This document shows positions 1-64,000 of a stretch of DNA of 64,000 nucleotides, piece after piece. The stretch comes from a virus: positions 1 through 64,000 of IMG/VR virus record IMGVR_UViG_3300031143_000003. One strand, written 5' to 3'. The notes beneath the pieces were generated by a model that saw only the letters and a program-made list of their open reading frames with translations, did not search any database and had not been told where the DNA came from. The stretch's first letter is position 1. Every line of letters begins with the position of its first letter. The position numbers were made by a program, and so were the translations under genes.

Positions 1-131
1 TCATACATACTGTCAATCATATCTATGACATTTTCTAGCTCCTCTACACCTCTTTGTTTAGCATACCTCTCAACTTGTGATTTAAGGTCGCTATCTGAAA
101 TGTCTAAAGTTATCGTTTGTGATTCATTCAT
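1..131 (-). CDS. Small phage protein, truncated by the window edge
   Basis: From an ATG at 131 the frame stays open for 43 codons to the window edge, so only the N-terminus is visible. It is rich in Asp, Glu and Lys and looks helical (SDSDLKSQVERYAKQRG). The ATG is one base past the stop of the 54-residue gene transcribed before it, and it lies inside a 21-base junction repeat that recurs at 295-315. No family recognised. Confidence 0.6.
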   Translation of the reverse strand, partial: MNESQTITLDISDSDLKSQVERYAKQRGVEELENVIDMIDSMY

Positions 132-149
132 CTTAGTCTTGTTTTAGTT
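129..149 (-). repeat. Gene-junction direct repeat, copy 1
   Basis: These 21 bases are identical to 295-315. Each copy contains the last codons of one small gene (ending LKQD and stop) plus the ATG of the next gene. A duplicated stop/start junction suggests cassette-like insertion or duplication of small genes by short homology. Confidence 0.75.
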
Positions 150-297
150 CGTTAGGGATTTCCATCCATCTAATTACTTCACCTTTCAATGTAGTTTCCC
201 ACATATCTAACCATTCTGTACCTGTGTAGTAGCACAACTTGATGTAGCCGTTACTCATTCTACACACATAGCTTCCTTCTTTTTTTGGGTGTTCCAT
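133..297 (-). CDS. Hypothetical 54-residue protein
   Basis: ATG at 297, stop at 133. The product is Trp- and Tyr-rich with evenly mixed charges (GTEWLDMWETTLKGEVIRW), resembling a small beta protein. It ends in ELKQD, nearly the same as the end of the 71-residue gene before it (IKLKQD), because the junction is duplicated. It is packed one or two bases from both neighbours, as in a polycistronic block of small early-type phage genes. Function unknown. Confidence 0.6.
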   Translation of the reverse strand: MEHPKKEGSYVCRMSNGYIKLCYYTGTEWLDMWETTLKGEVIRWMEIPNELKQD

Positions 298-315
298 CTT
301 AGTCTTGTTTTAGTT
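295..315 (-). repeat. Gene-junction direct repeat, copy 2
   Basis: Identical to 129-149. It covers the end of the 71-residue gene and the start codon of the 54-residue gene. Confidence 0.75.
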
Positions 316-514
316 TAATTATTCTTTCCCGTAGTCTAACATATGAATTGCCAACCTCTGCTAAATCCATCTGATTTTCCAATTCCTCGATTACTTTCTG
401 GTTAGCATATGCTTCCATGGTCTCGTGGATTAGGCCTTCATCGATACTAACCGTATCCCCATCCTGGGATATATAGTCGACCTGATCTAATAGTTCTTCT
501 GCTGTCTTATTCAT
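299..514 (-). CDS. Hypothetical 71-residue acidic helical protein
   Basis: A soluble, acidic, probably helical protein with many Glu, Asp and Leu and no Cys. The start ATG overlaps the stop of the gene transcribed before it by 8 bases (ATGAATAA arrangement), a coupling style seen throughout this window. It belongs to a block of tiny genes at the left end. No domain recognised. Confidence 0.65.
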   Translation of the reverse strand: MNKTAEELLDQVDYISQDGDTVSIDEGLIHETMEAYANQKVIEELENQMDLAEVGNSYVRLRERIIKLKQD

Positions 515-743
515 CTAATGTTCTTTCTAATATGTTACATTCAAATTTGATATCGTCCCAATCTGAATAGAATGAGTCTGCTAATAATGCGGCCTTAGCT
601 AACTCTATGGTTGAGTATACTCCGACTACCTCGTTTATCTCTGTTAATGCTATGTATATTTTCATATTACTGTTGTCTAGTGTTGTTAGGATGACCCTTA
701 ACTGGTCTAGGTGGAACCTAGATGTACGGGGTATGTTGCTCAT
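507..743 (-). CDS. Hypothetical 78-residue protein
   Basis: Small soluble protein. The stretch MKIYIALTEINEVVGVYST looks like a strand-turn-strand start and is common in short phage proteins, so an internal ATG at residue 27 is an alternative start. I kept the longer form because its N-terminal 26 residues look coding. It follows a terminator hairpin (804-845) and is the first gene of the leftmost block. Function unknown. Confidence 0.6.
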   Translation of the reverse strand: MSNIPRTSRFHLDQLRVILTTLDNSNMKIYIALTEINEVVGVYSTIELAKAALLADSFYSDWDDIKFECNILERTLDE

Positions 744-803
744 ATTTGTACAAAAAGCACCATGCTATAAAAATTGCTTAAGGCCTCTTTAAAATAAAGA
801 ATT

Positions 804-845
804 CCCCAACTGTTTACAACTAATTATTTAGTATAACAGTTGGGG
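804..845 (-). terminator. Rho-independent terminator after the AAA+ ATPase gene
   Basis: A perfect 11-bp inverted repeat (804-814 with 835-845, arms CCCCAACTGTT and AACAGTTGGGG) with a 20-base loop lies just past the stop of the AAA+ gene in the direction of transcription. It is followed by a T-rich tract. The T run is interrupted, so termination may be partial. The hairpin could also work on the opposite strand. Confidence 0.7.
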
Positions 846-867
846 TACTCTCTAACCTACATACCTA

Positions 868-2085
868 CTATGCATTGCGTATATCTGCAGCGCTGAATAG
901 AGCGTCTGCCGAATTATCTTGATCGAAGGTTTCATGTCCTTCTAGTATAACGTGCTTTTGAACTAATTGCTTAACGAACGTTCTTTCGCTATCTATTCCG
1001 CCTGCACCATCGAATTGAGGATAGATGCAAACTTCAGCAGACTCTTCGATTGTGAACCCATCGTACATCAGACTGGCCATCTCTATCGAAGCTCTTGTAC
1101 TGATGTGTGTACTGATACGTGGACATTCAGCCATTAGTTCTAAACGTGTACCACCTACTATGTTTGCGATACTTCTTAGATTGTCTGTTGTTACCTTAGG
1201 ATATATCATCTTAAGTAACTCAAATTCTTCGTCTTCATTCAATACATCCATTTCAACGATAATGAACCTATCTAGTAATGCTCTATCCATTACCCTAGTT
1301 GCGGTATACTCATTACCTATGTTGGCTGTTGCTATGAACGTAACTCCTTTTGCTACCTTAATGGTTGGACTACCTTCTGCTTCATCTAATCTTAAGTAGC
1401 GTTGTCCTTCATCTAACACAGTCATTAGTATGTTATGTGCATCGGGATGAGCTCTTGATAGTTCGTCTAATAATATGACCGCATTCTCAGTTTGAATTGC
1501 AGTAACGAAGTGTGCTTGTGCAAAGATAGTACCATCTTCCTTATTAAAGTGTGTGTTACCTATAAGGGTAGATCTAGGATCTTGTGTTGCTCCTAAATTG
1601 AAGTAGAAGTCTGGTCTATCTAATGCGCTAACTAGACTCTTTGCAGCCATTGTCTTTCCACAACCTGCTGGTCCAGTCATTAGTATGTTTTTTGCTCTCA
1701 TTGCTGACCTAACCAAATATTTCCATTTGAGGTCTGTCATTTTGAGTGTTTTTGGTCTTAGGCTAGTTGAGCTCGATATGAATGACATAAGCTCTAACTG
1801 TTCCTTTGGTAAGTCTGACGGTATCACGTTAAGTTGAGTAGCCGTAAGTTCTGGAAAGTCCTTAACTATTGACGTACCTGTCTGAATTGATTCGATCTTT
1901 GCAGTACCATACCTTAGTATATCATCTACACAAGTAACTTTAACCGCATTCCCATTCTTAAGGGCTACATCGCAAAGTCTAGCGTATCTATCATCATTTG
2001 GCCATGCATACTGATTGTCTGCTGTGTCCAATAATGTCTTGATTCCTTTGATAGTGGTTGGTGATAAATAAACTGTTTTTGTCAT
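868..2085 (-). CDS. MoxR/CobS-type AAA+ ATPase
   Basis: 405 residues. Walker A GPAGCGKT is at about 138-145 and Walker B VILLDE at about 203-208. A sensor-1-like IATAN and arginine-finger-like DRALLDRF follow, the signature of the AAA_5/MoxR group. The N-terminal ~110 residues are not recognisable. Such ATPases normally work with a von Willebrand A (vWA) partner to remodel or metallate target proteins, and a vWA protein is encoded at 9748-11748. The start carries the leader ACCTACATTATG shared by the class A genes rather than a Shine-Dalgarno. Family assignment is secure; the substrate is unknown. Confidence 0.88.
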   Translation of the reverse strand: MTKTVYLSPTTIKGIKTLLDTADNQYAWPNDDRYARLCDVALKNGNAVKVTCVDDILRYGTAKIESIQTGTSIVKDFPELTATQLNVIPSDLPKEQLELMSFISSSTSLRPKTLKMTDLKWKYLVRSAMRAKNILMTGPAGCGKTMAAKSLVSALDRPDFYFNLGATQDPRSTLIGNTHFNKEDGTIFAQAHFVTAIQTENAVILLDELSRAHPDAHNILMTVLDEGQRYLRLDEAEGSPTIKVAKGVTFIATANIGNEYTATRVMDRALLDRFIIVEMDVLNEDEEFELLKMIYPKVTTDNLRSIANIVGGTRLELMAECPRISTHISTRASIEMASLMYDGFTIEESAEVCIYPQFDGAGGIDSERTFVKQLVQKHVILEGHETFDQDNSADALFSAADIRNA

Positions 2086-2136
2086 AATGTAGGTATTTGG
2101 TTATTGTTATGTGTACGTGATTGTTAGTGTGATCGA

Positions 2137-2271
2137 TTATCCGATCATGTGTATTAGAACGATAAGTAGCCAATATGCTCCAATTATACTGACTGCTACG
2201 ATTAACGATTGTGTAGCCTCGATTGGATCTTCTTTGATGGCCTTTGCGAAGTCTTTGAATAGATCGATCAT
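2137..2271 (-). CDS. Small single-pass membrane protein, 44 residues
   Basis: ATG at 2271, stop at 2137. A charged amphipathic N-terminus (MIDLFKDFAKAIKEDP) precedes one hydrophobic segment of about 20 residues (residues ~22-42) ending near the C-terminus, so it is probably a small inner-membrane protein. It lies between the 58-residue gene and the AAA+ gene, in the unit started by the class A promoter at 2495. Such early membrane peptides can affect host envelope functions, but nothing here shows which. Confidence 0.6.
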   Translation of the reverse strand: MIDLFKDFAKAIKEDPIEATQSLIVAVSIIGAYWLLIVLIHMIG

Positions 2272-2276
2272 AATGA

Positions 2277-2453
2277 TTATAGTTTAGATTGTTTCTGATT
2301 GTACTTATCTGCAGCATCGCATAGTTCTTCGAATCGTGATCCTGTTTCAGCAGGCTTAACTGATTCACCATGTATAGTCATTCCATCTCTAGTGATTGTG
2401 ATTAGATTGTGACCGTTTAAATGTACTGCGTAATTTCCGAATTTCTTTGTCAT
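2277..2453 (-). CDS. Hypothetical 58-residue protein
   Basis: ATG at 2453, stop at 2277. It starts with a strand-rich half (FGNYAVHLNGHNLITITRDG) and ends with a helical half (RFEELCDAADKYNQ). It is the first gene after a class A promoter (core 2495-2525) and has the non-Shine-Dalgarno leader CCTACCTACATTATG. Function unknown. Confidence 0.65.
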   Translation of the reverse strand: MTKKFGNYAVHLNGHNLITITRDGMTIHGESVKPAETGSRFEELCDAADKYNQKQSKL

Positions 2454-2494
2454 AATGTAGGTAGGTAAGGTTAAGTTGTTATTGATTTATAGTA

Positions 2495-2560
2495 TAAATA
2501 TAAGCATTAAATGTTAAACCGGAAACTGTTTTGCAACTTAGTTTCGAAAGTTATTAACAG
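2495..2560 (-). promoter_or_regulatory. Class A promoter (early type), copy 1
   Basis: On the minus strand: GTTAATAACTT upstream element, then TTTCCGG, exactly 16 bases, TATATTTA. The core is 2495-2525. Only the -7-like box matches the Bacteroidota pattern (TAnnTTTG); TTTC sits at the position of TTTG. Confidence 0.8.
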
Positions 2561-2561
2561 T

Positions 2562-2759
2562 CTATATTATTGGGTTAGTTGGTCGCAATTGTGAGATTCG
2601 AAGTGTATATAACCGGAACGTACCTAAATTGATTGCGACTACGTTGACTTTGTTTATCTTATGTACTAGGTATTTGCTGAAGTCTCCACCTCTCTTACAT
2701 CTTGGTGTTTTGAATTTTGGAAGTAACTCTACGATTTGTGTTGTGAAAATGTCTTTCAT
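2562..2759 (-). CDS. Hypothetical basic 65-residue protein
   Basis: A basic protein (KFKTPRCKRGGDFSKYL) with a beta-rich second half. It has its own class A promoter (core 2803-2833) and the leader CCTACCTATATTATG, so it is probably a monocistronic early gene. Its end runs almost to the upstream element of the next promoter. No family recognised. Confidence 0.6.
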   Translation of the reverse strand: MKDIFTTQIVELLPKFKTPRCKRGGDFSKYLVHKINKVNVVAINLGTFRLYTLRISQLRPTNPII

Positions 2760-2802
2760 AATATAGGTAGGTAAGGTTAGTGTTAATGTGTTATTTATAG
2801 TA

Positions 2803-2868
2803 TAAATATAAGCATTCTATTCTTAACCGGAAACTGTTTGATCATTTAGTTTCATAAGTTATTAACAG
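2803..2868 (-). promoter_or_regulatory. Class A promoter (early type), copy 2
   Basis: Core 2803-2833: TTTCCGG-N16-TATATTTA, with TGCT directly before the -7 box. The upstream element GTTAATAACTTATGAAA matches copies 1 and 3. Confidence 0.82.
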
Positions 2869-2879
2869 TTTCGAATGTA

Positions 2880-3332
2880 CTATTCGTTAATATCTAAGAA
2901 ATAGATAGCATCTTCAGGATGTGTATTTGAAACGAAAGCATTATCAGCCCAAGTTTTAGCATTAACTGCCTTATATTGTGTTTGGCTATACAAGTTTGTA
3001 TTCTCCCAACCATTATTAATATCTGCTACAGTTAGACTAGCCAAGATGGTTTCGTCGATAAATACGATTTTCTTACCTTTCTTAGCAAATACTGTAACAT
3101 AGAAATCTAATCCTTCTGGACAAAACTCTACAGTGTGTAGAACTCCTTTTTTGTAACTGTTGATTGCCTGTGCAGGATTCTTCATTATAGCTACATTATC
3201 AAAGTCTCTACAATCTACAACGGTCATGAATCCAGCTCTACATTTAACTACCATTCTGAATTTACCAGATGTGTAGCTTGCAATGTGATTTACTGTGTGA
3301 ATGTCTGTAGTGTTGATTAGTTGATTGCTCAT
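2880..3332 (-). CDS. Hypothetical 150-residue protein under its own early-type promoter
   Basis: A soluble mixed alpha/beta protein with no transmembrane segment and no recognised motif. The N-terminal half is strand-rich (GKFRMVVKCRAGFMTVVDC). It is preceded by a class A promoter (core 3374-3404) and the leader ACCTACCTACTATG, and followed directly by the next class A promoter, so it is probably transcribed alone early in infection. Such genes often act on host functions. That is inference from position only. Confidence 0.65.
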   Translation of the reverse strand: MSNQLINTTDIHTVNHIASYTSGKFRMVVKCRAGFMTVVDCRDFDNVAIMKNPAQAINSYKKGVLHTVEFCPEGLDFYVTVFAKKGKKIVFIDETILASLTVADINNGWENTNLYSQTQYKAVNAKTWADNAFVSNTHPEDAIYFLDINE

Positions 3333-3373
3333 AGTAGGTAGGTTTAGTTAGTGTTAATGTGTTATTTATAGTA

Positions 3374-3438
3374 TAAATATAAGCATTCTAGCCTACACCG
3401 GAAACTGTTTTGTACTTTATTTTCATAAGTTATTAACA
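3374..3438 (-). promoter_or_regulatory. Class A promoter (early type), copy 3
   Basis: Core 3374-3404: TTTCCGG-N16-TATATTTA. The upstream element GTTAATAACTTATGAAAA is conserved with copies 1 and 2. Confidence 0.82.
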
Positions 3439-3441
3439 ATT

Positions 3442-3672
3442 TAGTGTGTTTATCACGCTGTGTAGAGTGATTGTGGGTCTGATGTGTTGAGTAGTCCCTC
3501 TAATCTGGCAAATCGGATGGTCTAGGAAAAAATAACGAGACCCGCACAAACGACCAAGGCCTTCTGAATATCCTACCGCCATTCGAACCTATATCCGCAG
3601 CCCACATCTATATCGTTAAGGTCAGGGTCTACAGTTATTGACGCCAGCAGATCAAATTTACACCGGATACAC
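3442..3672. other. Non-coding gap, possibly structured RNA
   Basis: No convincing gene. The stretch looks more GC-rich than its surroundings. On the plus strand GTGGGTCT near 3470 can pair with AGACCCGCAC near 3540, enclosing a small hairpin (ATCTG/CGGAT). A 35-codon minus-strand ORF starting in the second half looks spurious. A tRNA was considered and rejected because no T-arm can form. Confidence 0.35.
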
Positions 3673-3894
3673 CTAACCATCGATTAGGCTAATCTGGGAT
3701 CTGACTAGACTTGTATGACCCTTATTCTTATCTTTATACTGTGTCTTATACCTATCCTTATGTAGTTTATATAGATTCTTTTTAGTTGTAGATTCATTTG
3801 TTCTCTTCGTCTGAGTATAATATATGTGACGCCGAGCGTATGAATTAGATTCGATTATGATCAACGTCGAATGATTGATTGGACTTTGTTGCAT
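3673..3894 (-). CDS. Doubtful 73-residue basic ORF
   Basis: ATG at 3894, overlapping the end of the 82-residue gene by 34 bases. The composition is strongly basic and low in complexity (many Lys, Thr, Tyr), with no Shine-Dalgarno. It may be a real DNA-binding peptide or a chance frame. I keep it only because 3442-3860 is otherwise empty. Confidence 0.25.
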   Translation of the reverse strand: MQQSPINHSTLIIIESNSYARRHIYYTQTKRTNESTTKKNLYKLHKDRYKTQYKDKNKGHTSLVRSQISLIDG

Positions 3895-4109
3895 AATGCC
3901 ATGATATCCGCGTCTATTTTCATATCGAGATCGACGATATCGGATAGCATCTGAACATGTCTACGATGGGAGTCGAAGTCGAAAGTCGATATGTTCGGAT
4001 TGTTGGAGTTTGCGTTGCCCCAATGTATTGCTGATTGTAGTAAAGTAGCAACCATATCCTTATGTGTTTGGGCTAGGTCATGCTCCTGTTTTAGTCGTTT
4101 CATGTCCAT
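3861..4109 (-). CDS. Hypothetical 82-residue helical protein
   Basis: Mostly helical, with heptad-like spacing at both ends and a Ser/Asn-rich middle, compatible with a small antiparallel coiled coil. It begins MDMKRLKQEHDLAQTHKDM, so the third codon is an alternative start. It lies a few bases after the 89-residue gene. No family recognised. Confidence 0.55.
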   Translation of the reverse strand: MDMKRLKQEHDLAQTHKDMVATLLQSAIHWGNANSNNPNISTFDFDSHRRHVQMLSDIVDLDMKIDADIMALCNKVQSIIRR

Positions 4110-4127
4110 ACTGTGAATAATTATATC

Positions 4128-4397
4128 TTATGGTTTCTTATATATTGAATTCAATCTGATTACTATCTCGTTGCATGTCTCCATTTCGATTGGCATTATC
4201 GTTCTATTCGAATTACCCTTCGTTTCTAATAGTATTTTCTTTATGTAGTCTACATCCCATGTATATGCGTCAACGACGTTCCTATCAACTCTAATGTCTA
4301 TTAACCCATCGGATAGACATTTCTTGAGTTTATCATGTAGTTCCGATATTCTCATTACATGTACTAGTTGTTGAACTGTTCGTGTTTTTGGAGGCAT
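4128..4397 (-). CDS. Hypothetical 89-residue protein
   Basis: A basic N-terminus followed by helical segments (ISELHDKLKKCLSDGLIDI). No motif recognised. About 135 bases separate its start from the next gene, a stretch that holds a GC-rich tract (about 4475-4530) and no clear promoter. Function unknown. Confidence 0.55.
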   Translation of the reverse strand: MPPKTRTVQQLVHVMRISELHDKLKKCLSDGLIDIRVDRNVVDAYTWDVDYIKKILLETKGNSNRTIMPIEMETCNEIVIRLNSIYKKP

Positions 4398-4533
4398 GTT
4401 GTACTTTTATATATGGTTAGTTGATCTATTGTTTACTTGAAAAGACCTTAGATTTGACTTGTGACTAGTACTTTTTTGGGGTGACCGCTTGGGCGACGCT
4501 CATTGTTTGGGTGGGGCGGACGCTAATTGTTAA

Positions 4534-4680
4534 CTATGGGGTGGTGTCGAGCGCCATGTGTATACTCCTAACGTTGTATTTAGATACATACATTGCCAAT
4601 TCGTCAAGTTCGATCGTTGCACGAACGTATCCATCTGGGTGTATCTCATACTCTATTACTATGTATACTGATTTAGACAT
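4534..4680 (-). CDS. Hypothetical 48-residue protein
   Basis: ATG at 4680, stop at 4534. A compact beta-alpha protein (YIVIEYEIHPDGYVRATIEL). The start overlaps the end of the 106-residue gene by 8 bases, the same coupled arrangement used elsewhere. No family recognised. Confidence 0.5.
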   Translation of the reverse strand: MSKSVYIVIEYEIHPDGYVRATIELDELAMYVSKYNVRSIHMALDTTP

Positions 4681-4993
4681 CTATATCATGCTGTCCTGAT
4701 GTTGGAATAGATTCGTTAAGGGTGTTGTTTGAATTGAACATCGTTGGTGCGTCATTATAAATTATTCCTTCACAATACGGTTCAGTATACGTTACCTCTT
4801 GTCTATTCCACCAATTCCTGTCTGATGGATATTTCAGTGTTATGTTGTTATTCCATTCATATGGCTTAGTTGGACTGATTGTCCACCCTTCTATGTTTGG
4901 CAGTATGTCGTTTATCTTATCTATGAATTCTGTGATACCTACCGCATCTTCAAGTTGTATCGTCTTATTATCGAAATCTAGTCTAATCTTCAT
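4673..4993 (-). CDS. Hypothetical 106-residue protein
   Basis: I start it at MKIRLDF (ATG at 4993), which overlaps the stop of the preceding gene by 11 bases. The longer frame upstream lies inside that gene. The product is Trp/Tyr/Asn-rich and predicted mainly beta, with WNNNITLKYPSDRNWW in the middle. Soluble, without a recognised family. Confidence 0.55.
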   Translation of the reverse strand: MKIRLDFDNKTIQLEDAVGITEFIDKINDILPNIEGWTISPTKPYEWNNNITLKYPSDRNWWNRQEVTYTEPYCEGIIYNDAPTMFNSNNTLNESIPTSGQHDIDV

Positions 4994-5156
4994 GTCGTAC
5001 GCCTTTTTTGTTTTGTTTTCTAATCGTGTACTTCTTTTGTGCACGTTCTAGTTTAATGATCATTAGATCAATGGTTTGTTCGAAAGCAGGATCTGTATGT
5101 GCGTCTGTATCTACTCCATATAGTACTTCGCGAATTATCTCAGTGTCTATCTTCAT
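4983..5156 (-). CDS. Hypothetical 57-residue acidic protein
   Basis: The start is taken as ATG at 5156 (MKIDTEII), a few bases after the stop of the membrane-protein gene. An upstream in-frame ATG would overlap that gene by 60 bases. It has an acidic first half and a basic C-terminal tail (RAQKKYTIRKQNKKG). Function unknown. Confidence 0.5.
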   Translation of the reverse strand: MKIDTEIIREVLYGVDTDAHTDPAFEQTIDLMIIKLERAQKKYTIRKQNKKGVRHED

Positions 5157-5160
5157 ATGA

Positions 5161-5817
5161 CTATGTCTTCTTTTTGTTATTTCGTTTTCTCTTTTGCTTG
5201 TAATTCTTGCGTACTGATGCAATATAGTTTGCTATGATTATGATTGGTGCGCGTCTTCTAACAGCCCAATTCCAAAATAATAGTATGGATATGTACGTTA
5301 GTTCGAACATCGCCAATCCAGTAAATGGTATCATTAGCAACGTAGTCAATAGTAGTAATATTGATATGACCACGCTGAACGTGCCTTCCTTGAAGTCAGT
5401 TGATCGTATTTGCCACCATCCATATAAAAATATGAATACAACATACATTACAAAGAATGTCGTTGCAACTATTAGATGCACGATTCTTAACTCTTCTGTT
5501 ATTATTGCGGTTAGCATCAATCCTGTACATGCTGCGTTTAACATGTATGATAGTACATGTGACTTGATTCCATCGTACTTATCTTCTATCATCGTTGATC
5601 CGTTCAACCATAATCCAATTGACACTATTCCCAAATATATTGGCCATATGCCTGCAGTAATTGGAAGTACTCCAAATCTAGATAGTGCGTTTGTGTATAT
5701 GCTCCAATCGTCTACAACCATTCCTGCTATCAATGGTATCGATAGTGCGAGTACTAATGTTGTATCTATCCAATGTCGTTTCAGTGTACGTATGTTTTCA
5801 ATGTCCAACTTACGCAT
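5161..5817 (-). CDS. Multi-pass membrane protein, about six segments
   Basis: 218 residues with about six hydrophobic segments (roughly 18-37, 48-70, 88-106, 110-134, 148-170, 172-190) and a very basic C-terminal tail (KRKRNNKKK). The basic tail should stay in the cytoplasm. The layout resembles small DUF998/Frag1-like membrane proteins, but I cannot confirm that family. It is coupled by TAATG overlap to the 59-residue membrane protein transcribed before it, so the two may act together. Role unknown; changing host-membrane properties is a guess. Confidence 0.7.
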   Translation of the reverse strand: MRKLDIENIRTLKRHWIDTTLVLALSIPLIAGMVVDDWSIYTNALSRFGVLPITAGIWPIYLGIVSIGLWLNGSTMIEDKYDGIKSHVLSYMLNAACTGLMLTAIITEELRIVHLIVATTFFVMYVVFIFLYGWWQIRSTDFKEGTFSVVISILLLLTTLLMIPFTGLAMFELTYISILLFWNWAVRRRAPIIIIANYIASVRKNYKQKRKRNNKKKT

Positions 5818-5996
5818 TAATCACCCTTTCTCGATATCTGATATATCCAGTAGAAGATGATCATCATTGCAAATGGCCATGTGAACACCGTCATTATCCT
5901 ATTTTTGTGTGTTCTGTCTTTTTTAGCAAAACCTAAGATGTCAATCAGCGCTGTGATCGTTATTCCAATTACTATGTACCAATATATACCGCTCAT
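5817..5996 (-). CDS. Two-segment membrane peptide, 59 residues
   Basis: ATG at 5996; the stop overlaps the next ATG (TAATG). One hydrophobic segment at about residues 4-22, a basic loop (KKDRTHKNR), and a second segment at about 36-52. Both termini are likely on the same side. It lies directly before the six-segment membrane protein. Confidence 0.6.
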   Translation of the reverse strand: MSGIYWYIVIGITITALIDILGFAKKDRTHKNRIMTVFTWPFAMMIIFYWIYQISRKGD

Positions 5997-5997
5997 A

Positions 5998-6219
5998 CTA
6001 TTCCTCGTCTAAGTTACTATTATCAACTGTTTCAACATGATCTATTCTATGATGTTCAACATCATATACTTCGTCCATTTGGTCTACTGATTCAGCCAAT
6101 CGTGAGTCAGTAGAATATTGTCTATTTCCTGCGCAGTATGGACATGATCCTCCATTCCTGCATGTCTTATCGAATCGCTTCGATTTCGTGTATGGTTGTT
6201 TGCGTGTCCTACTCATCAT
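5998..6219 (-). CDS. Small Cys-rich, zinc-finger-like protein
   Basis: A basic N-terminal half containing CRNGGSCPYCAGNRQYST, with three Cys that could bind metal together with nearby His, then a very acidic C-terminal half. Proteins with an RNxGxCxxC-x2-NR core occur in other T4-like phages, from general knowledge, without assigned function. It overlaps the preceding gene by 11 bases. Translation may start at the second Met. Confidence 0.6.
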   Translation of the reverse strand: MMSRTRKQPYTKSKRFDKTCRNGGSCPYCAGNRQYSTDSRLAESVDQMDEVYDVEHHRIDHVETVDNSNLDEE

Positions 6220-6496
6220 TTAGTTTTAATATGAATATATTATGCGTTTTGTTTGATGTAGCCGTGATGCTAGAAATGATCTTACCTTCCCACTCTGATT
6301 GAGCTCGTACCATAGGTTGCCCAATGCATATATATGGTCCTCCAGCAGGATCTATCATATATAGATCAGTTTCATCTGCATTATCAGTTGGTCCATATCT
6401 ATATTTATCATTTTTGTCAAATTTCATTTCAACTGTGCCATCGCGCATGTCCGTGAATTCAATTAGATTGTTGTCTCTGTTTCTGTATTGTATCAT
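6209..6496 (-). CDS. Hypothetical 95-residue protein downstream of thyX
   Basis: A mainly beta, acidic, soluble protein with no Cys pair or nucleotide-binding motif. It overlaps the end of thyX by 4 bases, so it is co-transcribed and translationally coupled with it. Function unknown. Confidence 0.6.
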   Translation of the reverse strand: MIQYRNRDNNLIEFTDMRDGTVEMKFDKNDKYRYGPTDNADETDLYMIDPAGGPYICIGQPMVRAQSEWEGKIISSITATSNKTHNIFILKLNDE

Positions 6497-7146
6497 ATTG
6501 GGTAATTCAATGCGTTACTTATCATTGGGAATTCATTTACAAATATCGATTTTGCATCCCTTGCGATCAATTGTATTTCAAGTTGAGCATGTTCATCATC
6601 GCGTAATTGTAAGAAGTGTACCCATGATCTGATGCTGCCTGTCATGTATATCTTCGTTTTAGTCGCCAATGGTAAGACCATTCTAGCCTGTTCTCTTGCA
6701 ACTCCAGCATTGATCAAATTGTTGTAAGTCGTTTCCGCAACCCTTAATGCATGTTGTATGTCTTGTGAAGCAGATATACTGATGTCACCATGTTTTATCA
6801 ATGGATCAAACTCTTCAGTTGAACTCTGTCTATTGTTATCACATTGACGTCGAATAGATATATCTTCGAACATATCGTCCAATTTGTTGACATCTTGATA
6901 ACGTTGACTGAACTCTTGGAATGTGAACGATCTATGTCTGATCAATTGTATTCCTATCGCTTTACTTGTCTCAATTTCTAATGTCATGTACGCATGTTCG
7001 AATGGCGACCAATGATTGTTCTTAATCAAATAGTTTATGAGACCTTCAGGTTTCGCCTTCTTATCTGCTCTACCACTACTGACTCGTGCAACATGTACGA
7101 TGTGATCTTCTGCGTTTGGTGTGCTTTCTATTAATTGTACGTTCAT
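6493..7146 (-). CDS. thyX: Flavin-dependent thymidylate synthase ThyX
   Basis: 217 residues, normal length for ThyX. The signature RHRSFTFQEFSQRY is at about 70-83 (family RHRxxS..xSxRY), with the FAD/dUMP-binding HWSPFEHA before it. It converts dUMP to dTMP using methylene-tetrahydrofolate and NADPH. A class B promoter precedes it (7175-7199). The window also carries a ThyA-family gene (40791-41618) with dCMP-type specificity, so ThyX is probably the true dTMP synthase and the ThyA homologue has another job. Confidence 0.95.
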   Translation of the reverse strand: MNVQLIESTPNAEDHIVHVARVSSGRADKKAKPEGLINYLIKNNHWSPFEHAYMTLEIETSKAIGIQLIRHRSFTFQEFSQRYQDVNKLDDMFEDISIRRQCDNNRQSSTEEFDPLIKHGDISISASQDIQHALRVAETTYNNLINAGVAREQARMVLPLATKTKIYMTGSIRSWVHFLQLRDDEHAQLEIQLIARDAKSIFVNEFPMISNALNYPI

Positions 7147-7174
7147 GTATGTTTCTTATTTTGTTTGTATATAT

Positions 7175-7199
7175 CTAATATAATCATATTATTTGACAC
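7175..7199 (-). promoter_or_regulatory. Class B promoter (middle type) before thyX
   Basis: GTGTCA-N11-TATATT on the minus strand, preceded by a T run. The -7 box is slightly degenerate (TATATTAGA). About 25 bases separate it from the start codon. Confidence 0.7.
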
Positions 7200-7210
7200 T
7201 AAAAAATAAT

Positions 7211-8494
7211 TTAGCACATTCTTTCGTCACCATGTACTATTTTTAATGTTGGAAATCGTAACGACCAATTGCCATTCTGATTCTGTGATTCTTCAAAGTA
7301 TGTAACTGTAACAGTCTTACCGATCAATTCATCTGGATTAGCAAAATAATGCTTGCGTTCTGCCATTGACCAACCTGATCCAACTCCTACCTCGTTTCCT
7401 TTATGTAATATAATAATATTGCTGAGCATTTCAGCCTCGTACTCTTCTCCATTATCAATGTATCGCATTGACTTTGACACTATTCGTTCAACGACATATT
7501 CAGCATCACTGAATTTCTTAACCTTCAATATGTCTTTGCTTCGTTTACCGTCATATGCAACGTCTTTACGAATCATTAATCCTTCAAACCCATTGTTTTC
7601 TGCTTCTGCAGTCATATTGTCCAATTGAGTCTCATCAACGATTACGTCCTGATCTAGCATATGAATATGTTTGCGAGTCGTTTTTGATAGTGTAGTTTTT
7701 GCATGTTGTATTCTATCTGAGAAGATTCGTTCACTAGTTTGATTGTCAAATTCAGTCAATGTCAATAGATCAAAAACATGAAACATTGGTTGTTTAATGG
7801 TATGATCTTTCTTTCTAATCTCTTTCATAATACCTTGAAAATCTTCATTTCCATTTTCATCCATTATGCAGACTTCGCCATCTAGTACAAAATCATGTGG
7901 AATAGCCGATACCTCTTCTGCTATGTTGTTGAGTGTGGTGAACTGTTTTCCTTGTCTAGATAGTACATCAATATTTGTGCCTTCTTTTCTAATTATGCAT
8001 CGTACACCATCCAATTTGCGACTACCAATCCATTGTTCATTCACAAAATCAGGCATTTTACGAAGTTTTTCGGCAAGTGCAACACTAAACGTTGGTATCA
8101 GACCAGGTATTACATTATTTATTATTCTTGTACCTGCTCGAGTCTTAAGATCCTTATCGATTATTGCGAATACAATTTCTTTGAATTGTGGGTATTTCGT
8201 AACAAAACCATTTATCATACCAATTGCTGTATGTCCAGTCCAAACTCGATTACTCAAATTATCCAATAATGTGTAAATATCTATACATTCACCAATTGGA
8301 TTGTTGATCGATTCATTCTTAATTACATTTCGTGAGCTCACTCCAAAGTGTATGTACGGGCTATGTGTATATACTAGTAGCCTGCCTACTCCGATGTCAC
8401 TTTTCACCGAGGCTATATATTCCTTCTTTTTGTTTGAACTTGTTGTTGTTTTTAGTAGTGTTACTAAGTCTAATAGGTTTTGTAAGTCTGTCAT
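7211..8494 (-). CDS. ATP-dependent DNA ligase
   Basis: 427 residues. Nucleotidyltransferase motif I is SRKLDGVRC with adenylated Lys at about 160. Motif III-like FVLDGEVCIMD, motif IV EGLMIRK and motif V DILKVKKF follow, then an OB-fold C-terminus. It seals nicks and Okazaki fragments like T4 gp30. An N-terminal ~145-residue domain resembles the DNA-binding part of viral and T4-like ligases. It ends 12 bases before the thyX promoter. Confidence 0.93.
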   Translation of the reverse strand: MTDLQNLLDLVTLLKTTTSSNKKKEYIASVKSDIGVGRLLVYTHSPYIHFGVSSRNVIKNESINNPIGECIDIYTLLDNLSNRVWTGHTAIGMINGFVTKYPQFKEIVFAIIDKDLKTRAGTRIINNVIPGLIPTFSVALAEKLRKMPDFVNEQWIGSRKLDGVRCIIRKEGTNIDVLSRQGKQFTTLNNIAEEVSAIPHDFVLDGEVCIMDENGNEDFQGIMKEIRKKDHTIKQPMFHVFDLLTLTEFDNQTSERIFSDRIQHAKTTLSKTTRKHIHMLDQDVIVDETQLDNMTAEAENNGFEGLMIRKDVAYDGKRSKDILKVKKFSDAEYVVERIVSKSMRYIDNGEEYEAEMLSNIIILHKGNEVGVGSGWSMAERKHYFANPDELIGKTVTVTYFEESQNQNGNWSLRFPTLKIVHGDERMC

Positions 8495-8497
8495 TTG

Positions 8498-9226
8498 TTA
8501 TTTATTTTGCATTCGTTTAACTTCGGCTAATATATCTTCATGTGATATTTGACCATCACCATGATTTACGTCTTTTTCAAGTGGAGCTGCATCTGTATCG
8601 TCTCCATTCTCTTCATATTCCTCTAAATTGGTTGGTAGTCCATCTTCATCTATTTTTATATGTGATTCTCTAATACCAGCCTCTTTCAATTCCTTTATTT
8701 CCGGACGTTCAGTCTTAAATCCTGACTTGTGACCAAATATATTTCCAACCTGTATATAGTAGCAATTGTAACATAGTATCTCTAGATTCTCTAACCTGTA
8801 ATCGTCTCTATCGTCACTAATTTGACGAAGTAGGAGTGGTGAGTTTTTATCAGTTTCTCGCCTATGTTCATAACCACAACTTTCACATGTCTGAGTTCGT
8901 AAACCTGCACGTATTAATCTGTGCTTAAGTCTGAATAGTGGGTATCGTCTTTCACAATTATTATTCAGTATTGTGTCTAATGGTACACCACCCTTTCTAT
9001 CATAGACTCTCTTAACATATCGTTTGAGTTTACCAGTCTTTGCATCGATCGCCTTATGCATATCGAATAATGTTTCACCAGTTTCACTATCGATATATTG
9101 TTTTGCCCAATGCTTGAAATGATTATATGATACACCTAGAAATTTTGCAGCTGCAGTGTTCGAAGCTGTGTTCTTCATCGATAGCCTAATGTCTGATTCT
9201 AACAGATTGTTTTTTGGTCTTGCCAT
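8498..9226 (-). CDS. Helix-turn-helix protein with degenerate HNH/zinc domain
   Basis: 242 residues. A helix-turn-helix-like stretch (AAKFLGVSYNHFKHWAKQY) lies at about 25-44. A four-Cys zinc site (CESCGY ... CYNC) frames an HNH-like segment with the usual RLENLEILC, but the expected catalytic His residues are replaced (LLLRQISDDRDD). The C-terminal ~70 residues are acidic. It is probably a DNA-binding protein derived from an HNH nuclease rather than an active nuclease. It is adjacent to ligase with a 3-base gap. Confidence 0.7.
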   Translation of the reverse strand: MARPKNNLLESDIRLSMKNTASNTAAAKFLGVSYNHFKHWAKQYIDSETGETLFDMHKAIDAKTGKLKRYVKRVYDRKGGVPLDTILNNNCERRYPLFRLKHRLIRAGLRTQTCESCGYEHRRETDKNSPLLLRQISDDRDDYRLENLEILCYNCYYIQVGNIFGHKSGFKTERPEIKELKEAGIRESHIKIDEDGLPTNLEEYEENGDDTDAAPLEKDVNHGDGQISHEDILAEVKRMQNK

Positions 9227-9227
9227 A

Positions 9228-9578
9228 TTATTCTCCCATTAATTCTTCATCAATTATGGACGTGTCATTTATAGCATATTCATATAGTTCAACTGATGGT
9301 AAACTATCTATGTTGCCGCATACATTCGATATCGTCGCCTTGACTGTGTCTATGCGCTTTATTGATTGTCTAGACCAGTGCTCCAATGTGAATGCATTTT
9401 TGTATGCATCAAATACAGATTCTGAAACTTGTAAGTCTGGCCATTCTGAACTTATTATGTTTTTGCCATGCTGCGTTATGTAGAATCTACCATTTCGTTC
9501 ATTTAGTTTTGCACCCTTGAACTTTGTGTGTATGGCGTATTTCATTTTGTCGAATATGAATTGTCTATTTTCTATCAT
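9228..9578 (-). CDS. Hypothetical 116-residue protein
   Basis: A soluble alpha/beta protein with a basic N-terminal half and an acidic end (DTSIIDEELMGE). No recognised motif. Its stop is immediately before the start of the helix-turn-helix/HNH-like gene. Function unknown. Confidence 0.6.
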   Translation of the reverse strand: MIENRQFIFDKMKYAIHTKFKGAKLNERNGRFYITQHGKNIISSEWPDLQVSESVFDAYKNAFTLEHWSRQSIKRIDTVKATISNVCGNIDSLPSVELYEYAINDTSIIDEELMGE

Positions 9579-9587
9579 GTGATTTGT

Positions 9588-9737
9588 TTAAATGTTGTCT
9601 ACTATTTGTGTAAACGTATCTACGTCTACTTGAACTTGAACGTGGTTAATTTCGGTTGCTACTGGTTGCGTTAATGAGTATGTTTGTATGTTACCATGTA
9701 TAACCTCGCTTACCGGTACCCATATTAGTACTGTCAT
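9588..9737 (-). CDS. Hypothetical 49-residue protein
   Basis: ATG at 9737, stop at 9588, in the gap after the vWA gene. A Val/Thr/Gln-rich beta-type peptide with no charge clusters (YSLTQPVATEINHVQVQV). Few features to judge, but the frame fills the gap exactly. Confidence 0.4.
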   Translation of the reverse strand: MTVLIWVPVSEVIHGNIQTYSLTQPVATEINHVQVQVDVDTFTQIVDNI

Positions 9738-9747
9738 ATGATTTTGT

Positions 9748-11748
9748 TTAGGCTGTTGCAAATTTAGAATTTAATGATTTTGTTAAGTCGAACAGTTTAG
9801 TTGGATCGATGAATTCAGCGTCTTTTCCATACATACCATTGAATGCTGATCTAGAGTATGAGCTTGAATATCTAGTATCTTCTATAAAATAGCTTAGAAC
9901 AACTATTCCTCTTGATCGCATATTTTCAACTTGTTTTCTTGTATGTGTCTGTGCCTCTTGTCCACTATAGTGTATGCTATTGTTTCCGAACGTTGGTTCT
10001 CCATCAGAAAAATTAATGAAGTAACTGTCAAGATTTGCTGATCCATTCAATATGTCTGATTGTATTGCTTCGAAGCAAAGTCCTTCAGGCGTAGATCCTG
10101 GACATGTTATATTTGGAAATATCTTTGGAATCTTGCTGATCTTATCCTTTGTACTATCGTATGCAATAAATATTGCTGGTAGAATATCTGAACCAACTCG
10201 TTCTGCTGATCGATACGATATTACTACGCCTAGATTTTGTACCATTGATGCAGCCTTTGCAATCGCAATGGCAGATATTTGTGCGTTTGTCCATTTGTCA
10301 CCATTCATAGATCCTGAAGCGTCGATCGATAAGTGCAATTTAACAGGCTTAAATCTATCAACAAATATCTGCTCAAATACTTGTTCATTTCCAAAGCCTA
10401 ATGATGCTATCATTCGTTTGTCTATTCTACCCTTACGTAGTCTATTGTATTTAAGTGAGGTTTCGTCATTTCTAATTTGTAATTTTCTACCTAACATGTT
10501 TCCCAATCTCATACCAGTTGAAATTGCTTCTGAACTGGTACCAACTTGTCTCCATGAATTTGATCCATCTAACGTACTGTATAGTCCAGAATCGATCAGT
10601 TTCTGTGTGACATTCTTAATAACAATGCATTGAGTTCCATTTGATTTGCCATATCGTTGCAAGTGGTTTTCTCCAACAGTTTTCATTGTTGATCCAGATT
10701 CCTTTAATGCTTCGATTTTGTTACTATCTGTCTTAGACACATTTGACTTATTGACTTCACCATCGATAAACGATGTTTGAGCTTCTATCTTCTTTTTTAA
10801 TGAATGTAATTGTTTATCGCTAAACTCCGATTTGTCGTCTACATTTTCACCAGTAGTAGTTGATCCATCATCAGATTCTGATCCTTCGCCATTAGATTCT
10901 GATTCTTCTCCAGTTGAACCAATCTCATTTGTTTTGCTACCATCTTCTGCCTCTTCTGATTTTGATTTGGCTGATGTATCTACTTCGATGTTTGATTCAA
11001 CTATTTTGAATATATCTATTGCAACGGTTAGTGCGTCTGATGTTGATTTTAATCTTGATATTTTTGTTAAATCTAATGCCTTCCAAACGTCATTTAGGCC
11101 AATTAGAGCATCAAGATTACGGTGTTGATTCGTTAGGTTTATTATTCTAAACATATATGATTCCCAATCTTCTGAAGTCTTTTCAGTTGATTGTAACGCT
11201 TTATCAATTATGGTAGCATTGAAGTATTTATCATACATTGCTTTATAATACCCTCTATAGCCTGGAGCTGATGTGTATATATGATGATCAATTCGTCTAT
11301 CTTCAACATAATTCAATAGTGATTTTACATAATCAAATATGTAGTCTGTTGCAAAGTCAATACTTTCAGCATCAATATTTCCTTTGTGCTTTTTCGCAAT
11401 GTCTATTATGAGATCCGATGGAATTGTTCTATATAATTTCTTAACTATGTTAAAATCAGTTAGTAAACAGTGTGAACCTTCGTGCAATGCTAATCCAACA
11501 GTTGGATCAAAATCGCGTTGTTTTATGTTACCAGATATAACAACCGATTGGCCATCTGTATAACTTTCATCCTTAGTTGAATACTTAACTGGGATTGATT
11601 TACCAGTAACGATATTAACGAAGTTTGAAATAGCTCGTAATGTTCCAGCCATTTTGTGATAATCTTTTCCAATTTGAATAGATTCGCCTGTTAGTACGTC
11701 GTAACTTACTGATTCGTCAAGCCAAAATGATGATGTTTTCTTTTGCAT
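9748..11748 (-). CDS. vWA protein with N-terminal metallopeptidase-like domain (CobT-like)
   Basis: 666 residues. The N-terminal half holds HEGSH at about 89-93 and EDRRIDHH near 149, resembling the HExxH-plus-ED site of vWA-associated metallopeptidase-like proteins. An acidic, low-complexity Ser/Glu/Asp linker spans about 255-310. A von Willebrand A domain begins with the MIDAS motif DASGS at 476-480 and runs to the end. The domain order matches CobT, the partner of CobS/MoxR ATPases, and a MoxR-type ATPase is encoded at 868-2085. Two class A promoters precede it. The target of this putative pair is unknown. Confidence 0.82.
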   Translation of the reverse strand: MQKKTSSFWLDESVSYDVLTGESIQIGKDYHKMAGTLRAISNFVNIVTGKSIPVKYSTKDESYTDGQSVVISGNIKQRDFDPTVGLALHEGSHCLLTDFNIVKKLYRTIPSDLIIDIAKKHKGNIDAESIDFATDYIFDYVKSLLNYVEDRRIDHHIYTSAPGYRGYYKAMYDKYFNATIIDKALQSTEKTSEDWESYMFRIINLTNQHRNLDALIGLNDVWKALDLTKISRLKSTSDALTVAIDIFKIVESNIEVDTSAKSKSEEAEDGSKTNEIGSTGEESESNGEGSESDDGSTTTGENVDDKSEFSDKQLHSLKKKIEAQTSFIDGEVNKSNVSKTDSNKIEALKESGSTMKTVGENHLQRYGKSNGTQCIVIKNVTQKLIDSGLYSTLDGSNSWRQVGTSSEAISTGMRLGNMLGRKLQIRNDETSLKYNRLRKGRIDKRMIASLGFGNEQVFEQIFVDRFKPVKLHLSIDASGSMNGDKWTNAQISAIAIAKAASMVQNLGVVISYRSAERVGSDILPAIFIAYDSTKDKISKIPKIFPNITCPGSTPEGLCFEAIQSDILNGSANLDSYFINFSDGEPTFGNNSIHYSGQEAQTHTRKQVENMRSRGIVVLSYFIEDTRYSSSYSRSAFNGMYGKDAEFIDPTKLFDLTKSLNSKFATA

Positions 11749-11789
11749 AAGTAGGTAGTTTAATTAATGTTAAGCTGTTATTTATATTA

Positions 11790-11865
11790 TAAATATAAGC
11801 ATAAAAGTTGATATCGGAAAACTATTTAGTTCAAAGTTATTAACAATTTTTACCAACTTATTAAC
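11790..11865 (-). promoter_or_regulatory. Class A promoter, copy 4, before the vWA gene
   Basis: Core 11790-11820: TTTCCGA-N16-TATATTTA. The upstream GTTAATAA element occurs twice (about 11831-11845 and 11852-11866). Confidence 0.78.
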
Positions 11866-11909
11866 AATTTGAAGTGTTGATATCATATCCATATCAATCG
11901 TTTACATAG

Positions 11910-11940
11910 TAAATATAAGCATAAAAGGCTAGTCCGGAAA
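11910..11940 (-). promoter_or_regulatory. Class A promoter, copy 5, tandem with copy 4
   Basis: TTTCCGG-N16-TATATTTA with TGCT before the -7 box, 120 bases upstream of copy 4, without the GTTAATAACTT element. Tandem early promoters suggest strong expression of the vWA protein. Confidence 0.75.
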
Positions 11941-11998
11941 ATGCGGATCTACTTATTTTCAATATAAATGCAATTTATAATCATTATAGATAGGAATA

Positions 11999-12202
11999 TT
12001 ACGAACTGGATCCGAAGTTTAGTCTACGTTTGGTTTTGTCAATGAATTTAGCGATTCTAACCAACGCATCTGGATCAGTGTTTCTGCTATGTAGTGTCAC
12101 AAACAGTTTGACATAGTTACAAGCAGAGTTGAGTTGTATTTGCGAATCACATGATCGTATGACCGCAAATACCTTGCTCAATAGTTGTTTTTGATCATCC
12201 AC
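11999..12202 (-). CDS. Hypothetical 67-residue helical protein, GTG start
   Basis: No ATG exists in this frame. I chose the GTG at 12202 because it overlaps the stop of the preceding gene by 8 bases, the usual coupling here. A longer GTG start at 12262 would overlap by 68 bases. The product is helical and basic (RIAKFIDKTKRRLNFG). Function unknown. The 250 bases after it hold two promoters and no gene. Confidence 0.5.
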   Translation of the reverse strand: MDDQKQLLSKVFAVIRSCDSQIQLNSACNYVKLFVTLHSRNTDPDALVRIAKFIDKTKRRLNFGSSS

Positions 12203-12392
12203 AGAATGTATGTCTACATTTGAAGGTATCAGCCCAATTGGTTGCAACTGATATTGCCTCACCTAATCCATTCACAATAACGTCTTTAATTGGACGTCCA
12301 TCGTTATGTAGTAGTATGATATACCTAGTATCACCTTCGTTTTGTGTGAATTTGTTTACTTTAACTGACATTTTGTTTGGTTGTTTAGACAT
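12195..12392 (-). CDS. Hypothetical 65-residue protein
   Basis: The start at 12392 is supported by GGGAAATATTC before the ATG. A beta-hairpin-rich centre (DTRYIILLHNDGRPIKDVIV) is followed by a helix. It is the first gene after a class B promoter (12426-12451). Function unknown. Confidence 0.6.
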   Translation of the reverse strand: MSKQPNKMSVKVNKFTQNEGDTRYIILLHNDGRPIKDVIVNGLGEAISVATNWADTFKCRHTFCG

Positions 12393-12425
12393 GAATATTT
12401 CCCATACGTTAAGGTTGATTGATTG

Positions 12426-12451
12426 TACAATATAACAAAAATGATTGACAT
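12426..12451 (-). promoter_or_regulatory. Class B promoter (middle type)
   Basis: TTTTTTTATGTCA, 11 bases, TATATTGTA. Spacer identical in length to all other class B copies. Confidence 0.75.
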
Positions 12452-12480
12452 AAAAAAATAATGTTGACTATATTTTCAAA

Positions 12481-12675
12481 TTATAATCCAATTTCACGTC
12501 GATTGTATTTCTTTCGCTGATCGGCCATGACATAGTCTACGTTGTCGTTTTTCCCACAATGTGGACAATTGAGTCTATCTAATTCCGATGCCTCGTTTAT
12601 CTTCCACTCGCCTGAGCATTCTGAATTTCCACATTTATATATGTAAGTATGTCTAATAAATACGCTGTGTGCCAT
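12481..12675 (-). CDS. Zinc-ribbon protein, 64 residues
   Basis: Two Cys pairs, CGNSEC and CPHCG, about 20 residues apart form a probable zinc ribbon, followed by a basic tail (DQRKKYNRREIG). AGGGAACATC precedes the ATG as a ribosome site. Small zinc ribbons of this type often contact nucleic acid or RNA polymerase. A transcription-related role is possible but unproven. It ends just before the class B promoter. Confidence 0.65.
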   Translation of the reverse strand: MAHSVFIRHTYIYKCGNSECSGEWKINEASELDRLNCPHCGKNDNVDYVMADQRKKYNRREIGL

Positions 12676-12702
12676 GATGTTCCCTATAATCTAGTTTATG
12701 TA

Positions 12703-13818
12703 TTAGTTTCTAACAATTCTATATTTGCCGGCATACTTGATCTTTAATGCTGCAAGTACCAATACACCGATGCCAACAAATGCAACTTCATCAATATTCA
12801 GATTACTTGGTAGATCAAAGTTTTTAGCTCCTGCGATATAGACTCTCTTAATATGAGTACCTTTGACATGTTTCAGTATATTGGTCGTTTGCATATCTAT
12901 CATCAAAAATCGCAATTTCTTTGGAAACTTCCAACCATTCATATTAACATTGCGTAGATTACAATCGTTGAATGCAATGTAATCATTACATGCCGCCATA
13001 TCTAAAATCTTTGGCCACTGTTTAACATCTGTTGTTAATCCAGAGAAAACAATCTTGTCTTTTGATGCAATCAATTTGGTTGGTAGGATGATGTTGCTAG
13101 AACCTATTCCAACGAAGCTTGTGGTATCTATGTAAACAGCATCACCTTTTTCTGATATTGCATGATGATTCGGGTTGAGTTTACCAATTGGTGATATTAT
13201 TCCTTTAAATGCCGTCATATCAACACCAGGTTTCAACTTCGACACAAATTTCTTATATTCAGAATCAATAACAGTTTTATGTGGGTTATCCTGTCCATCC
13301 CAATATACTATGCTACCATCAGCGAATACTGCTGCTGCAACCTTCTTGTACTTTGATTCAGGCGGGTCTACATCGAATATGAAGTAGAATGACTTTCCAT
13401 CATAATTAACGTACTCATCAAAGTACCGTGCTCCACTTGTGCCAGAAATGCACCATTTGGTACCAGAACCCAATTCGCAACTCGCTTTGGCTGTATCTAT
13501 CTTAAACACAGTGAATCGGTCATCAGAATATATCTTCTTAGACCCTTTAGGTTGCTTAATATCTGATTTGGATGCAAGTCTTTTGTTTGATTTGGATGAC
13601 GTAGCTAAAGCTTCTAATGACTTGACATTTGAAATTTCACCAGACTGTATCTTGCTCTTTATATCTACATACGATACTCCGACTGCCTTCAGCCTATTCA
13701 TAATTGTCATGAACTCACCGTTTCTGTCAGTAGATAACTTTGCAGCTATATGGTCCATCTGAGACTTGTTGAATTCGTTGAGTTTAGGTTTTGCCAATAT
13801 GTTTGATAGTTTCATCAT
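12703..13818 (-). CDS. Putative capsid-targeted protein with CELGSGTKWC motif
   Basis: 371 residues from the ATG at 13818 (MMKLSNILA), chosen because it aligns with the MIKLxNI(L/I) starts of neighbouring genes. The N-terminus ending KPKLNE resembles the T4 capsid-targeting peptide cut after (L/I)xE. A central domain holds CELGSGTKWCISG (about 115-127), a motif I have seen in other phage and bacterial proteins without known activity. The C-terminal third looks repetitive and beta-rich, like a pentapeptide/leucine-type solenoid. It might be carried in the head and injected. Function unknown. Confidence 0.65.
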   Translation of the reverse strand: MMKLSNILAKPKLNEFNKSQMDHIAAKLSTDRNGEFMTIMNRLKAVGVSYVDIKSKIQSGEISNVKSLEALATSSKSNKRLASKSDIKQPKGSKKIYSDDRFTVFKIDTAKASCELGSGTKWCISGTSGARYFDEYVNYDGKSFYFIFDVDPPESKYKKVAAAVFADGSIVYWDGQDNPHKTVIDSEYKKFVSKLKPGVDMTAFKGIISPIGKLNPNHHAISEKGDAVYIDTTSFVGIGSSNIILPTKLIASKDKIVFSGLTTDVKQWPKILDMAACNDYIAFNDCNLRNVNMNGWKFPKKLRFLMIDMQTTNILKHVKGTHIKRVYIAGAKNFDLPSNLNIDEVAFVGIGVLVLAALKIKYAGKYRIVRN

Positions 13819-13829
13819 ATACATATCCG

Positions 13830-14339
13830 CTATGATGCGTCGAAATCATCAGACCAAGTTAGTTTTACTTTTGACTTTGATAGTGCCTTAATTGCCTTAT
13901 CTAGTTTTGCATCATTTGCTACATTTAGATCAAGATCATATCCTAGCAACGACTTTAGTGTTTTTTCAACGTCTGGTCGAGATGCAGTTTTACCATCAAA
14001 CTTTGTCTTATAATATTTACCACGATCTGTGAATACGATATCAATATGCTTGACTTCGTTTATTGATTCAAACATGTCACTCTTACCACGACCCATGTAT
14101 ACATTACGTGCAACCGATTTATCATCGATGAACAGTCTGCCTTGTACTTCGTCATATTTCCAATGGGCTATCTTTGTGCCCTTCTTATATCCAACGTATA
14201 TCCCCTTAGCTTGCTTGATAATGTACTTATCATTCAACTTTAGGTAATTCTTTGCAAAGTTTGTCCAATTTTGGCCTACTATATCTTCGTAATCCTGTAG
14301 TAGTCCACCTTCATTTAATATATTACGTAATTTAATCAT
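13830..14339 (-). CDS. Putative capsid-targeted protein, 169 residues
   Basis: It begins MIKLRNILNEGG, matching the T4-type targeting/cleavage pattern (short hydrophobic-basic leader then (L/I)xE followed by a small residue). A strong ribosome site AAAGGACTTAAAAG precedes the ATG. The body is basic and beta-rich in the centre, with a helical Lys-rich end. No known domain. Packed 6 bases before the 371-residue gene. Its upstream 60 bases are a duplicated remnant of the transpeptidase gene end. Confidence 0.65.
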   Translation of the reverse strand: MIKLRNILNEGGLLQDYEDIVGQNWTNFAKNYLKLNDKYIIKQAKGIYVGYKKGTKIAHWKYDEVQGRLFIDDKSVARNVYMGRGKSDMFESINEVKHIDIVFTDRGKYYKTKFDGKTASRPDVEKTLKSLLGYDLDLNVANDAKLDKAIKALSKSKVKLTWSDDFDAS

Positions 14340-14397
14340 CTTTTAAGTCCTTTGATTCTAATAATGTATATGAAAAGCTATTACCCATACTATTTTG
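14332..14397 (-). pseudogene. Duplicated C-terminal remnant of the L,D-transpeptidase-like gene
   Basis: Read on the minus strand this piece encodes SMGNSFSYTLLESKDLKDD and a stop, almost identical to the true end of the gene at 14772-15386 (WGNSFSYTLLESKDLQDD). The nucleotide match continues across the overlapping ATGATTAA into the targeting leader of the next gene. It is a fossil of a duplication or recombination event and has no start of its own. Confidence 0.8.
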
Positions 14398-14779
14398 CCT
14401 TTTTATCTATATATGGTAATATTTTACTATCCCATAAATCAGCTGATTTGCTAGTTGTACCTGCTTCAACTACTATACTTAATATAAGACTTGATGCCTT
14501 TGCAAATCCGCTACCCATCCCAAATGTTTTACCACCTGTTATAGCTTTTGCTCCCACATGCCATTTGATATATTCATCAACGGTTGTTGGATTTTTAGCT
14601 TTTATTAGATATACAGCTACTTCTTTAGCTACATTCCATTCCTCAGGTTTGAAGTATTTCTTAGCTTGACTGATCTCTCTAGCATATTCTTTCATATATC
14701 TTTTAAAATATTTGGCAGGGATTGGATGTTTACCTATATCCACTGATGCTTCTGCTATAATGTTTGTTAATTTAATCAT
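14390..14779 (-). CDS. Putative capsid-targeted protein, 129 residues
   Basis: It begins MIKLTNIIAEAS, a near-perfect T4-style capsid-targeting leader with predicted cleavage after IAE. The ribosome site AAAGGATCTACAGG lies inside the end of the transpeptidase-like gene, which it overlaps by 8 bases. The body is helical and basic, with a conserved-looking GGKTFGMGSG loop. No family recognised. It appears to have been inserted between the two copies of a duplicated junction. Confidence 0.65.
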   Translation of the reverse strand: MIKLTNIIAEASVDIGKHPIPAKYFKRYMKEYAREISQAKKYFKPEEWNVAKEVAVYLIKAKNPTTVDEYIKWHVGAKAITGGKTFGMGSGFAKASSLILSIVVEAGTTSKSADLWDSKILPYIDKKAK

Positions 14780-15386
14780 CCTGTAGATCCTTTGATTCTA
14801 ACAATGTGTATGAGAAACTGTTTCCCCATATCGATTTTGCTTTGTGACATATTGTCATTAGGAATTCGAAATCATTGTAATTTGCTACAACTTGGCATCC
14901 TGCTGACCATTTGTCGATTTGAGATGATGTTACACCTGGTTTACCAGTTGCTCTATGTATATTTATACCAAATATGCCTTCATCGACATTATCTAAACTA
15001 ATATCATATATATCATCTAAATTGTCATCGCGATATACTCGTACTGGCTTTGTTTGTCCTAACGCCTCGTATTTACCTTGATGTAATCTAATTTTATGCG
15101 AACCTCTATATTGTCCAGGCTTAAGTATCGCTACGCCATCTGGATTCAATAGATTATTAACCCAATGTGTGCCTGGATCAGTCGTACAATCAAATTCATG
15201 ATAATGCCAATCACCATACTCGTTCTTATATGACAATGTTAATATGTCATCGAATTTGTTTGTGACAGCTCCATTTGTATTTGAATTGCGAATGCCGATT
15301 ATATTGACGTCATAATTATCACTTGTGAAATACTTATATCCCTTATGTGACATTGTGCGTTCTAATATATCCCTAGAGTAATTCAT
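14772..15386 (-). CDS. L,D-transpeptidase-like protein, probable peptidoglycan enzyme
   Basis: 204 residues with NIHRATGKPGVTSSQIDKW followed by SAGCQV at about 145-170. This matches the catalytic H-x(n)-S-x-G-C of YkuD-type L,D-transpeptidases (usually SHGC), so Cys is the likely nucleophile. No signal peptide, so a holin would be needed to reach the cell wall, and a holin-like gene follows within 20 bases on its upstream side. I infer a lysis role, cutting or blocking peptide cross-links. Its end is duplicated at 14332-14397. Confidence 0.7.
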   Translation of the reverse strand: MNYSRDILERTMSHKGYKYFTSDNYDVNIIGIRNSNTNGAVTNKFDDILTLSYKNEYGDWHYHEFDCTTDPGTHWVNNLLNPDGVAILKPGQYRGSHKIRLHQGKYEALGQTKPVRVYRDDNLDDIYDISLDNVDEGIFGINIHRATGKPGVTSSQIDKWSAGCQVVANYNDFEFLMTICHKAKSIWGNSFSYTLLESKDLQDD

Positions 15387-15403
15387 ATGATGATCATCCT
15401 ATA

Positions 15404-15628
15404 TTATTTGCGAGAGGCAAATTTTTCTAATCCAGATATTCCAAAACAACCCAATACTACCATCGTGAATGAGTTATATATTGCCTCGTTGATTACCAAA
15501 TCTTTGCCCATTGTGCCAGTAACAACGTCTGCAATCATTACTAATATCATTACTAAGAATGCACAGAATCCAATTATTGATTTCTCATTGTATTCATTGT
15601 CATCTTTAAATATTTCCTTAAAGCTCAT
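15404..15628 (-). CDS. Holin-like two-segment membrane protein
   Basis: 74 residues from ATG at 15628. The longer frame is less likely because TTTGGAGAAAAATT is a good ribosome site for this ATG. A charged N-terminus is followed by two hydrophobic segments (about 18-40 and 52-68) and a basic end (EKFASRK). Size, topology and position next to the putative peptidoglycan enzyme fit a holin. Holins are diverse in sequence, so this is a functional inference. Confidence 0.65.
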   Translation of the reverse strand: MSFKEIFKDDNEYNEKSIIGFCAFLVMILVMIADVVTGTMGKDLVINEAIYNSFTMVVLGCFGISGLEKFASRK

Positions 15629-15653
15629 AATTTTTCTCCAAATCTTTGACATA

Positions 15654-15731
15654 CTAAAATGTCCTATTGAGAGTCGTAGCTATAACCAATTGTTTTGTTT
15701 TTTGTGAACCTGTAATTTTCTCTCTATTCAT
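15654..15731 (-). CDS. Possible 25-residue peptide
   Basis: A short frame from ATG at 15731 whose start is near the stop of the 126-residue gene. No clear ribosome site. It may be chance. Recorded because it fills the gap between two coupled genes. Confidence 0.2.
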   Translation of the reverse strand: MNREKITGSQKTKQLVIATTLNRTF

Positions 15732-15736
15732 AATGT

Positions 15737-16117
15737 TTATATCATTTTTAATAAATCAGCAAGACTATTTTTTGTTCGCTGAATGGTCTTCTGTACGTTA
15801 CTTATGCCATAAACTATACTACCATTTAGTGAACTCTTAAAGTTTTCCCAATGTTGTTCTGCCTCTGTTGTATAGTTGCTGTTGAGTTGCTTTACATCAG
15901 AATCCTGATCATGTTTGTGTTTGAAAAACGATTTCTGTTCTTTGTCCATCATATCTCTAGCAACTGGTACCATATCATTAAACATTTTCTTAGCCTTGTT
16001 TAGTTCTACGTCTGCCTTTTCAATCTGCTTCAATACTTTGTTGATGTCTGATTTTGTTGTTACGATAGGTACGCCAGCACCATTCTTTTTTTCACTTAAT
16101 ATTGTTTTTAATTTCAT
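15737..16117 (-). CDS. Putative capsid-targeted helical protein, 126 residues
   Basis: It begins MKLKTILSEKKNG, the same leader as the 102-residue gene at 20784 (MKLKKILSE), with predicted cleavage after LSE. The rest is almost entirely helical and basic, like T4 internal proteins IPI-IPIII in size and composition. A class B-like promoter precedes it (16153-16177). I infer packaging inside the head; the activity is unknown. Confidence 0.65.
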   Translation of the reverse strand: MKLKTILSEKKNGAGVPIVTTKSDINKVLKQIEKADVELNKAKKMFNDMVPVARDMMDKEQKSFFKHKHDQDSDVKQLNSNYTTEAEQHWENFKSSLNGSIVYGISNVQKTIQRTKNSLADLLKMI

Positions 16118-16152
16118 AATACCCTGTATTTGCTTGTTATATGTTTATTGTT

Positions 16153-16177
16153 GTAATATAAGAAATATTTTTGACAT
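16153..16177 (-). promoter_or_regulatory. Class B promoter (middle type)
   Basis: ATGTCA-N11-TATATTACA, 33 bases before the start of the 126-residue gene, just upstream of the stop of the thioredoxin-like gene. Confidence 0.72.
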
Positions 16178-16178
16178 A

Positions 16179-16520
16179 TTAAAATGCTTGCATGATTATT
16201 TCATCAATAGATTCCTGTACTTCCTGCTTGGTTGCCTCCATCGTCATCATTATATTTGCTTGAAAGCGTTTTACCTCTTCGCCATTATTGAAGATAACCA
16301 GCGTTGGCACAACCACTATCTTGTATTCCTTTGACCATCTTGAGTCTGCTGCGATATCGACTCTATCGGTATCACAATCAGATAGCTTTTCTAACCATAT
16401 GACAGTATTTGCAATATTGAAACTTGCATTGAACTCTACTACATGTAAACCGTCTGGGAAATCCTGTCCTTGACTAACTGAAGTTATGAACAACATAATT
16501 ATTAATACGATACTCCTCAT
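16179..16520 (-). CDS. Exported thioredoxin-fold protein lacking CxxC
   Basis: 113 residues. A signal peptide (hydrophobic 4-15, cleavage near SQG/Q at 18) precedes a thioredoxin-like fold. VVVPTLVIFNNGEEV has the cis-Pro loop and following strand of thioredoxins, but the CxxC active site is replaced (FNASFNIANTVIW) and only one Cys remains. It cannot be a normal dithiol oxidoreductase. It would act in the periplasm, perhaps as a binding or decoy protein. AAGGAGATCAT precedes the ATG. First of three neighbouring genes encoding envelope proteins. Confidence 0.65.
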   Translation of the reverse strand: MRSIVLIIMLFITSVSQGQDFPDGLHVVEFNASFNIANTVIWLEKLSDCDTDRVDIAADSRWSKEYKIVVVPTLVIFNNGEEVKRFQANIMMTMEATKQEVQESIDEIIMQAF

Positions 16521-16529
16521 ATGATCTCC

Positions 16530-16814
16530 TTACTTTAGCTCATCAATCTTATCTTCTATGCGTCGCATATCTTCCTTCATTTCTGAAACATCTTGTTGCG
16601 TTGTCATAATGGTTTGTCGAATCAATTGATCCTTCATATCGTATTCCATACGTGTTATTTCTGGATCCAATGGTTCTGGCAATTGACGTGCTTCGTCTAT
16701 GTCTGCTTGCAATGCAAACCACATACCAACAATAGTAAATATCGCTACTGCAATACCTGCTAGAGTCTTAATGCTTACATTGACATTTGTATCTTCATTT
16801 AGTTCTTTTGCCAT
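16530..16814 (-). CDS. Single-pass membrane protein with coiled coil, 94 residues
   Basis: A Thr/Asn-rich N-terminus, one transmembrane segment (about 18-36), then a charged coiled coil to the end (EMKEDMRRIEDKIDELK). The topology resembles an inner-membrane spanin subunit or a small phage membrane anchor, but no lipoprotein partner was found nearby. The ribosome site GGGAATAGATC precedes the ATG. Confidence 0.6.
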   Translation of the reverse strand: MAKELNEDTNVNVSIKTLAGIAVAIFTIVGMWFALQADIDEARQLPEPLDPEITRMEYDMKDQLIRQTIMTTQQDVSEMKEDMRRIEDKIDELK

Positions 16815-16850
16815 GATCTATTCCCATAATACCATTTTAGCCGTCATATA

Positions 16851-17891
16851 TCAAAATATTACGTAGTTAATCCCAATACTAAAATTATGCCATTTTCGAT
16901 TCCAATACTTATTGTACGTACCTTCTGCGAATACTCCTAATTTCTTGTTGAACTTATAACCGAAAATGAGGCCCATAGAATAATCCATCCATTGTGCGTC
17001 ATTATTAAATTTATGATAACTATACTCTCCGCCAGTATCAAGGTGATATGGCATTAGATTGCCCCAAGAATGGAACCAAAATGTTTTTGTATAATGATAG
17101 AAGTCGTAACCAATGACTGCCGAATATTCTATTTTATCTGAGAGCTTATTTCTTTCTTGTTCAGCATATTCAGCTAGTATTGATGGTATCACAACCTCTT
17201 CCCATATCTCTATGTTGGTTGCAACGACTTCACCACTAGGATTTGTGTATATTTGATTAGCTACGTCTACACCATATCCCATCTCTTCGATCGCCAAGTA
17301 ATTATAGTGTATGTTACCATTTGGCAATATGCAATCTGATAGTGGATCGTATCCATATGGCTCAGACAATCGCTGAACTGTTCCAATATTGATGGAAAGC
17401 TTATCGCCCAATTGATGTCTATATCGTTCAGATGCCTCAAAATACTGAATGTCTGCAAATCCATCCTGTAGGTATTCAACCTTAGTTATCCATTTTTCGC
17501 TAATATATCTAACGAAGTGATGTTGATCTAAGTAATTGTCTCCAAATGTTCGCTTATAGTCACCTTCAAATAGGAATTCGAAACCCTTGATCTTTCCAAG
17601 TGTTGCTGCATCTGAATATGATTTCTCTGTACCATCATAGAACGTGTTTGCTCTATTTTCGTAACCAAATCTTGCTATCTTTCTAACACCAAACGTGATT
17701 GCAAAATCAAATGGTGTGTTAATTACACCAGTACTCAGTCCATCCGTAATCGAGTACGTATCTACATCAGATATCGACGTTCCACCGTTGACTGCCCCAT
17801 AAAATGTTGCAAACTTAAAGGCCTTTTTTATATTTAATTGACCATATGTTACCATTGGTAAGAATAGCAATATCAGTATTAATTTCTTCAT
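16851..17891 (-). CDS. Outer-membrane beta-barrel protein
   Basis: 346 residues. Signal peptide MKKLILILLFLPMVTYG with cleavage before Q18. The mature part has alternating polar/hydrophobic strands rich in Tyr, Phe and Trp, and it ends NYVIF, the terminal aromatic expected for BAM-inserted barrels. Such proteins are typical of Bacteroidota hosts and rare in phages. It lies 9 bases after the T9SS-substrate gene and may be co-expressed. Possible roles are receptor masking, superinfection exclusion or uptake, all inferred. Confidence 0.7.
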   Translation of the reverse strand: MKKLILILLFLPMVTYGQLNIKKAFKFATFYGAVNGGTSISDVDTYSITDGLSTGVINTPFDFAITFGVRKIARFGYENRANTFYDGTEKSYSDAATLGKIKGFEFLFEGDYKRTFGDNYLDQHHFVRYISEKWITKVEYLQDGFADIQYFEASERYRHQLGDKLSINIGTVQRLSEPYGYDPLSDCILPNGNIHYNYLAIEEMGYGVDVANQIYTNPSGEVVATNIEIWEEVVIPSILAEYAEQERNKLSDKIEYSAVIGYDFYHYTKTFWFHSWGNLMPYHLDTGGEYSYHKFNNDAQWMDYSMGLIFGYKFNKKLGVFAEGTYNKYWNRKWHNFSIGINYVIF

Positions 17892-17900
17892 AATTTACCT

Positions 17901-20774
17901 TTAGTATTTTAATACTTTGCGATTGGTTATTGTATCGTTGTATCTAATCTGAACATTGTATATGCCAGTAGGATATTTGGTCATATCGATATCAGTCTTG
18001 CCTTCGCTAACTAACGTACCTATCATGGTATATACTTTAATGTCTAAATCTAGATCTAGTGTCGTTGTTATGTATAAATATCCGTTTGTTGGATTAGGGT
18101 ATATCAATATTGAAGAATCTCTTGAAATTAATTCATCTACGTCAACTGGCCATCCTAATGTACAGTAGTCATGTTGAGATTGACAATACGAATCCCATGC
18201 ATTAGTACAACAATATTCATCTACTGCAATAACCCATGCATAACATGGATCATTTAGCCAATATGGATTACCAGGACCATCAATGCATCCCGCATCATAT
18301 AGACAACTTCCATCATCCGTATTATAGTTCTCATTATAGTTAAATGCGTTTGTATCCATGCAACCTTCTTCTGTCGGTATACATGCATCAGTGTCAACGT
18401 TTGCCAACGAATCGAAGTTTAATGCATAAGGATCCATGCATCCGTATATTGGAGTAATACAATTGAAGTTTTCAGTGTTTGCATCTACATCATAATTTAG
18501 TGCAGCAGGATCAGTGCAACCAAATATAAATGGTATACACGATTCATTGTCTAGGTTGGCAAATTCATTGTAATTGAATGCAGATTGATCCGTACAGCCA
18601 AAAAGTATTTCTATACATGTACCGTCTTCTAATGTTGCAGTTATGTCATAATTAAGGGCTGTAATATCCATGCATCCTAATATTATGGGTACACATGATT
18701 CATTGTTGGTATTTGCCATTGGATTATAGTTTAATGCAGTAGCATCTGTACAGCCATAGACAAATGGTATACAGTTATCTATTGATGTGTTTGCATCTTC
18801 GTCGTAATTCCAAGAACTAGGATCTGTGCATCCATATATTTTAGGAATGCATGATTCGTCATCTACATTTGCATCAATATTGAAATTGAATGCGAATGGA
18901 TTCATGCAACCTAACGTTGGATATATACAGCTACCGTTTTCTGTGTTTGCTGTCTCGTCATAATTTAATGCTAAATCATCAATGCAACCAAAATATACAC
19001 AAGACTCATTATCATTAATATTTGCTAATACATTATAGTTCCAAGCTTCTGATTCCATGCAACCTATGAACCAAGGCATACAAGAACCATCGTCTGTATT
19101 TGCTGGTTCTGCTGCATAGTAACCGAACATCGAAGGATCTGTGCATCCATATTTTATAGCGACACAGGGTATTATTTCTGGATCATACGTGTTTGCATTT
19201 GGATTATAGTTAAACATTTCTTGACCTAACCAATTGAATTGGTCTGTGCAGCCAAAAATAACGCTTTCACATAGATCACCACATTGTGGTATACCAATGT
19301 ACTTGTCCCATAATGGTGCCTGAAATGATTGGAGTGCGCCTAGGCCATTGTTTGCAAACGGATTAGTACCTCCACTTATCAACGTGCCATCATCACTAAA
19401 TATGGTAAATGAATTATGCATCGTTTGGAATTCAACTTCAGCAATAGGTTGTTGTTCGCCTTTTACTTCAAAGTAATAGACATATATTGGTTTTCCAGCG
19501 TCTAGCTCGAGTTGATATGATTGAGTTGATATGCCTGGACCCAATGTATATATTTCAGATAGGTTGCCTTGTGATATGGCTAGATATGATTCACCCCAAC
19601 CATCTGATGCATCATCTTCTATCGTAAGAGTATACTCACATATAGAAACGATTTCGTTTGTATTAGCTGTTTCATCATAATTGAACGCAGATATATCAGT
19701 ACAGCCATATTGTTTTAACGTTTGACATGAGCCATACAACATAATATCTACAAGTGGATCATACTCAACATATTCAGAATCAGTGCAACCTTCTAGCAAC
19801 GGAATTGCACATGATGGTAGATATATGATACCGGTTTGTGCATCAAGGCCAAAATTAGCTGAGTCCAGTGTCCATATTAGATCCATTCCACCACCACATG
19901 GGTCTGTGTCTCCCAATATTTCAAAATTACCATCTGCTCCATTATTATATAATGATCCAGCTAATCCATCGCCGTATGAGTCACTAAGAACAAGCTCAAC
20001 GCCTGTAACTGGGACACATATATCATATGATATTGTTGTATTGGATTGATTGAATGTATACGACTGGGCTGATACTGCGTAGATTACTTCGCTATTTGAA
20101 ATGTCTGTTAAGATCCAGCTAGTTTCACTAGGATATTGGTCTAGTGTAACTAACAATATCATTTTTGATGTACCATCTGTGCAACCTATGCCGACACATG
20201 AATTGTCTTCTAATGTAGCCCAAGGATTGAAGTTTGGTGCATCTGGATTGGTACATCCAAGTATGATCAAGTTACCACATAACGTATCGTCATTTATTGT
20301 TGCATCTGGATTGAAGTTGTCATAATTATTATCCATGCAACCTATGATAATGACATTTTCAATTGGTGGAGCACAAGGTGCTATATCAAGAGTGTCGATT
20401 AATGAGAATCCGAAATCTGCAGATACATACATAATAGTGTCTTGGCAATCATTTTGTATCAATAGCCATCCGTCTGTTCCACCCCATTGTGAAGCACCTA
20501 ATCCATCGCCATATGAATCAAATATTGATAAAACACTATTACCGTGTAATAACAATGTGTCACTGTACAATGTGTTTGGTTGCAGGTTGGGATCATTTTG
20601 GAATATGACCGACGAGTCACTTTGTTGCACAATTTGCAATGATGTTTCTACTGGATAGTCGTCTGTTAATAGTTGAATATTGATCCAACTATCTTGTGCA
20701 TTAGATGCCGTTGCAAACAGAAATAGTATTCCAATTAGGAATACTCTTCTGAACTGTTTTATTTTTTGAACCAT
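17901..20774 (-). CDS. Secreted repeat protein with type IX secretion sorting domain
   Basis: 957 residues. Signal peptide with cleavage near SNA/Q (26-27). Two N-terminal domains contain SYGDGLG-type loops. About 17 imperfect repeats follow, of the type GC(T/M)D..A.NY...AN..D.SC, each with two Cys. The last ~75 residues (IYPNPTNGYLYI ... YPTGIYNVQI ... KVLK) form a type A T9SS C-terminal domain that directs export and surface anchoring in Bacteroidota. This repeat type occurs in marine Bacteroidota surface proteins (general knowledge), so host origin is likely. I predict display on, or release from, the infected cell. Ribosome site AGGAAACTATT. Confidence 0.88.
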   Translation of the reverse strand: MVQKIKQFRRVFLIGILFLFATASNAQDSWINIQLLTDDYPVETSLQIVQQSDSSVIFQNDPNLQPNTLYSDTLLLHGNSVLSIFDSYGDGLGASQWGGTDGWLLIQNDCQDTIMYVSADFGFSLIDTLDIAPCAPPIENVIIIGCMDNNYDNFNPDATINDDTLCGNLIILGCTNPDAPNFNPWATLEDNSCVGIGCTDGTSKMILLVTLDQYPSETSWILTDISNSEVIYAVSAQSYTFNQSNTTISYDICVPVTGVELVLSDSYGDGLAGSLYNNGADGNFEILGDTDPCGGGMDLIWTLDSANFGLDAQTGIIYLPSCAIPLLEGCTDSEYVEYDPLVDIMLYGSCQTLKQYGCTDISAFNYDETANTNEIVSICEYTLTIEDDASDGWGESYLAISQGNLSEIYTLGPGISTQSYQLELDAGKPIYVYYFEVKGEQQPIAEVEFQTMHNSFTIFSDDGTLISGGTNPFANNGLGALQSFQAPLWDKYIGIPQCGDLCESVIFGCTDQFNWLGQEMFNYNPNANTYDPEIIPCVAIKYGCTDPSMFGYYAAEPANTDDGSCMPWFIGCMESEAWNYNVLANINDNESCVYFGCIDDLALNYDETANTENGSCIYPTLGCMNPFAFNFNIDANVDDESCIPKIYGCTDPSSWNYDEDANTSIDNCIPFVYGCTDATALNYNPMANTNNESCVPIILGCMDITALNYDITATLEDGTCIEILFGCTDQSAFNYNEFANLDNESCIPFIFGCTDPAALNYDVDANTENFNCITPIYGCMDPYALNFDSLANVDTDACIPTEEGCMDTNAFNYNENYNTDDGSCLYDAGCIDGPGNPYWLNDPCYAWVIAVDEYCCTNAWDSYCQSQHDYCTLGWPVDVDELISRDSSILIYPNPTNGYLYITTTLDLDLDIKVYTMIGTLVSEGKTDIDMTKYPTGIYNVQIRYNDTITNRKVLKY
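18280..20345 (-). repeat. GC(T/M)D cysteine repeat array inside the secreted protein gene
   Basis: About 17 coding repeats of roughly 28-40 residues. The dense run of at least 12 regular units is at about 18300-19260. Protein-level similarity is clear while the DNA is diverged, so this is an old expansion rather than a recent tandem duplication. Confidence 0.8.
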
Positions 20775-20783
20775 AATAGTTTC

Positions 20784-21092
20784 CTATTTTATATTTTTCT
20801 TAATCCAACCATTAACATATTTCACTAATTCAGATTGAGCTGGTGAGATGTCTTCTTTCTCGGTCATAGGACCAGTCTTCCATGCTAACCATGCTTTCTT
20901 TATTAACGCTAGACCATCGTCTATGTCGTGCATACCTTCAACATACTCTTCAGTTATTGGAGCTGATTCTTCTTGTACTGATTGTTTAGCTTTGAATGCT
21001 TTTTGTACACTGTCTAGTGTAGGTAGAGGTGATCCAAATTGTCTGTTTGCATATCCTGGTGCATGTTCTGATAGTATTTTCTTTAATTTCAT
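20784..21092 (-). CDS. Putative capsid-targeted protein, 102 residues
   Basis: It begins MKLKKILSEHAPG, nearly identical to the leader at 15737-16117. Further (L/I/V)xE-like sites follow (SVQEES, PITEEY). The C-terminal half is helical with a Trp-rich stretch (KKAWLAWKTG). The ribosome site AGGAAAAACAAG precedes the ATG. Role unknown; the leader suggests packaging in the head. Confidence 0.6.
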   Translation of the reverse strand: MKLKKILSEHAPGYANRQFGSPLPTLDSVQKAFKAKQSVQEESAPITEEYVEGMHDIDDGLALIKKAWLAWKTGPMTEKEDISPAQSELVKYVNGWIKKNIK

Positions 21093-21112
21093 CTTGTTTT
21101 TCCTATATTCTG

Positions 21113-22726
21113 TTAGTTTGTCTGCTTAGCAGCTAAAGTGTGAAGTTTTCTGATTGCTTTAACATTGTCTCTATAATCATAATGATCACCATTTGTGCCC
21201 ATTGAAGTAAGGGTATGTGTTAAGAAAGATCTAAAGTTCTTTTTACCTAACTTCTTCTCCAATTTTACCATGTGTTTAGCAAATCCAGCTAAATCACCAT
21301 TTGCATCATTATGCATTTGAATTATGACGTCTGAGCGTTTTGCTTCTTGTATAGATTCCGCTTTAATACTATATTTTTTTAATAGTTTCTGATAAACCTT
21401 TTGTGTCGAATGAGATAGTTTATATATACTTTTTGCGTTTTTTATCTGCGTCAAAGCTTGGGCTGGAAAGTCTTTAGCTAATAGCTCTTTTTCTATGGCT
21501 GAGTCTAAATCAAATGATTCGATCACTGTTTCGATTAGAGTAACATCGCTTTCGTGATGTGAACTACCATTAACAATGACAAATGAACCAACTTTGTCTG
21601 TTACTTCACCTTTACCACCACCATACGCTTTGTCAATCTTAACCATGTCACCAACGTTTATTTCTGAAATCTGCATCTCATCAACTGATTCTGTCTTACT
21701 AATTATATATAGGTCTTGTTCATTATCCCATGTATAATTGGTAGAATCGAATCCCTTTAGCTTCTTAGCTTTTTGGTATTCGCCTGGAGATAATGCGTTT
21801 TGTTTAAGTAGATTGCCTGCTTCATTGACTGATTCATACACTGTACCTTTTACATCATCTGGCCCATTGAATGCTTTGGCTGATTTCTTTATTTTTTTAA
21901 TGAATTCCTCAATTGTTTTCATTTCAGCTGGGTCATAGTCATCACCATTATCATGCTTATCAACCATATGGTTAATTGAGTTTTTTAAGTCCCACATTAC
22001 ATTTAACTTACTTGGTAATCTATGGAATTTAGCTTCGTCAAGTGAATTAGTTTTATCAACAGTCTCATTTAATGATACCAATTCCATCAATGTATATACG
22101 TCCCTTGCAATCTTTTTTGCCAATGGTTTGTATTTTCCATCATTCTGCATATATCCCATATATAGTATGATCTCTTTTAGTTTTTTTATGGCCTCTTTAT
22201 CAACTGAACCTTCACTGATGGTTGATTCTTTCAATTTATTTGGAAATTGCTTCTTAAATCCATCATAATCTGCTTTATCAATATTTCCAAATTTGCCATC
22301 TTTCTGTAATTTTGATACCATTGCATCTGCCTCAGATTTACTATCAACAACTGCATGTACTGTTGGATTAGTTTTTGTGCCAACATATACTACAAACTTA
22401 CTTGATGCCACTCTTTCGGTAACGGGTACTGTATTGGTCAGACTAATTTCCTTAAATAGAATCTTACCAGTTCGGTCTTCAACGTTAACCTGTGCATTTG
22501 GAAATTCCCTTTGCATATCGTTGAATGCAGCTGGTACTATTGCTGGAGTTCCTACTAATTTTTGATCTACAACTTTGCCGTCTTCAATTGCAACTAATGT
22601 TATAGGATAACTTCCCTTTTTAGCTGCATTGTGTACCTTTGATAACGATGCTTCACTTATCGATTCATTTGCCTGAACCTTCTTTAGTGCTGCTAGAATT
22701 GCATTTTTTGATTGTTTGATGTCCAT
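21113..22726 (-). CDS. Large putative head-associated protein with multiple protease-like sites
   Basis: 537 residues, helical and Lys-rich. It contains several (I/V)xE sites followed by a small residue (SISEAS near 25, TISEGS, SVNEAG, SIQEAK), the pattern cut by T4-type prohead protease. A KOW-like segment (VGDMVKIDKAYGGGKGEV) lies near 360. Two class C motifs lie upstream (22803-22857), consistent with late expression. It may be processed during head maturation like T4 gp22 or internal proteins. No known family. Ribosome site AAAGGATATT. Confidence 0.6.
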   Translation of the reverse strand: MDIKQSKNAILAALKKVQANESISEASLSKVHNAAKKGSYPITLVAIEDGKVVDQKLVGTPAIVPAAFNDMQREFPNAQVNVEDRTGKILFKEISLTNTVPVTERVASSKFVVYVGTKTNPTVHAVVDSKSEADAMVSKLQKDGKFGNIDKADYDGFKKQFPNKLKESTISEGSVDKEAIKKLKEIILYMGYMQNDGKYKPLAKKIARDVYTLMELVSLNETVDKTNSLDEAKFHRLPSKLNVMWDLKNSINHMVDKHDNGDDYDPAEMKTIEEFIKKIKKSAKAFNGPDDVKGTVYESVNEAGNLLKQNALSPGEYQKAKKLKGFDSTNYTWDNEQDLYIISKTESVDEMQISEINVGDMVKIDKAYGGGKGEVTDKVGSFVIVNGSSHHESDVTLIETVIESFDLDSAIEKELLAKDFPAQALTQIKNAKSIYKLSHSTQKVYQKLLKKYSIKAESIQEAKRSDVIIQMHNDANGDLAGFAKHMVKLEKKLGKKNFRSFLTHTLTSMGTNGDHYDYRDNVKAIRKLHTLAAKQTN

Positions 22727-22802
22727 AATATCCTTTAATTTTGTTGCGATTTTATAACGCGGTCTAATTATGTTATATGTATTGTTAGCTTACCTGTATG
22801 AT

Positions 22803-22857
22803 TATAAATATCAATCCAGATTGCGAGTATACACTATTTGCAATTATCTATAAATAT
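22803..22857 (-). promoter_or_regulatory. Two class C (late type) promoter motifs
   Basis: On the minus strand ATATTTATA occurs at 22803-22811 and again at 22849-22857, in a 140-base gap before the 537-residue gene. The same motif precedes the tail genes. Confidence 0.55.
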
Positions 22858-22868
22858 ACATCAATATA

Positions 22869-23114
22869 TTAATTTATCCTAACCTTCAACTTATCTATTG
22901 CCATAAGGAATTCAGACACGTTCATTGTCTTACCGGATGCTGATTTTATTGTGATTGTTGGTAGTAATTCAGGTTGCTTTTCAACGATACCCATCAGCAC
23001 CTTTAAGCCATATGCGCCCCAAAAGACACCAAACCCATTGTCTTCTCCTAATTCATTTGACTCAAAATATGTGTCTTTCTCACTATCACTTGGCAATAAT
23101 ATGTAATATTTCAT
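22869..23114 (-). CDS. Hypothetical 81-residue protein ending the sugar cassette
   Basis: It begins MKYYILLPSD, a start I associate with small conserved proteins of marine T4-like phages. Acidic, mixed alpha/beta, no catalytic motif. It sits 3 bases after the glycosyltransferase gene, as the last gene of that transcription unit. Function unknown. Confidence 0.6.
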   Translation of the reverse strand: MKYYILLPSDSEKDTYFESNELGEDNGFGVFWGAYGLKVLMGIVEKQPELLPTITIKSASGKTMNVSEFLMAIDKLKVRIN

Positions 23115-23117
23115 AAT

Positions 23118-23750
23118 TTAGTCGAATTTATCTACACATATTGGAGGAGTATGTCTAACAATATATGTTGGCTCATTTTCAGTATACAGCCTAATGTTTT
23201 TAGTTGTATGCAATACGTTGTTAATAAATCGCCAATCATGTGAGTATTCTGGGGTTGTTGTTATTGTTTTGGCTATGGATGATTTTACAATTATTTCCTG
23301 ATGGCCTACCTTGTCTTTTGCCCAGATGGGAGTTCTATAGCAATTATGTGGAGATACCCATGTCCTATATGCTGCCATGTCTAGATCTGAATCCTCTACG
23401 CCACCTAGATATGTTTCAACATGATTGGGTAGCACAATATCGTCATTACCAATAAAGATTAGGTATTTACCAGTAGATTTAGCAATATACTCATTATAAA
23501 TCGCATAACCATATCCACCAGTGTTTGTTGGTTTATTGTGTATTGTTAGATTCATGCCAAATGATTTCGCTACCCTTTCGTACAGTTTGGTTTCGCCAGT
23601 ATCTACCATATGCTGGAATTCCGGACATCCATCGCCGATAACAAATACTTCAATATTGTTGGTTACGTTTTGATTTAGTATGCAATTTATGGCTCGTCGG
23701 GTTCTACCTGGACGACCAAAACATGGCATTATGATAGTTAATCTATTCAT
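23118..23750 (-). CDS. Glycosyltransferase family 2 (GT-A)
   Basis: 210 residues. It starts LTIIMPCFGRPGRTRRAI, the usual GT2 beginning. EVFVIGDGCPE and IFIGNDDIVLP supply the nucleotide- and metal-binding acidic residues. It is shorter than most GT2 enzymes and soluble, so it probably transfers a sugar from a nucleotide donor in the cytoplasm. It overlaps the next glycosyltransferase gene by 4 bases. The acceptor is unknown. Confidence 0.8.
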   Translation of the reverse strand: MNRLTIIMPCFGRPGRTRRAINCILNQNVTNNIEVFVIGDGCPEFQHMVDTGETKLYERVAKSFGMNLTIHNKPTNTGGYGYAIYNEYIAKSTGKYLIFIGNDDIVLPNHVETYLGGVEDSDLDMAAYRTWVSPHNCYRTPIWAKDKVGHQEIIVKSSIAKTITTTPEYSHDWRFINNVLHTTKNIRLYTENEPTYIVRHTPPICVDKFD

Positions 23751-24784
23751 TGTGATTCCTTATTATGTAGCAGTCCATATAGCATATGATCAGAAAGTAT
23801 CTGTTGACCAGACTTATTGTTATGTTTACTGAATGATGGTGATTCATCATGGTAGAATGCAATGTCCTTACCAAAATAATGCACGTTACCCAATATTAGA
23901 CATAAATCAACGTCTTGGAAATTCTTTTCCAGTGATGGATTATATCCACCAATTGATACAAATTGTTCCAGTTGTATCATGTGCATAGCTCCAGTTACAA
24001 ATGCTGCGGTTGAATCAACTGATGCTGCTGGATCATTCGTGAACCGATACATGTGTATTGGCGAATATTGTAATGGACTCTCCGGTGTTTTAACAAACCC
24101 ACCGCCACCGAATTGTATTGTGCCTCTCCACTTCCCCACCATACTTGGAAAGTTGTCTAGTATGTTCTGTGTATCACCATGTCCCATTGAGTATTCATCT
24201 GGTGGATATAGCAACTTAGCACCTGATATTGTTGATCCAAGCTTATTGTGTTTTTCAATGAACCTATGTAGATTTGATATGTCTGATATGAATAGGTCAG
24301 CATTCCACATTATTACCTGTGTATTTCCTAGATCATGGCATACCTTTGCAGCAAGATTACATAGCATCGAAAAATTGAATGTTGAGTCATAGTCGACTCT
24401 CAGGTACGATACGCAATATTTCGATGCAATACTACCAATATCTTCAGTTGACCTGTCGTCGACAATAATAACATTCATTAGATCAAATGCACCCGTTTCC
24501 TTCATGCAATCCATACACATTGTAACTATGTCACTGCAATCACGAATTGGTATTATCGCAGTCGGCTTTGATGCATCATAATTCAATTGTTTAGTAAATG
24601 AGCATTTGTAATCTACAAACCTATTTGCCAAAACAGCATTGTTAAAATTATTTACTGATATTGACGTCTGATTTTGTTTGTGTTCAAATGTGTTTCCAAT
24701 ATTACCTTTACCGAATATTGTGCATGTCATTGAATCTGACATGTCTTGTCTGAGATAGTTGGATATATTTTTCATTATTTCCAA
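23747..24784 (-). CDS. Glycosyltransferase family 2 (GT-A), 345 residues
   Basis: After about 75 residues the GT2 core begins: TAIIPIRDCSD, then VIIVDDRSTED and MWNADLFIS (DxD-like), with a C-terminal acceptor region GGYNPSLEKNFQDVDLCL containing the ED/QD-type catalytic acid. Coupled to the aminotransferase gene by a 10-base overlap. It probably uses the sugar made by the cassette. The acceptor (virion, host glycan or DNA) is unknown. Confidence 0.8.
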   Translation of the reverse strand: MEIMKNISNYLRQDMSDSMTCTIFGKGNIGNTFEHKQNQTSISVNNFNNAVLANRFVDYKCSFTKQLNYDASKPTAIIPIRDCSDIVTMCMDCMKETGAFDLMNVIIVDDRSTEDIGSIASKYCVSYLRVDYDSTFNFSMLCNLAAKVCHDLGNTQVIMWNADLFISDISNLHRFIEKHNKLGSTISGAKLLYPPDEYSMGHGDTQNILDNFPSMVGKWRGTIQFGGGGFVKTPESPLQYSPIHMYRFTNDPAASVDSTAAFVTGAMHMIQLEQFVSIGGYNPSLEKNFQDVDLCLILGNVHYFGKDIAFYHDESPSFSKHNNKSGQQILSDHMLYGLLHNKESQ

Positions 24785-25908
24785 TTGTTTATTAATGATA
24801 CAATGGTTTCACAATCGTCGGCTGTCATAAATGGATGTATTGGTAGACTAACCAGTCGCTTTGCATTATCCCTAGTACGGACATTTACATTCTCAGAATA
24901 CAATTGATCGGCATATGCAACTGTTTCTTCTATGCAAATTGGATAATGTATTCCAACTTGAACACCATTTGATTCCATATACTCCATAAATTCAGATCGC
25001 CTATTTTGATTAATCAATATTGGGTACACATGGTAAACTTGACTATTGCACCAGTCTGCTGATGTTGCCAACGGGTTTTCAACGTTGATATTATCTATCT
25101 TAGAATAATACTTAGCCCATTTGCGTCTTGCCGAATTCCAGTCTGATAGGTGAACTAGTTTTTCGTCCAATATTGCAGCCTGTATGGTATCTAATCTATA
25201 ATTTGCACCCTTTACAATGTGCTCATATTTTACAATCGATCCCATGTTCCGTATCAACCGGCACTGGCTGTCTAAATGTGTGTTATTTGTTGTAATCAAA
25301 CCAGCATCTCCAGCAGCTCCCAGATTCTTTCCTGGATAACATGAGAATGCTGATATATCTCCAAATGTTCCAACGTTCTGTCCATCACAAACAGCGCCAT
25401 GTGCTTGAGAGCAATCTTCCAATACTCGTGCATTTGTTGACTTAGCTATTTTCATTATGCTGGTCATATCACATGGATGGCCATACAGGTGGACTGGAAT
25501 TATCAGGTGTTCTGATTTGGAGTCGACACTTATTGTTTTAAGTAGTTCATCTTCCAATAATCCTACGTCCATTTGAAAATGATCATCATGGTCAATTAGA
25601 TGAATCGTACAATCGCCGTTTAATGCTTGTTCTGGGCCAAATACAGTTGCAATGAATGTATTTGCTTGAGTATATATGTGAACATGCCTATCAAATCCCA
25701 ATGCTAGAGTTGCGACACGTAATGCATCTGTTCCGTTTGATACCCCAATACAATGTGTATTATTATTCCATTTTGCAAAATTGCGTTCGAATGTTGCAAC
25801 ATCGGGTCCAAGTATAAACGGACAGTTTTCCAATATTGATGTTATTCTTGGGTAGGCTGAATCCTTGATGATTTCCCACTGTTTTCCTAAATCGTTGAAT
25901 TTGATCAT
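24775..25908 (-). CDS. DegT/DnrJ/EryC1/StrS-type PLP sugar aminotransferase
   Basis: 377 residues, full length. The PLP-binding Lys is in SCYPGKNLGAAGDAG, with the preceding EDCSQAHGA (cofactor Asp) and GVSNGTDALRVA (phosphate loop). These enzymes add an amino group to a keto nucleotide sugar using Glu. Together with the oxidoreductase and acetyltransferase genes this gives the WbpB-WbpE-WbpD logic for a 3-acetamido sugar. Which carbon is aminated cannot be read from sequence alone. Confidence 0.92.
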   Translation of the reverse strand: MIKFNDLGKQWEIIKDSAYPRITSILENCPFILGPDVATFERNFAKWNNNTHCIGVSNGTDALRVATLALGFDRHVHIYTQANTFIATVFGPEQALNGDCTIHLIDHDDHFQMDVGLLEDELLKTISVDSKSEHLIIPVHLYGHPCDMTSIMKIAKSTNARVLEDCSQAHGAVCDGQNVGTFGDISAFSCYPGKNLGAAGDAGLITTNNTHLDSQCRLIRNMGSIVKYEHIVKGANYRLDTIQAAILDEKLVHLSDWNSARRKWAKYYSKIDNINVENPLATSADWCNSQVYHVYPILINQNRRSEFMEYMESNGVQVGIHYPICIEETVAYADQLYSENVNVRTRDNAKRLVSLPIHPFMTADDCETIVSLINNWK

Positions 25909-25909
25909 A

Positions 25910-26797
25910 TTATTTCTCTATATTTTTATTTGAAATTACTGCTCGTCCTTCTTGTCCTTCCCAATCACGATTAACTCTAACGTCGTTGTTTTTGTCTGCA
26001 ACGGCCTGTAGTAATATTGGGTTGATTCCAAGCTCAGTTGCTTGATGTATTAACGATGATAGATCTTTTGGAAAACAATGTCCACCGTAACCAAAATCTC
26101 CGTCTGGACCTGGTACATTCCAGTGCGAGTAACCTAACCTATCGTCATTGGTTGCATACTCTATTAATTTGTCGTAATCTAAGTCGAGTTTTTCACATAT
26201 CTGATACATTTCATTTGCAAACGATACCTTTGTTGCCAAGAAACAGTTTGTTGTATACTTAACCATTTCAGCCATAGATGAACTTGTCTTTATAACTGGT
26301 ACATTTGGAAATGCACGTTTAAATACCTGTTTAACAATGGTCGTTGCATCGCGAGGACCGCCAATAACGATTCTATTTTGATTTTTATAATCATCAACTG
26401 CGTTAGCCTCTGTTAGGAATTCTGGATTGAATACAATGTCGATATGTGAAAGGGTATTGTTCCAATTTTGAGTTGTTCCTGGTGGGATAGTTGATTTCAC
26501 GACAAACGTTGAGCAGTATTGTACGTGCTTATCTGATAATGATGCGATATCATTAAGTTCAATCAATACGTCGTTTAGTATTCCCAAATGGCATGACCCA
26601 TCCTCGCACATTGGTGTTGGTAAACAAACAAATATTACATCAGATACCTGAGATAAATGTTCGAATCCGCTCACACTCGAGCACTCATCCTTGTATTTGT
26701 CATATGTTTCAACGTTAAAGTATTTTGACATACCTGCATTTACGGCTGATCCAACGAATCCTTGACCGACTATTCCTATTGTTCTATTTCTTTCCAT
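25910..26797 (-). CDS. UDP-glucose/GDP-mannose dehydrogenase family, short form
   Basis: 295 residues. A Rossmann motif IGIVGQGFVGSAV is at the start and the catalytic Cys in GYGGHCFPKDL near 240. Normal family members have 400-450 residues with a C-terminal nucleotide-binding domain, which is missing here, so dimerisation or substrate binding must differ. Expected reaction: oxidation of C6 of a nucleotide sugar to a uronic acid with NAD. It starts at the base where the SDR gene ends. Confidence 0.87.
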   Translation of the reverse strand: MERNRTIGIVGQGFVGSAVNAGMSKYFNVETYDKYKDECSSVSGFEHLSQVSDVIFVCLPTPMCEDGSCHLGILNDVLIELNDIASLSDKHVQYCSTFVVKSTIPPGTTQNWNNTLSHIDIVFNPEFLTEANAVDDYKNQNRIVIGGPRDATTIVKQVFKRAFPNVPVIKTSSSMAEMVKYTTNCFLATKVSFANEMYQICEKLDLDYDKLIEYATNDDRLGYSHWNVPGPDGDFGYGGHCFPKDLSSLIHQATELGINPILLQAVADKNNDVRVNRDWEGQEGRAVISNKNIEK

Positions 26798-27651
26798 TAC
26801 AGTTCCTTTATATAATCCATTAACCTGTCAACAGGCTTCCAATTCAAATTGTCTAGTGCGAAGTCATTCTCGCGTTTGGTTGCTCTGTAGTTACCAGGCT
26901 GATCACTTATGTATATACATTTAGTATTAAACCGACGGTTGAAGGCTCGGTAAACGTCATTCAGTGCATGGTTTGATCCAGTTCCAAGTTCCCAAGCATC
27001 ATCTGGCGATACATCCGATTCGCTTATTTTTACTAGTCCATCAACAATATCGTCAATATGCGTAAAATCACGTTTCTGTTCACCATCTCCAACAATTGTT
27101 ATATCCTCTCCGTCTCTAGCTAAACGTCTCCATTTGCCAATTACCGCAGCCCAGTCGCCGTCTACAATTTCACCAGGTCCATATACGTTATAGAACCTAA
27201 CAATTTCTACGTCTAAGCCATACACTGACTTATACATTTTGCATAATTCTTCGCCTAAATGCTTCGCACTGGCATATGGCGATATATGTGGATTATGCCA
27301 TTTCGAAGATGATCCAGCATAAATAACCGATGCATTAATTTTTCTTGCATATCGCAATACTGCTTCTGTTCCGATTGTATTTACGCGGAATGTTTCAGAT
27401 GGATTTTCAAATGATGGCTGTATTCTAGATAATGCGGCTAGATGGTATATTACATCAAAGTCGCTATCCATAAATGAAACGTTTTCAATGTCTCCAATGT
27501 GGTAGTTGCACCCATCCAATTCATTTGATACTAATCCACTATCATAATTGTCGATTGAATGTACATCATGGCCATTCAATATCAACTGAGCTATCAGATT
27601 TGATCCAACAAACCCAGCTCCACCGGTAACCAATATTTTCTGTTTAGTCAT
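26797..27651 (-). CDS. NAD-dependent nucleotide-sugar epimerase/dehydratase (extended SDR)
   Basis: 284 residues. GGAGFVGSNL cofactor loop at the N-terminus, YHLAALSR, AGSSS and YASAK with the catalytic Tyr and Lys, and RFYNVYGPG. These are all hallmarks of the GalE/RmlB-type family. It probably epimerises or dehydrates a UDP- or dTDP-sugar. It overlaps the Gfo/Idh/MocA gene by 8 bases. Confidence 0.92.
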   Translation of the reverse strand: MTKQKILVTGGAGFVGSNLIAQLILNGHDVHSIDNYDSGLVSNELDGCNYHIGDIENVSFMDSDFDVIYHLAALSRIQPSFENPSETFRVNTIGTEAVLRYARKINASVIYAGSSSKWHNPHISPYASAKHLGEELCKMYKSVYGLDVEIVRFYNVYGPGEIVDGDWAAVIGKWRRLARDGEDITIVGDGEQKRDFTHIDDIVDGLVKISESDVSPDDAWELGTGSNHALNDVYRAFNRRFNTKCIYISDQPGNYRATKRENDFALDNLNWKPVDRLMDYIKEL

Positions 27652-28522
27652 TTTCTAATATCTTCGTTATACTACGCGTTAATTGTTCTTGTTCAATATA
27701 AGAAAAATCCCTTACACCTAAAAATGATTCTATAGATATTTTCAGTGGGGATTCAGCATCAATTTCGATGTCAGCTGTCGAAGTGTTATTTGTATATGTT
27801 ATTTTGCCAGTCATATCATCCCAATTCAAGTATGAATCATCTGCAAACGTTACAATTACTTCTCTATTCTTTTTAGCGTGTTCCCAACTTGCATTGATAA
27901 ATACACTAACCTTGCCGTATGTTAAACTACCAACACATGAATCGTCTTGTTCTGCCTGAACTGTGTCTCGACGATAATTAATCCATGTTGACGATGATGG
28001 ATCTACTCCAAACATTTTCTGGACAATTGATACATAGTGAGAGGCTAGATCATATTTTGCATTGCAGTCATATCGTACCGGTCCCTTATTTAGGAAATTC
28101 ATAGATATCGATTTAACCTGTCCATATTTTTCTGAATTTACCATATCAATTATTGCATTTGCATGCATATTGAATGTAAATAGCCAATCGACAAATAAGC
28201 CACAATTATTGTTTTTTGCTATAGTATACATTTCATCGACTTCAGCTGTTGTCATACCTAATGGTTTCTCACAAAATACGTCTACACCATTCGATAAAAA
28301 ATGCTTAACTACTTCATGATGGAATGTTGCAGGTACTGCGACGAATACCTTGTCTACATTTAGGGTAGTGTAATCTGACTCTAATTTGGTATAGTCACGT
28401 AATACGCCAGTATCTACATAGTTTGGTTCACATACAGTGACGTCCACTCCCAATCCAATTAGATTTTTGTATAGTATTTTACCCCAATATCCAAATCCAA
28501 CTAATCCTATTTTATTTTCCAT
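27644..28522 (-). CDS. Gfo/Idh/MocA-family sugar oxidoreductase (WbpB-like)
   Basis: 292 residues. Rossmann GLVGFGYWGKIL at the start and the family motif CEKPLG near 90 with the conserved Lys. It oxidises a sugar hydroxyl with NAD(P). Beside an N-acetyltransferase and a DegT aminotransferase, the likely role is 3-oxidation of a UDP-N-acetyl-uronic acid, as WbpB does. It overlaps the acetyltransferase gene by 11 bases. Confidence 0.88.
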   Translation of the reverse strand: MENKIGLVGFGYWGKILYKNLIGLGVDVTVCEPNYVDTGVLRDYTKLESDYTTLNVDKVFVAVPATFHHEVVKHFLSNGVDVFCEKPLGMTTAEVDEMYTIAKNNNCGLFVDWLFTFNMHANAIIDMVNSEKYGQVKSISMNFLNKGPVRYDCNAKYDLASHYVSIVQKMFGVDPSSSTWINYRRDTVQAEQDDSCVGSLTYGKVSVFINASWEHAKKNREVIVTFADDSYLNWDDMTGKITYTNNTSTADIEIDAESPLKISIESFLGVRDFSYIEQEQLTRSITKILEND

Positions 28523-28970
28523 TATTCATTCCCTTTATTTCGGCTGCTTTGCCATATACTATTGAGTGTGCTGGAACGTCTTTTGTTACGACAGCGCCTG
28601 CTCCAATAATTGCTCCGTATCCAATTGATACTGGCAAAATTGTTGCATTTGATCCAATCCTAACATTGTTACCAATGATTGTCCTACGCTGGATCCAGTT
28701 TTCAAGTGGAGCATCGAATTTATCATTAATAAACATTACGCCATGTGCAATAAAACAATCGTCTCCGATTATCGTATCTGAACATACAAATGTATGGCTG
28801 CTTATCCTGGTTCGTTTTCCAATTGATGCGCCTGATTGTATTTCTACAAATGGTCCAACAAATGATCCCTCTCCAATATTGCAGCCATATATGTTAACTG
28901 GTTCAATTATTTCAACATCATCATGTATGTTGGAAGTACTATCGTTAATGTTCGCTTGTTTTGTTTTCAT
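28512..28970 (-). CDS. Left-handed beta-helix N-acetyltransferase (WbpD-like)
   Basis: 152 residues with hexapeptide repeats (IGEGSFVGPFVEI, IGKRTRIS, IGDDCFIAHG, IGNNVRIGSNATI, IGAGAVVTKDVP), forming a left-handed parallel beta-helix. The layout fits UDP-3-amino-sugar N-acetyltransferases. It is the first gene of the tightly overlapping sugar cassette and follows a class A promoter by a few bases. Confidence 0.9.
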   Translation of the reverse strand: MKTKQANINDSTSNIHDDVEIIEPVNIYGCNIGEGSFVGPFVEIQSGASIGKRTRISSHTFVCSDTIIGDDCFIAHGVMFINDKFDAPLENWIQRRTIIGNNVRIGSNATILPVSIGYGAIIGAGAVVTKDVPAHSIVYGKAAEIKGMNNGK

Positions 28971-28974
28971 ACTG

Positions 28975-29005
28975 TAAATATAAGCAAAATAGCTTACACC
29001 GGAAA
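28975..29005 (-). promoter_or_regulatory. Class A promoter, copy 6, driving the sugar cassette
   Basis: TTTCCGG-N16-TATATTTA, TGCT before the -7 box. It overlaps the 3' end of the preceding 49-residue gene. The -7 box is only 5 bases from the ATG of the acetyltransferase, so the mRNA may be nearly leaderless. Confidence 0.78.
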
Positions 29006-29143
29006 GTTTTTAACTAGTTTTTTTAGTTTAATTTCCAATCTAGCTAATTCTTTTGTCATTCCTTGCATTACCCATCCATCGTAATGTCCTCTTGCCGCTA
29101 GTTCCCCACGCAAGTAGTTTATTCTTTCTTGTAGTTTTTCCAT
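28994..29143 (-). CDS. Small helical protein, 49 residues
   Basis: ATG at 29143, stop at 28994. A coiled-coil-like peptide (MEKLQERINYLRGELAARG; ELARLEIKLKKLVKN). Preceded by AATAGGAAAACA as ribosome site. Its last codons contain the upstream element of a class A promoter. Function unknown. Confidence 0.65.
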   Translation of the reverse strand: MEKLQERINYLRGELAARGHYDGWVMQGMTKELARLEIKLKKLVKNFPV

Positions 29144-29150
29144 TGTTTTC

Positions 29151-29588
29151 CTATTGTATTGTTCTGATGTCTAGATCAAATCTGTAGTCTATTAGTTGGA
29201 CTAGTCCCATTTTATTTGGGAAGATTGTCCTATAACTATTTGAATACATTGAATCCATGTTACTAGACAATTTACTGTGATAGAACCGCTGTGATGATTC
29301 ATTCATGATCAATTTTGGTATTTCTAGTGCACGTTTTCTGTATTTCGGTATTATCCTAACACCAGTTCTCCTAGCCATTGCATTGAACTGAATACTTGAC
29401 ATTAAATTTAAGTTTAGCACATGTACCTTGTTTTCCCAAATTGGATTTAGTACCAGCCACATGTAATTATCAGATTTATTGTCTAGGTTAGTATACCTAT
29501 TTTGTATTACCATACCCTTCTGCAAAGCAGACTTTGGTATAATAACCGAAGATTGCTTTGCAGTTAAGTGTTGGTTATGATAATTCAT
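29151..29588 (-). CDS. Hypothetical 145-residue basic protein
   Basis: A basic protein with strand-rich N-terminal half (GMVIQNRYTN, MWLVLNPIWENKVHVLNL). The pattern VIxxRY...LVL...hVLNL is shared with uncharacterised proteins of other T4-like phages as far as I recall. It overlaps nothing and starts one base after the 158-residue gene. Function unknown. Confidence 0.6.
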   Translation of the reverse strand: MNYHNQHLTAKQSSVIIPKSALQKGMVIQNRYTNLDNKSDNYMWLVLNPIWENKVHVLNLNLMSSIQFNAMARRTGVRIIPKYRKRALEIPKLIMNESSQRFYHSKLSSNMDSMYSNSYRTIFPNKMGLVQLIDYRFDLDIRTIQ

Positions 29589-30065
29589 TTAGATGTCGCC
29601 TAAACTGTACCCATTAACGTTTTTTGCAGCTTCTATGAATGTAGCATAGTATTCTGCACCATCCATATCTATTTTCTGCGTATAATCAACGTCCTTTGAA
29701 TACTGTGCTTTTTCTGATATAGTCAGTGTTTTTATTTTGGCATAACACCACCTAATACTTTCAATTTGTTCTCCAACTGGAAATATCATTGCCTCACCAG
29801 TATTCATTGTCGTTGGATACCAGTATTTTTCACCATCATCAAATCGAAGGGCCTTTATTGCTGCCGGCATCTTCTGCTCATATGTTGATATGTCAAAATC
29901 TGGGTTATCCTTGTGGTTTAATGGATAGTTTTGAGTATAATATCCAGAACTAAGGTCCATCTCAGATTGACCGTTTTTATCGTCGTATTCAAGTAACACT
30001 TGTTGTTTTCCGGTTATTGGTGATTTTGCCCAATATTCTTCACCGATTTTTTCAATATCATTCAT
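29589..30065 (-). CDS. Hypothetical 158-residue acidic protein
   Basis: An acidic protein with many Tyr and Trp (EYWAKSPITGKQQVLLEYDD; GEKYWYPTTMNTGEAM), probably a beta-rich small domain. It shares its first base with the stop of the glycosyltransferase gene before it, so it is coupled to glycan genes. No motif recognised. Confidence 0.6.
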   Translation of the reverse strand: MNDIEKIGEEYWAKSPITGKQQVLLEYDDKNGQSEMDLSSGYYTQNYPLNHKDNPDFDISTYEQKMPAAIKALRFDDGEKYWYPTTMNTGEAMIFPVGEQIESIRWCYAKIKTLTISEKAQYSKDVDYTQKIDMDGAEYYATFIEAAKNVNGYSLGDI

Positions 30066-31306
30066 TAGTTGCTCCCTATTTGTGGTACATATTGTCCAAT
30101 TATCTTATTAAAATCAGAATTCATTTTTTTGATTGAAAAATTATCCTTAATATACTGTGTCTGTTTTCTAGATCGTTGCATATGTTTCTTGTATTGCTTA
30201 TGTACATCTCTGATTATTCCAGATGCATGATTATAGTCAACATAAAACCATTTTGATTCTGGCAATATTACATCCTTCCATACAGCTGACTTGTGCACGT
30301 TTCGTAATGTGCCTGTTAACGGTATACAGTGTTCAGATAAAAAGTCAACGTGTCCAGACCAGTTAGGGTACATTATTGGTTTACCGGTTATTCCGAATTC
30401 CAATAGTGGACGTCCAAATCCTTCGCCGTGCGTGAAGCTGATCATTGCCTTAACTTTATTGTGATTATATAAGCCATTTAATTCCTGTTGTGTCATGTCG
30501 CCATGTATCAGGTATATCTTTGGCAATATTGCACCATCTACCGATTTGTAAATTTTAGATATCTTTTCAAGTATAGATTCCCTATCGGTTAATGAGAATG
30601 TTGCAGATGACGTCTTAAGTATTAGCGCTGGCTGATTTCGCTGTGCAATGCCCTTAAATGTTTCTAAGAATGTACGAATCATGCCTCCAACATCTTTCCT
30701 ATCATGTGAGAAATCACCAGCTAGCCAATGTCCAACAAATAGATAGCAGAATTCTTCTGGTATAGTTGATATGTCGGTTGATACTATTTCAGGAATATCA
30801 TCAGTCTTTATGAACGTAGACAAGTCAAGTCCCTCAAACAATACAACAATTTCGGGGTTAACTGATAACGATCTAACTGTCTCATTTGTCTTTGAATCTC
30901 GTATGTCAAACGTACTATTTTTCAAGGATGTTTTTGCATGCTCAGATGGCACAATTATTAAATCCATGTTATTGCATCCTTCAACCCATTGACTAGATGC
31001 AGAAGTTGTTTCAATACCCGCTGTTATTCCAATGTTATATTTTCCAACCTTTTGAAATTCATTTGGTACAGTTATTTGTACCCAAATATCTGGTTGTTCA
31101 TCAAAGTTTTTGCGCATGATACGACTAGTTATTTCAATATCGTCATCCGTTAGTGCGTTTCTACTACATGATCCCCAACGCTGATCCATTATTTTTACGT
31201 CGAATCTGTTCATTGCAATTAGACTTCTAATTATGTCTCGACTGTGATCACCATACCCGCTTCTACTCGATGCTGGGCAACTTATAATTAATGTCTGTTT
31301 ATTCAT
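30065..31306 (-). CDS. GT-B glycosyltransferase (family 4-like)
   Basis: 413 residues. It starts with SCPASSRSGYGDHSRDI, an acceptor-domain glycine loop. The C-terminal nucleotide-binding half contains THGEGFGRPLLEFGITGKP, the E(x7)E signature of GT4-type enzymes. It overlaps the next GT gene by one base. Sugar donor and acceptor unknown; likely cooperates with the cassette downstream. Confidence 0.85.
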   Translation of the reverse strand: MNKQTLIISCPASSRSGYGDHSRDIIRSLIAMNRFDVKIMDQRWGSCSRNALTDDDIEITSRIMRKNFDEQPDIWVQITVPNEFQKVGKYNIGITAGIETTSASSQWVEGCNNMDLIIVPSEHAKTSLKNSTFDIRDSKTNETVRSLSVNPEIVVLFEGLDLSTFIKTDDIPEIVSTDISTIPEEFCYLFVGHWLAGDFSHDRKDVGGMIRTFLETFKGIAQRNQPALILKTSSATFSLTDRESILEKISKIYKSVDGAILPKIYLIHGDMTQQELNGLYNHNKVKAMISFTHGEGFGRPLLEFGITGKPIMYPNWSGHVDFLSEHCIPLTGTLRNVHKSAVWKDVILPESKWFYVDYNHASGIIRDVHKQYKKHMQRSRKQTQYIKDNFSIKKMNSDFNKIIGQYVPQIGSN

Positions 31307-32709
31307 TATACTAGGGCTCCTGATGGGTATTGTTGTTTTTTGATTGATGCATCTATTAACGTGTATCGTTGTCTAGGCTTAAACGTTGATATGCATGTGT
31401 CAATTGACTTCGACATTGTATCTGTCATACCTTTGGCATTAAATCCATTTTCAATTGCCCAATCTCTTCCAATTGCGCCATGATCTGATCTATTTGATTT
31501 TGGCATATTGTGCCAATACATTAACCCAGATGTTATCTGGTCAATACTAACCCTAGAATCATATATGTATGGTGTTGGTGGAGAGCCTTGTAAATTTATT
31601 TGGGGCCATAATGGATACGTCCATGATCCGTGATCCTCACTTATTTTTCCAGTGCTATTGCTTGGTGTATCTACAGTAAAATCATCTATTGTAATATACT
31701 CTCCTCGATTGTTTCTGAATCCCATTTGATCTTGTAGTCCACCTAGTACTGATGCTATTGTTGGTGTTCCTGACATAATTGCCTCCATGTGGGATAATCC
31801 AAATCCTTCAGCTGAGCTTGGATTACATACGACATCTGCCATATTGTACAAATAGTTCATGGCTATATTTGGTAGCTTTTCTGCACTGAATATAACGTCA
31901 TATTCCGGACATAGTGCTGCGACTACTGCTGGTAAGTCGGTACCATTCTCATCAACTGGATCAGTATGCAATAACAATGCGCATTTTGACGATTCTTCAG
32001 GCGTCAATTTGTCACACATAGCTTTAAATCCAACTATTAAATCGGATATTGATTTTCGTCTAATGTTTCTGCTGTTTAGTAATGCAATGAAGTCGTAATC
32101 TTTTCCAGATGTAGCAGTTTTTTTGAATGCTTCATATTTTGCATCATTTACTATTGGAAAAAATACATTTTCATCTATACCATGTGGAACGTATGTTAGG
32201 TCTACACCATCTAGTCTTGGTTTACGTTGACATACATGTTTGTTTATATTGTATGTCTGTTTTGATATTGCCATAAGCAAATCGCATGATTCATATGCAT
32301 TTTCATTCCAATGTGGGTATGGTAAATCGTCCCAAATATTGTAATACATAATTGGAATGTGCTGGCGGATCTCATGCTCCATCTGATATAGCCAACCCCA
32401 AAATCTAGGATCAGTAAAATGCAATATAGCATCAATTTCTTCAGTTGCCAATATATGTCGTATTAAATCGGGAGTACCATATCCAGAAACGGGATATATC
32501 TTAACACTTGCATCCAATACACCGGTATCATCTGCTACAGCTTGTGATAAATCCAATTGCTTTCCAGCCTCAGGATGATTCATAGCTCCACCGATCTGTA
32601 CCCAGTCGTACCTATCTACTGTTCCAGTGATTATTGATTTTGACATTGTACCAATGCCAGAATTCAATCTAAAGTCATCACCAAGGAATAGTATTTTCTT
32701 CTTCTTCAT
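31306..32709 (-). CDS. GT-B glycosyltransferase (family 4-like), 467 residues
   Basis: Begins KKKILFLGDDFRLNSGIGTM, and the donor domain holds NPSSAEGFGLSHMEAIMSG, the retaining GT4 E(x7)E motif. It is longer than usual, with a C-terminal helical extension. It starts the glycan block, 58 bases after the SLOG-like gene. No signal or membrane segment, so it acts in the cytoplasm. Confidence 0.87.
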   Translation of the reverse strand: MKKKKILFLGDDFRLNSGIGTMSKSIITGTVDRYDWVQIGGAMNHPEAGKQLDLSQAVADDTGVLDASVKIYPVSGYGTPDLIRHILATEEIDAILHFTDPRFWGWLYQMEHEIRQHIPIMYYNIWDDLPYPHWNENAYESCDLLMAISKQTYNINKHVCQRKPRLDGVDLTYVPHGIDENVFFPIVNDAKYEAFKKTATSGKDYDFIALLNSRNIRRKSISDLIVGFKAMCDKLTPEESSKCALLLHTDPVDENGTDLPAVVAALCPEYDVIFSAEKLPNIAMNYLYNMADVVCNPSSAEGFGLSHMEAIMSGTPTIASVLGGLQDQMGFRNNRGEYITIDDFTVDTPSNSTGKISEDHGSWTYPLWPQINLQGSPPTPYIYDSRVSIDQITSGLMYWHNMPKSNRSDHGAIGRDWAIENGFNAKGMTDTMSKSIDTCISTFKPRQRYTLIDASIKKQQYPSGALV

Positions 32710-32766
32710 AATATAACCTACTTTTTTGTTGTGTTCATATAACGTTTATTTAGTATAAGTATCATT

Positions 32767-33168
32767 TTAATTTATGATAACGACCGATTTTCCCAACTTT
32801 TTTGTATGTTTTATCGTGTCCATTGGACCATTTGCTTTCACGTTTGATGGTATAAACGCAATTAGACAATTAATATCCTTTGCTAACATTTTATTTCGAT
32901 GAAAAAAGTTTTTTGGCGCGTAATCTTTGTTGTAAAAATGCTCATTCATGGCTGAATAAAGGTTCTTTTGTGTATGTGATGGATTATGTTCTATATATTT
33001 GCAGCCTAACACTAGTGCATATTTTCTAATGAATTTGTCTGCTCCAGCTCCACTTCCACTCGATATTATTACCAATTCTTCACCAAATCGCTGTTTTAGC
33101 TGATATATTACATCTTTTATTTTGCGGCCATTGTTGTAATAATTACTACCTATTAATCCTATCCGCAT
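32767..33168 (-). CDS. SLOG/YspA-like Rossmann nucleotide-binding protein
   Basis: 133 residues from ATG at 33168, which overlaps the nuclease gene by 10 bases; a start 9 codons earlier is possible. RIGLIGSNYY and VIISSGSGAGADKFIRKYA show the SLOG-type glycine-rich loop also used by DprA and LOG proteins, followed by HNPSHTQKN. These domains bind nucleotides or nucleic acid. The role in phage is unknown. It may sense or process a nucleotide metabolite. Confidence 0.72.
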   Translation of the reverse strand: MRIGLIGSNYYNNGRKIKDVIYQLKQRFGEELVIISSGSGAGADKFIRKYALVLGCKYIEHNPSHTQKNLYSAMNEHFYNKDYAPKNFFHRNKMLAKDINCLIAFIPSNVKANGPMDTIKHTKKLGKSVVIIN

Positions 33169-34085
33169 CGTAGTTGTCTTTGTTTTGGTGGACATAGGTC
33201 GTGCTCTTTCTTAAACGGACAGTATGTACAATCAGTTTTATATGCAGGATATTCTGAATCTTTGTTGTATGATCCATCTGCGTTAAATGCAGTTTCAACA
33301 AACTCCTTCATAATATCATCAGTCTTTTTTATGGATGGTTTACCAGATGCCGGCTTATAAACTTGTACTCTAGGTATCTCAAAATCTGCGCCTTCCCATA
33401 TCTTACGTTTTACAATAAAATATTCTATTTCAATATTTTTTATATCAACGTCATATTGTCTAGCAAAAAAGTGCTTGTATAGCCTAAGTTGGTTTCCCTC
33501 TTTCTTGCGCTTCTTATCTTTCCATCCCATATATGAAGTTTTAATGTCGATGATTTTAATTGTATCACCATCTTTAATAACCAAATCCATGAATCCCATG
33601 AACATTATATTTGAGTTGTATTCTACTTCATGAAATATTGGCATTTCAATACCAACTAATTCCATTTTTGTTTTTGAAAAATATCTACTTCTAGTTTTTT
33701 TGAAATATTCAATAATAGCGACACCGTCTAAATAAAAATCTCCCATTTCAGTTGGATTACTGAAGTGGTCACCACCTTGCTCCTCTACTCGAGTTGCATA
33801 GTCAGTGGACATTTTTGTCTTTAACATTTCTATCAGGTCAAGTTGTTCAGCCGCTACGATAGATGTATTGTACATTATATCTAAATATTCCTGTAGAACC
33901 TCATGCATCGCTGTTCCAAACACTAAGAACATATTTGGTTCAAAGCGTTTGTGTCCATCAATTCTCTGTAGTTTCCAAGATAGTGGGCAATTTGCATATG
34001 TTCCGAGTTGAGAATACGATATCGTTTTCTTTCCCATCTTTTTTGCAGCTATTGCGTAATCCAGTGGTGTCTTAAGTTGTGCCAT
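33159..34085 (-). CDS. RecB/Cas4-like PD-(D/E)XK nuclease with Fe-S cysteines
   Basis: 308 residues. GTAMHEVLQ (His-Glu) near 60, GFMDLVI and KIIDIKTS near 175-195 (catalytic D and D-x-K), then QLRLYKHF (QxxxY). One Cys near 33 and a C-terminal cluster (CTYCPFKKEHDLC) give the four-Cys iron-sulfur site of AddB/Cas4-type nucleases. It probably processes DNA ends in recombination, repair or host DNA degradation. Confidence 0.87.
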   Translation of the reverse strand: MAQLKTPLDYAIAAKKMGKKTISYSQLGTYANCPLSWKLQRIDGHKRFEPNMFLVFGTAMHEVLQEYLDIMYNTSIVAAEQLDLIEMLKTKMSTDYATRVEEQGGDHFSNPTEMGDFYLDGVAIIEYFKKTRSRYFSKTKMELVGIEMPIFHEVEYNSNIMFMGFMDLVIKDGDTIKIIDIKTSYMGWKDKKRKKEGNQLRLYKHFFARQYDVDIKNIEIEYFIVKRKIWEGADFEIPRVQVYKPASGKPSIKKTDDIMKEFVETAFNADGSYNKDSEYPAYKTDCTYCPFKKEHDLCPPKQRQLRCG

Positions 34086-34294
34086 TATTGTCTTTTTTGT
34101 ATTTCTCTATTAATATACCATGCAGCTTTTTGTAAATCTTCAATTGTATTTGCTTTTTTACCAGCTCTCAATGTGTATTTTATAACATTACCCAAACAAA
34201 AGTTCAAGTCATATTCTTCAATTATCTTTATAACCTCAAACGGGTTGGACTCACCCCCATAATGTTGGGGATGGTCTACCTGTTCTCTAATCAT
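34085..34294 (-). CDS. DUF3310 protein, 69 residues
   Basis: The start is ATG at 34294, overlapping the preceding stop by 8 bases. DHPQHYGGE, then LGNVIKYTLRAGKK and DLQKAAWYINREI match the DUF3310 family common in phages, including part of T7 gp1.7 (a nucleotide kinase). The short form has no recognisable kinase motif. Possible link to nucleotide metabolism. Confidence 0.82.
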   Translation of the reverse strand: MIREQVDHPQHYGGESNPFEVIKIIEEYDLNFCLGNVIKYTLRAGKKANTIEDLQKAAWYINREIQKRQ

Positions 34295-34535
34295 CGTTAT
34301 TTGGCTTTGGTAAAAAACCATCGTTGATATTTCCACATGACGTACATGTGTATACCTGTAACGGTATCAATGAATCCTTTCCGTTTGGAGATAGGATCGC
34401 TGATAATTTCTTGAACATAAACGCCATACTAAATGTTTGACATTCACACGATTCGCATGTAACATCTGTTAAATCGCTTGGATTAACACTGATTTGCTGT
34501 TCTTGGTCTTGGTTCATATTGATCTCTTTTCCCAT
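34287..34535 (-). CDS. Small zinc-binding protein, 82 residues
   Basis: Two Cys pairs (CESCEC and CTSCG) about 40 residues apart suggest a zinc site. The start is taken at 34535, two bases after the GroEL stop; an ATG six codons later with AAAAGAGATCAAT upstream is equally good. It is translated together with GroEL. Function unknown. Confidence 0.6.
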   Translation of the reverse strand: MGKEINMNQDQEQQISVNPSDLTDVTCESCECQTFSMAFMFKKLSAILSPNGKDSLIPLQVYTCTSCGNINDGFLPKPNNDD

Positions 34536-34537
34536 TA

Positions 34538-36166
<1,629 letters not shown>

Positions 36167-36454
36167 TTATGCCTCTAATATGGTTAGTACATCTACTTCA
36201 CGGAGAATCAAAAAATCCTCTCCATTTAATTCCAATTCTTTTGCGCCATACTTTGGATATACAACCGTATCTCCGACTTTACATTGCATTTTACTTCTAT
36301 TTCCATTCTCAAGAACTCGTCCTGGACCAACTGATACGATTTCACCAATTAGTGTTCCTTCTTGGGTTGTATCTGGTATAATAACTCCACCTGACGTTTG
36401 TCCGGTTTGTGTTGATTGCTTCAATATGACTTTATCGCCTACTGGTATAAACAT
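36167..36454 (-). CDS. groES: GroES co-chaperonin (10 kDa)
   Basis: 95 residues from ATG at 36454, preferred because AGGAGAATGAGC gives correct ribosome-site spacing. An ATG two codons earlier lies on top of the AGGAG. It has the GroES start IPVGDKVILK, the mobile loop (QTGQTSGGVIIPDT), the roof region GPGRVLENG and GDTVVYPKYG. Forms the lid of the phage GroEL. Confidence 0.96.
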   Translation of the reverse strand: MFIPVGDKVILKQSTQTGQTSGGVIIPDTTQEGTLIGEIVSVGPGRVLENGNRSKMQCKVGDTVVYPKYGAKELELNGEDFLILREVDVLTILEA

Positions 36455-36485
36455 GCTCATTCTCCTGTTGTTTAGATTTATACTG

Positions 36486-36510
36486 TAAATATAAGAAAAA
36501 AATATGACTT
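36486..36510 (-). promoter_or_regulatory. Class B promoter before groES
   Basis: AAGTCA-N11-TATATTTAC. It lies across the last codons of the DNA polymerase gene, so groESL has its own promoter. Confidence 0.78.
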
Positions 36511-38947
36511 ACGACACTTTTTCTTTATATTTTTTTAATATTTCTGATACTTGTGGTATTATGCTGAATTCATCGAGTTGATCTAATACTTGCTTCTTAA
36601 AAAATGTGTCATAATCTATGTCAAATTTATCAGTTGCGTCTATTAGGTGCAAATCATCTTCATTTAGGCATATTGCTCTGTGTCTTTCACGAGGCTTAAG
36701 CTCTTCTTCGCATTTAGATATAACATAATACAATAGCGGATTGTCAACGTTGGTTATATTTGTACCAAGTATATCATTCGTCCATTTTGCTGCCTTTACG
36801 TGCTGTGGCATTGTTTTCTTATATTCATCAAATCTTCTCGAGAATGATTTTGCCAATCCTAAATCAGCATAATCAACTGATTCAACCTCTTCACGTAATC
36901 GGACTAGATGGCCAAGTGTTAATTGTTTTTTAACAGATAATTCGGCCAATTCATCTAACTTCACCTTCATGAATTTAGGTGCATCCTTTCTAATAATGTT
37001 TAGACCCCTAATGTATCGTTTATTTGACCCCTTCTGTATTGAGTAATATCGTTTCTTAGATGTACCAAAGTAGATGTGATCTAGATCCTTTTCAAACTTT
37101 AAGTTCATAAAGAAATAGTCTTCATCAATTGCAGTTGCAAACTCTGGCGCAAACTCTGTTTTGAGCTGTTCATCAAATACCAATAGATTCTTCTTCAGTT
37201 CAGGTATAGGTTTTCCGTTTAATTCAATGAAGATTGAATCGGTATCTCCATATAAAATATGATGTCCCAAATCTCGTTGCATTTTTACTGATGCGAATTT
37301 CAATGCATTTCTAGCAAAGTAGGTGGTTGCATCTGCGCATTCTGGTTTATATAGTCTAAAGAAATTGAATCCCATTGCACCATACGTTGAGTTTAGAATA
37401 AGCTTAATCGCACCCTGTTTCTTTTCTGCTGAATACGCTTCATCTTCTGTCTCATATTCATTTGCGTCTAGTTTGCGGTTTATTTCAACACGCATTAGGA
37501 ATAGATCCTTTAATAGATACGGTATAATTCCCAGTTTGTGTTTATGTCCATAGAATATGTACCTTCCACCATATATACTTTCATCTACGCCAGTATCTAT
37601 ATAATCGATTTTCTGCGATTTGAGTTGGTCAACTATTTCGTCAATATCCATTCCAGCAATTTCACATTGTTGCTTCGACGCTATGAATGTTTCAGGACTA
37701 ATATTGAACGCCATAATTGTTGTTGGATATAACGAAGTATAATCCAATACTGCGACATCCCTATGTGCACCAGGCTTAGTTGGATCCAATACCATTGCAC
37801 CAGCAAATGGTTGCCGTGGACTGGTTACCCTAGTTGGGAACACCATTTTTCCGTGGAATTCCTTTAGAATATAATTATCGACAATCATTGATTTGAATAA
37901 TACCAATCCAACGGATGGTAAGTTTGCAATCTGCTGCAGTGTATAATACAGTTCAAATATATCTAGCTTTTCGGCTATTTCAACTAATATTTCAACATCC
38001 CTTATTCCATATTTTAGGAATCCAGAATAGTCGTCCATCCAATTTTTCCAAGTTGATTGTGTCAATTTTTCTATACTTGGATCATTTAGTATTTCTTTTG
38101 CAGCCGTTGCAAGTTTCCAGTTTGGTAAATTATAACCAAGATCCTGTAATGCATCCATCATATCGATGTGATCACGCCCAGTCATAAATATTTTCCAATA
38201 TTCCCTACTCTTATATATTTTAATATAGTTTGTTGGGGATAGTTTCTTGTAGTCTATACCAATGTTCTTTGACCTGTTTATGATGTATGGTAAATCATAC
38301 TGACTAGAATACCATCCTGTCAATATGTCTACGTTGTACATATCTATCATATTATAGAATGTTAGTAGCATTTCATGTTCAGTCTTCGTGAAAATGAATA
38401 CTTTGTTACCTTCAACAACTGATTTTGGCTCATCGTATGTTTTTGTGTGTTCAGGATGCCAAGACAATACATAGTATTTCTTATGCATATTTGAGTACAT
38501 CTGAATCGATGTAATTGGCATTCGAGCTACTTCCGGACTGTTTGCTGAATTGTCATTTGGATCATACCATGTTTCAATATCAAAGTACATTAGGTGACGT
38601 TTGTCTGACCACTCTAATTTCTTATCTAATACATACTTGAATTCAGGTTGAACATCAGCCTCAAACGTTCGAGTTGGATGCAACTTAGATATTGCACGTA
38701 CATTCTTTACGGATGTATAGAATATCTTTCTAGCTGGTTCATCGTATATACTTTTTACATGTTCATCGCTAATCTCGAATCCAGTATAATCAATCAAGTC
38801 ATCCAAATGTTCTTCCGCGTAGTAAAAATAATCCTTAAAGTTATTCACCTTAGTTACATTTTTACCTTCAGCATCGTAGCCAAATTGATGTATTTTCCAG
38901 AGTCCCCTATTGAACTCTGAACATACTCTTGCTAATTTAAAACTCAT
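36509..38947 (-). CDS. Family B DNA polymerase (T4 gp43-like)
   Basis: 812 residues. Exonuclease motif FDIETW (Asp123, Glu125) and GWYSSQYDLPYI; polymerase motif A DYTSLYPT near 400, motif B KLILNSTYGAMG near 535, motif C YGDTDS near 566. All catalytic acids are present, so both synthesis and proofreading should work. It is the replicative enzyme of the phage. It follows the dUTPase gene by 7 bases. Confidence 0.97.
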   Translation of the reverse strand: MSFKLARVCSEFNRGLWKIHQFGYDAEGKNVTKVNNFKDYFYYAEEHLDDLIDYTGFEISDEHVKSIYDEPARKIFYTSVKNVRAISKLHPTRTFEADVQPEFKYVLDKKLEWSDKRHLMYFDIETWYDPNDNSANSPEVARMPITSIQMYSNMHKKYYVLSWHPEHTKTYDEPKSVVEGNKVFIFTKTEHEMLLTFYNMIDMYNVDILTGWYSSQYDLPYIINRSKNIGIDYKKLSPTNYIKIYKSREYWKIFMTGRDHIDMMDALQDLGYNLPNWKLATAAKEILNDPSIEKLTQSTWKNWMDDYSGFLKYGIRDVEILVEIAEKLDIFELYYTLQQIANLPSVGLVLFKSMIVDNYILKEFHGKMVFPTRVTSPRQPFAGAMVLDPTKPGAHRDVAVLDYTSLYPTTIMAFNISPETFIASKQQCEIAGMDIDEIVDQLKSQKIDYIDTGVDESIYGGRYIFYGHKHKLGIIPYLLKDLFLMRVEINRKLDANEYETEDEAYSAEKKQGAIKLILNSTYGAMGFNFFRLYKPECADATTYFARNALKFASVKMQRDLGHHILYGDTDSIFIELNGKPIPELKKNLLVFDEQLKTEFAPEFATAIDEDYFFMNLKFEKDLDHIYFGTSKKRYYSIQKGSNKRYIRGLNIIRKDAPKFMKVKLDELAELSVKKQLTLGHLVRLREEVESVDYADLGLAKSFSRRFDEYKKTMPQHVKAAKWTNDILGTNITNVDNPLLYYVISKCEEELKPRERHRAICLNEDDLHLIDATDKFDIDYDTFFKKQVLDQLDEFSIIPQVSEILKKYKEKVS

Positions 38948-38954
38948 ATTTTTA

Positions 38955-39392
38955 TTATTTTACACCAGTTGATCCAAACCCACCAGTACCACGTGTAGAT
39001 GACTCGGAATATAATATATTTTCTTTGACTATTTCAACAGTTGGATCACCTAATGGCAATAAAACAAATTGTACTATCTTATCACCTGCCTCAATATGTT
39101 GAACTTGTTGACCAACATTGGTTAAGTGAATATGTATTTCACCTTGATAACCACTATCTACAACACATGCACCAACTTGTAAGTTTTTTCTAGTTGCTAC
39201 TCCAGATTTATTGAATGCTATTAGTGCGAATCCAGCCGGCACATTAACCATTATTCCTGATGGTATCATTACTGCATCACCAGCGAGTAATGTTGCAGTA
39301 TGGAAATCCGTTGGGACGAAGAAATCAATTCCAGCGTCTGTTGAGTTTGCCCTAGTTGGGGATTTAACGTCTCTAACTTTTGATATTTTCAT
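38955..39392 (-). CDS. dut: dUTPase (trimeric type)
   Basis: 145 residues with all five motifs: STDAGIDFFVP, NKSGVATRKNL, VVDSGYQGEIHIHL, GDKIVQFVLLP and the C-terminal STRGTGGFGSTG arm. It hydrolyses dUTP to dUMP, lowering uracil incorporation and feeding ThyX. It shares one base with the preceding glucosyltransferase gene. Confidence 0.96.
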   Translation of the reverse strand: MKISKVRDVKSPTRANSTDAGIDFFVPTDFHTATLLAGDAVMIPSGIMVNVPAGFALIAFNKSGVATRKNLQVGACVVDSGYQGEIHIHLTNVGQQVQHIEAGDKIVQFVLLPLGDPTVEIVKENILYSESSTRGTGGFGSTGVK

Positions 39393-40522
39393 TATAACCT
39401 TTCCTTTATTATTGCTGCAAATGTCTCTGCAAATTCAGTTTTATCTAATCCGCGTTTTACGTCTGCATATTGTTCGCGAATTAATTTGTCAAATGCAGAC
39501 GGATTATTTTTTAAGAATACTAATCTTGATTCAACGTCTTCTCTACTGTCAACGTAGCAAAAGTTGCGAGTCAATTCATTCCTAAATATTTTCATTTGGG
39601 GATCATATTCCCTATCAATAAAGCATACAACGTTTCCTAATATCGCCTCATTTGTCCGATTCGATATTGCAGCGTTCTCATATTTTTTGTCACTAATTGT
39701 TACCGTAGCTATAGACTTCTGATATGCACTAAAGAAATCTCTATGTGCAACCTTCTTTCCAAATGATGGATAACGCATGTCACCTACTCGTTTTGGATTA
39801 AAATGTTTATGTTTAATATTACCAAACATAAGTACAGCCGATGTTTCAGCATATCCGAAATAGTATTTTAGCATTTTATCCTGTCTATGTCCACCTCTAA
39901 ATGTTCCACCATATACTAAATCAAGCATTCTATCCTCAATTGGTATAATCGGTATTGGCTCATATTCGTGAACAAGATATTCATGGAATGGGAAATACAC
40001 AATATCTGCGTATTCTATTTCACGTTTTTCAAGTATAACCTTTAATCCATCGATGTCGTATATCTGCGATATCATGACAATGTCGGTTCTAGTTATCTCG
40101 ATTTGATCTTGAGTATATTTGTTTTTCCATTCGTATTTGACTTGCTTGTCTTCTACACCTTTCCACATTTGAGCTAGAGGCAGTAACCAGTCAGTCAACA
40201 CGTAGTATACGGGACAACTTGATTTGTTTATAAATGAATATGTCATTAGGTCGCCACGGGTTTCACAACCTCCGTAGAAATTAACGTTACCATTTAATAC
40301 AACCAATGCGTCATATTCATTGTATGCTGATTCATCAAAATCGTTTATATCGTGAAACGTAGCTTCAGGCAATTCAACCCAATTCCTAGTTTTGATTGTA
40401 TAGTAATGTACATCATGACCACATCTATGTAGCATCTTTATAACTGCATGTACTTCGTCTGTCAATAGACTACCATTCGCAGCAGTTATGTTTGCTCCAA
40501 TCTTTAATACATTTATTTTCAT
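39392..40522 (-). CDS. DNA beta-glucosyltransferase-like protein (T4 BGT homologue)
   Basis: 376 residues (T4 BGT 351). Regions matching T4 BGT as I recall it: YDALVVLNGNVNFYGG, VYYVLTDWLLPLAQMW (catalytic Asp111, T4 D100), LDLVYGGTFRGGHRQDKM (Arg209/213, T4 R191/R195) and NEAILGNVVCFIDREYD (Glu292, T4 E272). Glu23 matches T4 E22. T4 BGT moves glucose from UDP-glucose to 5-hydroxymethylcytosine in DNA. Here it sits two genes from a putative dCMP hydroxymethylase, supporting the same role. Confidence 0.86.
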   Translation of the reverse strand: MKINVLKIGANITAANGSLLTDEVHAVIKMLHRCGHDVHYYTIKTRNWVELPEATFHDINDFDESAYNEYDALVVLNGNVNFYGGCETRGDLMTYSFINKSSCPVYYVLTDWLLPLAQMWKGVEDKQVKYEWKNKYTQDQIEITRTDIVMISQIYDIDGLKVILEKREIEYADIVYFPFHEYLVHEYEPIPIIPIEDRMLDLVYGGTFRGGHRQDKMLKYYFGYAETSAVLMFGNIKHKHFNPKRVGDMRYPSFGKKVAHRDFFSAYQKSIATVTISDKKYENAAISNRTNEAILGNVVCFIDREYDPQMKIFRNELTRNFCYVDSREDVESRLVFLKNNPSAFDKLIREQYADVKRGLDKTEFAETFAAIIKERL

Positions 40523-40794
40523 TGTTGTTCCTTTATATAGTTATCTAATCCACCGATATATGCTACAGCGTCGAGTAGATTATCTTCCCTGTAATTATAT
40601 GAGTGTCTTGACATTTTCAATGCAACAAGTACAATAAACATATCCTCTCCAGAAAATGATTTACCAGACATTCCGCTTGCAATCATTGCTGCTCTGTCCA
40701 TACCTTCACTAAATGGTCCATATTGGCGCTCTTTTTCGTCTGATCGATTATTCACGATCGCATCAGCTTGTGCTAAGATTGATTTTGTTTTCAT
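40519..40794 (-). CDS. DUF6378-like protein in the DNA-modification cluster
   Basis: 91 residues, helical. AIVNNRSDEKERQYGPFSEG and a later FIVLVALKMSRHSYNY...DNLLDAVAYIGGL match my memory of the DUF6378 phage family, possibly related to all-alpha NTP pyrophosphatases. It overlaps both neighbours by 4 bases, between the putative dCMP hydroxymethylase and beta-glucosyltransferase. A dNTP-clearing role (like T4 dCTPase) is attractive but unproven. Confidence 0.68.
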   Translation of the reverse strand: MKTKSILAQADAIVNNRSDEKERQYGPFSEGMDRAAMIASGMSGKSFSGEDMFIVLVALKMSRHSYNYREDNLLDAVAYIGGLDNYIKEQQ

Positions 40795-41618
40795 ATAAAT
40801 AGTTTTTTTGCTGTTTCTTTGGTGAATGTTAAGATCTCATCCTTTGTCATATCATCTACTGGCATATACAATTTATTATCAATAATATAATCAGTTGTAA
40901 TATGTCTATGCAATATACTTGATTTGGTTGATGCGTCTACATTGTCATGGTAGATCTTGTCTCGCATGTCGTAGTGCGCTTCATACAAATGTAGACTTCC
41001 TGCATAATGGTAATATGACCCAAGCTCTAAATCAGGATATATTTCACGAAGATCATTTAACATCAGTTGTTGAAACAGCGCAAATGTGTATACATCATTG
41101 CATAATCCAAATATAACATCGTTTGATCGCATATTTACACCCAAATGCAATTCATTATTTCGAATAAAGAATTGCAAATATTGTGTGCATGGAAGATCCT
41201 GTTTGTTTTTTGTCTTATGATGCGGCTGATGTATTACAATAGTGCATCGTCTGGAATCAATGTCTCGATTGAATTCTGATTTTATCCAGTCCCATTGTTC
41301 GCCCAATATATACGTGCCATAGTTTGATTCAACTTCATCTTGATTATCCTTGATCTTCAGCCAAATTCCAGCATGCTTACCAATATTATTAGTACGCTTA
41401 TTCTGCGACAAATACCACAAGAACTCCATAACTGAATAGTTTTCGTTGAATTTTCTAGATGGAAAATCAATTGATAATCGAGTTGGATCATTTAACACAA
41501 AAGACTGAAACAAAAGTTCAGTCTGTGTGCTACCATTACTATGTATCTCTGATCCGTATTCAGAGATTTCGTACAATTTGTCAAAAAACAAATCATGTAG
41601 ACTATTGAATCTATTCAT
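40791..41618 (-). CDS. ThyA-family deoxycytidylate hydroxymethylase (probable)
   Basis: 275 residues with the thymidylate-synthase fold: Glu65 (VMEFLWYL), DSRRCTIVIHQP, catalytic Cys144 in LPCTQYLQF, MRSNDVIFGLCNDVYTF and SLHLYEAH. The residue equivalent to E. coli ThyA Asn177, which selects dUMP, is Asp175. T4 dCMP hydroxymethylase has Asp here and uses dCMP. I therefore predict 5-hydroxymethyl-dCMP synthesis. ThyX elsewhere in the window makes dTMP, freeing this enzyme. Class B promoter upstream. Confidence 0.83.
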   Translation of the reverse strand: MNRFNSLHDLFFDKLYEISEYGSEIHSNGSTQTELLFQSFVLNDPTRLSIDFPSRKFNENYSVMEFLWYLSQNKRTNNIGKHAGIWLKIKDNQDEVESNYGTYILGEQWDWIKSEFNRDIDSRRCTIVIHQPHHKTKNKQDLPCTQYLQFFIRNNELHLGVNMRSNDVIFGLCNDVYTFALFQQLMLNDLREIYPDLELGSYYHYAGSLHLYEAHYDMRDKIYHDNVDASTKSSILHRHITTDYIIDNKLYMPVDDMTKDEILTFTKETAKKLFI

Positions 41619-41642
41619 ATGTGTATAACCTTTTATTTAAAG

Positions 41643-41667
41643 TAAATATAATAAAAAAAATTGACAT
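41643..41667 (-). promoter_or_regulatory. Class B promoter before the dCMP hydroxymethylase cluster
   Basis: ATGTCA-N11-TATATTTAC, between the thioesterase stop and the dCMP hydroxymethylase start. Confidence 0.78.
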
Positions 41668-41674
41668 GGGAAAA

Positions 41675-42064
41675 TTATTCTTTACTAAATTTCTGTCGTA
41701 CCCTATCTGATATTGGTACCGCATTTCCTTGATCGTCTATTCTTACAAATTTTATATTTGTTGCCAATATTGTATGCTGCTGACCAGTATATACATTGTG
41801 TGCTCTTGCTTCCAATGTTAGTGTTACTGATGAATTGCCTATTTTGTTTACACAAGCATATATTTTCAGTAACTGTCCCTGTCTAGCAGGCCGTACAAAT
41901 TCACATTTGTCTATTAACACTGTTACAACTCGAGGAGTGTCGCAAACTTGCGCTGCGAACCCTGCTCCTGCTGCATCGATCCATGCTAATAGTTTTCCTC
42001 CGAAGAGGTTACCGTGAAAACCTAAATCAGATGTTTTTACAATGTGTGTTGATATTAAATCCAT
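41675..42064 (-). CDS. Hotdog-fold acyl-CoA thioesterase (YciA/BACH type)
   Basis: 129 residues. HGNLFGGKLLAWIDAAGAGFA carries the family's conserved N-x-x-GG and helix Asp, followed by CEFVRPARQGQLLKI. These enzymes hydrolyse acyl-CoA to free fatty acid and CoA. Unusual in a phage and probably host-derived. It may change the lipid or CoA supply during infection. It lies between the reductase genes and the DNA-modification cluster. Confidence 0.86.
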   Translation of the reverse strand: MDLISTHIVKTSDLGFHGNLFGGKLLAWIDAAGAGFAAQVCDTPRVVTVLIDKCEFVRPARQGQLLKIYACVNKIGNSSVTLTLEARAHNVYTGQQHTILATNIKFVRIDDQGNAVPISDRVRQKFSKE

Positions 42065-42097
42065 AATATAGTCTCGTTATCCAGTCGTCTAGTCTCA

Positions 42098-42220
42098 TTA
42101 ACTTCCACATGCTTCACAATCATCATTGTCAATTGAACATGCCTCAGGTTGTTTTTTATCTGATAAATCGGTTAACCATGAATCAAAATTGTCTTGTTCT
42201 TCCGTCTCATTTGGTCCCAT
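42098..42220 (-). CDS. 40-residue Cys-rich peptide coupled to ribonucleotide reductase
   Basis: ATG at 42220 overlaps the reductase stop (TAATG); stop at 42098. Acidic, with three Cys near the C-terminus (CSIDNDDCEACGS). The reductase itself ends with a Cys pair (ACAGGACE) used for re-reduction, so this coupled peptide may be a redox partner or a split-off tail. That is speculation. Confidence 0.55.
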   Translation of the reverse strand: MGPNETEEQDNFDSWLTDLSDKKQPEACSIDNDDCEACGS

Positions 42221-44088
42221 TATAATGCTCCTATTTCACATGCACCACCGGCACAAGCTAATTCTCCACCTAAGTCAGTTTCATCAGATAATTCAACAAC
42301 CTTTGTTAGGTCAATTGTATGCAATGATGCAACTAGTTCATGATATTTTTCTTTTGTTATGTCTTCAAACGGAGCCTGTACGTACGTTCCTCCATTATAT
42401 GGTAAAACAGATAGTCCATTGTATGAATGTCTATTTTTCCACATCCATTTTCCTGCTTCATCCCATTCGTCATCTTTCAATGATATTGTTGCTGAAACAT
42501 TGTGCGAATTGGATCCGTTTCTATGTCCAGGTGCAACCCATTCTGATGCGACCTTTTTTACACGTTCAAGTAAATCGAATGCAGATTCTGTTCTAAGTAT
42601 CGATCCGTCTGGTGCTTTTTGTGGAATAGATATAACAGCTGTATCATGTGGTCTAAAGAAATCATCTTCAATTAGTTCAGGATGATATATTTGTAAGTAT
42701 GAATATATTGATTCGTTTTTTCCAACTCTTAATCTTCTAACATAATAATCATTATGCCATGCATGTATACCTGAACTTGTTCCCAGTACTAGACTGGTTG
42801 TTCCAGCTGGTTTCACTGTTGTTGTTCTGGCTGCTGGATTGATTCCAATTACCTTAGCTATTCGACTGTTTTCAGACTTAACCAATTTTGCAGCTGATGT
42901 CATGTCATAATTTAATACTTTTCCAGAACCTATTCCAGTCATAGAAATTCCAACTAGTGCGTCACGTTCAGTTGTTTCCTTCCAAATTTCACGAAGATAA
43001 TGGAAGTCAGTATATCCAGCTTGCAATGTTCCAATGAATGTTGCAGCCTTTACCCTAGCATCGAAATCATCCTGGGATTCAATGTTACTAACGTTAACTT
43101 CACATAAATTGCAGAATTGATATGGACGTAATGCTATTTCACAGCATGGGTTGGTACCCCAATCTTTGTCATTATTTAGATATATTCCAGGTTCACCAGC
43201 ACCAGATAATTCAACACGTTTCCATATGTCCATGAAAAACTTTTCTGTTATCTTATGTCGCATTAGTACAGCTGAGTTATTTGCTCTACCACGTTGTGGA
43301 TTCATTTCCCACCAATCACCAGCTTTACACGAAATCATATCTTCATCATGTGCACTAAATAGACTGATTAGTGCTGCTCTTCTAATTCCACCAGCCAATA
43401 CTGCATCTGCAATGTGACATACAATGTCATGTACTTCAATTGGAGATAATCCGTCGCCATCGGCTTTTGTGTCCAATATTCCAGTTATCTTTAATACACA
43501 TTCCTTTAATGGTTGTGGGCCTGGGGCTTTACCACCAGATGTAACCAACATTGCACCCTTTGGACGAATATCAGAGAAATCGAAGTCTATTCTAGAACTT
43601 CGTCTATTTCCCATGTAAGATTTCATTAACAATTTGATTGCATCAGACCAACCTTCGATTGAATCACCAATTAGGAATCGTCTAACACGTTTGTTATATG
43701 GTTTGTTTATTTTTGGTAAGTTTGATACGTGGTGATTTTGTACACTATATCCTACACCACATCCAGATAACAATAAAAACATTGTCTCACTGAATGAATC
43801 AATATGATCAATTGGTAAATACGAGCAATTGTATAATCTATTTGGTGAGATTTCAATTGGTTTACCACCAAACTGTAGACTTCTCATTGAAGGCAACACT
43901 TTTTTATCAAATACGAATTTATAATTCTCATCGATTTGATCAGTTAGTTTTGGGTAACGTTTCTTGTGCATATTCATATTTCGCGTAACCAGTTCACTCC
44001 AGGTTTCTCTACGACTTAATTCCGGCAAGTACTTTGCATATTTCATGTGTACTGTTAGATCTGACAGAATTTTATTGGAAATTTCCAT
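42220..44088 (-). CDS. Adenosylcobalamin-dependent (class II) ribonucleotide reductase
   Basis: 622 residues from ATG at 44088, favoured by AAGGAATGAAGTTT upstream; an ATG three codons earlier overlaps that site. LYNCSYLPI and NPCCEIALRPYQFCNLCEVN carry the active-site Cys residues, and the C-terminus has the redox pair CAGGAC. The layout fits the monomeric B12-dependent ribonucleoside-triphosphate reductase. It supplies dNTPs without oxygen or an NrdB radical subunit, but depends on host B12. A class C motif precedes it. Confidence 0.9.
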   Translation of the reverse strand: MEISNKILSDLTVHMKYAKYLPELSRRETWSELVTRNMNMHKKRYPKLTDQIDENYKFVFDKKVLPSMRSLQFGGKPIEISPNRLYNCSYLPIDHIDSFSETMFLLLSGCGVGYSVQNHHVSNLPKINKPYNKRVRRFLIGDSIEGWSDAIKLLMKSYMGNRRSSRIDFDFSDIRPKGAMLVTSGGKAPGPQPLKECVLKITGILDTKADGDGLSPIEVHDIVCHIADAVLAGGIRRAALISLFSAHDEDMISCKAGDWWEMNPQRGRANNSAVLMRHKITEKFFMDIWKRVELSGAGEPGIYLNNDKDWGTNPCCEIALRPYQFCNLCEVNVSNIESQDDFDARVKAATFIGTLQAGYTDFHYLREIWKETTERDALVGISMTGIGSGKVLNYDMTSAAKLVKSENSRIAKVIGINPAARTTTVKPAGTTSLVLGTSSGIHAWHNDYYVRRLRVGKNESIYSYLQIYHPELIEDDFFRPHDTAVISIPQKAPDGSILRTESAFDLLERVKKVASEWVAPGHRNGSNSHNVSATISLKDDEWDEAGKWMWKNRHSYNGLSVLPYNGGTYVQAPFEDITKEKYHELVASLHTIDLTKVVELSDETDLGGELACAGGACEIGAL

Positions 44089-44132
44089 AAACTTCATTCC
44101 TTATATATTATTAACATTTTGTTTTTGGTAAC

Positions 44133-44141
44133 TATAAATAT
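44133..44141 (-). promoter_or_regulatory. Class C-type motif before ribonucleotide reductase
   Basis: ATATTTATA, between the helicase stop and the reductase start. It is less convincing here because the gene is not structural. Confidence 0.4.
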
Positions 44142-45506
44142 CTAGCTAGGTGGATTGGCATTCAACTCGGTCATCTTTTGTTTCAACATTTTTCGAATTG
44201 TATTCTCACTGTCATCCATACCCTGCTGCAATCCCTTACCCTGAATGGAATGCTGATCATATATGTCAAAATTACCATTGTTTGTATTGATTTTTGCTGG
44301 GAAAGTTATACCATCTGGTCCAAATCTGTTCTTTATGATATGTATACGACCAGTTCCATTTGACTTGTCTTCAATTTTTCGACTTAATGACATAACAAAG
44401 TCAGATGTCATTATCTTAGAGTACGATTCTGCAATCTTATCTGCCTGAATAACATCTTCATTTAAGGCGGATCTATTTGCCTGTGACGCTGTCCATACTG
44501 GTAGCTCTAATTCTCCAGCCATACCGCGCATTTCTTCATATATGTTACCTAGTTCATGGCGCAATTCCTTGCCTTTTCCACCAGTTCCACGCAATAAATC
44601 AGCGTAATCAATTATAACTAAATCAGGTTTTTTACCTAACATTTTATATTTTTCTATGTGTGATGCTATAGTATTTATAGTCGCACCCTTTGTCGGATAG
44701 TACTTTATTACAAGATTACCAGGTATCTTCTCAACGGTTTCCTTTACTTCAGCTATATTATACTTTAGCTCTTGATTCGCTATGCCGGTTAATACTGAAT
44801 CATATCGTAGTCCAACGTACGCTTCGTTTAATTCTAGTGTGTAATGCAATACGTTGTAACCCGCCTTTATGGCTGCTGCGCCAATGTTAACGAGTAGGAA
44901 TGATTTACCAATACCAGCTGGTGCAACAACTACGCCTAATTCGCCATGGCCTAAACCACCATCCATTAGATTATCAATCTCGTCCCAGCCTGTTTTGAAT
45001 ACATGCCTTACTGCCATATTATATCTATTGTCAACCTCTTCAACGTATTCATGTCCAAGGTTCCTATCACCACCGGCAGTCATTGCTTGATCTATTCTAA
45101 CCTTTATTGCATCAAATTGTCCCAGTTTCAATAATTCAACTGAATTTAGGATGGCCTTCTTTAGCTCTTGATTCTTACAAAAGTCAATTGTTTTTTCCTT
45201 TATGAATGTCAAATCCTGTGAATCAGTGTATTTGAACGACTCCTTCAGATTCGATATCACGTTTGTGCGTAATAAATCATCTGTTATAGTAGATAACTCA
45301 ACCTTCATGACTTCCGCCGTAGGTTGAGTTTTATATTTCATAAAGTATTTTCTAACTGTATCGACTATGAATTGATTTGCGTCATTTTCAAAGTAGTCAT
45401 CTTCAAGAATATCGATGATTTGACGCAAAAAATTCTTGTCCGTAAACAAGCATGTGATGATCTTTATTTGGAACATATATCCAAAGTCACTTAGTTTATC
45501 GCTCAT
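44142..45506 (-). CDS. Replicative DNA helicase (DnaB/T4 gp41-like)
   Basis: 454 residues from ATG at 45506, which overlaps the exonuclease stop by 11 bases. A longer frame lies within that gene. N-terminal helical domain, then RecA-like motor with Walker A APAGIGKS (about 195-202), LHYTLELNE, Walker B LVIIDYADLL near 295 and TASQANRSAL. It unwinds the replication fork. A separate primase was not seen in the window. Confidence 0.92.
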   Translation of the reverse strand: MSDKLSDFGYMFQIKIITCLFTDKNFLRQIIDILEDDYFENDANQFIVDTVRKYFMKYKTQPTAEVMKVELSTITDDLLRTNVISNLKESFKYTDSQDLTFIKEKTIDFCKNQELKKAILNSVELLKLGQFDAIKVRIDQAMTAGGDRNLGHEYVEEVDNRYNMAVRHVFKTGWDEIDNLMDGGLGHGELGVVVAPAGIGKSFLLVNIGAAAIKAGYNVLHYTLELNEAYVGLRYDSVLTGIANQELKYNIAEVKETVEKIPGNLVIKYYPTKGATINTIASHIEKYKMLGKKPDLVIIDYADLLRGTGGKGKELRHELGNIYEEMRGMAGELELPVWTASQANRSALNEDVIQADKIAESYSKIMTSDFVMSLSRKIEDKSNGTGRIHIIKNRFGPDGITFPAKINTNNGNFDIYDQHSIQGKGLQQGMDDSENTIRKMLKQKMTELNANPPS

Positions 45507-46551
45507 CTTCGCTTCCTTTTTCTGCCATATTATCCAAATATCCAAATACCGTTTTAATCCATAAATCAGGATTGCGAATAGACACATTCAATTTATCACT
45601 CATCATCATAGACAAAAACGTTGGTTTATCTAATCTGCTGATTTGATCCTTTACAGTGTTTATTATTATTGACTTTGATTGTCCGTCAATATCAACGTCA
45701 GCTAGTTGCATGAGCTTAAAGTTCATTTCCAATAATTCTCTACTTTCAGCCAAAGCCTGTGATAGTTTAGTATTGTCATTTGAATTTTCAGCATAATCAA
45801 CTATTGCATCAACATCAACAACCTTGTCACTAAACAATATTGGTAATCGTTTCTGTAAGGTCTTTACGCCAGTACCCCGAACTCCTGGGATATTGTCTGA
45901 ACTATCACCTTTCATAACCCTAAACATTAGGAAGTTGTGGAAGGGTACAGAATATTCTTCAGTTACGGTTTCCTTGAAATAGAATTTCTTTTTTGTTGGA
46001 GACCAAACTTGTACCCTATCATCTACCAATTGAAGGAAATCCTTGTCCGTAGACATTATGACACATTGGCTTTTTGGATAAACCTGTTGCGATATATATG
46101 CCATTGCATCATCTGCTTCAATGTTTTCAGGTGACATTACCGTTACAGGTAACATATCTAAGTATTCAACCAATCTATGTAATTGCTGTGTCATTGCTAC
46201 ACGTTCGTCGTCTACAGTTAATAATGATGTAGAACGGGTTAACTTCTGTCTGACTCGTCTGTTAGCCTTGTAATCTGGGTAGAGCTTACGCCTTCTAACT
46301 GATCCGCCTTTTCCGTCGAAACAGATTATAACCCTTGTTGGTTTGATGTTTTTAATTGCAAACCCAATTGACAGTAGAAAACCCGTTATTCCACCAATAT
46401 GCACTCCATCCTCATTTTGCGAGGGATTAACTGCAAATGCTCGTATAAATGTATTCAGACCATCTATCAATAATATCCTATCATTTTGATGGCTATTATC
46501 GCGATTGTCTGCACTTAGATTGTCAAATATTTTTAAATAGTCTTTATTCAT
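45496..46551 (-). CDS. 5'-3' exonuclease / RNase H (T4 Rnh-like FEN family)
   Basis: 351 residues. LLIDGLNTFIRAF, VIICFDGKGGSVRRRKLYPDYK, EADDAMAYIS, STDKDFLQLV and KGDSSDNIPGVRGTG give the metal-binding acids and helix-hairpin-helix region of the FEN/5'-exonuclease family. It removes RNA primers from Okazaki fragments. Coupled to the helicase gene. Confidence 0.93.
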   Translation of the reverse strand: MNKDYLKIFDNLSADNRDNSHQNDRILLIDGLNTFIRAFAVNPSQNEDGVHIGGITGFLLSIGFAIKNIKPTRVIICFDGKGGSVRRRKLYPDYKANRRVRQKLTRSTSLLTVDDERVAMTQQLHRLVEYLDMLPVTVMSPENIEADDAMAYISQQVYPKSQCVIMSTDKDFLQLVDDRVQVWSPTKKKFYFKETVTEEYSVPFHNFLMFRVMKGDSSDNIPGVRGTGVKTLQKRLPILFSDKVVDVDAIVDYAENSNDNTKLSQALAESRELLEMNFKLMQLADVDIDGQSKSIIINTVKDQISRLDKPTFLSMMMSDKLNVSIRNPDLWIKTVFGYLDNMAEKGSEDER

Positions 46552-46570
46552 ATGATTGATAATCTATACG

Positions 46571-46843
46571 TTAGTTTATATTCGATATATAATACATTTC
46601 CTCACCAATTCTCCAATTCGATCTTGAATCGTCCTTGGCTACAGCGATCTTATATGTTTTTCTAATCTCAGATAATGCAGCGTTTACTTCAACTGTTGTG
46701 CGTAATCCATTTACTGATATAGTATTGAATAGCTTTCGCTTAGTCACATTAGACCATTTTTTCGTTTGGTCGTCCTGTACCTTTTTTCCAGTGTCAATAT
46801 CTGTTTTTTTGACTTCTGCCAAATGTACTGTTAATCGTTTCAT
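46571..46843 (-). CDS. Hypothetical 90-residue basic protein with a long leader
   Basis: Basic and beta-rich with no recognised motif. AGGAGATACAT before the ATG is a strong ribosome site. Its mRNA would have a leader of about 130 bases from the class B promoter, containing a 14-bp inverted repeat. Such a leader is exceptional in this compact genome. Function unknown. Confidence 0.6.
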   Translation of the reverse strand: MKRLTVHLAEVKKTDIDTGKKVQDDQTKKWSNVTKRKLFNTISVNGLRTTVEVNAALSEIRKTYKIAVAKDDSRSNWRIGEEMYYISNIN

Positions 46844-46871
46844 ATGTATCTCCTATTTATTTGTTTATATA

Positions 46872-46944
46872 ACATGGAACAATTGCTTGAAATTGTAATT
46901 CCAACGTATTAATTCGTCGGTAGCACAGTTCAATTGTTCCATGT
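46872..46944 (-). ncRNA. Long inverted-repeat leader or candidate small RNA
   Basis: Perfect 14-bp arms (46872-46885 and 46931-46944, ACATGGAACAATTG and its complement) with a 45-base internal region that has weaker pairing of its own. It lies between the class B promoter (46979) and the 90-residue gene. No T run follows directly, so an attenuator is less likely than a structured leader, protein-binding site or processed RNA. Confidence 0.5.
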
Positions 46945-46978
46945 GTATATTTGCTATTGCTTAATTGTTTTATGTATG

Positions 46979-47003
46979 TAAATATAAGAAATATATTTGA
47001 CAT
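46979..47003 (-). promoter_or_regulatory. Class B promoter with long downstream leader
   Basis: TTTTTTTATGTCA, 11 bases, TATATTTAC: the best match to the class consensus. Confidence 0.8.
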
Positions 47004-47016
47004 AAAAAAATAAATG

Positions 47017-47208
47017 TTACAATACTTTCACAACTGGCGATTTGACAATTGCTTCAACTTCGAATTCAATACCTGAGTCGGCAAAGTCTTCATGTGTTTT
47101 TACTTCTGCATCTGTTACAGATACTGCTTCGATTAAATATGTTTCACGCTTATATCGTACACCCTTACCTGTGTCGATTGCGAATTTTACTTTTGAAAAA
47201 TAATACAT
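47017..47208 (-). CDS. DUF4494-like protein, 63 residues
   Basis: FAIDTGKGVRYKRETYLIEAVSVTDAEVKTH resembles DUF4494 proteins (YLVDAxSFTEAEAR), which are common in Bacteroidota and their phages. A small beta-alpha-beta protein, ending VVKVL. It supports the host assignment. Function unknown. Follows recA/uvsX by 10 bases. Confidence 0.68.
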   Translation of the reverse strand: MYYFSKVKFAIDTGKGVRYKRETYLIEAVSVTDAEVKTHEDFADSGIEFEVEAIVKSPVVKVL

Positions 47209-47218
47209 ATGCTTTTCC

Positions 47219-48349
47219 TTATCCTATTGGTACGTCATCGTTTCCAATTGTAATATCATCTATTCCGATATCGTCAATCTTGTATGACATGATTAATGTT
47301 TCACAAATTTTATCGTATATTCTAGCTTTTCTAGCCGGGTCACCAAGTATCTTTGTTTCAAAATCCTTTGATAGGAATTTAATTGTCTCATCAGTGTGTG
47401 TGTCGATATATGTATACCAAGCTCCACCAATTGAAACTAACTCGTAGTCCTTCATGACCTGTAGCCAACTGCCTGTATCATCGATGCCTGATTCAAAGTA
47501 TATATTGAATTCAGCTTCTCGTAATGGTGGTCCCATTCTATTCTTAACCACTTTACATTTGGTCTTTATTCCAATAACCTGTTCTTTGCCCATTATCTTA
47601 GCCTTAATTTGGCCTGCAGCCTTAAGACGTAATCTACATGATGCATGGAACTGTATTGCTTTACCACCTGAGGTTGTATATTTGTCACCAAACATTACCC
47701 CTAGTTTTTCACGTAATTGATTCGTGAATATCAAACAAACTCGTTCTCTACCAATCATCTGTGTGATTTTCCGCATTGCCTTTGACAGTACAATAGCTTT
47801 ACTGGTAGCCCATCCGTCTTTGCTATAATCTGCAGCTTGTTCAACCTTAGTTGTTGCTGCAGCAATAGAGTCGACTACTATGGTAACTAGTTTATTGTTA
47901 CTAGATTCCTTTACCTTTGTTATAATACTCTCAATTACGTCAAATATATCCTCAACCGCTTCCAACTGTACATATAGCATCTTGGCTACATCTATACCGA
48001 TGGCACGTAGAAATACCTCATCCATAGCATTTTCAGTATCAATGTATACTGCTAATCCGTCTTTTTTCTGAGTATTTGCTAAAGCATGGGCGGCCAATAG
48101 TGATTTACCACTGGCCTCCATACCTGTAATTTCGGTTATCCTTCCAACTGGCAATCCACCATTTGGACGATTTGCGATAGTTAAGTCTAACAAAGATGAG
48201 CCAGTCGATATCCATTCAGTCAAATCAGTTGGAGTATCTTCAGATCCATCTAAAAAATAGGCAACCTTCATTCCCTTGAATTTTTTGTTTAGTGAGTCTG
48301 CCAATACATCAGCTAATTCATCGTGATTTGCGTTAATATCCTTTGCCAT
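47219..48349 (-). CDS. uvsX: RecA/UvsX-type recombinase
   Basis: 376 residues. Walker A GMEASGKS at about 76-83, then TIVVDSIAAA (Walker B) and LIFTNQLREKLGVMFGDKYTTSGG, where loop 2 would lie. It is nearer to phage UvsX/RecA hybrids than to bacterial RecA and ends in an acidic tail (IDDITIGNDD). It forms filaments on ssDNA for recombination-dependent replication and repair. Follows the ssDNA-binding protein gene. Confidence 0.94.
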   Translation of the reverse strand: MAKDINANHDELADVLADSLNKKFKGMKVAYFLDGSEDTPTDLTEWISTGSSLLDLTIANRPNGGLPVGRITEITGMEASGKSLLAAHALANTQKKDGLAVYIDTENAMDEVFLRAIGIDVAKMLYVQLEAVEDIFDVIESIITKVKESSNNKLVTIVVDSIAAATTKVEQAADYSKDGWATSKAIVLSKAMRKITQMIGRERVCLIFTNQLREKLGVMFGDKYTTSGGKAIQFHASCRLRLKAAGQIKAKIMGKEQVIGIKTKCKVVKNRMGPPLREAEFNIYFESGIDDTGSWLQVMKDYELVSIGGAWYTYIDTHTDETIKFLSKDFETKILGDPARKARIYDKICETLIMSYKIDDIGIDDITIGNDDVPIG

Positions 48350-48360
48350 AGTCTATTGTC

Positions 48361-49122
48361 CTACTTAGATGCAAATAAGTCATCAAATGCTGCGCCAATA
48401 TTATCGGTTTGCGTTGTGTCTGTTACTGCTGCCACAGTCTTTGATTCAGTTACTGTCTCAGGTGAACCTTCTTCACCGCCATTTAACCAAGTAGCTAATG
48501 CTGCTTTTAGGTCATCATATGATTGCTTCTTAAAGATATCATATACGTCTTTTTGACCAGTGATGATCTTGTCTGCGATGTTTTTGTCAGACGTTGCAGG
48601 CGTTTGATTAGGCTTAACTCTAATTCCTGTTTTTGGGAAATTCCCATTTTCAGCTGGAGTATAATCAACAGAAATATCTCTACCACCGGAAAGGTCAGTA
48701 ATATCTCCGTAATCTGGATCAGCAATGAATCCTAGTAATTCGGTGTAAACTTGTTTTCCGAATCCCCAGAATTTAACACCTTCCGATTCTTGGCCGCGTA
48801 CAATAACTGGAACATATACTCTCATTTTTGGAGTTAGTTTCTTTGATAATTTCCAATCGTCTGATTTTCCTGTTGATCTTAGCTGTTGTGCAAATTCATC
48901 AACTGGATCAGCCTCTCCATATGTTACTGGCGATAGGAAGTTTTTCTTACCTAAATCATAATGGAAGTACATTTCCAAAAATGGATTTTCTTTATTGAAT
49001 TGATATGGGACGATACGTACCACGTTGTTACCTGGTTCCGGCTTCCATAAGTTGTTTTGTTTTCCTGTTTGTGATTGTAAGTTATTTAGCTTACGTCTTA
49101 TTGCATCTAGATCTAGTGCCAT
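48361..49122 (-). CDS. Single-stranded DNA-binding protein (gp32-like)
   Basis: 253 residues from ATG at 49122, preferred because AGGAGAAATGACT gives better spacing than the ATG two codons earlier. It begins LDAIRRKLNNLQSQ (like the gp32 N-terminal cooperativity region), has an OB-like centre with NNVVRIVPY and KFWGFGKQVY, and ends in a Thr/Ser-rich acidic tail FDDLFASK. It coats ssDNA and recruits replication proteins. Class B promoter upstream. Confidence 0.85.
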   Translation of the reverse strand: MALDLDAIRRKLNNLQSQTGKQNNLWKPEPGNNVVRIVPYQFNKENPFLEMYFHYDLGKKNFLSPVTYGEADPVDEFAQQLRSTGKSDDWKLSKKLTPKMRVYVPVIVRGQESEGVKFWGFGKQVYTELLGFIADPDYGDITDLSGGRDISVDYTPAENGNFPKTGIRVKPNQTPATSDKNIADKIITGQKDVYDIFKKQSYDDLKAALATWLNGGEEGSPETVTESKTVAAVTDTTQTDNIGAAFDDLFASK

Positions 49123-49157
49123 AGTCATTTCTCCTTTAGTAATTATTAATTGATATG

Positions 49158-49182
49158 TAAATATAAGAATTTTTTTTGATAT
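49158..49182 (-). promoter_or_regulatory. Class B promoter before the ssDNA-binding protein
   Basis: ATATCA-N11-TATATTTAC with a strong T run upstream, about 35 bases before the start. Confidence 0.78.
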
Positions 49183-49200
49183 AAAAAAATCCGTATGCGT

Positions 49201-49542
49201 TTATTTCCAAAATAGTTGTATTGAAATTATTGATAATGATAATAATAGTGAGGTAGCGGTCTTAATGTTAATAGACTCTCCCATAAACACGCTTGTTAAA
49301 ACTGCATATGCTGCTATGCCTATTGCAAAGCATATGAATCTGCCTGGCCAAACTTCGCCAAAATGTTCATATGCAAATTTAGTACCTAAAATTATGGTGT
49401 AGGATATTGTTGTTCCGCCGACGGCAGATAGGATGAGTGGGTTCGAGTCGAACCATTTCCATATGAACTGTCCATTTGTCTGGAACCAGATCATTGTTTG
49501 TCCAAGCAAAAACAGGCTTGAAGCGATAAGTAAGTTATTCAT
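49201..49542 (-). CDS. Small four-segment membrane protein
   Basis: 113 residues with four hydrophobic segments (about 4-20, 35-53, 68-86, 93-111), the size and layout of half-size DMT/EmrE-like transporters. Some marine phages encode similar small proteins. No charged residue of EmrE type (Glu14) is obvious, so transport is uncertain. Own class B promoter. Confidence 0.65.
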   Translation of the reverse strand: MNNLLIASSLFLLGQTMIWFQTNGQFIWKWFDSNPLILSAVGGTTISYTIILGTKFAYEHFGEVWPGRFICFAIGIAAYAVLTSVFMGESINIKTATSLLLSLSIISIQLFWK

Positions 49543-49576
49543 GTAGCAATGTTTATTTGTTATTTGTTATTTGATA

Positions 49577-49601
49577 TAAATATAAGAAAAAAATATGACA
49601 T
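49577..49601 (-). promoter_or_regulatory. Class B promoter before the four-segment membrane protein
   Basis: TTTTTTTATGTCA, 11 bases, TATATTTAT. Confidence 0.78.
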
Positions 49602-49639
49602 AAAAAAATATTTTACTATCTTTTATGTCATATTTAATA

Positions 49640-50044
49640 TTATTTTAGTTTTGTTCGAATGTATATAATCTCTTTTACACCAGTGTTTACTTGTCGATAT
49701 CCACCATCGGACGTTAACAATATACTATCAGCATAATTTTGCCAATCCAATATAAATGTCTTATCCAATACTCCATTATTTGCTAACATTATTACTGCAT
49801 TTAATGCGTTTATTGTATACAATGTATTTGTATGCTTCTTTCTATGTAATGATATAGTATTGGGTATAATTGTTATATCAACGTTTGGTTCAATGTTATA
49901 TGTACACATCAACTCACGACGATCTTGTGTGTCATGTAACACAAAAATCTTATTATATAATACATCATACGTATTTATTATATTATCGACTGTCTTTGTC
50001 AGTGTATTTGTCGTTGCAAATGTGCATAATAACTGTGTTCTCAA
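49640..50044 (-). CDS. Hypothetical 134-residue protein, TTG start
   Basis: The start codon is TTG at 50044 with GGAGAAATAAA directly upstream, so a non-ATG start is well supported. LLCTFATTNTLTKTVDNII followed by YDVLYNKIFVLHD and ELMCTYNI resembles an uncharacterised protein of T4-like cyanophages as far as I recall. Mixed alpha/beta; function unknown. Confidence 0.62.
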   Translation of the reverse strand: MRTQLLCTFATTNTLTKTVDNIINTYDVLYNKIFVLHDTQDRRELMCTYNIEPNVDITIIPNTISLHRKKHTNTLYTINALNAVIMLANNGVLDKTFILDWQNYADSILLTSDGGYRQVNTGVKEIIYIRTKLK

Positions 50045-50086
50045 TTTATTTCTCCAAGTTATACAATTTATTTCGGTATACTTGTT

Positions 50087-51790
50087 TTATTTTGTTGCGT
50101 TTGCAAATACTTTACCTAATTTTGGATCATCTAACACCGATTGGACTATTAATTTTTTGTCTAGTAAATATTGTAGCATACTTGATTGACTATTTCCAGC
50201 TAATCTATTTTCATCTGAATTACCAACTTTCCTTGCGTTTTCCCATTCGGTTCGATATTCTTCGCGTCTTTCTGGATTTGTTGACATAGATATTAGGAAT
50301 CCACGATAGATATTGTCAGATGATAACTTGTTACTACCTCTTCCACTGCGCTTAAGTAATCCTCGTCCTAATCCTAGACCAATCAATATTGTTTTTCCTA
50401 GGCCAGACTTAAGTGATGCTATTTTCTTTATGTCAACCTTACTATCGACAGATTGCTTAAACGTGTCTCTAGCGTTTGTGTGGGCTTTATCATCTAAATC
50501 AAACATTTCCGATAATATGTCTGGAGTGGTTCCAGCTGCTAAGCTTTCTCCATCTATTAGTATGGATGCACGTTGTTGTGTATGTGTTGCTACAACGTTA
50601 ACGCCTTCATATGCCTTATCACTAGTTTTGTATGTGTCTTCACTATCACCAGATCTAGGTTCAACATGTTGCTTTATGAAGTCAACGATATTGCTATTAC
50701 TTTTCTTCTGATTGATATTGGTTGCACAAATTATAATATTGTCGCCATGTTCCCTATCCATATAATCTGATTTGGATGGGGTGCCATTGTCAGTGTTATC
50801 AAATGCAACAACGTGTTCTAGGTCAATGTTGTTTAGGTCAAGTGGTAGTCCAGTGTATGGGTCCTTTCCGCCTTGTTCAAGTATCGACCGCCAAACAAAT
50901 CTACCCCTATCACTAGATGGTGGATTACCACGTTTTACAGATAATTTACCATTTTCATCCTTGGCTATGGATTTGTCGTTTTTGTTGGATGTTATACTAC
51001 CATCTTCTCTAATGTATCCTAGGAAGTGTAGTCCTCTACCCTTATCGCCTGTTCCACCCTTACCAACCAATGAATTTCTGAATTCTTCTGGTAACAGTTT
51101 GTATGAATCGTTCACGAACTTGTCTGAAACTGTTATTGGCTTTGATGCGTCTACAAATTTCTTAATGTGTTTTGGTGATCCATCGCCATATGCTTTTATG
51201 AGGTAATCGGCATTATCAGTCATTGATTTGACGTCCAAATATCCTAATCTATTCTTTCCAATACCTGCATTTGGACGACCCTCATATAACAATCCCTTTG
51301 TAAATATACCGTTTGCTGAATTCCTAGTTTCAATTGGTACATTTGACATAAGCGTGTCTATTTCACGTAATCTAGATTGTGTCTCGTCGCTATCAGCTGT
51401 GATTGCAGCTTTTTGCTTATCGGTCAAATTGGCATTGTTGTCGCCAATTAGCTTAGTTTGTATTTTTTTCGTGGTCTTGCTCTTTGTTGGCTTATCCGGC
51501 TTAGCATCATTCGACTTTTCTACTTCTCCAGCTGTTGTGTCTTTGCCGGATATAGTTACCTTTGTACTATCTCGCATTTTACCTTTCAGTTTCGATTTAT
51601 ATTTTGCAAAATCCGCAGAATTATTGAATCGTAGTTCGAATATGAATATATCGACTATTTCCTTTGGTATGCCCTCGGCCAATAACACTTGCTCGAGCAT
51701 TAATACGTGTTGTGGATCATTGAAGTTTGGTGTTCCATCAGATAGTTGATGGCTCAGCTCGTTCAGTATTTTGTCTATGTCTAGTTTCAT
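50087..51790 (-). CDS. Large protein with central HNH domain
   Basis: 567 residues. N-terminal ~60 residues helical, then a Lys/Thr-rich linker (about 65-115). A Cas9-like HNH module in the middle has DPYTGLPLDLNNIDLEHVV, EHGDNIIICATNINQKK, and Asp-Leu-Glu-His as catalytic core. The C-terminal part is helical with a glycine-rich segment (GLGKTILIGLGLGRG). A class C motif is just upstream, so it may be late and virion-associated rather than a homing nuclease. Confidence 0.72.
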   Translation of the reverse strand: MKLDIDKILNELSHQLSDGTPNFNDPQHVLMLEQVLLAEGIPKEIVDIFIFELRFNNSADFAKYKSKLKGKMRDSTKVTISGKDTTAGEVEKSNDAKPDKPTKSKTTKKIQTKLIGDNNANLTDKQKAAITADSDETQSRLREIDTLMSNVPIETRNSANGIFTKGLLYEGRPNAGIGKNRLGYLDVKSMTDNADYLIKAYGDGSPKHIKKFVDASKPITVSDKFVNDSYKLLPEEFRNSLVGKGGTGDKGRGLHFLGYIREDGSITSNKNDKSIAKDENGKLSVKRGNPPSSDRGRFVWRSILEQGGKDPYTGLPLDLNNIDLEHVVAFDNTDNGTPSKSDYMDREHGDNIIICATNINQKKSNSNIVDFIKQHVEPRSGDSEDTYKTSDKAYEGVNVVATHTQQRASILIDGESLAAGTTPDILSEMFDLDDKAHTNARDTFKQSVDSKVDIKKIASLKSGLGKTILIGLGLGRGLLKRSGRGSNKLSSDNIYRGFLISMSTNPERREEYRTEWENARKVGNSDENRLAGNSQSSMLQYLLDKKLIVQSVLDDPKLGKVFANATK

Positions 51791-51814
51791 GTGTGATTTT
51801 CCTATAACTTATAT

Positions 51815-51823
51815 TATAAATAT
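51815..51823 (-). promoter_or_regulatory. Class C (late type) motif before the HNH protein
   Basis: GATATTTATAA, 25 bases before the ATG. Confidence 0.5.
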
Positions 51824-51830
51824 CAAAAAT

Positions 51831-52841
51831 TTACAATTCCATTTTTTTCATAGTATGATAATTTCTGCCGACCTTTAATGAAGTTGGATATTGCATAACC
51901 TTTTGAAGATCATATAATAATTGTTTTCCGTCATCCGGACTAACATCGAATACAAACGCATCGTATACATACAGAATCATTTTACTAGATTTGCCATCTA
52001 ATACTGCAAATAAGTCTTTCATTACTATGCAGTTTGATTCAGTTTCATATGCTTGGATTAAATAATTGAATAATTTTTGGGGAGTCATCCCTTCAAAATT
52101 TGTTTTATAAAACCTACGCTTAAGAATTGGTGTCTCAATATAACCGGTACTATTATAAATATCCCATAGTTTGGAAATGTATTTATCAATTTTGCCAAAA
52201 TACGTAACACTCTTCAATTCATTTGGTACTCCACCGTACAGTATTCTAAATGTAATACGCTTGGCCTCATTATACTCATCCTTTGATAATTCGTCCTTAT
52301 CAAAGTACAATTTACCCAAATATCTGTGGAAGCCACTTGATGGCTGTTCATAATCTATTAAGTTTGCGATCAGTCTGAGATGGTATGCGTCGTAATCGAA
52401 TTCTGCTATAATGCCACAATCAAATCTACTTATGTATTTTTCCCGTGTTCCATCTTCTTTGTTTAGTGCTGCATAATTTATGCCATTGATCGCATTAGAT
52501 GGTCGACCAGTCTTAGTATACACATTGTATTTAGTATACTCCTGACCATTAGCTGTTGTTAATCCGGATGCTTCGAGTTGATTGAATGTGTCGACTACTA
52601 GATCTTTATATTTAGCCACGCTACCAATATCTACTTTTTCGTATGATATGTTGCCCAATATGTCATTGAATTCCCGATGCTTGGATTGAGGTATAATATC
52701 ATCTAAGTCATCCCTATCCCAATACTTGCGATTAAAAAAAGAATGTGCAGGAGTATATAGTTTCTCAATATCGAGTATCACATTTTTGTCTAAGTAATGT
52801 GATATGGACAATTGTTCAAGTGTGTGGCGTATTTCTGTCAT
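51831..52841 (-). CDS. Minimal family A DNA polymerase homologue
   Basis: 336 residues, with no exonuclease domain. TKTGRPSNAINGINYAAL (template-binding), FDYDAYHLRLIANL (motif A, Asp kept), EAKRITFRILYGG (O-helix, motif B) and LYVYDAFVFDV (motif C, usually VHDE; Asp kept, Glu lost) follow the PolI order. It could be an accessory repair polymerase or a structural relative that lost activity. It is separate from the family B replicase. A class B promoter ends 3 bases before the ATG. Confidence 0.75.
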   Translation of the reverse strand: MTEIRHTLEQLSISHYLDKNVILDIEKLYTPAHSFFNRKYWDRDDLDDIIPQSKHREFNDILGNISYEKVDIGSVAKYKDLVVDTFNQLEASGLTTANGQEYTKYNVYTKTGRPSNAINGINYAALNKEDGTREKYISRFDCGIIAEFDYDAYHLRLIANLIDYEQPSSGFHRYLGKLYFDKDELSKDEYNEAKRITFRILYGGVPNELKSVTYFGKIDKYISKLWDIYNSTGYIETPILKRRFYKTNFEGMTPQKLFNYLIQAYETESNCIVMKDLFAVLDGKSSKMILYVYDAFVFDVSPDDGKQLLYDLQKVMQYPTSLKVGRNYHTMKKMEL

Positions 52842-52844
52842 AGT

Positions 52845-52869
52845 TAAATATAATAAAAATATTTGACAT
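52845..52869 (-). promoter_or_regulatory. Class B promoter touching the start codon
   Basis: ATGTCA-N11-TATATTTA. The -7 box ends only 3 bases before the ATG of the PolA-like gene, which would give a leaderless transcript if used. Confidence 0.68.
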
Positions 52870-52876
52870 ATAAAAA

Positions 52877-53275
52877 CTAGGCCTTGAATTGTTCCAAATC
52901 TAGTAAATATAAATTAAGGTATCTGTTGTTTGCAGCCTTAATATAGTGTTCATTTCTATGTTTTGCATCTGTTGATTTCATTCCACGTTCTATTGGTAGA
53001 ATCGATGCGTCTACGACAAACCATTTTAGTGTTTTTGCTTCGAATATTGCAGGCAAACTGTCATTATCGGATAGCCATTTCTGAGATACTTCAGTAACAA
53101 GTCCATCGTACCGTATAACAAATGATCTACGTATGAATCCACGTTTGTAGTCTGTCAATGTCAATTTTGGGAAATATGTTACTGGCACCGGAGTTTCATC
53201 TGTGTCATCACGTCCAACTAATGAACTGTATCGCTGTACCATGTCTGATATCATATTGTATTTTGATTGCTTCAT
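52877..53275 (-). CDS. Baseplate/tail-associated protein, 132 residues
   Basis: TYFPKLTLTDYKRGFIRRSFVIRYDG resembles small structural proteins of T4-like phages (FxPxxxxxDYKxGxxxRYF). It starts at the base where the hub gene ends, so it is in the tail operon. Probably a minor tail component. The exact equivalent is not known. Confidence 0.65.
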   Translation of the reverse strand: MKQSKYNMISDMVQRYSSLVGRDDTDETPVPVTYFPKLTLTDYKRGFIRRSFVIRYDGLVTEVSQKWLSDNDSLPAIFEAKTLKWFVVDASILPIERGMKSTDAKHRNEHYIKAANNRYLNLYLLDLEQFKA

Positions 53276-56200
53276 TATATCACATTGTTCCCATTACGCG
53301 TTATGCCTCTACCATAGAAATCTGCGGCTATTTTCATATTCTTTGACATAGATGGTAATTCTCCACCAAACATTTCAATATGTGCATGATCCCATCCAAT
53401 GCCATCTGAGCTACCACGCTCTAGTTTAGTTGGCACTCCAGCTTTATTGTATTGATGCTGTTTATGTGACCAATCTCCACCCCAATCGAATCCATGACTT
53501 TTAGCAATTCGTCCAAAGTCTCCCCAAAATGCGAATGCTTTGTCTCGAGTTTTTGCTTCGCCAATCTGTGCTATTGATGCTGGACTATTACCATATGAGT
53601 ATCGTAAGTCGACAACGTCTAATGCCTGTGATGCACGTTTACCAGATGCGTCTATAGCACAATGGTTACCAAATGTTATTGTTGATGTATTATTTACAAA
53701 TTTAGAGTATTGATCTTCTAATGATCTAAATGCTGTTATTATTCTAGGTTGCCATCCGGCTGCTTGTAATTCCGACACAACGTTATTCCATGCAGCTTGG
53801 ACTGTTGGATGCAATGCTGTTGGCGATTTAGAGGATGCTGGTCCATTTGCACCCGGGGTAGCATTTGGTGAATTTTGCCTTGTGTTTGTCGGAGGTGTTG
53901 TATATGTTACCTTCGACATTTCAGTTGATCGCATCATACCTGCTATACTAGTTGTCCAGCCACTATTGTTTATATTGTGTGAAACTGTTGTTACCTGAAA
54001 TACAACCTTTCCTTTGTATCGATTTGGTAGCATTCCGCCTTCATCAATCGTATCCAGCATTATTGCATTTCCCATGTATATACCAGCAAGACCTTCTAAT
54101 TCAAAGTCGCATTGTATTGGTATAGGTGGCATGAAGCCAGGATTATCAACATTATTTTGAAAGATTATTTTGTCAACATATTCAGCAGCCTTATTTTGTG
54201 CAGACTGTTGATCTATTCCATATACTAGACTCTTCCAAGCTGATAGTATTAGATCATTTTTGGGGTTTGCTGCCTCAATTGGTTCATCCGTATTCTTTGG
54301 CTTAGGAGGCGAGGTCATATTCAATGAATCATAAATCGGTGTTGCTGGGTCATTATATAAACTAAATGCAGACGTACCAACATATTCTCCGGCATTAGCG
54401 GATGATGCGGCTATATATGCTGCAGTTTGAACGCCTTTTGGTAGTTTCGACGATAAGTTGACATTTTTAATTATACCTAGATTGGTCCTAAATGTGTATA
54501 CAGATAGTCGCGAATTATCTCTAATTTCAGCTGCATTTGGTGTCATATTTAAGTCAATAACTGATATTTTCCTTGGGTCATTCGCATTGTTTTGAATATG
54601 AAAATCCCATGGATTACCACAGGCCTTGTTAACATCGTCTAATATACTATGTATATATTTGTTTAGTTCAGACTTGTTTGCATGGTATTTCTGCAATAGC
54701 ATGTCAATATTTAGCCATACACCAGACAATTGACCTCTTCCATTCTCTTTCAAGTATGGTGCAGATTTGGTCGCAACGACATTATATCCGTTTAGGAAAT
54801 TTATATTCTCTATTTTATCAAAGTTTTCTTTATTTGTCCATTCAGGTAAATTGTCACTAAACATTCCTGCTTGAGTTGGGTGGGGCATAGCCTTATCTGA
54901 TACGAGCATGCATACGTCTCTATTTACTGAGAATATATCTGGGTGTCCAAATATCTCATTTGAACTAAATAATCCATCGGCATTCATTGTTGTACTCTTT
55001 AGCTCAGCTATTTTTGATCCAGATGTTCCCCTTGGGAATGTCATTGATAGCATTGATTCGAAGAATTCCCATGATATGAATGTCTTTTCATCAACGTCTG
55101 TCCAAGCTTTGTCTGGATTAAAGTCTTGATCCTTTGGTACAAATACTCGCGCTCCAACAACTTGACCATTGACATCGGCTATACATATGTTTCTACCTGA
55201 CGTTGATCTGATGAAACTATATGGTTGAACGTATGATCCACCAAATATCAATTCTGATTTTCTATTTGTTGATGATACTGCGTCTACTCCGCTGTCCGAT
55301 TGTTCACCAGTCTTGTCTGCCTCGTCAATTTCACTTGGTGACATTTGCTCGAGTTTACCACCCTCGTTGAATTTGAACTTTTCATTGACGGTTTGGTCAG
55401 ATATATCGGTTGACATTAATGATAGATGCGTTAACATTGCCTCAAAATCGGCAAGAGGTGTCGAAGTTGAAGTTGTTACAGGTTTACTAACTTCACTTTT
55501 ACCAAATACATAGTCTGTGTCTGTTTTTATCGATGTTGTTACGATTTTAGCTGACATTTCATTGCTTGATATATTATGCGAATTCATAACTGAGTTTGGA
55601 CTGATTATATTTAGTGTGAATGTATATCCATTGTCACTATTTGACCAGTTGAATTTTGTTATAACGCCGACCATTGCATCATATTCACCAACAGATGATA
55701 CTGATCCACCATCAATCCCTTCAGATCCATATAGATTATCAAAACCGGTTGATTGCAACGTCTTTTTTAATATGTCTTGTTGCAGCGATTCCATTGTTGA
55801 GTCTGAATTGATTATTATCGTGGATTCATCAACATCGCTCCACCCCCATTCCAATACCAATGTTATTCCTGGCATCATATATAGTTTTTCAAACCATTCT
55901 AAATCCGATTCTGCGTATATTGTGCCCTTTATTTGCGCCGATCTGATTGATCCAAGTGTACCCTTATTTGATATTGTTATTGACTCTATTGCTGGACGTG
56001 GCTTGTTTAATCTTCCGCCGCCATATAATTTTCCGTATCCTGCGCCTTCTCCCCAACTTTCCAATTTTCCGTGTTCTGGTGGATCAGTTGTATCGATTAC
56101 AGATGACTGCAATATATATGCACCTGCATTTGGAAAACCTCGTTCTTCACTGGCTGCATTTGACGTCAATTTTATCCATGGCGTACGTTGCATATTTGTT

Positions 56201-56301
56201 CTATCATACCTATTAACTGACGCTTCGGCCATTTGTAGGTTGTCTAGTTTCTGTCTGACATTTGGGTGAACCTTATCTAGAAATACTCCTCTATAACTCA
56301 T
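53275..56301 (-). CDS. Baseplate hub protein fused to an M15 (VanY-type) peptidase
   Basis: 1008 residues. The N-terminal ~750 residues are beta-rich and typical of tail-hub proteins (WFEKLYMMPGITLVLEWGW). After a Pro/Ser/Thr linker (about 800-830) comes an M15-type LD-peptidase domain: RSLEDQYSKF, NHCAIDASGKRASQALDVVD, WGGDWS and DHAHIEM near 970, giving the zinc-binding His/Asp/His. The hub thus carries its own wall-cutting enzyme to open peptidoglycan during entry, replacing T4 gp5 lysozyme. Confidence 0.83.
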   Translation of the reverse strand: MSYRGVFLDKVHPNVRQKLDNLQMAEASVNRYDRTNMQRTPWIKLTSNAASEERGFPNAGAYILQSSVIDTTDPPEHGKLESWGEGAGYGKLYGGGRLNKPRPAIESITISNKGTLGSIRSAQIKGTIYAESDLEWFEKLYMMPGITLVLEWGWSDVDESTIIINSDSTMESLQQDILKKTLQSTGFDNLYGSEGIDGGSVSSVGEYDAMVGVITKFNWSNSDNGYTFTLNIISPNSVMNSHNISSNEMSAKIVTTSIKTDTDYVFGKSEVSKPVTTSTSTPLADFEAMLTHLSLMSTDISDQTVNEKFKFNEGGKLEQMSPSEIDEADKTGEQSDSGVDAVSSTNRKSELIFGGSYVQPYSFIRSTSGRNICIADVNGQVVGARVFVPKDQDFNPDKAWTDVDEKTFISWEFFESMLSMTFPRGTSGSKIAELKSTTMNADGLFSSNEIFGHPDIFSVNRDVCMLVSDKAMPHPTQAGMFSDNLPEWTNKENFDKIENINFLNGYNVVATKSAPYLKENGRGQLSGVWLNIDMLLQKYHANKSELNKYIHSILDDVNKACGNPWDFHIQNNANDPRKISVIDLNMTPNAAEIRDNSRLSVYTFRTNLGIIKNVNLSSKLPKGVQTAAYIAASSANAGEYVGTSAFSLYNDPATPIYDSLNMTSPPKPKNTDEPIEAANPKNDLILSAWKSLVYGIDQQSAQNKAAEYVDKIIFQNNVDNPGFMPPIPIQCDFELEGLAGIYMGNAIMLDTIDEGGMLPNRYKGKVVFQVTTVSHNINNSGWTTSIAGMMRSTEMSKVTYTTPPTNTRQNSPNATPGANGPASSKSPTALHPTVQAAWNNVVSELQAAGWQPRIITAFRSLEDQYSKFVNNTSTITFGNHCAIDASGKRASQALDVVDLRYSYGNSPASIAQIGEAKTRDKAFAFWGDFGRIAKSHGFDWGGDWSHKQHQYNKAGVPTKLERGSSDGIGWDHAHIEMFGGELPSMSKNMKIAADFYGRGITRNGNNVI

Positions 56302-56304
56302 ATA

Positions 56305-56604
56305 CTATCCTTTTTGATTGGCTTCCAATTTTGCAATAAATGCAGATGTGTCCATTGGTATACGTAATCTTATTCCTGATTCGATTTGCATCGATCCCTT
56401 ACCAAGGTTATTTGATACGGCTATTATCCACCACTTAGATATATCGTTATAGAATCGATTGGCTAATATATCTAATCTATCGCCTGCCTTTGAAATGACA
56501 TATAAATCGTTTGATGATGGAGGGATGACTGGATAAATGGTTGATTTGACAAACTTATTGCCGTCATCATCATTGTTTATGCCACTATGCTTATATCTGC
56601 TCAT
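56305..56604 (-). CDS. LysM-domain baseplate protein (T4 gp53-like)
   Basis: 99 residues. The LysM-type part is YVISKAGDRLDILANRFYND followed by KWWIIAVSNNL and GIRLRIP. Proteins of this design (gp53 of T4, gp25 neighbourhood) join the baseplate wedge. In the tail operon between the 476-residue protein and the hub. Confidence 0.82.
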   Translation of the reverse strand: MSRYKHSGINNDDDGNKFVKSTIYPVIPPSSNDLYVISKAGDRLDILANRFYNDISKWWIIAVSNNLGKGSMQIESGIRLRIPMDTSAFIAKLEANQKG

Positions 56605-56610
56605 ATCAAG

Positions 56611-58041
56611 TTATTCCTTTGGTATATCTGCTAACCATTCATTTGGTCCAAAATATGTTCTTGTTCTATCGTTTAGTCGTTTAGTACCAAGTTGTGTCGG
56701 TAATTCATTTTCAATGGTTTGATATGATACTTCAACCTTAAATGCGCGGGGCAATGTTACACCGTCCAATATTGGTTCTTCAGCTGTAGCACCTTTCATC
56801 TTCTTGTCCTTTGATTTGAACTTATCTTTGATTTTAGCTATGGCACCGGCTAAACCAGCTTTTTCACGAAGTGTTAGTGATTTACCATTTTTATCAGATA
56901 ATCCCAATTCCCATGGTAGATCTAGATATGGAGTAATTGATACAGACACAATATATCCTTCTTCATCCTGTATATAGTTTCCAACTGACAATCTTGCCAA
57001 TGGGGAAATCATTCTATAGTTATTATTGAATATTGGTGCAGTCATTCCTGACAATACATTTAATTTTTGATACATTCCCTTTAGTCCAAGATAACTGATC
57101 GCAAACACATCAAACCCAATTGTTATTGGTGCTCTACTGAACGATTTGTATGTGTGGAATGGATCTGGTCGACCAATATATGTCTTTGAATCCCATCCAG
57201 CATTGAAGCTGTTTGTTAATCCAGATAGGTTTATACCTCTAAATTCTAGTCTATCTGATCCATCTATATTTTCAAATGATATTGGGATCATTGCGCGTTT
57301 AGCTTGTGGCGTGAATAGTTTATCGTCTGCTGAATTGTATTTGTCATAGTTTCCAGCTGAATATGTTCCTAATCCAAACGTATTTACCAAGTCAAGTTTG
57401 CCTGCATAGTTACCATCCTCTCTAGTTTTGGATAGTATCGCAGCGATATTTTTGACGTTTGGCTTACCACTAAATGCCTTAATTAGACGTGCCATTACAG
57501 GTATTTTTGTCGATATGAACGAGTATTCAGAGCTAGTATATAGTTTAAATAACAGTTGAGCTCCAACGAATGCTATTCCACGTGGAGACACAATTGACTT
57601 TGCTAACCTTGCAATATCAAATATTGTTCTATCAACTCGTTCAGCTAATCCACCTAATATTGGATTATCGCCTAATTCTTCAGTACCCCATTTTTGAACC
57701 TTTGTCTTATGTTTCTTAGCTGGTCGTTGTATACCTCTAAGTATATACGGCTCACGAACGGTATATAACATACTGGTTTGCGATGAGTCCGTTTGCAAAT
57801 TAAACTTTGAATATATGCCAGTAAGTCGAGATGATTGTAGATCATATATGAAGCTGTTTGGCTTTTCACTTAGCATATTTACGGTATCACCATATCTATT
57901 TGCAGTGTTCCATTCACTTGTGTAGTTTCGTATATGTGATCCATCTTCAGCGTAGTGGACTTCATTTGCAATTATCTTAGTTATACTACCCTTGTTTGCA
58001 TTGTAGTATGATAATAAATCTGATTGTATATTTATTGGCAT
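56611..58041 (-). CDS. Baseplate or tail-tube-end protein, 476 residues
   Basis: A beta-rich structural protein without a recognised catalytic motif. By order (directly after tape measure, before LysM protein) it occupies the place of T4 gp48/gp54, which cap the tube on the baseplate. Its first base overlaps the tape-measure stop (TAATG). The assignment is positional only. Confidence 0.62.
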   Translation of the reverse strand: MPINIQSDLLSYYNANKGSITKIIANEVHYAEDGSHIRNYTSEWNTANRYGDTVNMLSEKPNSFIYDLQSSRLTGIYSKFNLQTDSSQTSMLYTVREPYILRGIQRPAKKHKTKVQKWGTEELGDNPILGGLAERVDRTIFDIARLAKSIVSPRGIAFVGAQLLFKLYTSSEYSFISTKIPVMARLIKAFSGKPNVKNIAAILSKTREDGNYAGKLDLVNTFGLGTYSAGNYDKYNSADDKLFTPQAKRAMIPISFENIDGSDRLEFRGINLSGLTNSFNAGWDSKTYIGRPDPFHTYKSFSRAPITIGFDVFAISYLGLKGMYQKLNVLSGMTAPIFNNNYRMISPLARLSVGNYIQDEEGYIVSVSITPYLDLPWELGLSDKNGKSLTLREKAGLAGAIAKIKDKFKSKDKKMKGATAEEPILDGVTLPRAFKVEVSYQTIENELPTQLGTKRLNDRTRTYFGPNEWLADIPKE

Positions 58042-59903
58042 TATCCTACCCCAATGTCTAACTTATTTAACGCCAATGTTTCAGCTATTTTTGTTCCATC
58101 TAATTCGATTGTTTTTCCTTCCATTACCAATCCAATTAATCTGTCCAATCTTGCAACAATTGCCGATGATGCATCTCCACCAGATCCAGATGGGCCATCA
58201 AATAGTTTTGTTCCACCAAGTAGAATATCATCCTTTCTGAATTTTATTGGCTGTTTGCCAGGACGCATTATAAAGTCATCAACCATTCCTGCCTCAGATC
58301 TAGCTTGTTTTTCTGACGCGTTATCGGAAATGTCCATTCCTGCTAATGCAATTTGCGCTGACATGGCCATTCCACCTGGCGCTGTGTATTTCATAATGGT
58401 TGCAAGTGTTCGTTGCACAAATCCTGTCTTATCGTATTCTGCAGTAACATTTTCGCCGGCTTCATTTTTGCCAGTTGTTGACCCAAGACCAGTCCAGCTA
58501 GTAAACGTCCGTGCTAATGCCTCAACTCCTGGTGCAACTCGCTGCGATATTGCCTGCCCTATTCCTGCCAATTGTGAGGCTATAGCTTCTTTTGCGTTAT
58601 CCATGCCTGTTGCAACTGATTCTAGTCCTGCTGCAACTGCTGCTTGTCCACTAGCTTCACTTTTCAATTGTGATCCAGCTAATTCAGCTATACTCATGCC
58701 AGTTGCTGCAGCTATTGCGTCCTGCTGTATTAGATCCATCTTCGATATGTCACCAACTTGGTTCCGAATCAATTCGGCTGCATCTCCAAATTTACCAGCG
58801 AGTTGTAATCTTCTAGCTTCGTCGAAGTTTAACTGTTTACCAGTTAATACTTGTGCTTCAAATTGTGCCTCTATCGATGATTCAATATCCAGCATTCCTT
58901 TTGCAATATCTCTGGCCTTTGACATAGATATACCTAGTCTAGTTGTAGCAGCAACTTGTTTAACTAGTTCATCCGTCTGACCCTTATACATTATTCTAAT
59001 ATCTGTACCAATATTAGCAATTTTTGATGTTATTTCGCGACCAGATACTTGTAATTTATTGTGCTTGTTTTGATCTGATATAACGTCTTCTAATGTTGAT
59101 CTGTATTTTGATAGGGACATGCCATTTTGTGTAGTGAACGCTAGTAATTTACCAGCAGCTTCAGTTGACAGTCCCAATAGTTTTACAGATGTTTTTATTT
59201 GTTTTTGGAAGTCTAGCGTGATATTTGGTAAATATCCTAGTTCAGATCGTAATGTAGATACCGACTCCTTGATTTTCTCATATAGGCCATCGCTTACACC
59301 CTTATGCAATACCTTATTCATCTCAGCTGCATTGTCTGCAGATAGTCCGAATTCCTTACGCAATCCCTTGACTTCTTGATTGAACTTCTCACCCATAGCA
59401 ATGAGTTTAACAAGTAGTACAATTATACCAATGATAATTGCTGCAATTGCAAAAATTGGATTAGCCATCATTGTTGCAGTAAGTGCTCTGAATCCAGACA
59501 TACCCGATTTGGTGAATGATGCGAATGATTTCTTTGCCGCCTTAGCCCCTTCAGTAACATACTTTGACATAGACTTTCCGACCAATGGAATTCTATCCGT
59601 GAAGCCAGTCATGCTCGCCGCCATGTCATCAATGTTTTCATTGAATTTTTCTTGTGTCTTTTGTAGTTTCTTAAGTAGATCTGCGTTTGATTTGGTGAGC
59701 TTGTTTACAGCTTCGCCCAACTCAACTTCTCGCATAGATAGATCGACCATTTCCTGCTTAAGATCTCTAGCCTTAAGTGTTCGCTTATCCATGTCAGCAT
59801 ATGCAATTCGCTGCTTTTCAAGATTTGCTGAAATATCGGTCTGGAGGCTTGCAAGTTCGCGTGCAATTTCAACGGACGAGTTATATGAACTTTCTTTGCC
59901 CAT
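58041..59903 (-). CDS. Tail tape measure protein
   Basis: 620 residues (T4 gp29 is 590). A long N-terminal coiled coil to about 105 is followed by a hydrophobic segment near 147-170 (AIAAIIIGIIVLLVKLIAM), helical middle and Ala/Gly-rich C-terminal part. This is the classic tape-measure layout. It sets tail length and may insert in the host membrane. The C-terminal GKQPIKFRKDDILLGG is a common tail-tip motif. Confidence 0.86.
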   Translation of the reverse strand: MGKESSYNSSVEIARELASLQTDISANLEKQRIAYADMDKRTLKARDLKQEMVDLSMREVELGEAVNKLTKSNADLLKKLQKTQEKFNENIDDMAASMTGFTDRIPLVGKSMSKYVTEGAKAAKKSFASFTKSGMSGFRALTATMMANPIFAIAAIIIGIIVLLVKLIAMGEKFNQEVKGLRKEFGLSADNAAEMNKVLHKGVSDGLYEKIKESVSTLRSELGYLPNITLDFQKQIKTSVKLLGLSTEAAGKLLAFTTQNGMSLSKYRSTLEDVISDQNKHNKLQVSGREITSKIANIGTDIRIMYKGQTDELVKQVAATTRLGISMSKARDIAKGMLDIESSIEAQFEAQVLTGKQLNFDEARRLQLAGKFGDAAELIRNQVGDISKMDLIQQDAIAAATGMSIAELAGSQLKSEASGQAAVAAGLESVATGMDNAKEAIASQLAGIGQAISQRVAPGVEALARTFTSWTGLGSTTGKNEAGENVTAEYDKTGFVQRTLATIMKYTAPGGMAMSAQIALAGMDISDNASEKQARSEAGMVDDFIMRPGKQPIKFRKDDILLGGTKLFDGPSGSGGDASSAIVARLDRLIGLVMEGKTIELDGTKIAETLALNKLDIGVG

Positions 59904-59904
59904 G

Positions 59905-60084
59905 CTAATTTATCCCGTATTTTTTATTGACCTTCTCGATGTTTGATTGCAATGCCTTGGCATCTTTTACGAGCTTATTGTACTCAATAAAAAATGCAGG
60001 ATTTTCTTTTCGTAGACGCGCAACCTCTTTATATTGTCCGTGTCCAGCAAAAAAGCCAATTATTAGTGATATTATCTTTACCAT
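59905..60084 (-). CDS. Small tail-operon protein, 59 residues
   Basis: ATG at 60084, stop at 59905. A short hydrophobic N-terminus (MVKIISLIIGFFAG) followed by a basic helix (YNKLVKDAKALQSNIEKVNKK). It could be a membrane peptide or a small tail component. It stands directly before the tape measure, after a class C motif. Confidence 0.6.
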   Translation of the reverse strand: MVKIISLIIGFFAGHGQYKEVARLRKENPAFFIEYNKLVKDAKALQSNIEKVNKKYGIN

Positions 60085-60113
60085 TGTATTCCCCTATTGT
60101 GATCATAGTTTAA

Positions 60114-60122
60114 TATAAATAT
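60114..60122 (-). promoter_or_regulatory. Class C (late type) motif before the tape-measure genes
   Basis: ATATTTATATTA, 30 bases before the 59-residue gene. Confidence 0.5.
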
Positions 60123-60133
60123 ATGGTTATACA

Positions 60134-60328
60134 CTAATGGCTTGCGCTTTCAGCACTTTTGATTGCATTTTCCTGTTCTGTATTCCAAGATTGTATTTCT
60201 AGTATGTAAAAGCGTCTCATCCAAATTGGCATGTTGTAGACGTCATTCCAAGAAAATCCACCTTGACCATGGAAAGCCAATGTGAAAATTTCCTTGTGTA
60301 TTTTGGGCCTTTGGTTAAGACCCTGGCC
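60134..60328 (-). CDS. Hidden +1-frame tail-assembly ORF, reached by frameshift
   Basis: A 64-codon frame with no ATG before its conserved part (FHGQGGFSWNDVYNMPIWMR, then RFYILEIQSWNTEQE). DVYNMPxWxRxFY is a pattern I know from gp51-like/hub-assembly proteins of T4-like phages. The frame is closed by a TAG just upstream of the T7 run and lies +1 to the gp26-like gene, which stops 4 codons after that run. It is therefore probably translated as an extension of the gp26-like protein by a +1 or -2 shift, as in tail-assembly chaperones before tape-measure genes. Confidence 0.78.
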   Translation of the reverse strand, partial: GQGLNQRPKIHKEIFTLAFHGQGGFSWNDVYNMPIWMRRFYILEIQSWNTEQENAIKSAESASH

Positions 60329-61163
60329 AAAAAAAGTCTAGACCGATTGGCAACGGTATTTCACTGTAATAGTCAAACTCTGGTAGGTCTATTGCAATGG
60401 TTAGATCTACATCTGGCTGAACCTTTGCCATATATTTCCTAAGGGCAAGTGAGTCTTGGGAAAGCATAGTTGTATCAACAAAGTCTCGTATTGCCTTATT
60501 TGAATCATCACCATCTATTGATGTTATTATATATTTTAATCTAGTTGATAGTTCACGACTGACCAATAGTCCACCCTTTGTGTTTTTCTTTTGTCGTAAT
60601 ACTTCAGCTTGTATTGATCGTTCATCGCGACTTGTCATAATCTTAAATGTTATATCTAATCCAGACGTTGGTAGCTTAAAATCTATACAATTGCCATTAG
60701 CAAACACTGTTTCGTCAAACTCTACGTCCTTTAGTTGAGTTAAGTCAACTACCATACTATGTGGTTCGTCTAAATCTAAATCAGGTATTTCAACAGATAT
60801 TGGATAATCTTTACCATAACCAAGAACTCTTGCTGCAACCATTACTGCGTTTTTATCGCCGACAATTAGATCATCATATTCAAATGGTTCACCTTCTCCA
60901 CTTCCAACGATCAATGCCTTGAATAGTTTGTCTAATGCTAATCCACGCTTAACCAATGATTGCGACGCTAAAATGTCTTCCTCTTTGGCTGTCATGTATT
61001 TCATTTCGATTGTACCACATCTGAGTGGGTGTCCTTCGACATATAATAATCCCTTCGATGGTAGATCTATGATTTCAGTTGGGAATCCTGCAGCTTTTGT
61101 TGCTTTTGCAGATGATTGACTAATAAGTCTATCTTTTAGTTGGCTGTCTGTTAAATTTGACAT
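60315..61163 (-). CDS. gp26-like baseplate/tail-assembly protein (frame 0)
   Basis: 282 residues from ATG at 61163, supported by GGAGAGTTACAAC. LPSKGLLYVEGHPL, MTAKEEDILASQSLVKRGLALDKL and VGDKNAVMVAARVLGYGKDY match the T4 base-plate protein family around gp26. It ends GLDFFWPGS just after a run of seven T, where a shift to the hidden frame would replace the last four residues with 64 others. Confidence 0.8.
   Translation of the reverse strand: MSNLTDSQLKDRLISQSSAKATKAAGFPTEIIDLPSKGLLYVEGHPLRCGTIEMKYMTAKEEDILASQSLVKRGLALDKLFKALIVGSGEGEPFEYDDLIVGDKNAVMVAARVLGYGKDYPISVEIPDLDLDEPHSMVVDLTQLKDVEFDETVFANGNCIDFKLPTSGLDITFKIMTSRDERSIQAEVLRQKKNTKGGLLVSRELSTRLKYIITSIDGDDSNKAIRDFVDTTMLSQDSLALRKYMAKVQPDVDLTIAIDLPEFDYYSEIPLPIGLDFFWPGS
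60329..60335 (-). other. Putative programmed frameshift site (T7 run)
   Basis: Minus-strand GAC TTT TTT TGG in frame 0. A -2 slip on the T run, or +1, continues into GGC CAG GGT of the hidden frame. An ordinary -1 shift would give a frame of about 37 codons without the conserved motif. Confidence 0.65.
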
Positions 61164-61208
61164 GTTGTAACTCTCCATTAATGTGTAACTAATTATTTTG
61201 TTTCTTTA

Positions 61209-61217
61209 TATAAATAT
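61209..61217 (-). promoter_or_regulatory. Class C (late type) motif before the gp26-like gene
   Basis: GATATTTATATAAAG, 46 bases before the chosen start and directly after the tube-gene terminator. Confidence 0.55.
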
Positions 61218-61225
61218 CATGACAT

Positions 61226-61260
61226 AAAAAAATCTCCCCAACATAAATGTCAGAGAGATC
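61226..61260 (-). terminator. Rho-independent terminator after the tail-tube gene
   Basis: Transcribed strand: ATCTCTCT pairs with GGGGAGAT (8 bp with G-T pairs), enclosing a smaller ACAT/ATGT hairpin, followed by seven T. It ends the sheath-tube transcript. The class C motif for the next unit begins a few bases later. Confidence 0.85.
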
Positions 61261-61284
61261 CTTTGCCCTACTAAGTAGCGATTA

Positions 61285-61776
61285 TTAGTAGTGTAATATA
61301 GCGAAATCATAGGCTAAACTAATGGATAATTCCATTACGCTGTCACCATTTGCCCAGTCTAGATCTCCGCCAGTAACTGCGGTTATCATTGCGCCTTTGA
61401 TTTCCCATTCTTCAACTTTATCACCAATTGGTCCAAGTATCTGAATTGTTAAATCCTTCTTATATAGATCTGCATATCCAGCTCTACCGGTTACAGATTC
61501 ATATCCTAGTCTAACCCATTCCATTGCAGCTTGAGCTGCTGATGGTACAATTGGGTCATATAGAACTATGTCCATATCTTCCCAAGTTGCAGCGCCTTGA
61601 ATCTTACGCTTTGTGTTAATGTGATCAAGTGTAATTGTTCCAAATTTTACACTTGGACGAGCCGCCTTCTTAATCATAAAAGAAGGAATACCGTCAACCA
61701 ATAGAATAAATCTATTTTGTGTTTTAGGTTGAAACTTCTTAAACATTAATTCATTTGGGTCTATTAAATTAGCCAT
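61285..61776 (-). CDS. Tail tube protein (T4 gp19-like)
   Basis: 163 residues. NRFILLVDGIPSFMIKKAARPSV at the start, then KIQGAATWEDMDIVLYDP and VEEWEIKGAMITAVTGGDLDW are classic myovirus tube features. It polymerises into the inner tube. The ribosome site GAGGAGATAAGCAA precedes the ATG. Own class C motif upstream and strong terminator downstream, as expected for an abundant late protein. Confidence 0.93.
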   Translation of the reverse strand: MANLIDPNELMFKKFQPKTQNRFILLVDGIPSFMIKKAARPSVKFGTITLDHINTKRKIQGAATWEDMDIVLYDPIVPSAAQAAMEWVRLGYESVTGRAGYADLYKKDLTIQILGPIGDKVEEWEIKGAMITAVTGGDLDWANGDSVMELSISLAYDFAILHY

Positions 61777-61794
61777 TTGCTTATCTCCTCTTTA

Positions 61795-61803
61795 TTATAA
61801 ATA
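61795..61803 (-). promoter_or_regulatory. Class C (late type) motif before the tail-tube gene
   Basis: GATATTTATAATAAAG, 19 bases before the ATG. Confidence 0.58.
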
Positions 61804-61805
61804 TC

Positions 61806-63512
61806 TTATTCGCCAAAAGTAGCACCAGTTGGCATAATATTAAAGTCAACTACTATAAATTCTGCAGCTTTAGCTGGTTGAATGTATATGTCTCCTTTCA
61901 TGATATTTCTATCTATTACATCTGCTGTATTATTAGTACTATCCATTATTACCTTAAATGCGTATAGTCCATTGTTCTGTTGAACTGATTCCATGTACGG
62001 ATTAACCGCCGATAAGAATCTTTGACGTGTTGCATCGGTATTATTTTCAAATACTAAATATTTAGATGTACTAGCTATGAACTTCTTGAGGTTTATTAAT
62101 AATCTACGTACGTTAACTCTGTCTAATGCAGTAGAGCGTTTTTGTAATGTCTTTTGTCCCCATACAACTACACCTTCACCAGGGAAAGTAGCTAATGGAT
62201 TGACTCTAGATTCATACAATGTGTCTCTATTTGCATGTGATAATTTTCGTTCTGCTCTAATTGCTGAAGCTATACCACCTCTGTTTAATCCAGCTGGTGC
62301 ATACCATTCTGCAGCTACTGCATCATTGAACGATAATACGCCTGGCATAACAACTGATGCTGGTACCCATACATTCTTACCGACTCTACTTGCAGGTATT
62401 TGAACCCATGGCCAATACATTGCTGCATAAGAATTATTTTCTGCTTCTGCCTCTGCTGTTACGTCTGTTATAGCTGCTCCAAATGGTGCTGGATCTACTA
62501 TTGCAAAACAATCTCCACGTTCTTCACATACTTGCATTAATTTTGTTACCGATGTGCCGTGATCCTTTGCATTTATACCTGGACAAGCTATCATATTGAT
62601 ATCGTATTCATCTGCATTTGATAGTAACTCTATTCCAGTTACATATGCAGCCGGCGCTATACCCTGTATGTTTGTCGATGTTATGTCACCATACATTTTC
62701 TTTTTTCCAGTAGCTTCAGTACCATTTGTACCACCACTAAATGAACCACTACTTGGTTTTGGCAAACTTCCAGTTGCAGTTGATACTCTAACTCCACCAT
62801 CTGCGTCATACCAGTCTATTGTATCAGCAATCGTTGATTCTTCTACATATACAAATTTTGATTTATTTGGATAAGATCCTAGATATTTTACATATTTCTC
62901 TGTAGAATCATATGTAGCATATTGTGTACCGATTGTTTTACCGATGTAATTTTGGGAATTTGGATCCAATGATATATTGTTCCATGTTTCCAAAACATTT
63001 CGTTTTGCAGCACTATCATCACCACGTCTAATTAGTAATGTAAATGTTCCTTTTGCCTCGTTCACAGTAGTTACTTGGAATCTAACGTCGTTAGCCGATC
63101 CGCTAACCAATATTCCATCGGTTTCTGAACCACTGTTATTCATTACTGTTCCATCGCCGATCGTTTTCAAAACAAACGATTTTAAAGTTGTTGACCCAGA
63201 TTTGAATGCATCTGCTGAAGCTCCAGTAAATGATCCTGCCATGGCTCTAACAACTGTTAATGTTCCAGAATGCTTCAAATACTGTTCAGCTGCCAGTGAT
63301 GTTAAGTACTCATATGATTGGCTACCACTTGCAAATGATGTACCAAATAATAATTCATATTCTGAAAATGAATTTACTTCAATTGGCACATTACCTGGTC
63401 CCTTCACTGTCGGTCCAACTATAGCTGCTCCGATATCTGCAATGCCTTGTGGTACAAAAGAGAAGTCTTGTTCTCTAGTGAATACACCTGGACTTACTAT
63501 TTTTTCAGCCAT
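61806..63512 (-). CDS. Contractile tail sheath protein (T4 gp18-like)
   Basis: 568 residues. VSPGVFTREQDFSFVPQGIADIG at the start and the C-terminal sheath domain (WAPASVVMPGVLSFNDAVAAEWY..., AGLNRGG, INKRRLL-like VNVRRLLINLKKFI, and FIVVDFNIMPTGATF at the end). It forms the contractile outer tail. Ribosome site TAGGAGATAAATAA. Class C motif 42 bases upstream. Confidence 0.95.
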   Translation of the reverse strand: MAEKIVSPGVFTREQDFSFVPQGIADIGAAIVGPTVKGPGNVPIEVNSFSEYELLFGTSFASGSQSYEYLTSLAAEQYLKHSGTLTVVRAMAGSFTGASADAFKSGSTTLKSFVLKTIGDGTVMNNSGSETDGILVSGSANDVRFQVTTVNEAKGTFTLLIRRGDDSAAKRNVLETWNNISLDPNSQNYIGKTIGTQYATYDSTEKYVKYLGSYPNKSKFVYVEESTIADTIDWYDADGGVRVSTATGSLPKPSSGSFSGGTNGTEATGKKKMYGDITSTNIQGIAPAAYVTGIELLSNADEYDINMIACPGINAKDHGTSVTKLMQVCEERGDCFAIVDPAPFGAAITDVTAEAEAENNSYAAMYWPWVQIPASRVGKNVWVPASVVMPGVLSFNDAVAAEWYAPAGLNRGGIASAIRAERKLSHANRDTLYESRVNPLATFPGEGVVVWGQKTLQKRSTALDRVNVRRLLINLKKFIASTSKYLVFENNTDATRQRFLSAVNPYMESVQQNNGLYAFKVIMDSTNNTADVIDRNIMKGDIYIQPAKAAEFIVVDFNIMPTGATFGE

Positions 63513-63553
63513 TTATTTATCTCCTAATTCGTTGATTTATTCGTTTAATCTTA

Positions 63554-63562
63554 TATAAATAT
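63554..63562 (-). promoter_or_regulatory. Class C (late type) motif before the tail-sheath gene
   Basis: GTATATTTATATAAG in the short gap between the sheath gene and the preceding small gene. Confidence 0.58.
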
Positions 63563-63586
63563 ACAATCTGTTTTTCAAAATACAGA

Positions 63587-63838
63587 CTAATTTGACGGTA
63601 AGAATTCACCTGTATCTATGTCTATACTACCCTGTCCATACTTATTTTTCAATAGTTCTGCCAATTTACGTTCTTTCGATTGTATATCGTCTACTGATAC
63701 AAATAGTGATGCTTCGGTTTTGTCTAGTGAATGCCTGTTCAATTGAACTTGTCCTAGTTCATGTGATATTTCTGAATATTTTGTGCGTAGATCTTTTAGT
63801 TGTGTTAATTCTTCTGGTGTAAACTTGATTTTTTCCAA
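63587..63838 (-). CDS. Small coiled-coil protein before the sheath gene
   Basis: 83 residues, helical with heptad pattern (FTPEELTQLKDLRTKYSEI; ERKLAELLKNKYG), ending YGQGSIDIDTGEFLP. This ending is shared with uncharacterised small proteins near the structural genes of other T4-like phages, from memory. Probably a minor assembly factor. Confidence 0.65.
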   Translation of the reverse strand: MEKIKFTPEELTQLKDLRTKYSEISHELGQVQLNRHSLDKTEASLFVSVDDIQSKERKLAELLKNKYGQGSIDIDTGEFLPSN

Positions 63839-63851
63839 ATTTTGGTTTCCC

Positions 63852-64000
63852 TTATAACTTTGATTTTAATTGATTAATATCGACCACTGTTTCGTGACCA
63901 ATGCTTATTTTGGCAGGTCCATATGCTATGTCGCCTCCGGTTGCCATACGTTTTTGTACGTTATCTGATATTATGAATCCATCTAACTCTATTGTGAAAC
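63852..64000 (-). CDS. C-terminal part of a protein truncated by the window edge
   Basis: The last 48 codons of a frame that enters from the right edge (VQKRMATGGDIAYGPAKISI ... VDINQLKSKL, stop at 63852). Beta-rich start and helical end. Position next to sheath suggests a structural or assembly gene. Too short to classify. Confidence 0.6.
   Translation of the reverse strand, partial: FTIELDGFIISDNVQKRMATGGDIAYGPAKISIGHETVVDINQLKSKL

Follow-up and report, generated by a model that had tools for sequence, protein, structure and literature searches.

A phage-encoded outer-membrane beta-barrel that travels with two envelope proteins beside lysis genes

Introduction

Why would a phage carry a gene for an outer-membrane (OM) beta-barrel? 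The question is posed by one gene, here called OMP, in the 64,000-nucleotide stretch of DNA that was analysed (the window), part of a virus record of 147,286 bases in which OMP is present as a single copy. The record is that of a contractile-tailed phage, with a tail sheath, a phage-type DNA polymerase, a replicative helicase, ribonucleotide reductase and GroEL. (The GroEL-type chaperonin lies at window positions 34538–36163; phrog_5725, E 5.7e-156.) An initial annotation of the locus had suggested that the barrel might block the phage receptor, anchor a neighboring substrate of the type IX secretion system (T9SS), or replace a host porin.

Spanins are seen as the usual final step in the lysis of Gram-negative hosts (PMC6139136), and Bacteroidetes phages have been reported to use unimolecular spanins only (PMC12596118). 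In the survey by Kongari et al., no spanin could be identified in about 13% of phages, Croceibacter phages P2559S and P2559Y among them, and these authors suggested that "an OMP could act as an o-spanin" (PMC6139136). Since the barrel described here is nearly always found with two other envelope proteins beside lysis genes, it is probably part of an unrecognised OM-breaking device.

The barrel

The barrel gene and its notable parts are as follows:

16851–17891, minus strand: OMP, phage OM beta-barrel, 346 aa from the ATG, 12 predicted strands
17841–17891, minus strand: OMP signal peptide, residues 1–17, Gln at +1; kept among homologues
17586–17678, minus strand: OMP segment 72–102, between strands 2 and 3; conserved, low model confidence
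17136–17363, minus strand: OMP loop 177–252, with a helix at 227–249; the sole long loop on the predicted outer face

The reading frame is stop-free, as had been described, and judged by its relatives in at least 592 IMG/VR contigs (50–70% identity and beyond) it is a genuine gene rather than a chance one. BFVD also holds several phage-annotated OM barrels, and the earlier remark that phages rarely carry such proteins was therefore too strong. OMP gave no Pfam, NCBIfam or significant PHROG match, and no PDB sequence relative even when searched as a profile. Its N-terminus, MKKLILILLFLPMVTYG followed by Q, is a Sec signal peptide of the Bacteroidota "Q-rule" type, and an [ASGC]Q cleavage-like motif recurs in 159 of 193 homologues. 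The structure modelling that the initial annotation had proposed as a check returned a 12-strand OM barrel, both from 71 diverse aligned sequences (AlphaFold pLDDT 83.0, pTM 0.74) and from 33 (pLDDT 71.7). Together with the Sec signal and an F/W/Y content of 18%, this bears out the signal peptide and strand-rich aromatic body noted at the outset. The terminal Phe noted with them is present in OMP itself but is no family rule: the last residue among the 193 homologues is L in 71, F in 67 and R in 32, with F or Y in 72 and L, R, I or K in most of the others.

When the two OMP models were searched with Foldseek, the top PDB matches were all transmembrane beta-barrels, but the query-normalised TM-scores were low (0.16–0.38); the matches thus support the fold class without singling out a family. 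A signal peptide and a predicted even-stranded barrel are what OM beta-barrels generally have. There was no OM phospholipase-type barrel among the top matches. An unnamed viral protein of 342 aa in BFVD, A0A516LKJ4, is a structural homologue (Foldseek E 1.5e-24, TM 0.66, 23% identity to OMP), and its entry is unannotated.

If strand 1 begins in the periplasm, as is assumed here, segment 72–102 would be periplasmic or plug-like, and loop 177–252 would be the sole long one on the outer face. Entropy is 1.41 in the segment, versus 1.80 in the loop. Charged residues are conserved along the strands, which suggests a filled barrel interior. Could the barrel nevertheless be a porin or open channel through which nutrients or ions pass in the infected cell, as an auxiliary metabolic function? 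The fold is of the same class as porins and channels, but a filled interior is at odds with this, as are the association with lysis genes rather than metabolism and the lack of a chromosomal relative, and the proposal is very improbable. No chromosomal homologue of OMP was found in 396 Flavobacteriales or 395 Bacteroidota genomes, two phage-like contigs aside, an absence on which capture of a host porin was rejected, and with which the suggested porin replacement is not favored.

Distribution of the family

Three barrel clades were compared: G1, to which the window belongs, and G2 and G3, whose barrels are 29–37% identical to the window OMP and whose phages have different neighboring genes. 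A tblastn search of INPHARED (50,697 phage records) with barrels of all three clades gave no OMP match, hence no cultured relative. The gene next to OMP designated CC (see below) gave only a weak match there, in Phage WC36-2, beside an M15 endolysin. Tail-sheath contigs, considered as an unbiased gauge of prevalence, mostly do not extend as far as the cassette, some 45 kb away.

From the T9SS signal and the Q-rule signal peptides, the hosts are probably Bacteroidota. Six GTDB "genome" matches to OMP were considered as hosts and rejected, being either implausible (Woesearchaeota, Maricaulis and Nitrosopelagicus MAGs) or a virus contig; the GTDB contigs that were opened carry phage genes. The loci concerned (L053–L058, from MAGs labelled Nitrosopelagicus, Maricaulis, Woesearchaeota and Flavobacteriales) are apparently mis-binned phage contigs, and L054 is the same as the IMG/VR contig of L018 (43,296 bp; coordinates agree). 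A link to cyanophage OM barrels, hinted at by BFVD and by weak PHROG matches of CC, was likewise dropped, as P-SSM4 had no significant match to any of OMP, CC or TRX, the third protein of the set.

A three-protein envelope module

Two small genes follow OMP in the window:

16530–16814, minus strand: CC, 94 aa; one N-terminal transmembrane (TM) segment followed by a helical, charged, coiled-coil-like domain; layout resembling that of an i-spanin
16179–16520, minus strand: TRX, 113 aa; secreted, thioredoxin-like, without CxxC

The loci compared are metagenome assemblies, partly redundant, biased toward those found with barrel or CC queries, and not independent lineages; with the counts read in that light, TRX was near OMP in 118 of the 118 loci whose sequence extends 4 kb to either side of the barrel (the full-flank set) and CC in 116, always on the barrel's strand. 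The reciprocal search from CC gave 80 loci, all 80 with TRX and 74 with OMP. At least one CC locus without OMP, L337, is explained by truncation, the barrel lying further along the same contig (L046). Gene order is permuted (T9SS substrate–OMP–CC–TRX, OMP–CC–TRX–T9SS substrate, CC–TRX–OMP), and the set stays together. OMP, CC and TRX thus make up a near-obligate three-protein envelope module.

The hydrophobic segment of CC, near residue 20 (KD 2.44), is conserved in its alignment (A5), and the topology is presumably N-in. The tail, charged and helical, has weak matches to coiled-coil families, and its periplasmic part would be about 57 residues long. TRX scores 25 bits against TIGR01068, below the cut-off, and its homologue in L178 scores 30.2 bits against PF00085, above the cut-off. 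It is unlikely to be a redox enzyme, since CxxC is found in none of 182 TRX sequences. A C-terminal Phe is present in 169 of the 182, although TRX is not a barrel; this ending is possibly a docking peptide, and a thioredoxin core ending in Phe would fit an adaptor role.

Association with lysis genes

Downstream of OMP, the order in the window is CC, TRX, HOL, LDT:

15404–15652, minus strand: HOL, 82 aa with two hydrophobic segments; a candidate holin, judged from its layout and position only
14772–15386, minus strand: LDT, 204 aa; endolysin candidate (phrog_33083 "endolysin", E 1.1e-16; phrog_3000, E 2.1e-34)

HOL gave no significant PHROG or Pfam match, and is found near OMP in 52 G1 loci. 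In G2 and G3, the commonest further neighbor (c0) is a Peptidase_M15_3 endolysin (60.6 bits; phrog_894, E 3.9e-32), followed by a GTA_holin_3TM holin (c1; 25.6 bits against a cut-off of 24.8; phrog_3427, E 4.3e-20). Within full-flank loci, an endolysin lies no more than 4 kb from the barrel in 44/46 of G2, 9/9 of G3 and 25/63 of G1; the corresponding figures are 29/46, 9/9 and 36/63 for a holin, and 45/46, 9/9 and 42/63 for any recognised lysis gene. Thirteen of the G1 full-flank loci have no recognised lysis family anywhere in the locus. Of 43 adjacent pairs of OMP and M15 genes, 23 have a 4-base overlap.

The same triad therefore partners two unrelated endolysin families (M15 and LDT) and two holin types, while the other flanking genes vary by phage type (head–tail connector genes, a large virion-like protein, replication genes). 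Endolysin and holin families and other neighbors are exchanged and the triad stays, as one would expect if it were functionally linked to lysis. Might the link be one of timing? A sensor made of barrel, TRX and CC (with the T9SS protein in G1) could relay a signal from outside or from the OM to the holin, delaying or triggering lysis, and both the operon linkage to holin and endolysin and a chain of parts reaching from the surface to the inner membrane would suit it. No homologous sensor is known, however, and because the holins that accompany the triad are unrelated, any specific contact with them would need to have re-evolved. This leaves a lysis sensor with a rather small probability.

Superinfection exclusion is somewhat more probable than such a sensor, though still unlikely: the barrel would displace, block or imitate a host OM receptor, and its place among the lysis genes would signify late expression only. 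Precedents exist in the OM morons of phages (lambda Lom of the Lom/Ail family, the Lc porin of PA-2), which are OM barrels made in the infected host from phage genes. The barrel is OM-targeted as they are, and in G1 its surface T9SS partner could shield the cell. OMP differs from these morons in having no Pfam match to them, and in its CC and TRX partners and lysis-operon place. Masking leaves unexplained an inner-membrane CC, a periplasmic TRX and the 4-base coupling to the endolysin; moreover, most of the predicted outer loops are tiny, while the inward segment is well conserved. The receptor block raised by the initial annotation is accordingly not favored, as the near-obligate linkage to CC and TRX and the position in an endolysin/holin operon would have no explanation.

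Genomic context thus inclines, if narrowly, toward a lysis complex of three proteins, OMP, TRX and CC, in which the barrel would be the OM subunit and which would take on the work of a spanin while not being one itself. The three proteins would be made late in infection, together with holin and endolysin. The N-terminal TM helix of CC would fix it in the inner membrane, leaving the helical tail in the periplasm, and the barrel would be inserted in the OM with its conserved segment facing inward, while a redox-dead TRX would bridge the two. Once the endolysin has stripped the peptidoglycan, the complex would collapse or be released, disrupting the OM as Rz/Rz1 spanins do elsewhere. Topology, complex formation, action at lysis and OM disruption are all inferred.

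The T9SS substrate next door

The gene directly upstream of OMP encodes a secreted protein:

17901–20774, minus strand: T9SS substrate, 957 aa, with signal peptide and type A sorting domain; 9-bp gap to OMP
17904–18104, minus strand: its type A C-terminal sorting domain, residues 891–957 (PF18962, TIGR04183)

The sorting domain scores above the cut-offs (PF18962, 35.7 versus 27 bits; TIGR04183, 31.1 versus 23 bits), and with the modelled barrel this supports the earlier description, which placed an OM beta-barrel next to a T9SS substrate. The protein contains about a dozen Cys repeats of some 36 residues (GCTD..A.NYN..AN...C) that belong to no Pfam family, and its homologues beside the barrel in G1 phages vary in length.

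Does the barrel serve this neighbor? PorP/SprF proteins act as partners and anchors of type B substrates (PMC9143113, PMC12618676), and OMP could be an anchor or shuttle in the same way, as SprF is for SprB. Like PorP/SprF, it is an OM barrel of about 310–350 aa encoded beside a T9SS substrate in a Bacteroidota setting; the substrate is immediately upstream in 74 of 119 assessable loci, with a 4-base overlap in 41 of the 74. The partner's sorting domain is, however, type A (TIGR04183) and not type B, and OMP is phage-only and has no profile relation to PorP/SprF (PF11751): hhalign aligned just 24 signal-peptide columns, and hmmscan gave no match. The partner is also dispensable. The sorting domain was found in 98 loci, all of them G1, and the pairing is therefore a clade-specific addition; as the distant clades G2 and G3 keep barrel, CC and TRX without any T9SS substrate, anchoring, proposed at the outset, cannot be the core role of the family. 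As an account of the barrel it is improbable, more so than the lysis sensor. The G1 substrate, often translationally coupled to the barrel, is probably an added surface function, and receptor blocking and T9SS anchoring are best regarded as weaker rivals to the lysis complex, or as roles added to it.

Cryophage is a known case of a phage that encodes T9SS cargo (PMC7468147). In the available portion of that account, phage genes likewise bear type A sorting domains, the cargo comprises enzymes and a PA14 protein, and no barrel partner or lysis linkage is described.

Relation to spanins

How does the triad compare with known spanins? Two-component spanins (lambda Rz/Rz1, T4 PseT.3/PseT.2; PMC6139136) likewise consist of a helical inner-membrane protein with an N-terminal TM and an OM partner, and are likewise often found beside holin and endolysin. 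CC has the i-spanin layout of one N-terminal TM with the rest periplasmic, and the linkage to holin and endolysin is strong in G2 and G3 and partial in G1. The OM partner, in contrast, is a 12-strand barrel and not an OM lipoprotein with a lipobox: most barrels have a type I signal, a lipobox-like one being found in 12/72 G1, 0/50 G2 and 0/11 G3 loci. (In G1, examples are the OMPs of L002, L006, L015 and L016; their signal peptides suggest a lipidated barrel.) The triad further differs in its thioredoxin-like third protein and in that the genes are not nested. Spanin cysteines are common (PMC6139136), whereas periplasmic Cys residues that could form a disulfide are absent from CC (alignment A5), none is conserved in the OMP alignment, and TRX has no CxxC. 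Despite the spanin-like layout and position, the triad was not filed as a spanin because the lipoprotein and cysteine features are lacking. To unimolecular spanins (T1 gp11) it is alike in the proposed outcome, OM disruption, but it consists of three proteins and lacks a lipoprotein bearing a C-terminal TM.

Nor is a conventional o-spanin or u-spanin usually at hand, because lipoprotein reading frames nearby are scarce: outside the triad, same-strand ones within 3 kb occur in 4/72 G1, 12/50 G2 and 0/11 G3 loci. A Tyr/Pro/Ser-rich lipoprotein (cluster c9; motif VLAVT.EGDTLKLPI) follows the endolysin in about 22 G2 loci (L153, L163, L178, L193 and others), and could be an o-spanin-like protein in those phages. 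In the present record (G000), positions 84059–84439 encode a 126-aa protein with a signal peptide, a helix/coil region and a C-terminal TM, and at 84059–84726 (L238:59–726) this adjoins a 95-aa basic protein with an N-terminal TM, possibly making a second envelope or spanin-like pair. As a canonical spanin elsewhere in the record the 84059–84439 candidate was rejected, having no match in 17 of 18 relatives.

The proposed lysis complex has its weak points. The periplasmic part of CC is short to reach across the periplasm and has none of the cysteines that are common in spanins, and endolysin linkage in G1 is partial (25 of 63 full loci). The lipoprotein in 12 of 50 G2 loci could pair with CC as an ordinary o-spanin, and the 84059–84439 protein could be another spanin-like protein in this phage.

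A bolder proposal, offered tentatively and rather less likely to be right than the lysis complex as such, is that the barrel, an adaptor with a thioredoxin fold but no CxxC, and a helical tether in the inner membrane constitute a new class of OM lysis machine, with the first barrel-type "o-spanin", taking the place of spanins in a large group of marine phages, nearly all of them uncultured and probably phages of Bacteroidota. The triad is a concrete and widespread candidate answer to how spanin-less phages open the OM. If true, the lysis genes of many marine phages would have to be re-annotated, and the ways of opening the OM would come to include one based on a barrel. Should the details prove wrong, there is still an envelope module, near-obligate and present in hundreds of phage contigs, whose function has to be explained.

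Another feature of the genome

Several otherwise unrelated proteins of this phage begin with similar N-terminal peptides (MIKLRNILNE, MIKLTNIIAEA, MKLKKILSE, MKLGNWIAE), which are reminiscent of the capsid-targeting peptides of T4. There are 7 matches, against 2.3 expected from shuffles. Proteins with such a start are encoded at:

13830–14339, window: protein with capsid-targeting-like peptide
14390–14779, window: the same
20784–21092, window: the same
50087–51790, window: the same
85821–88801, record: the same
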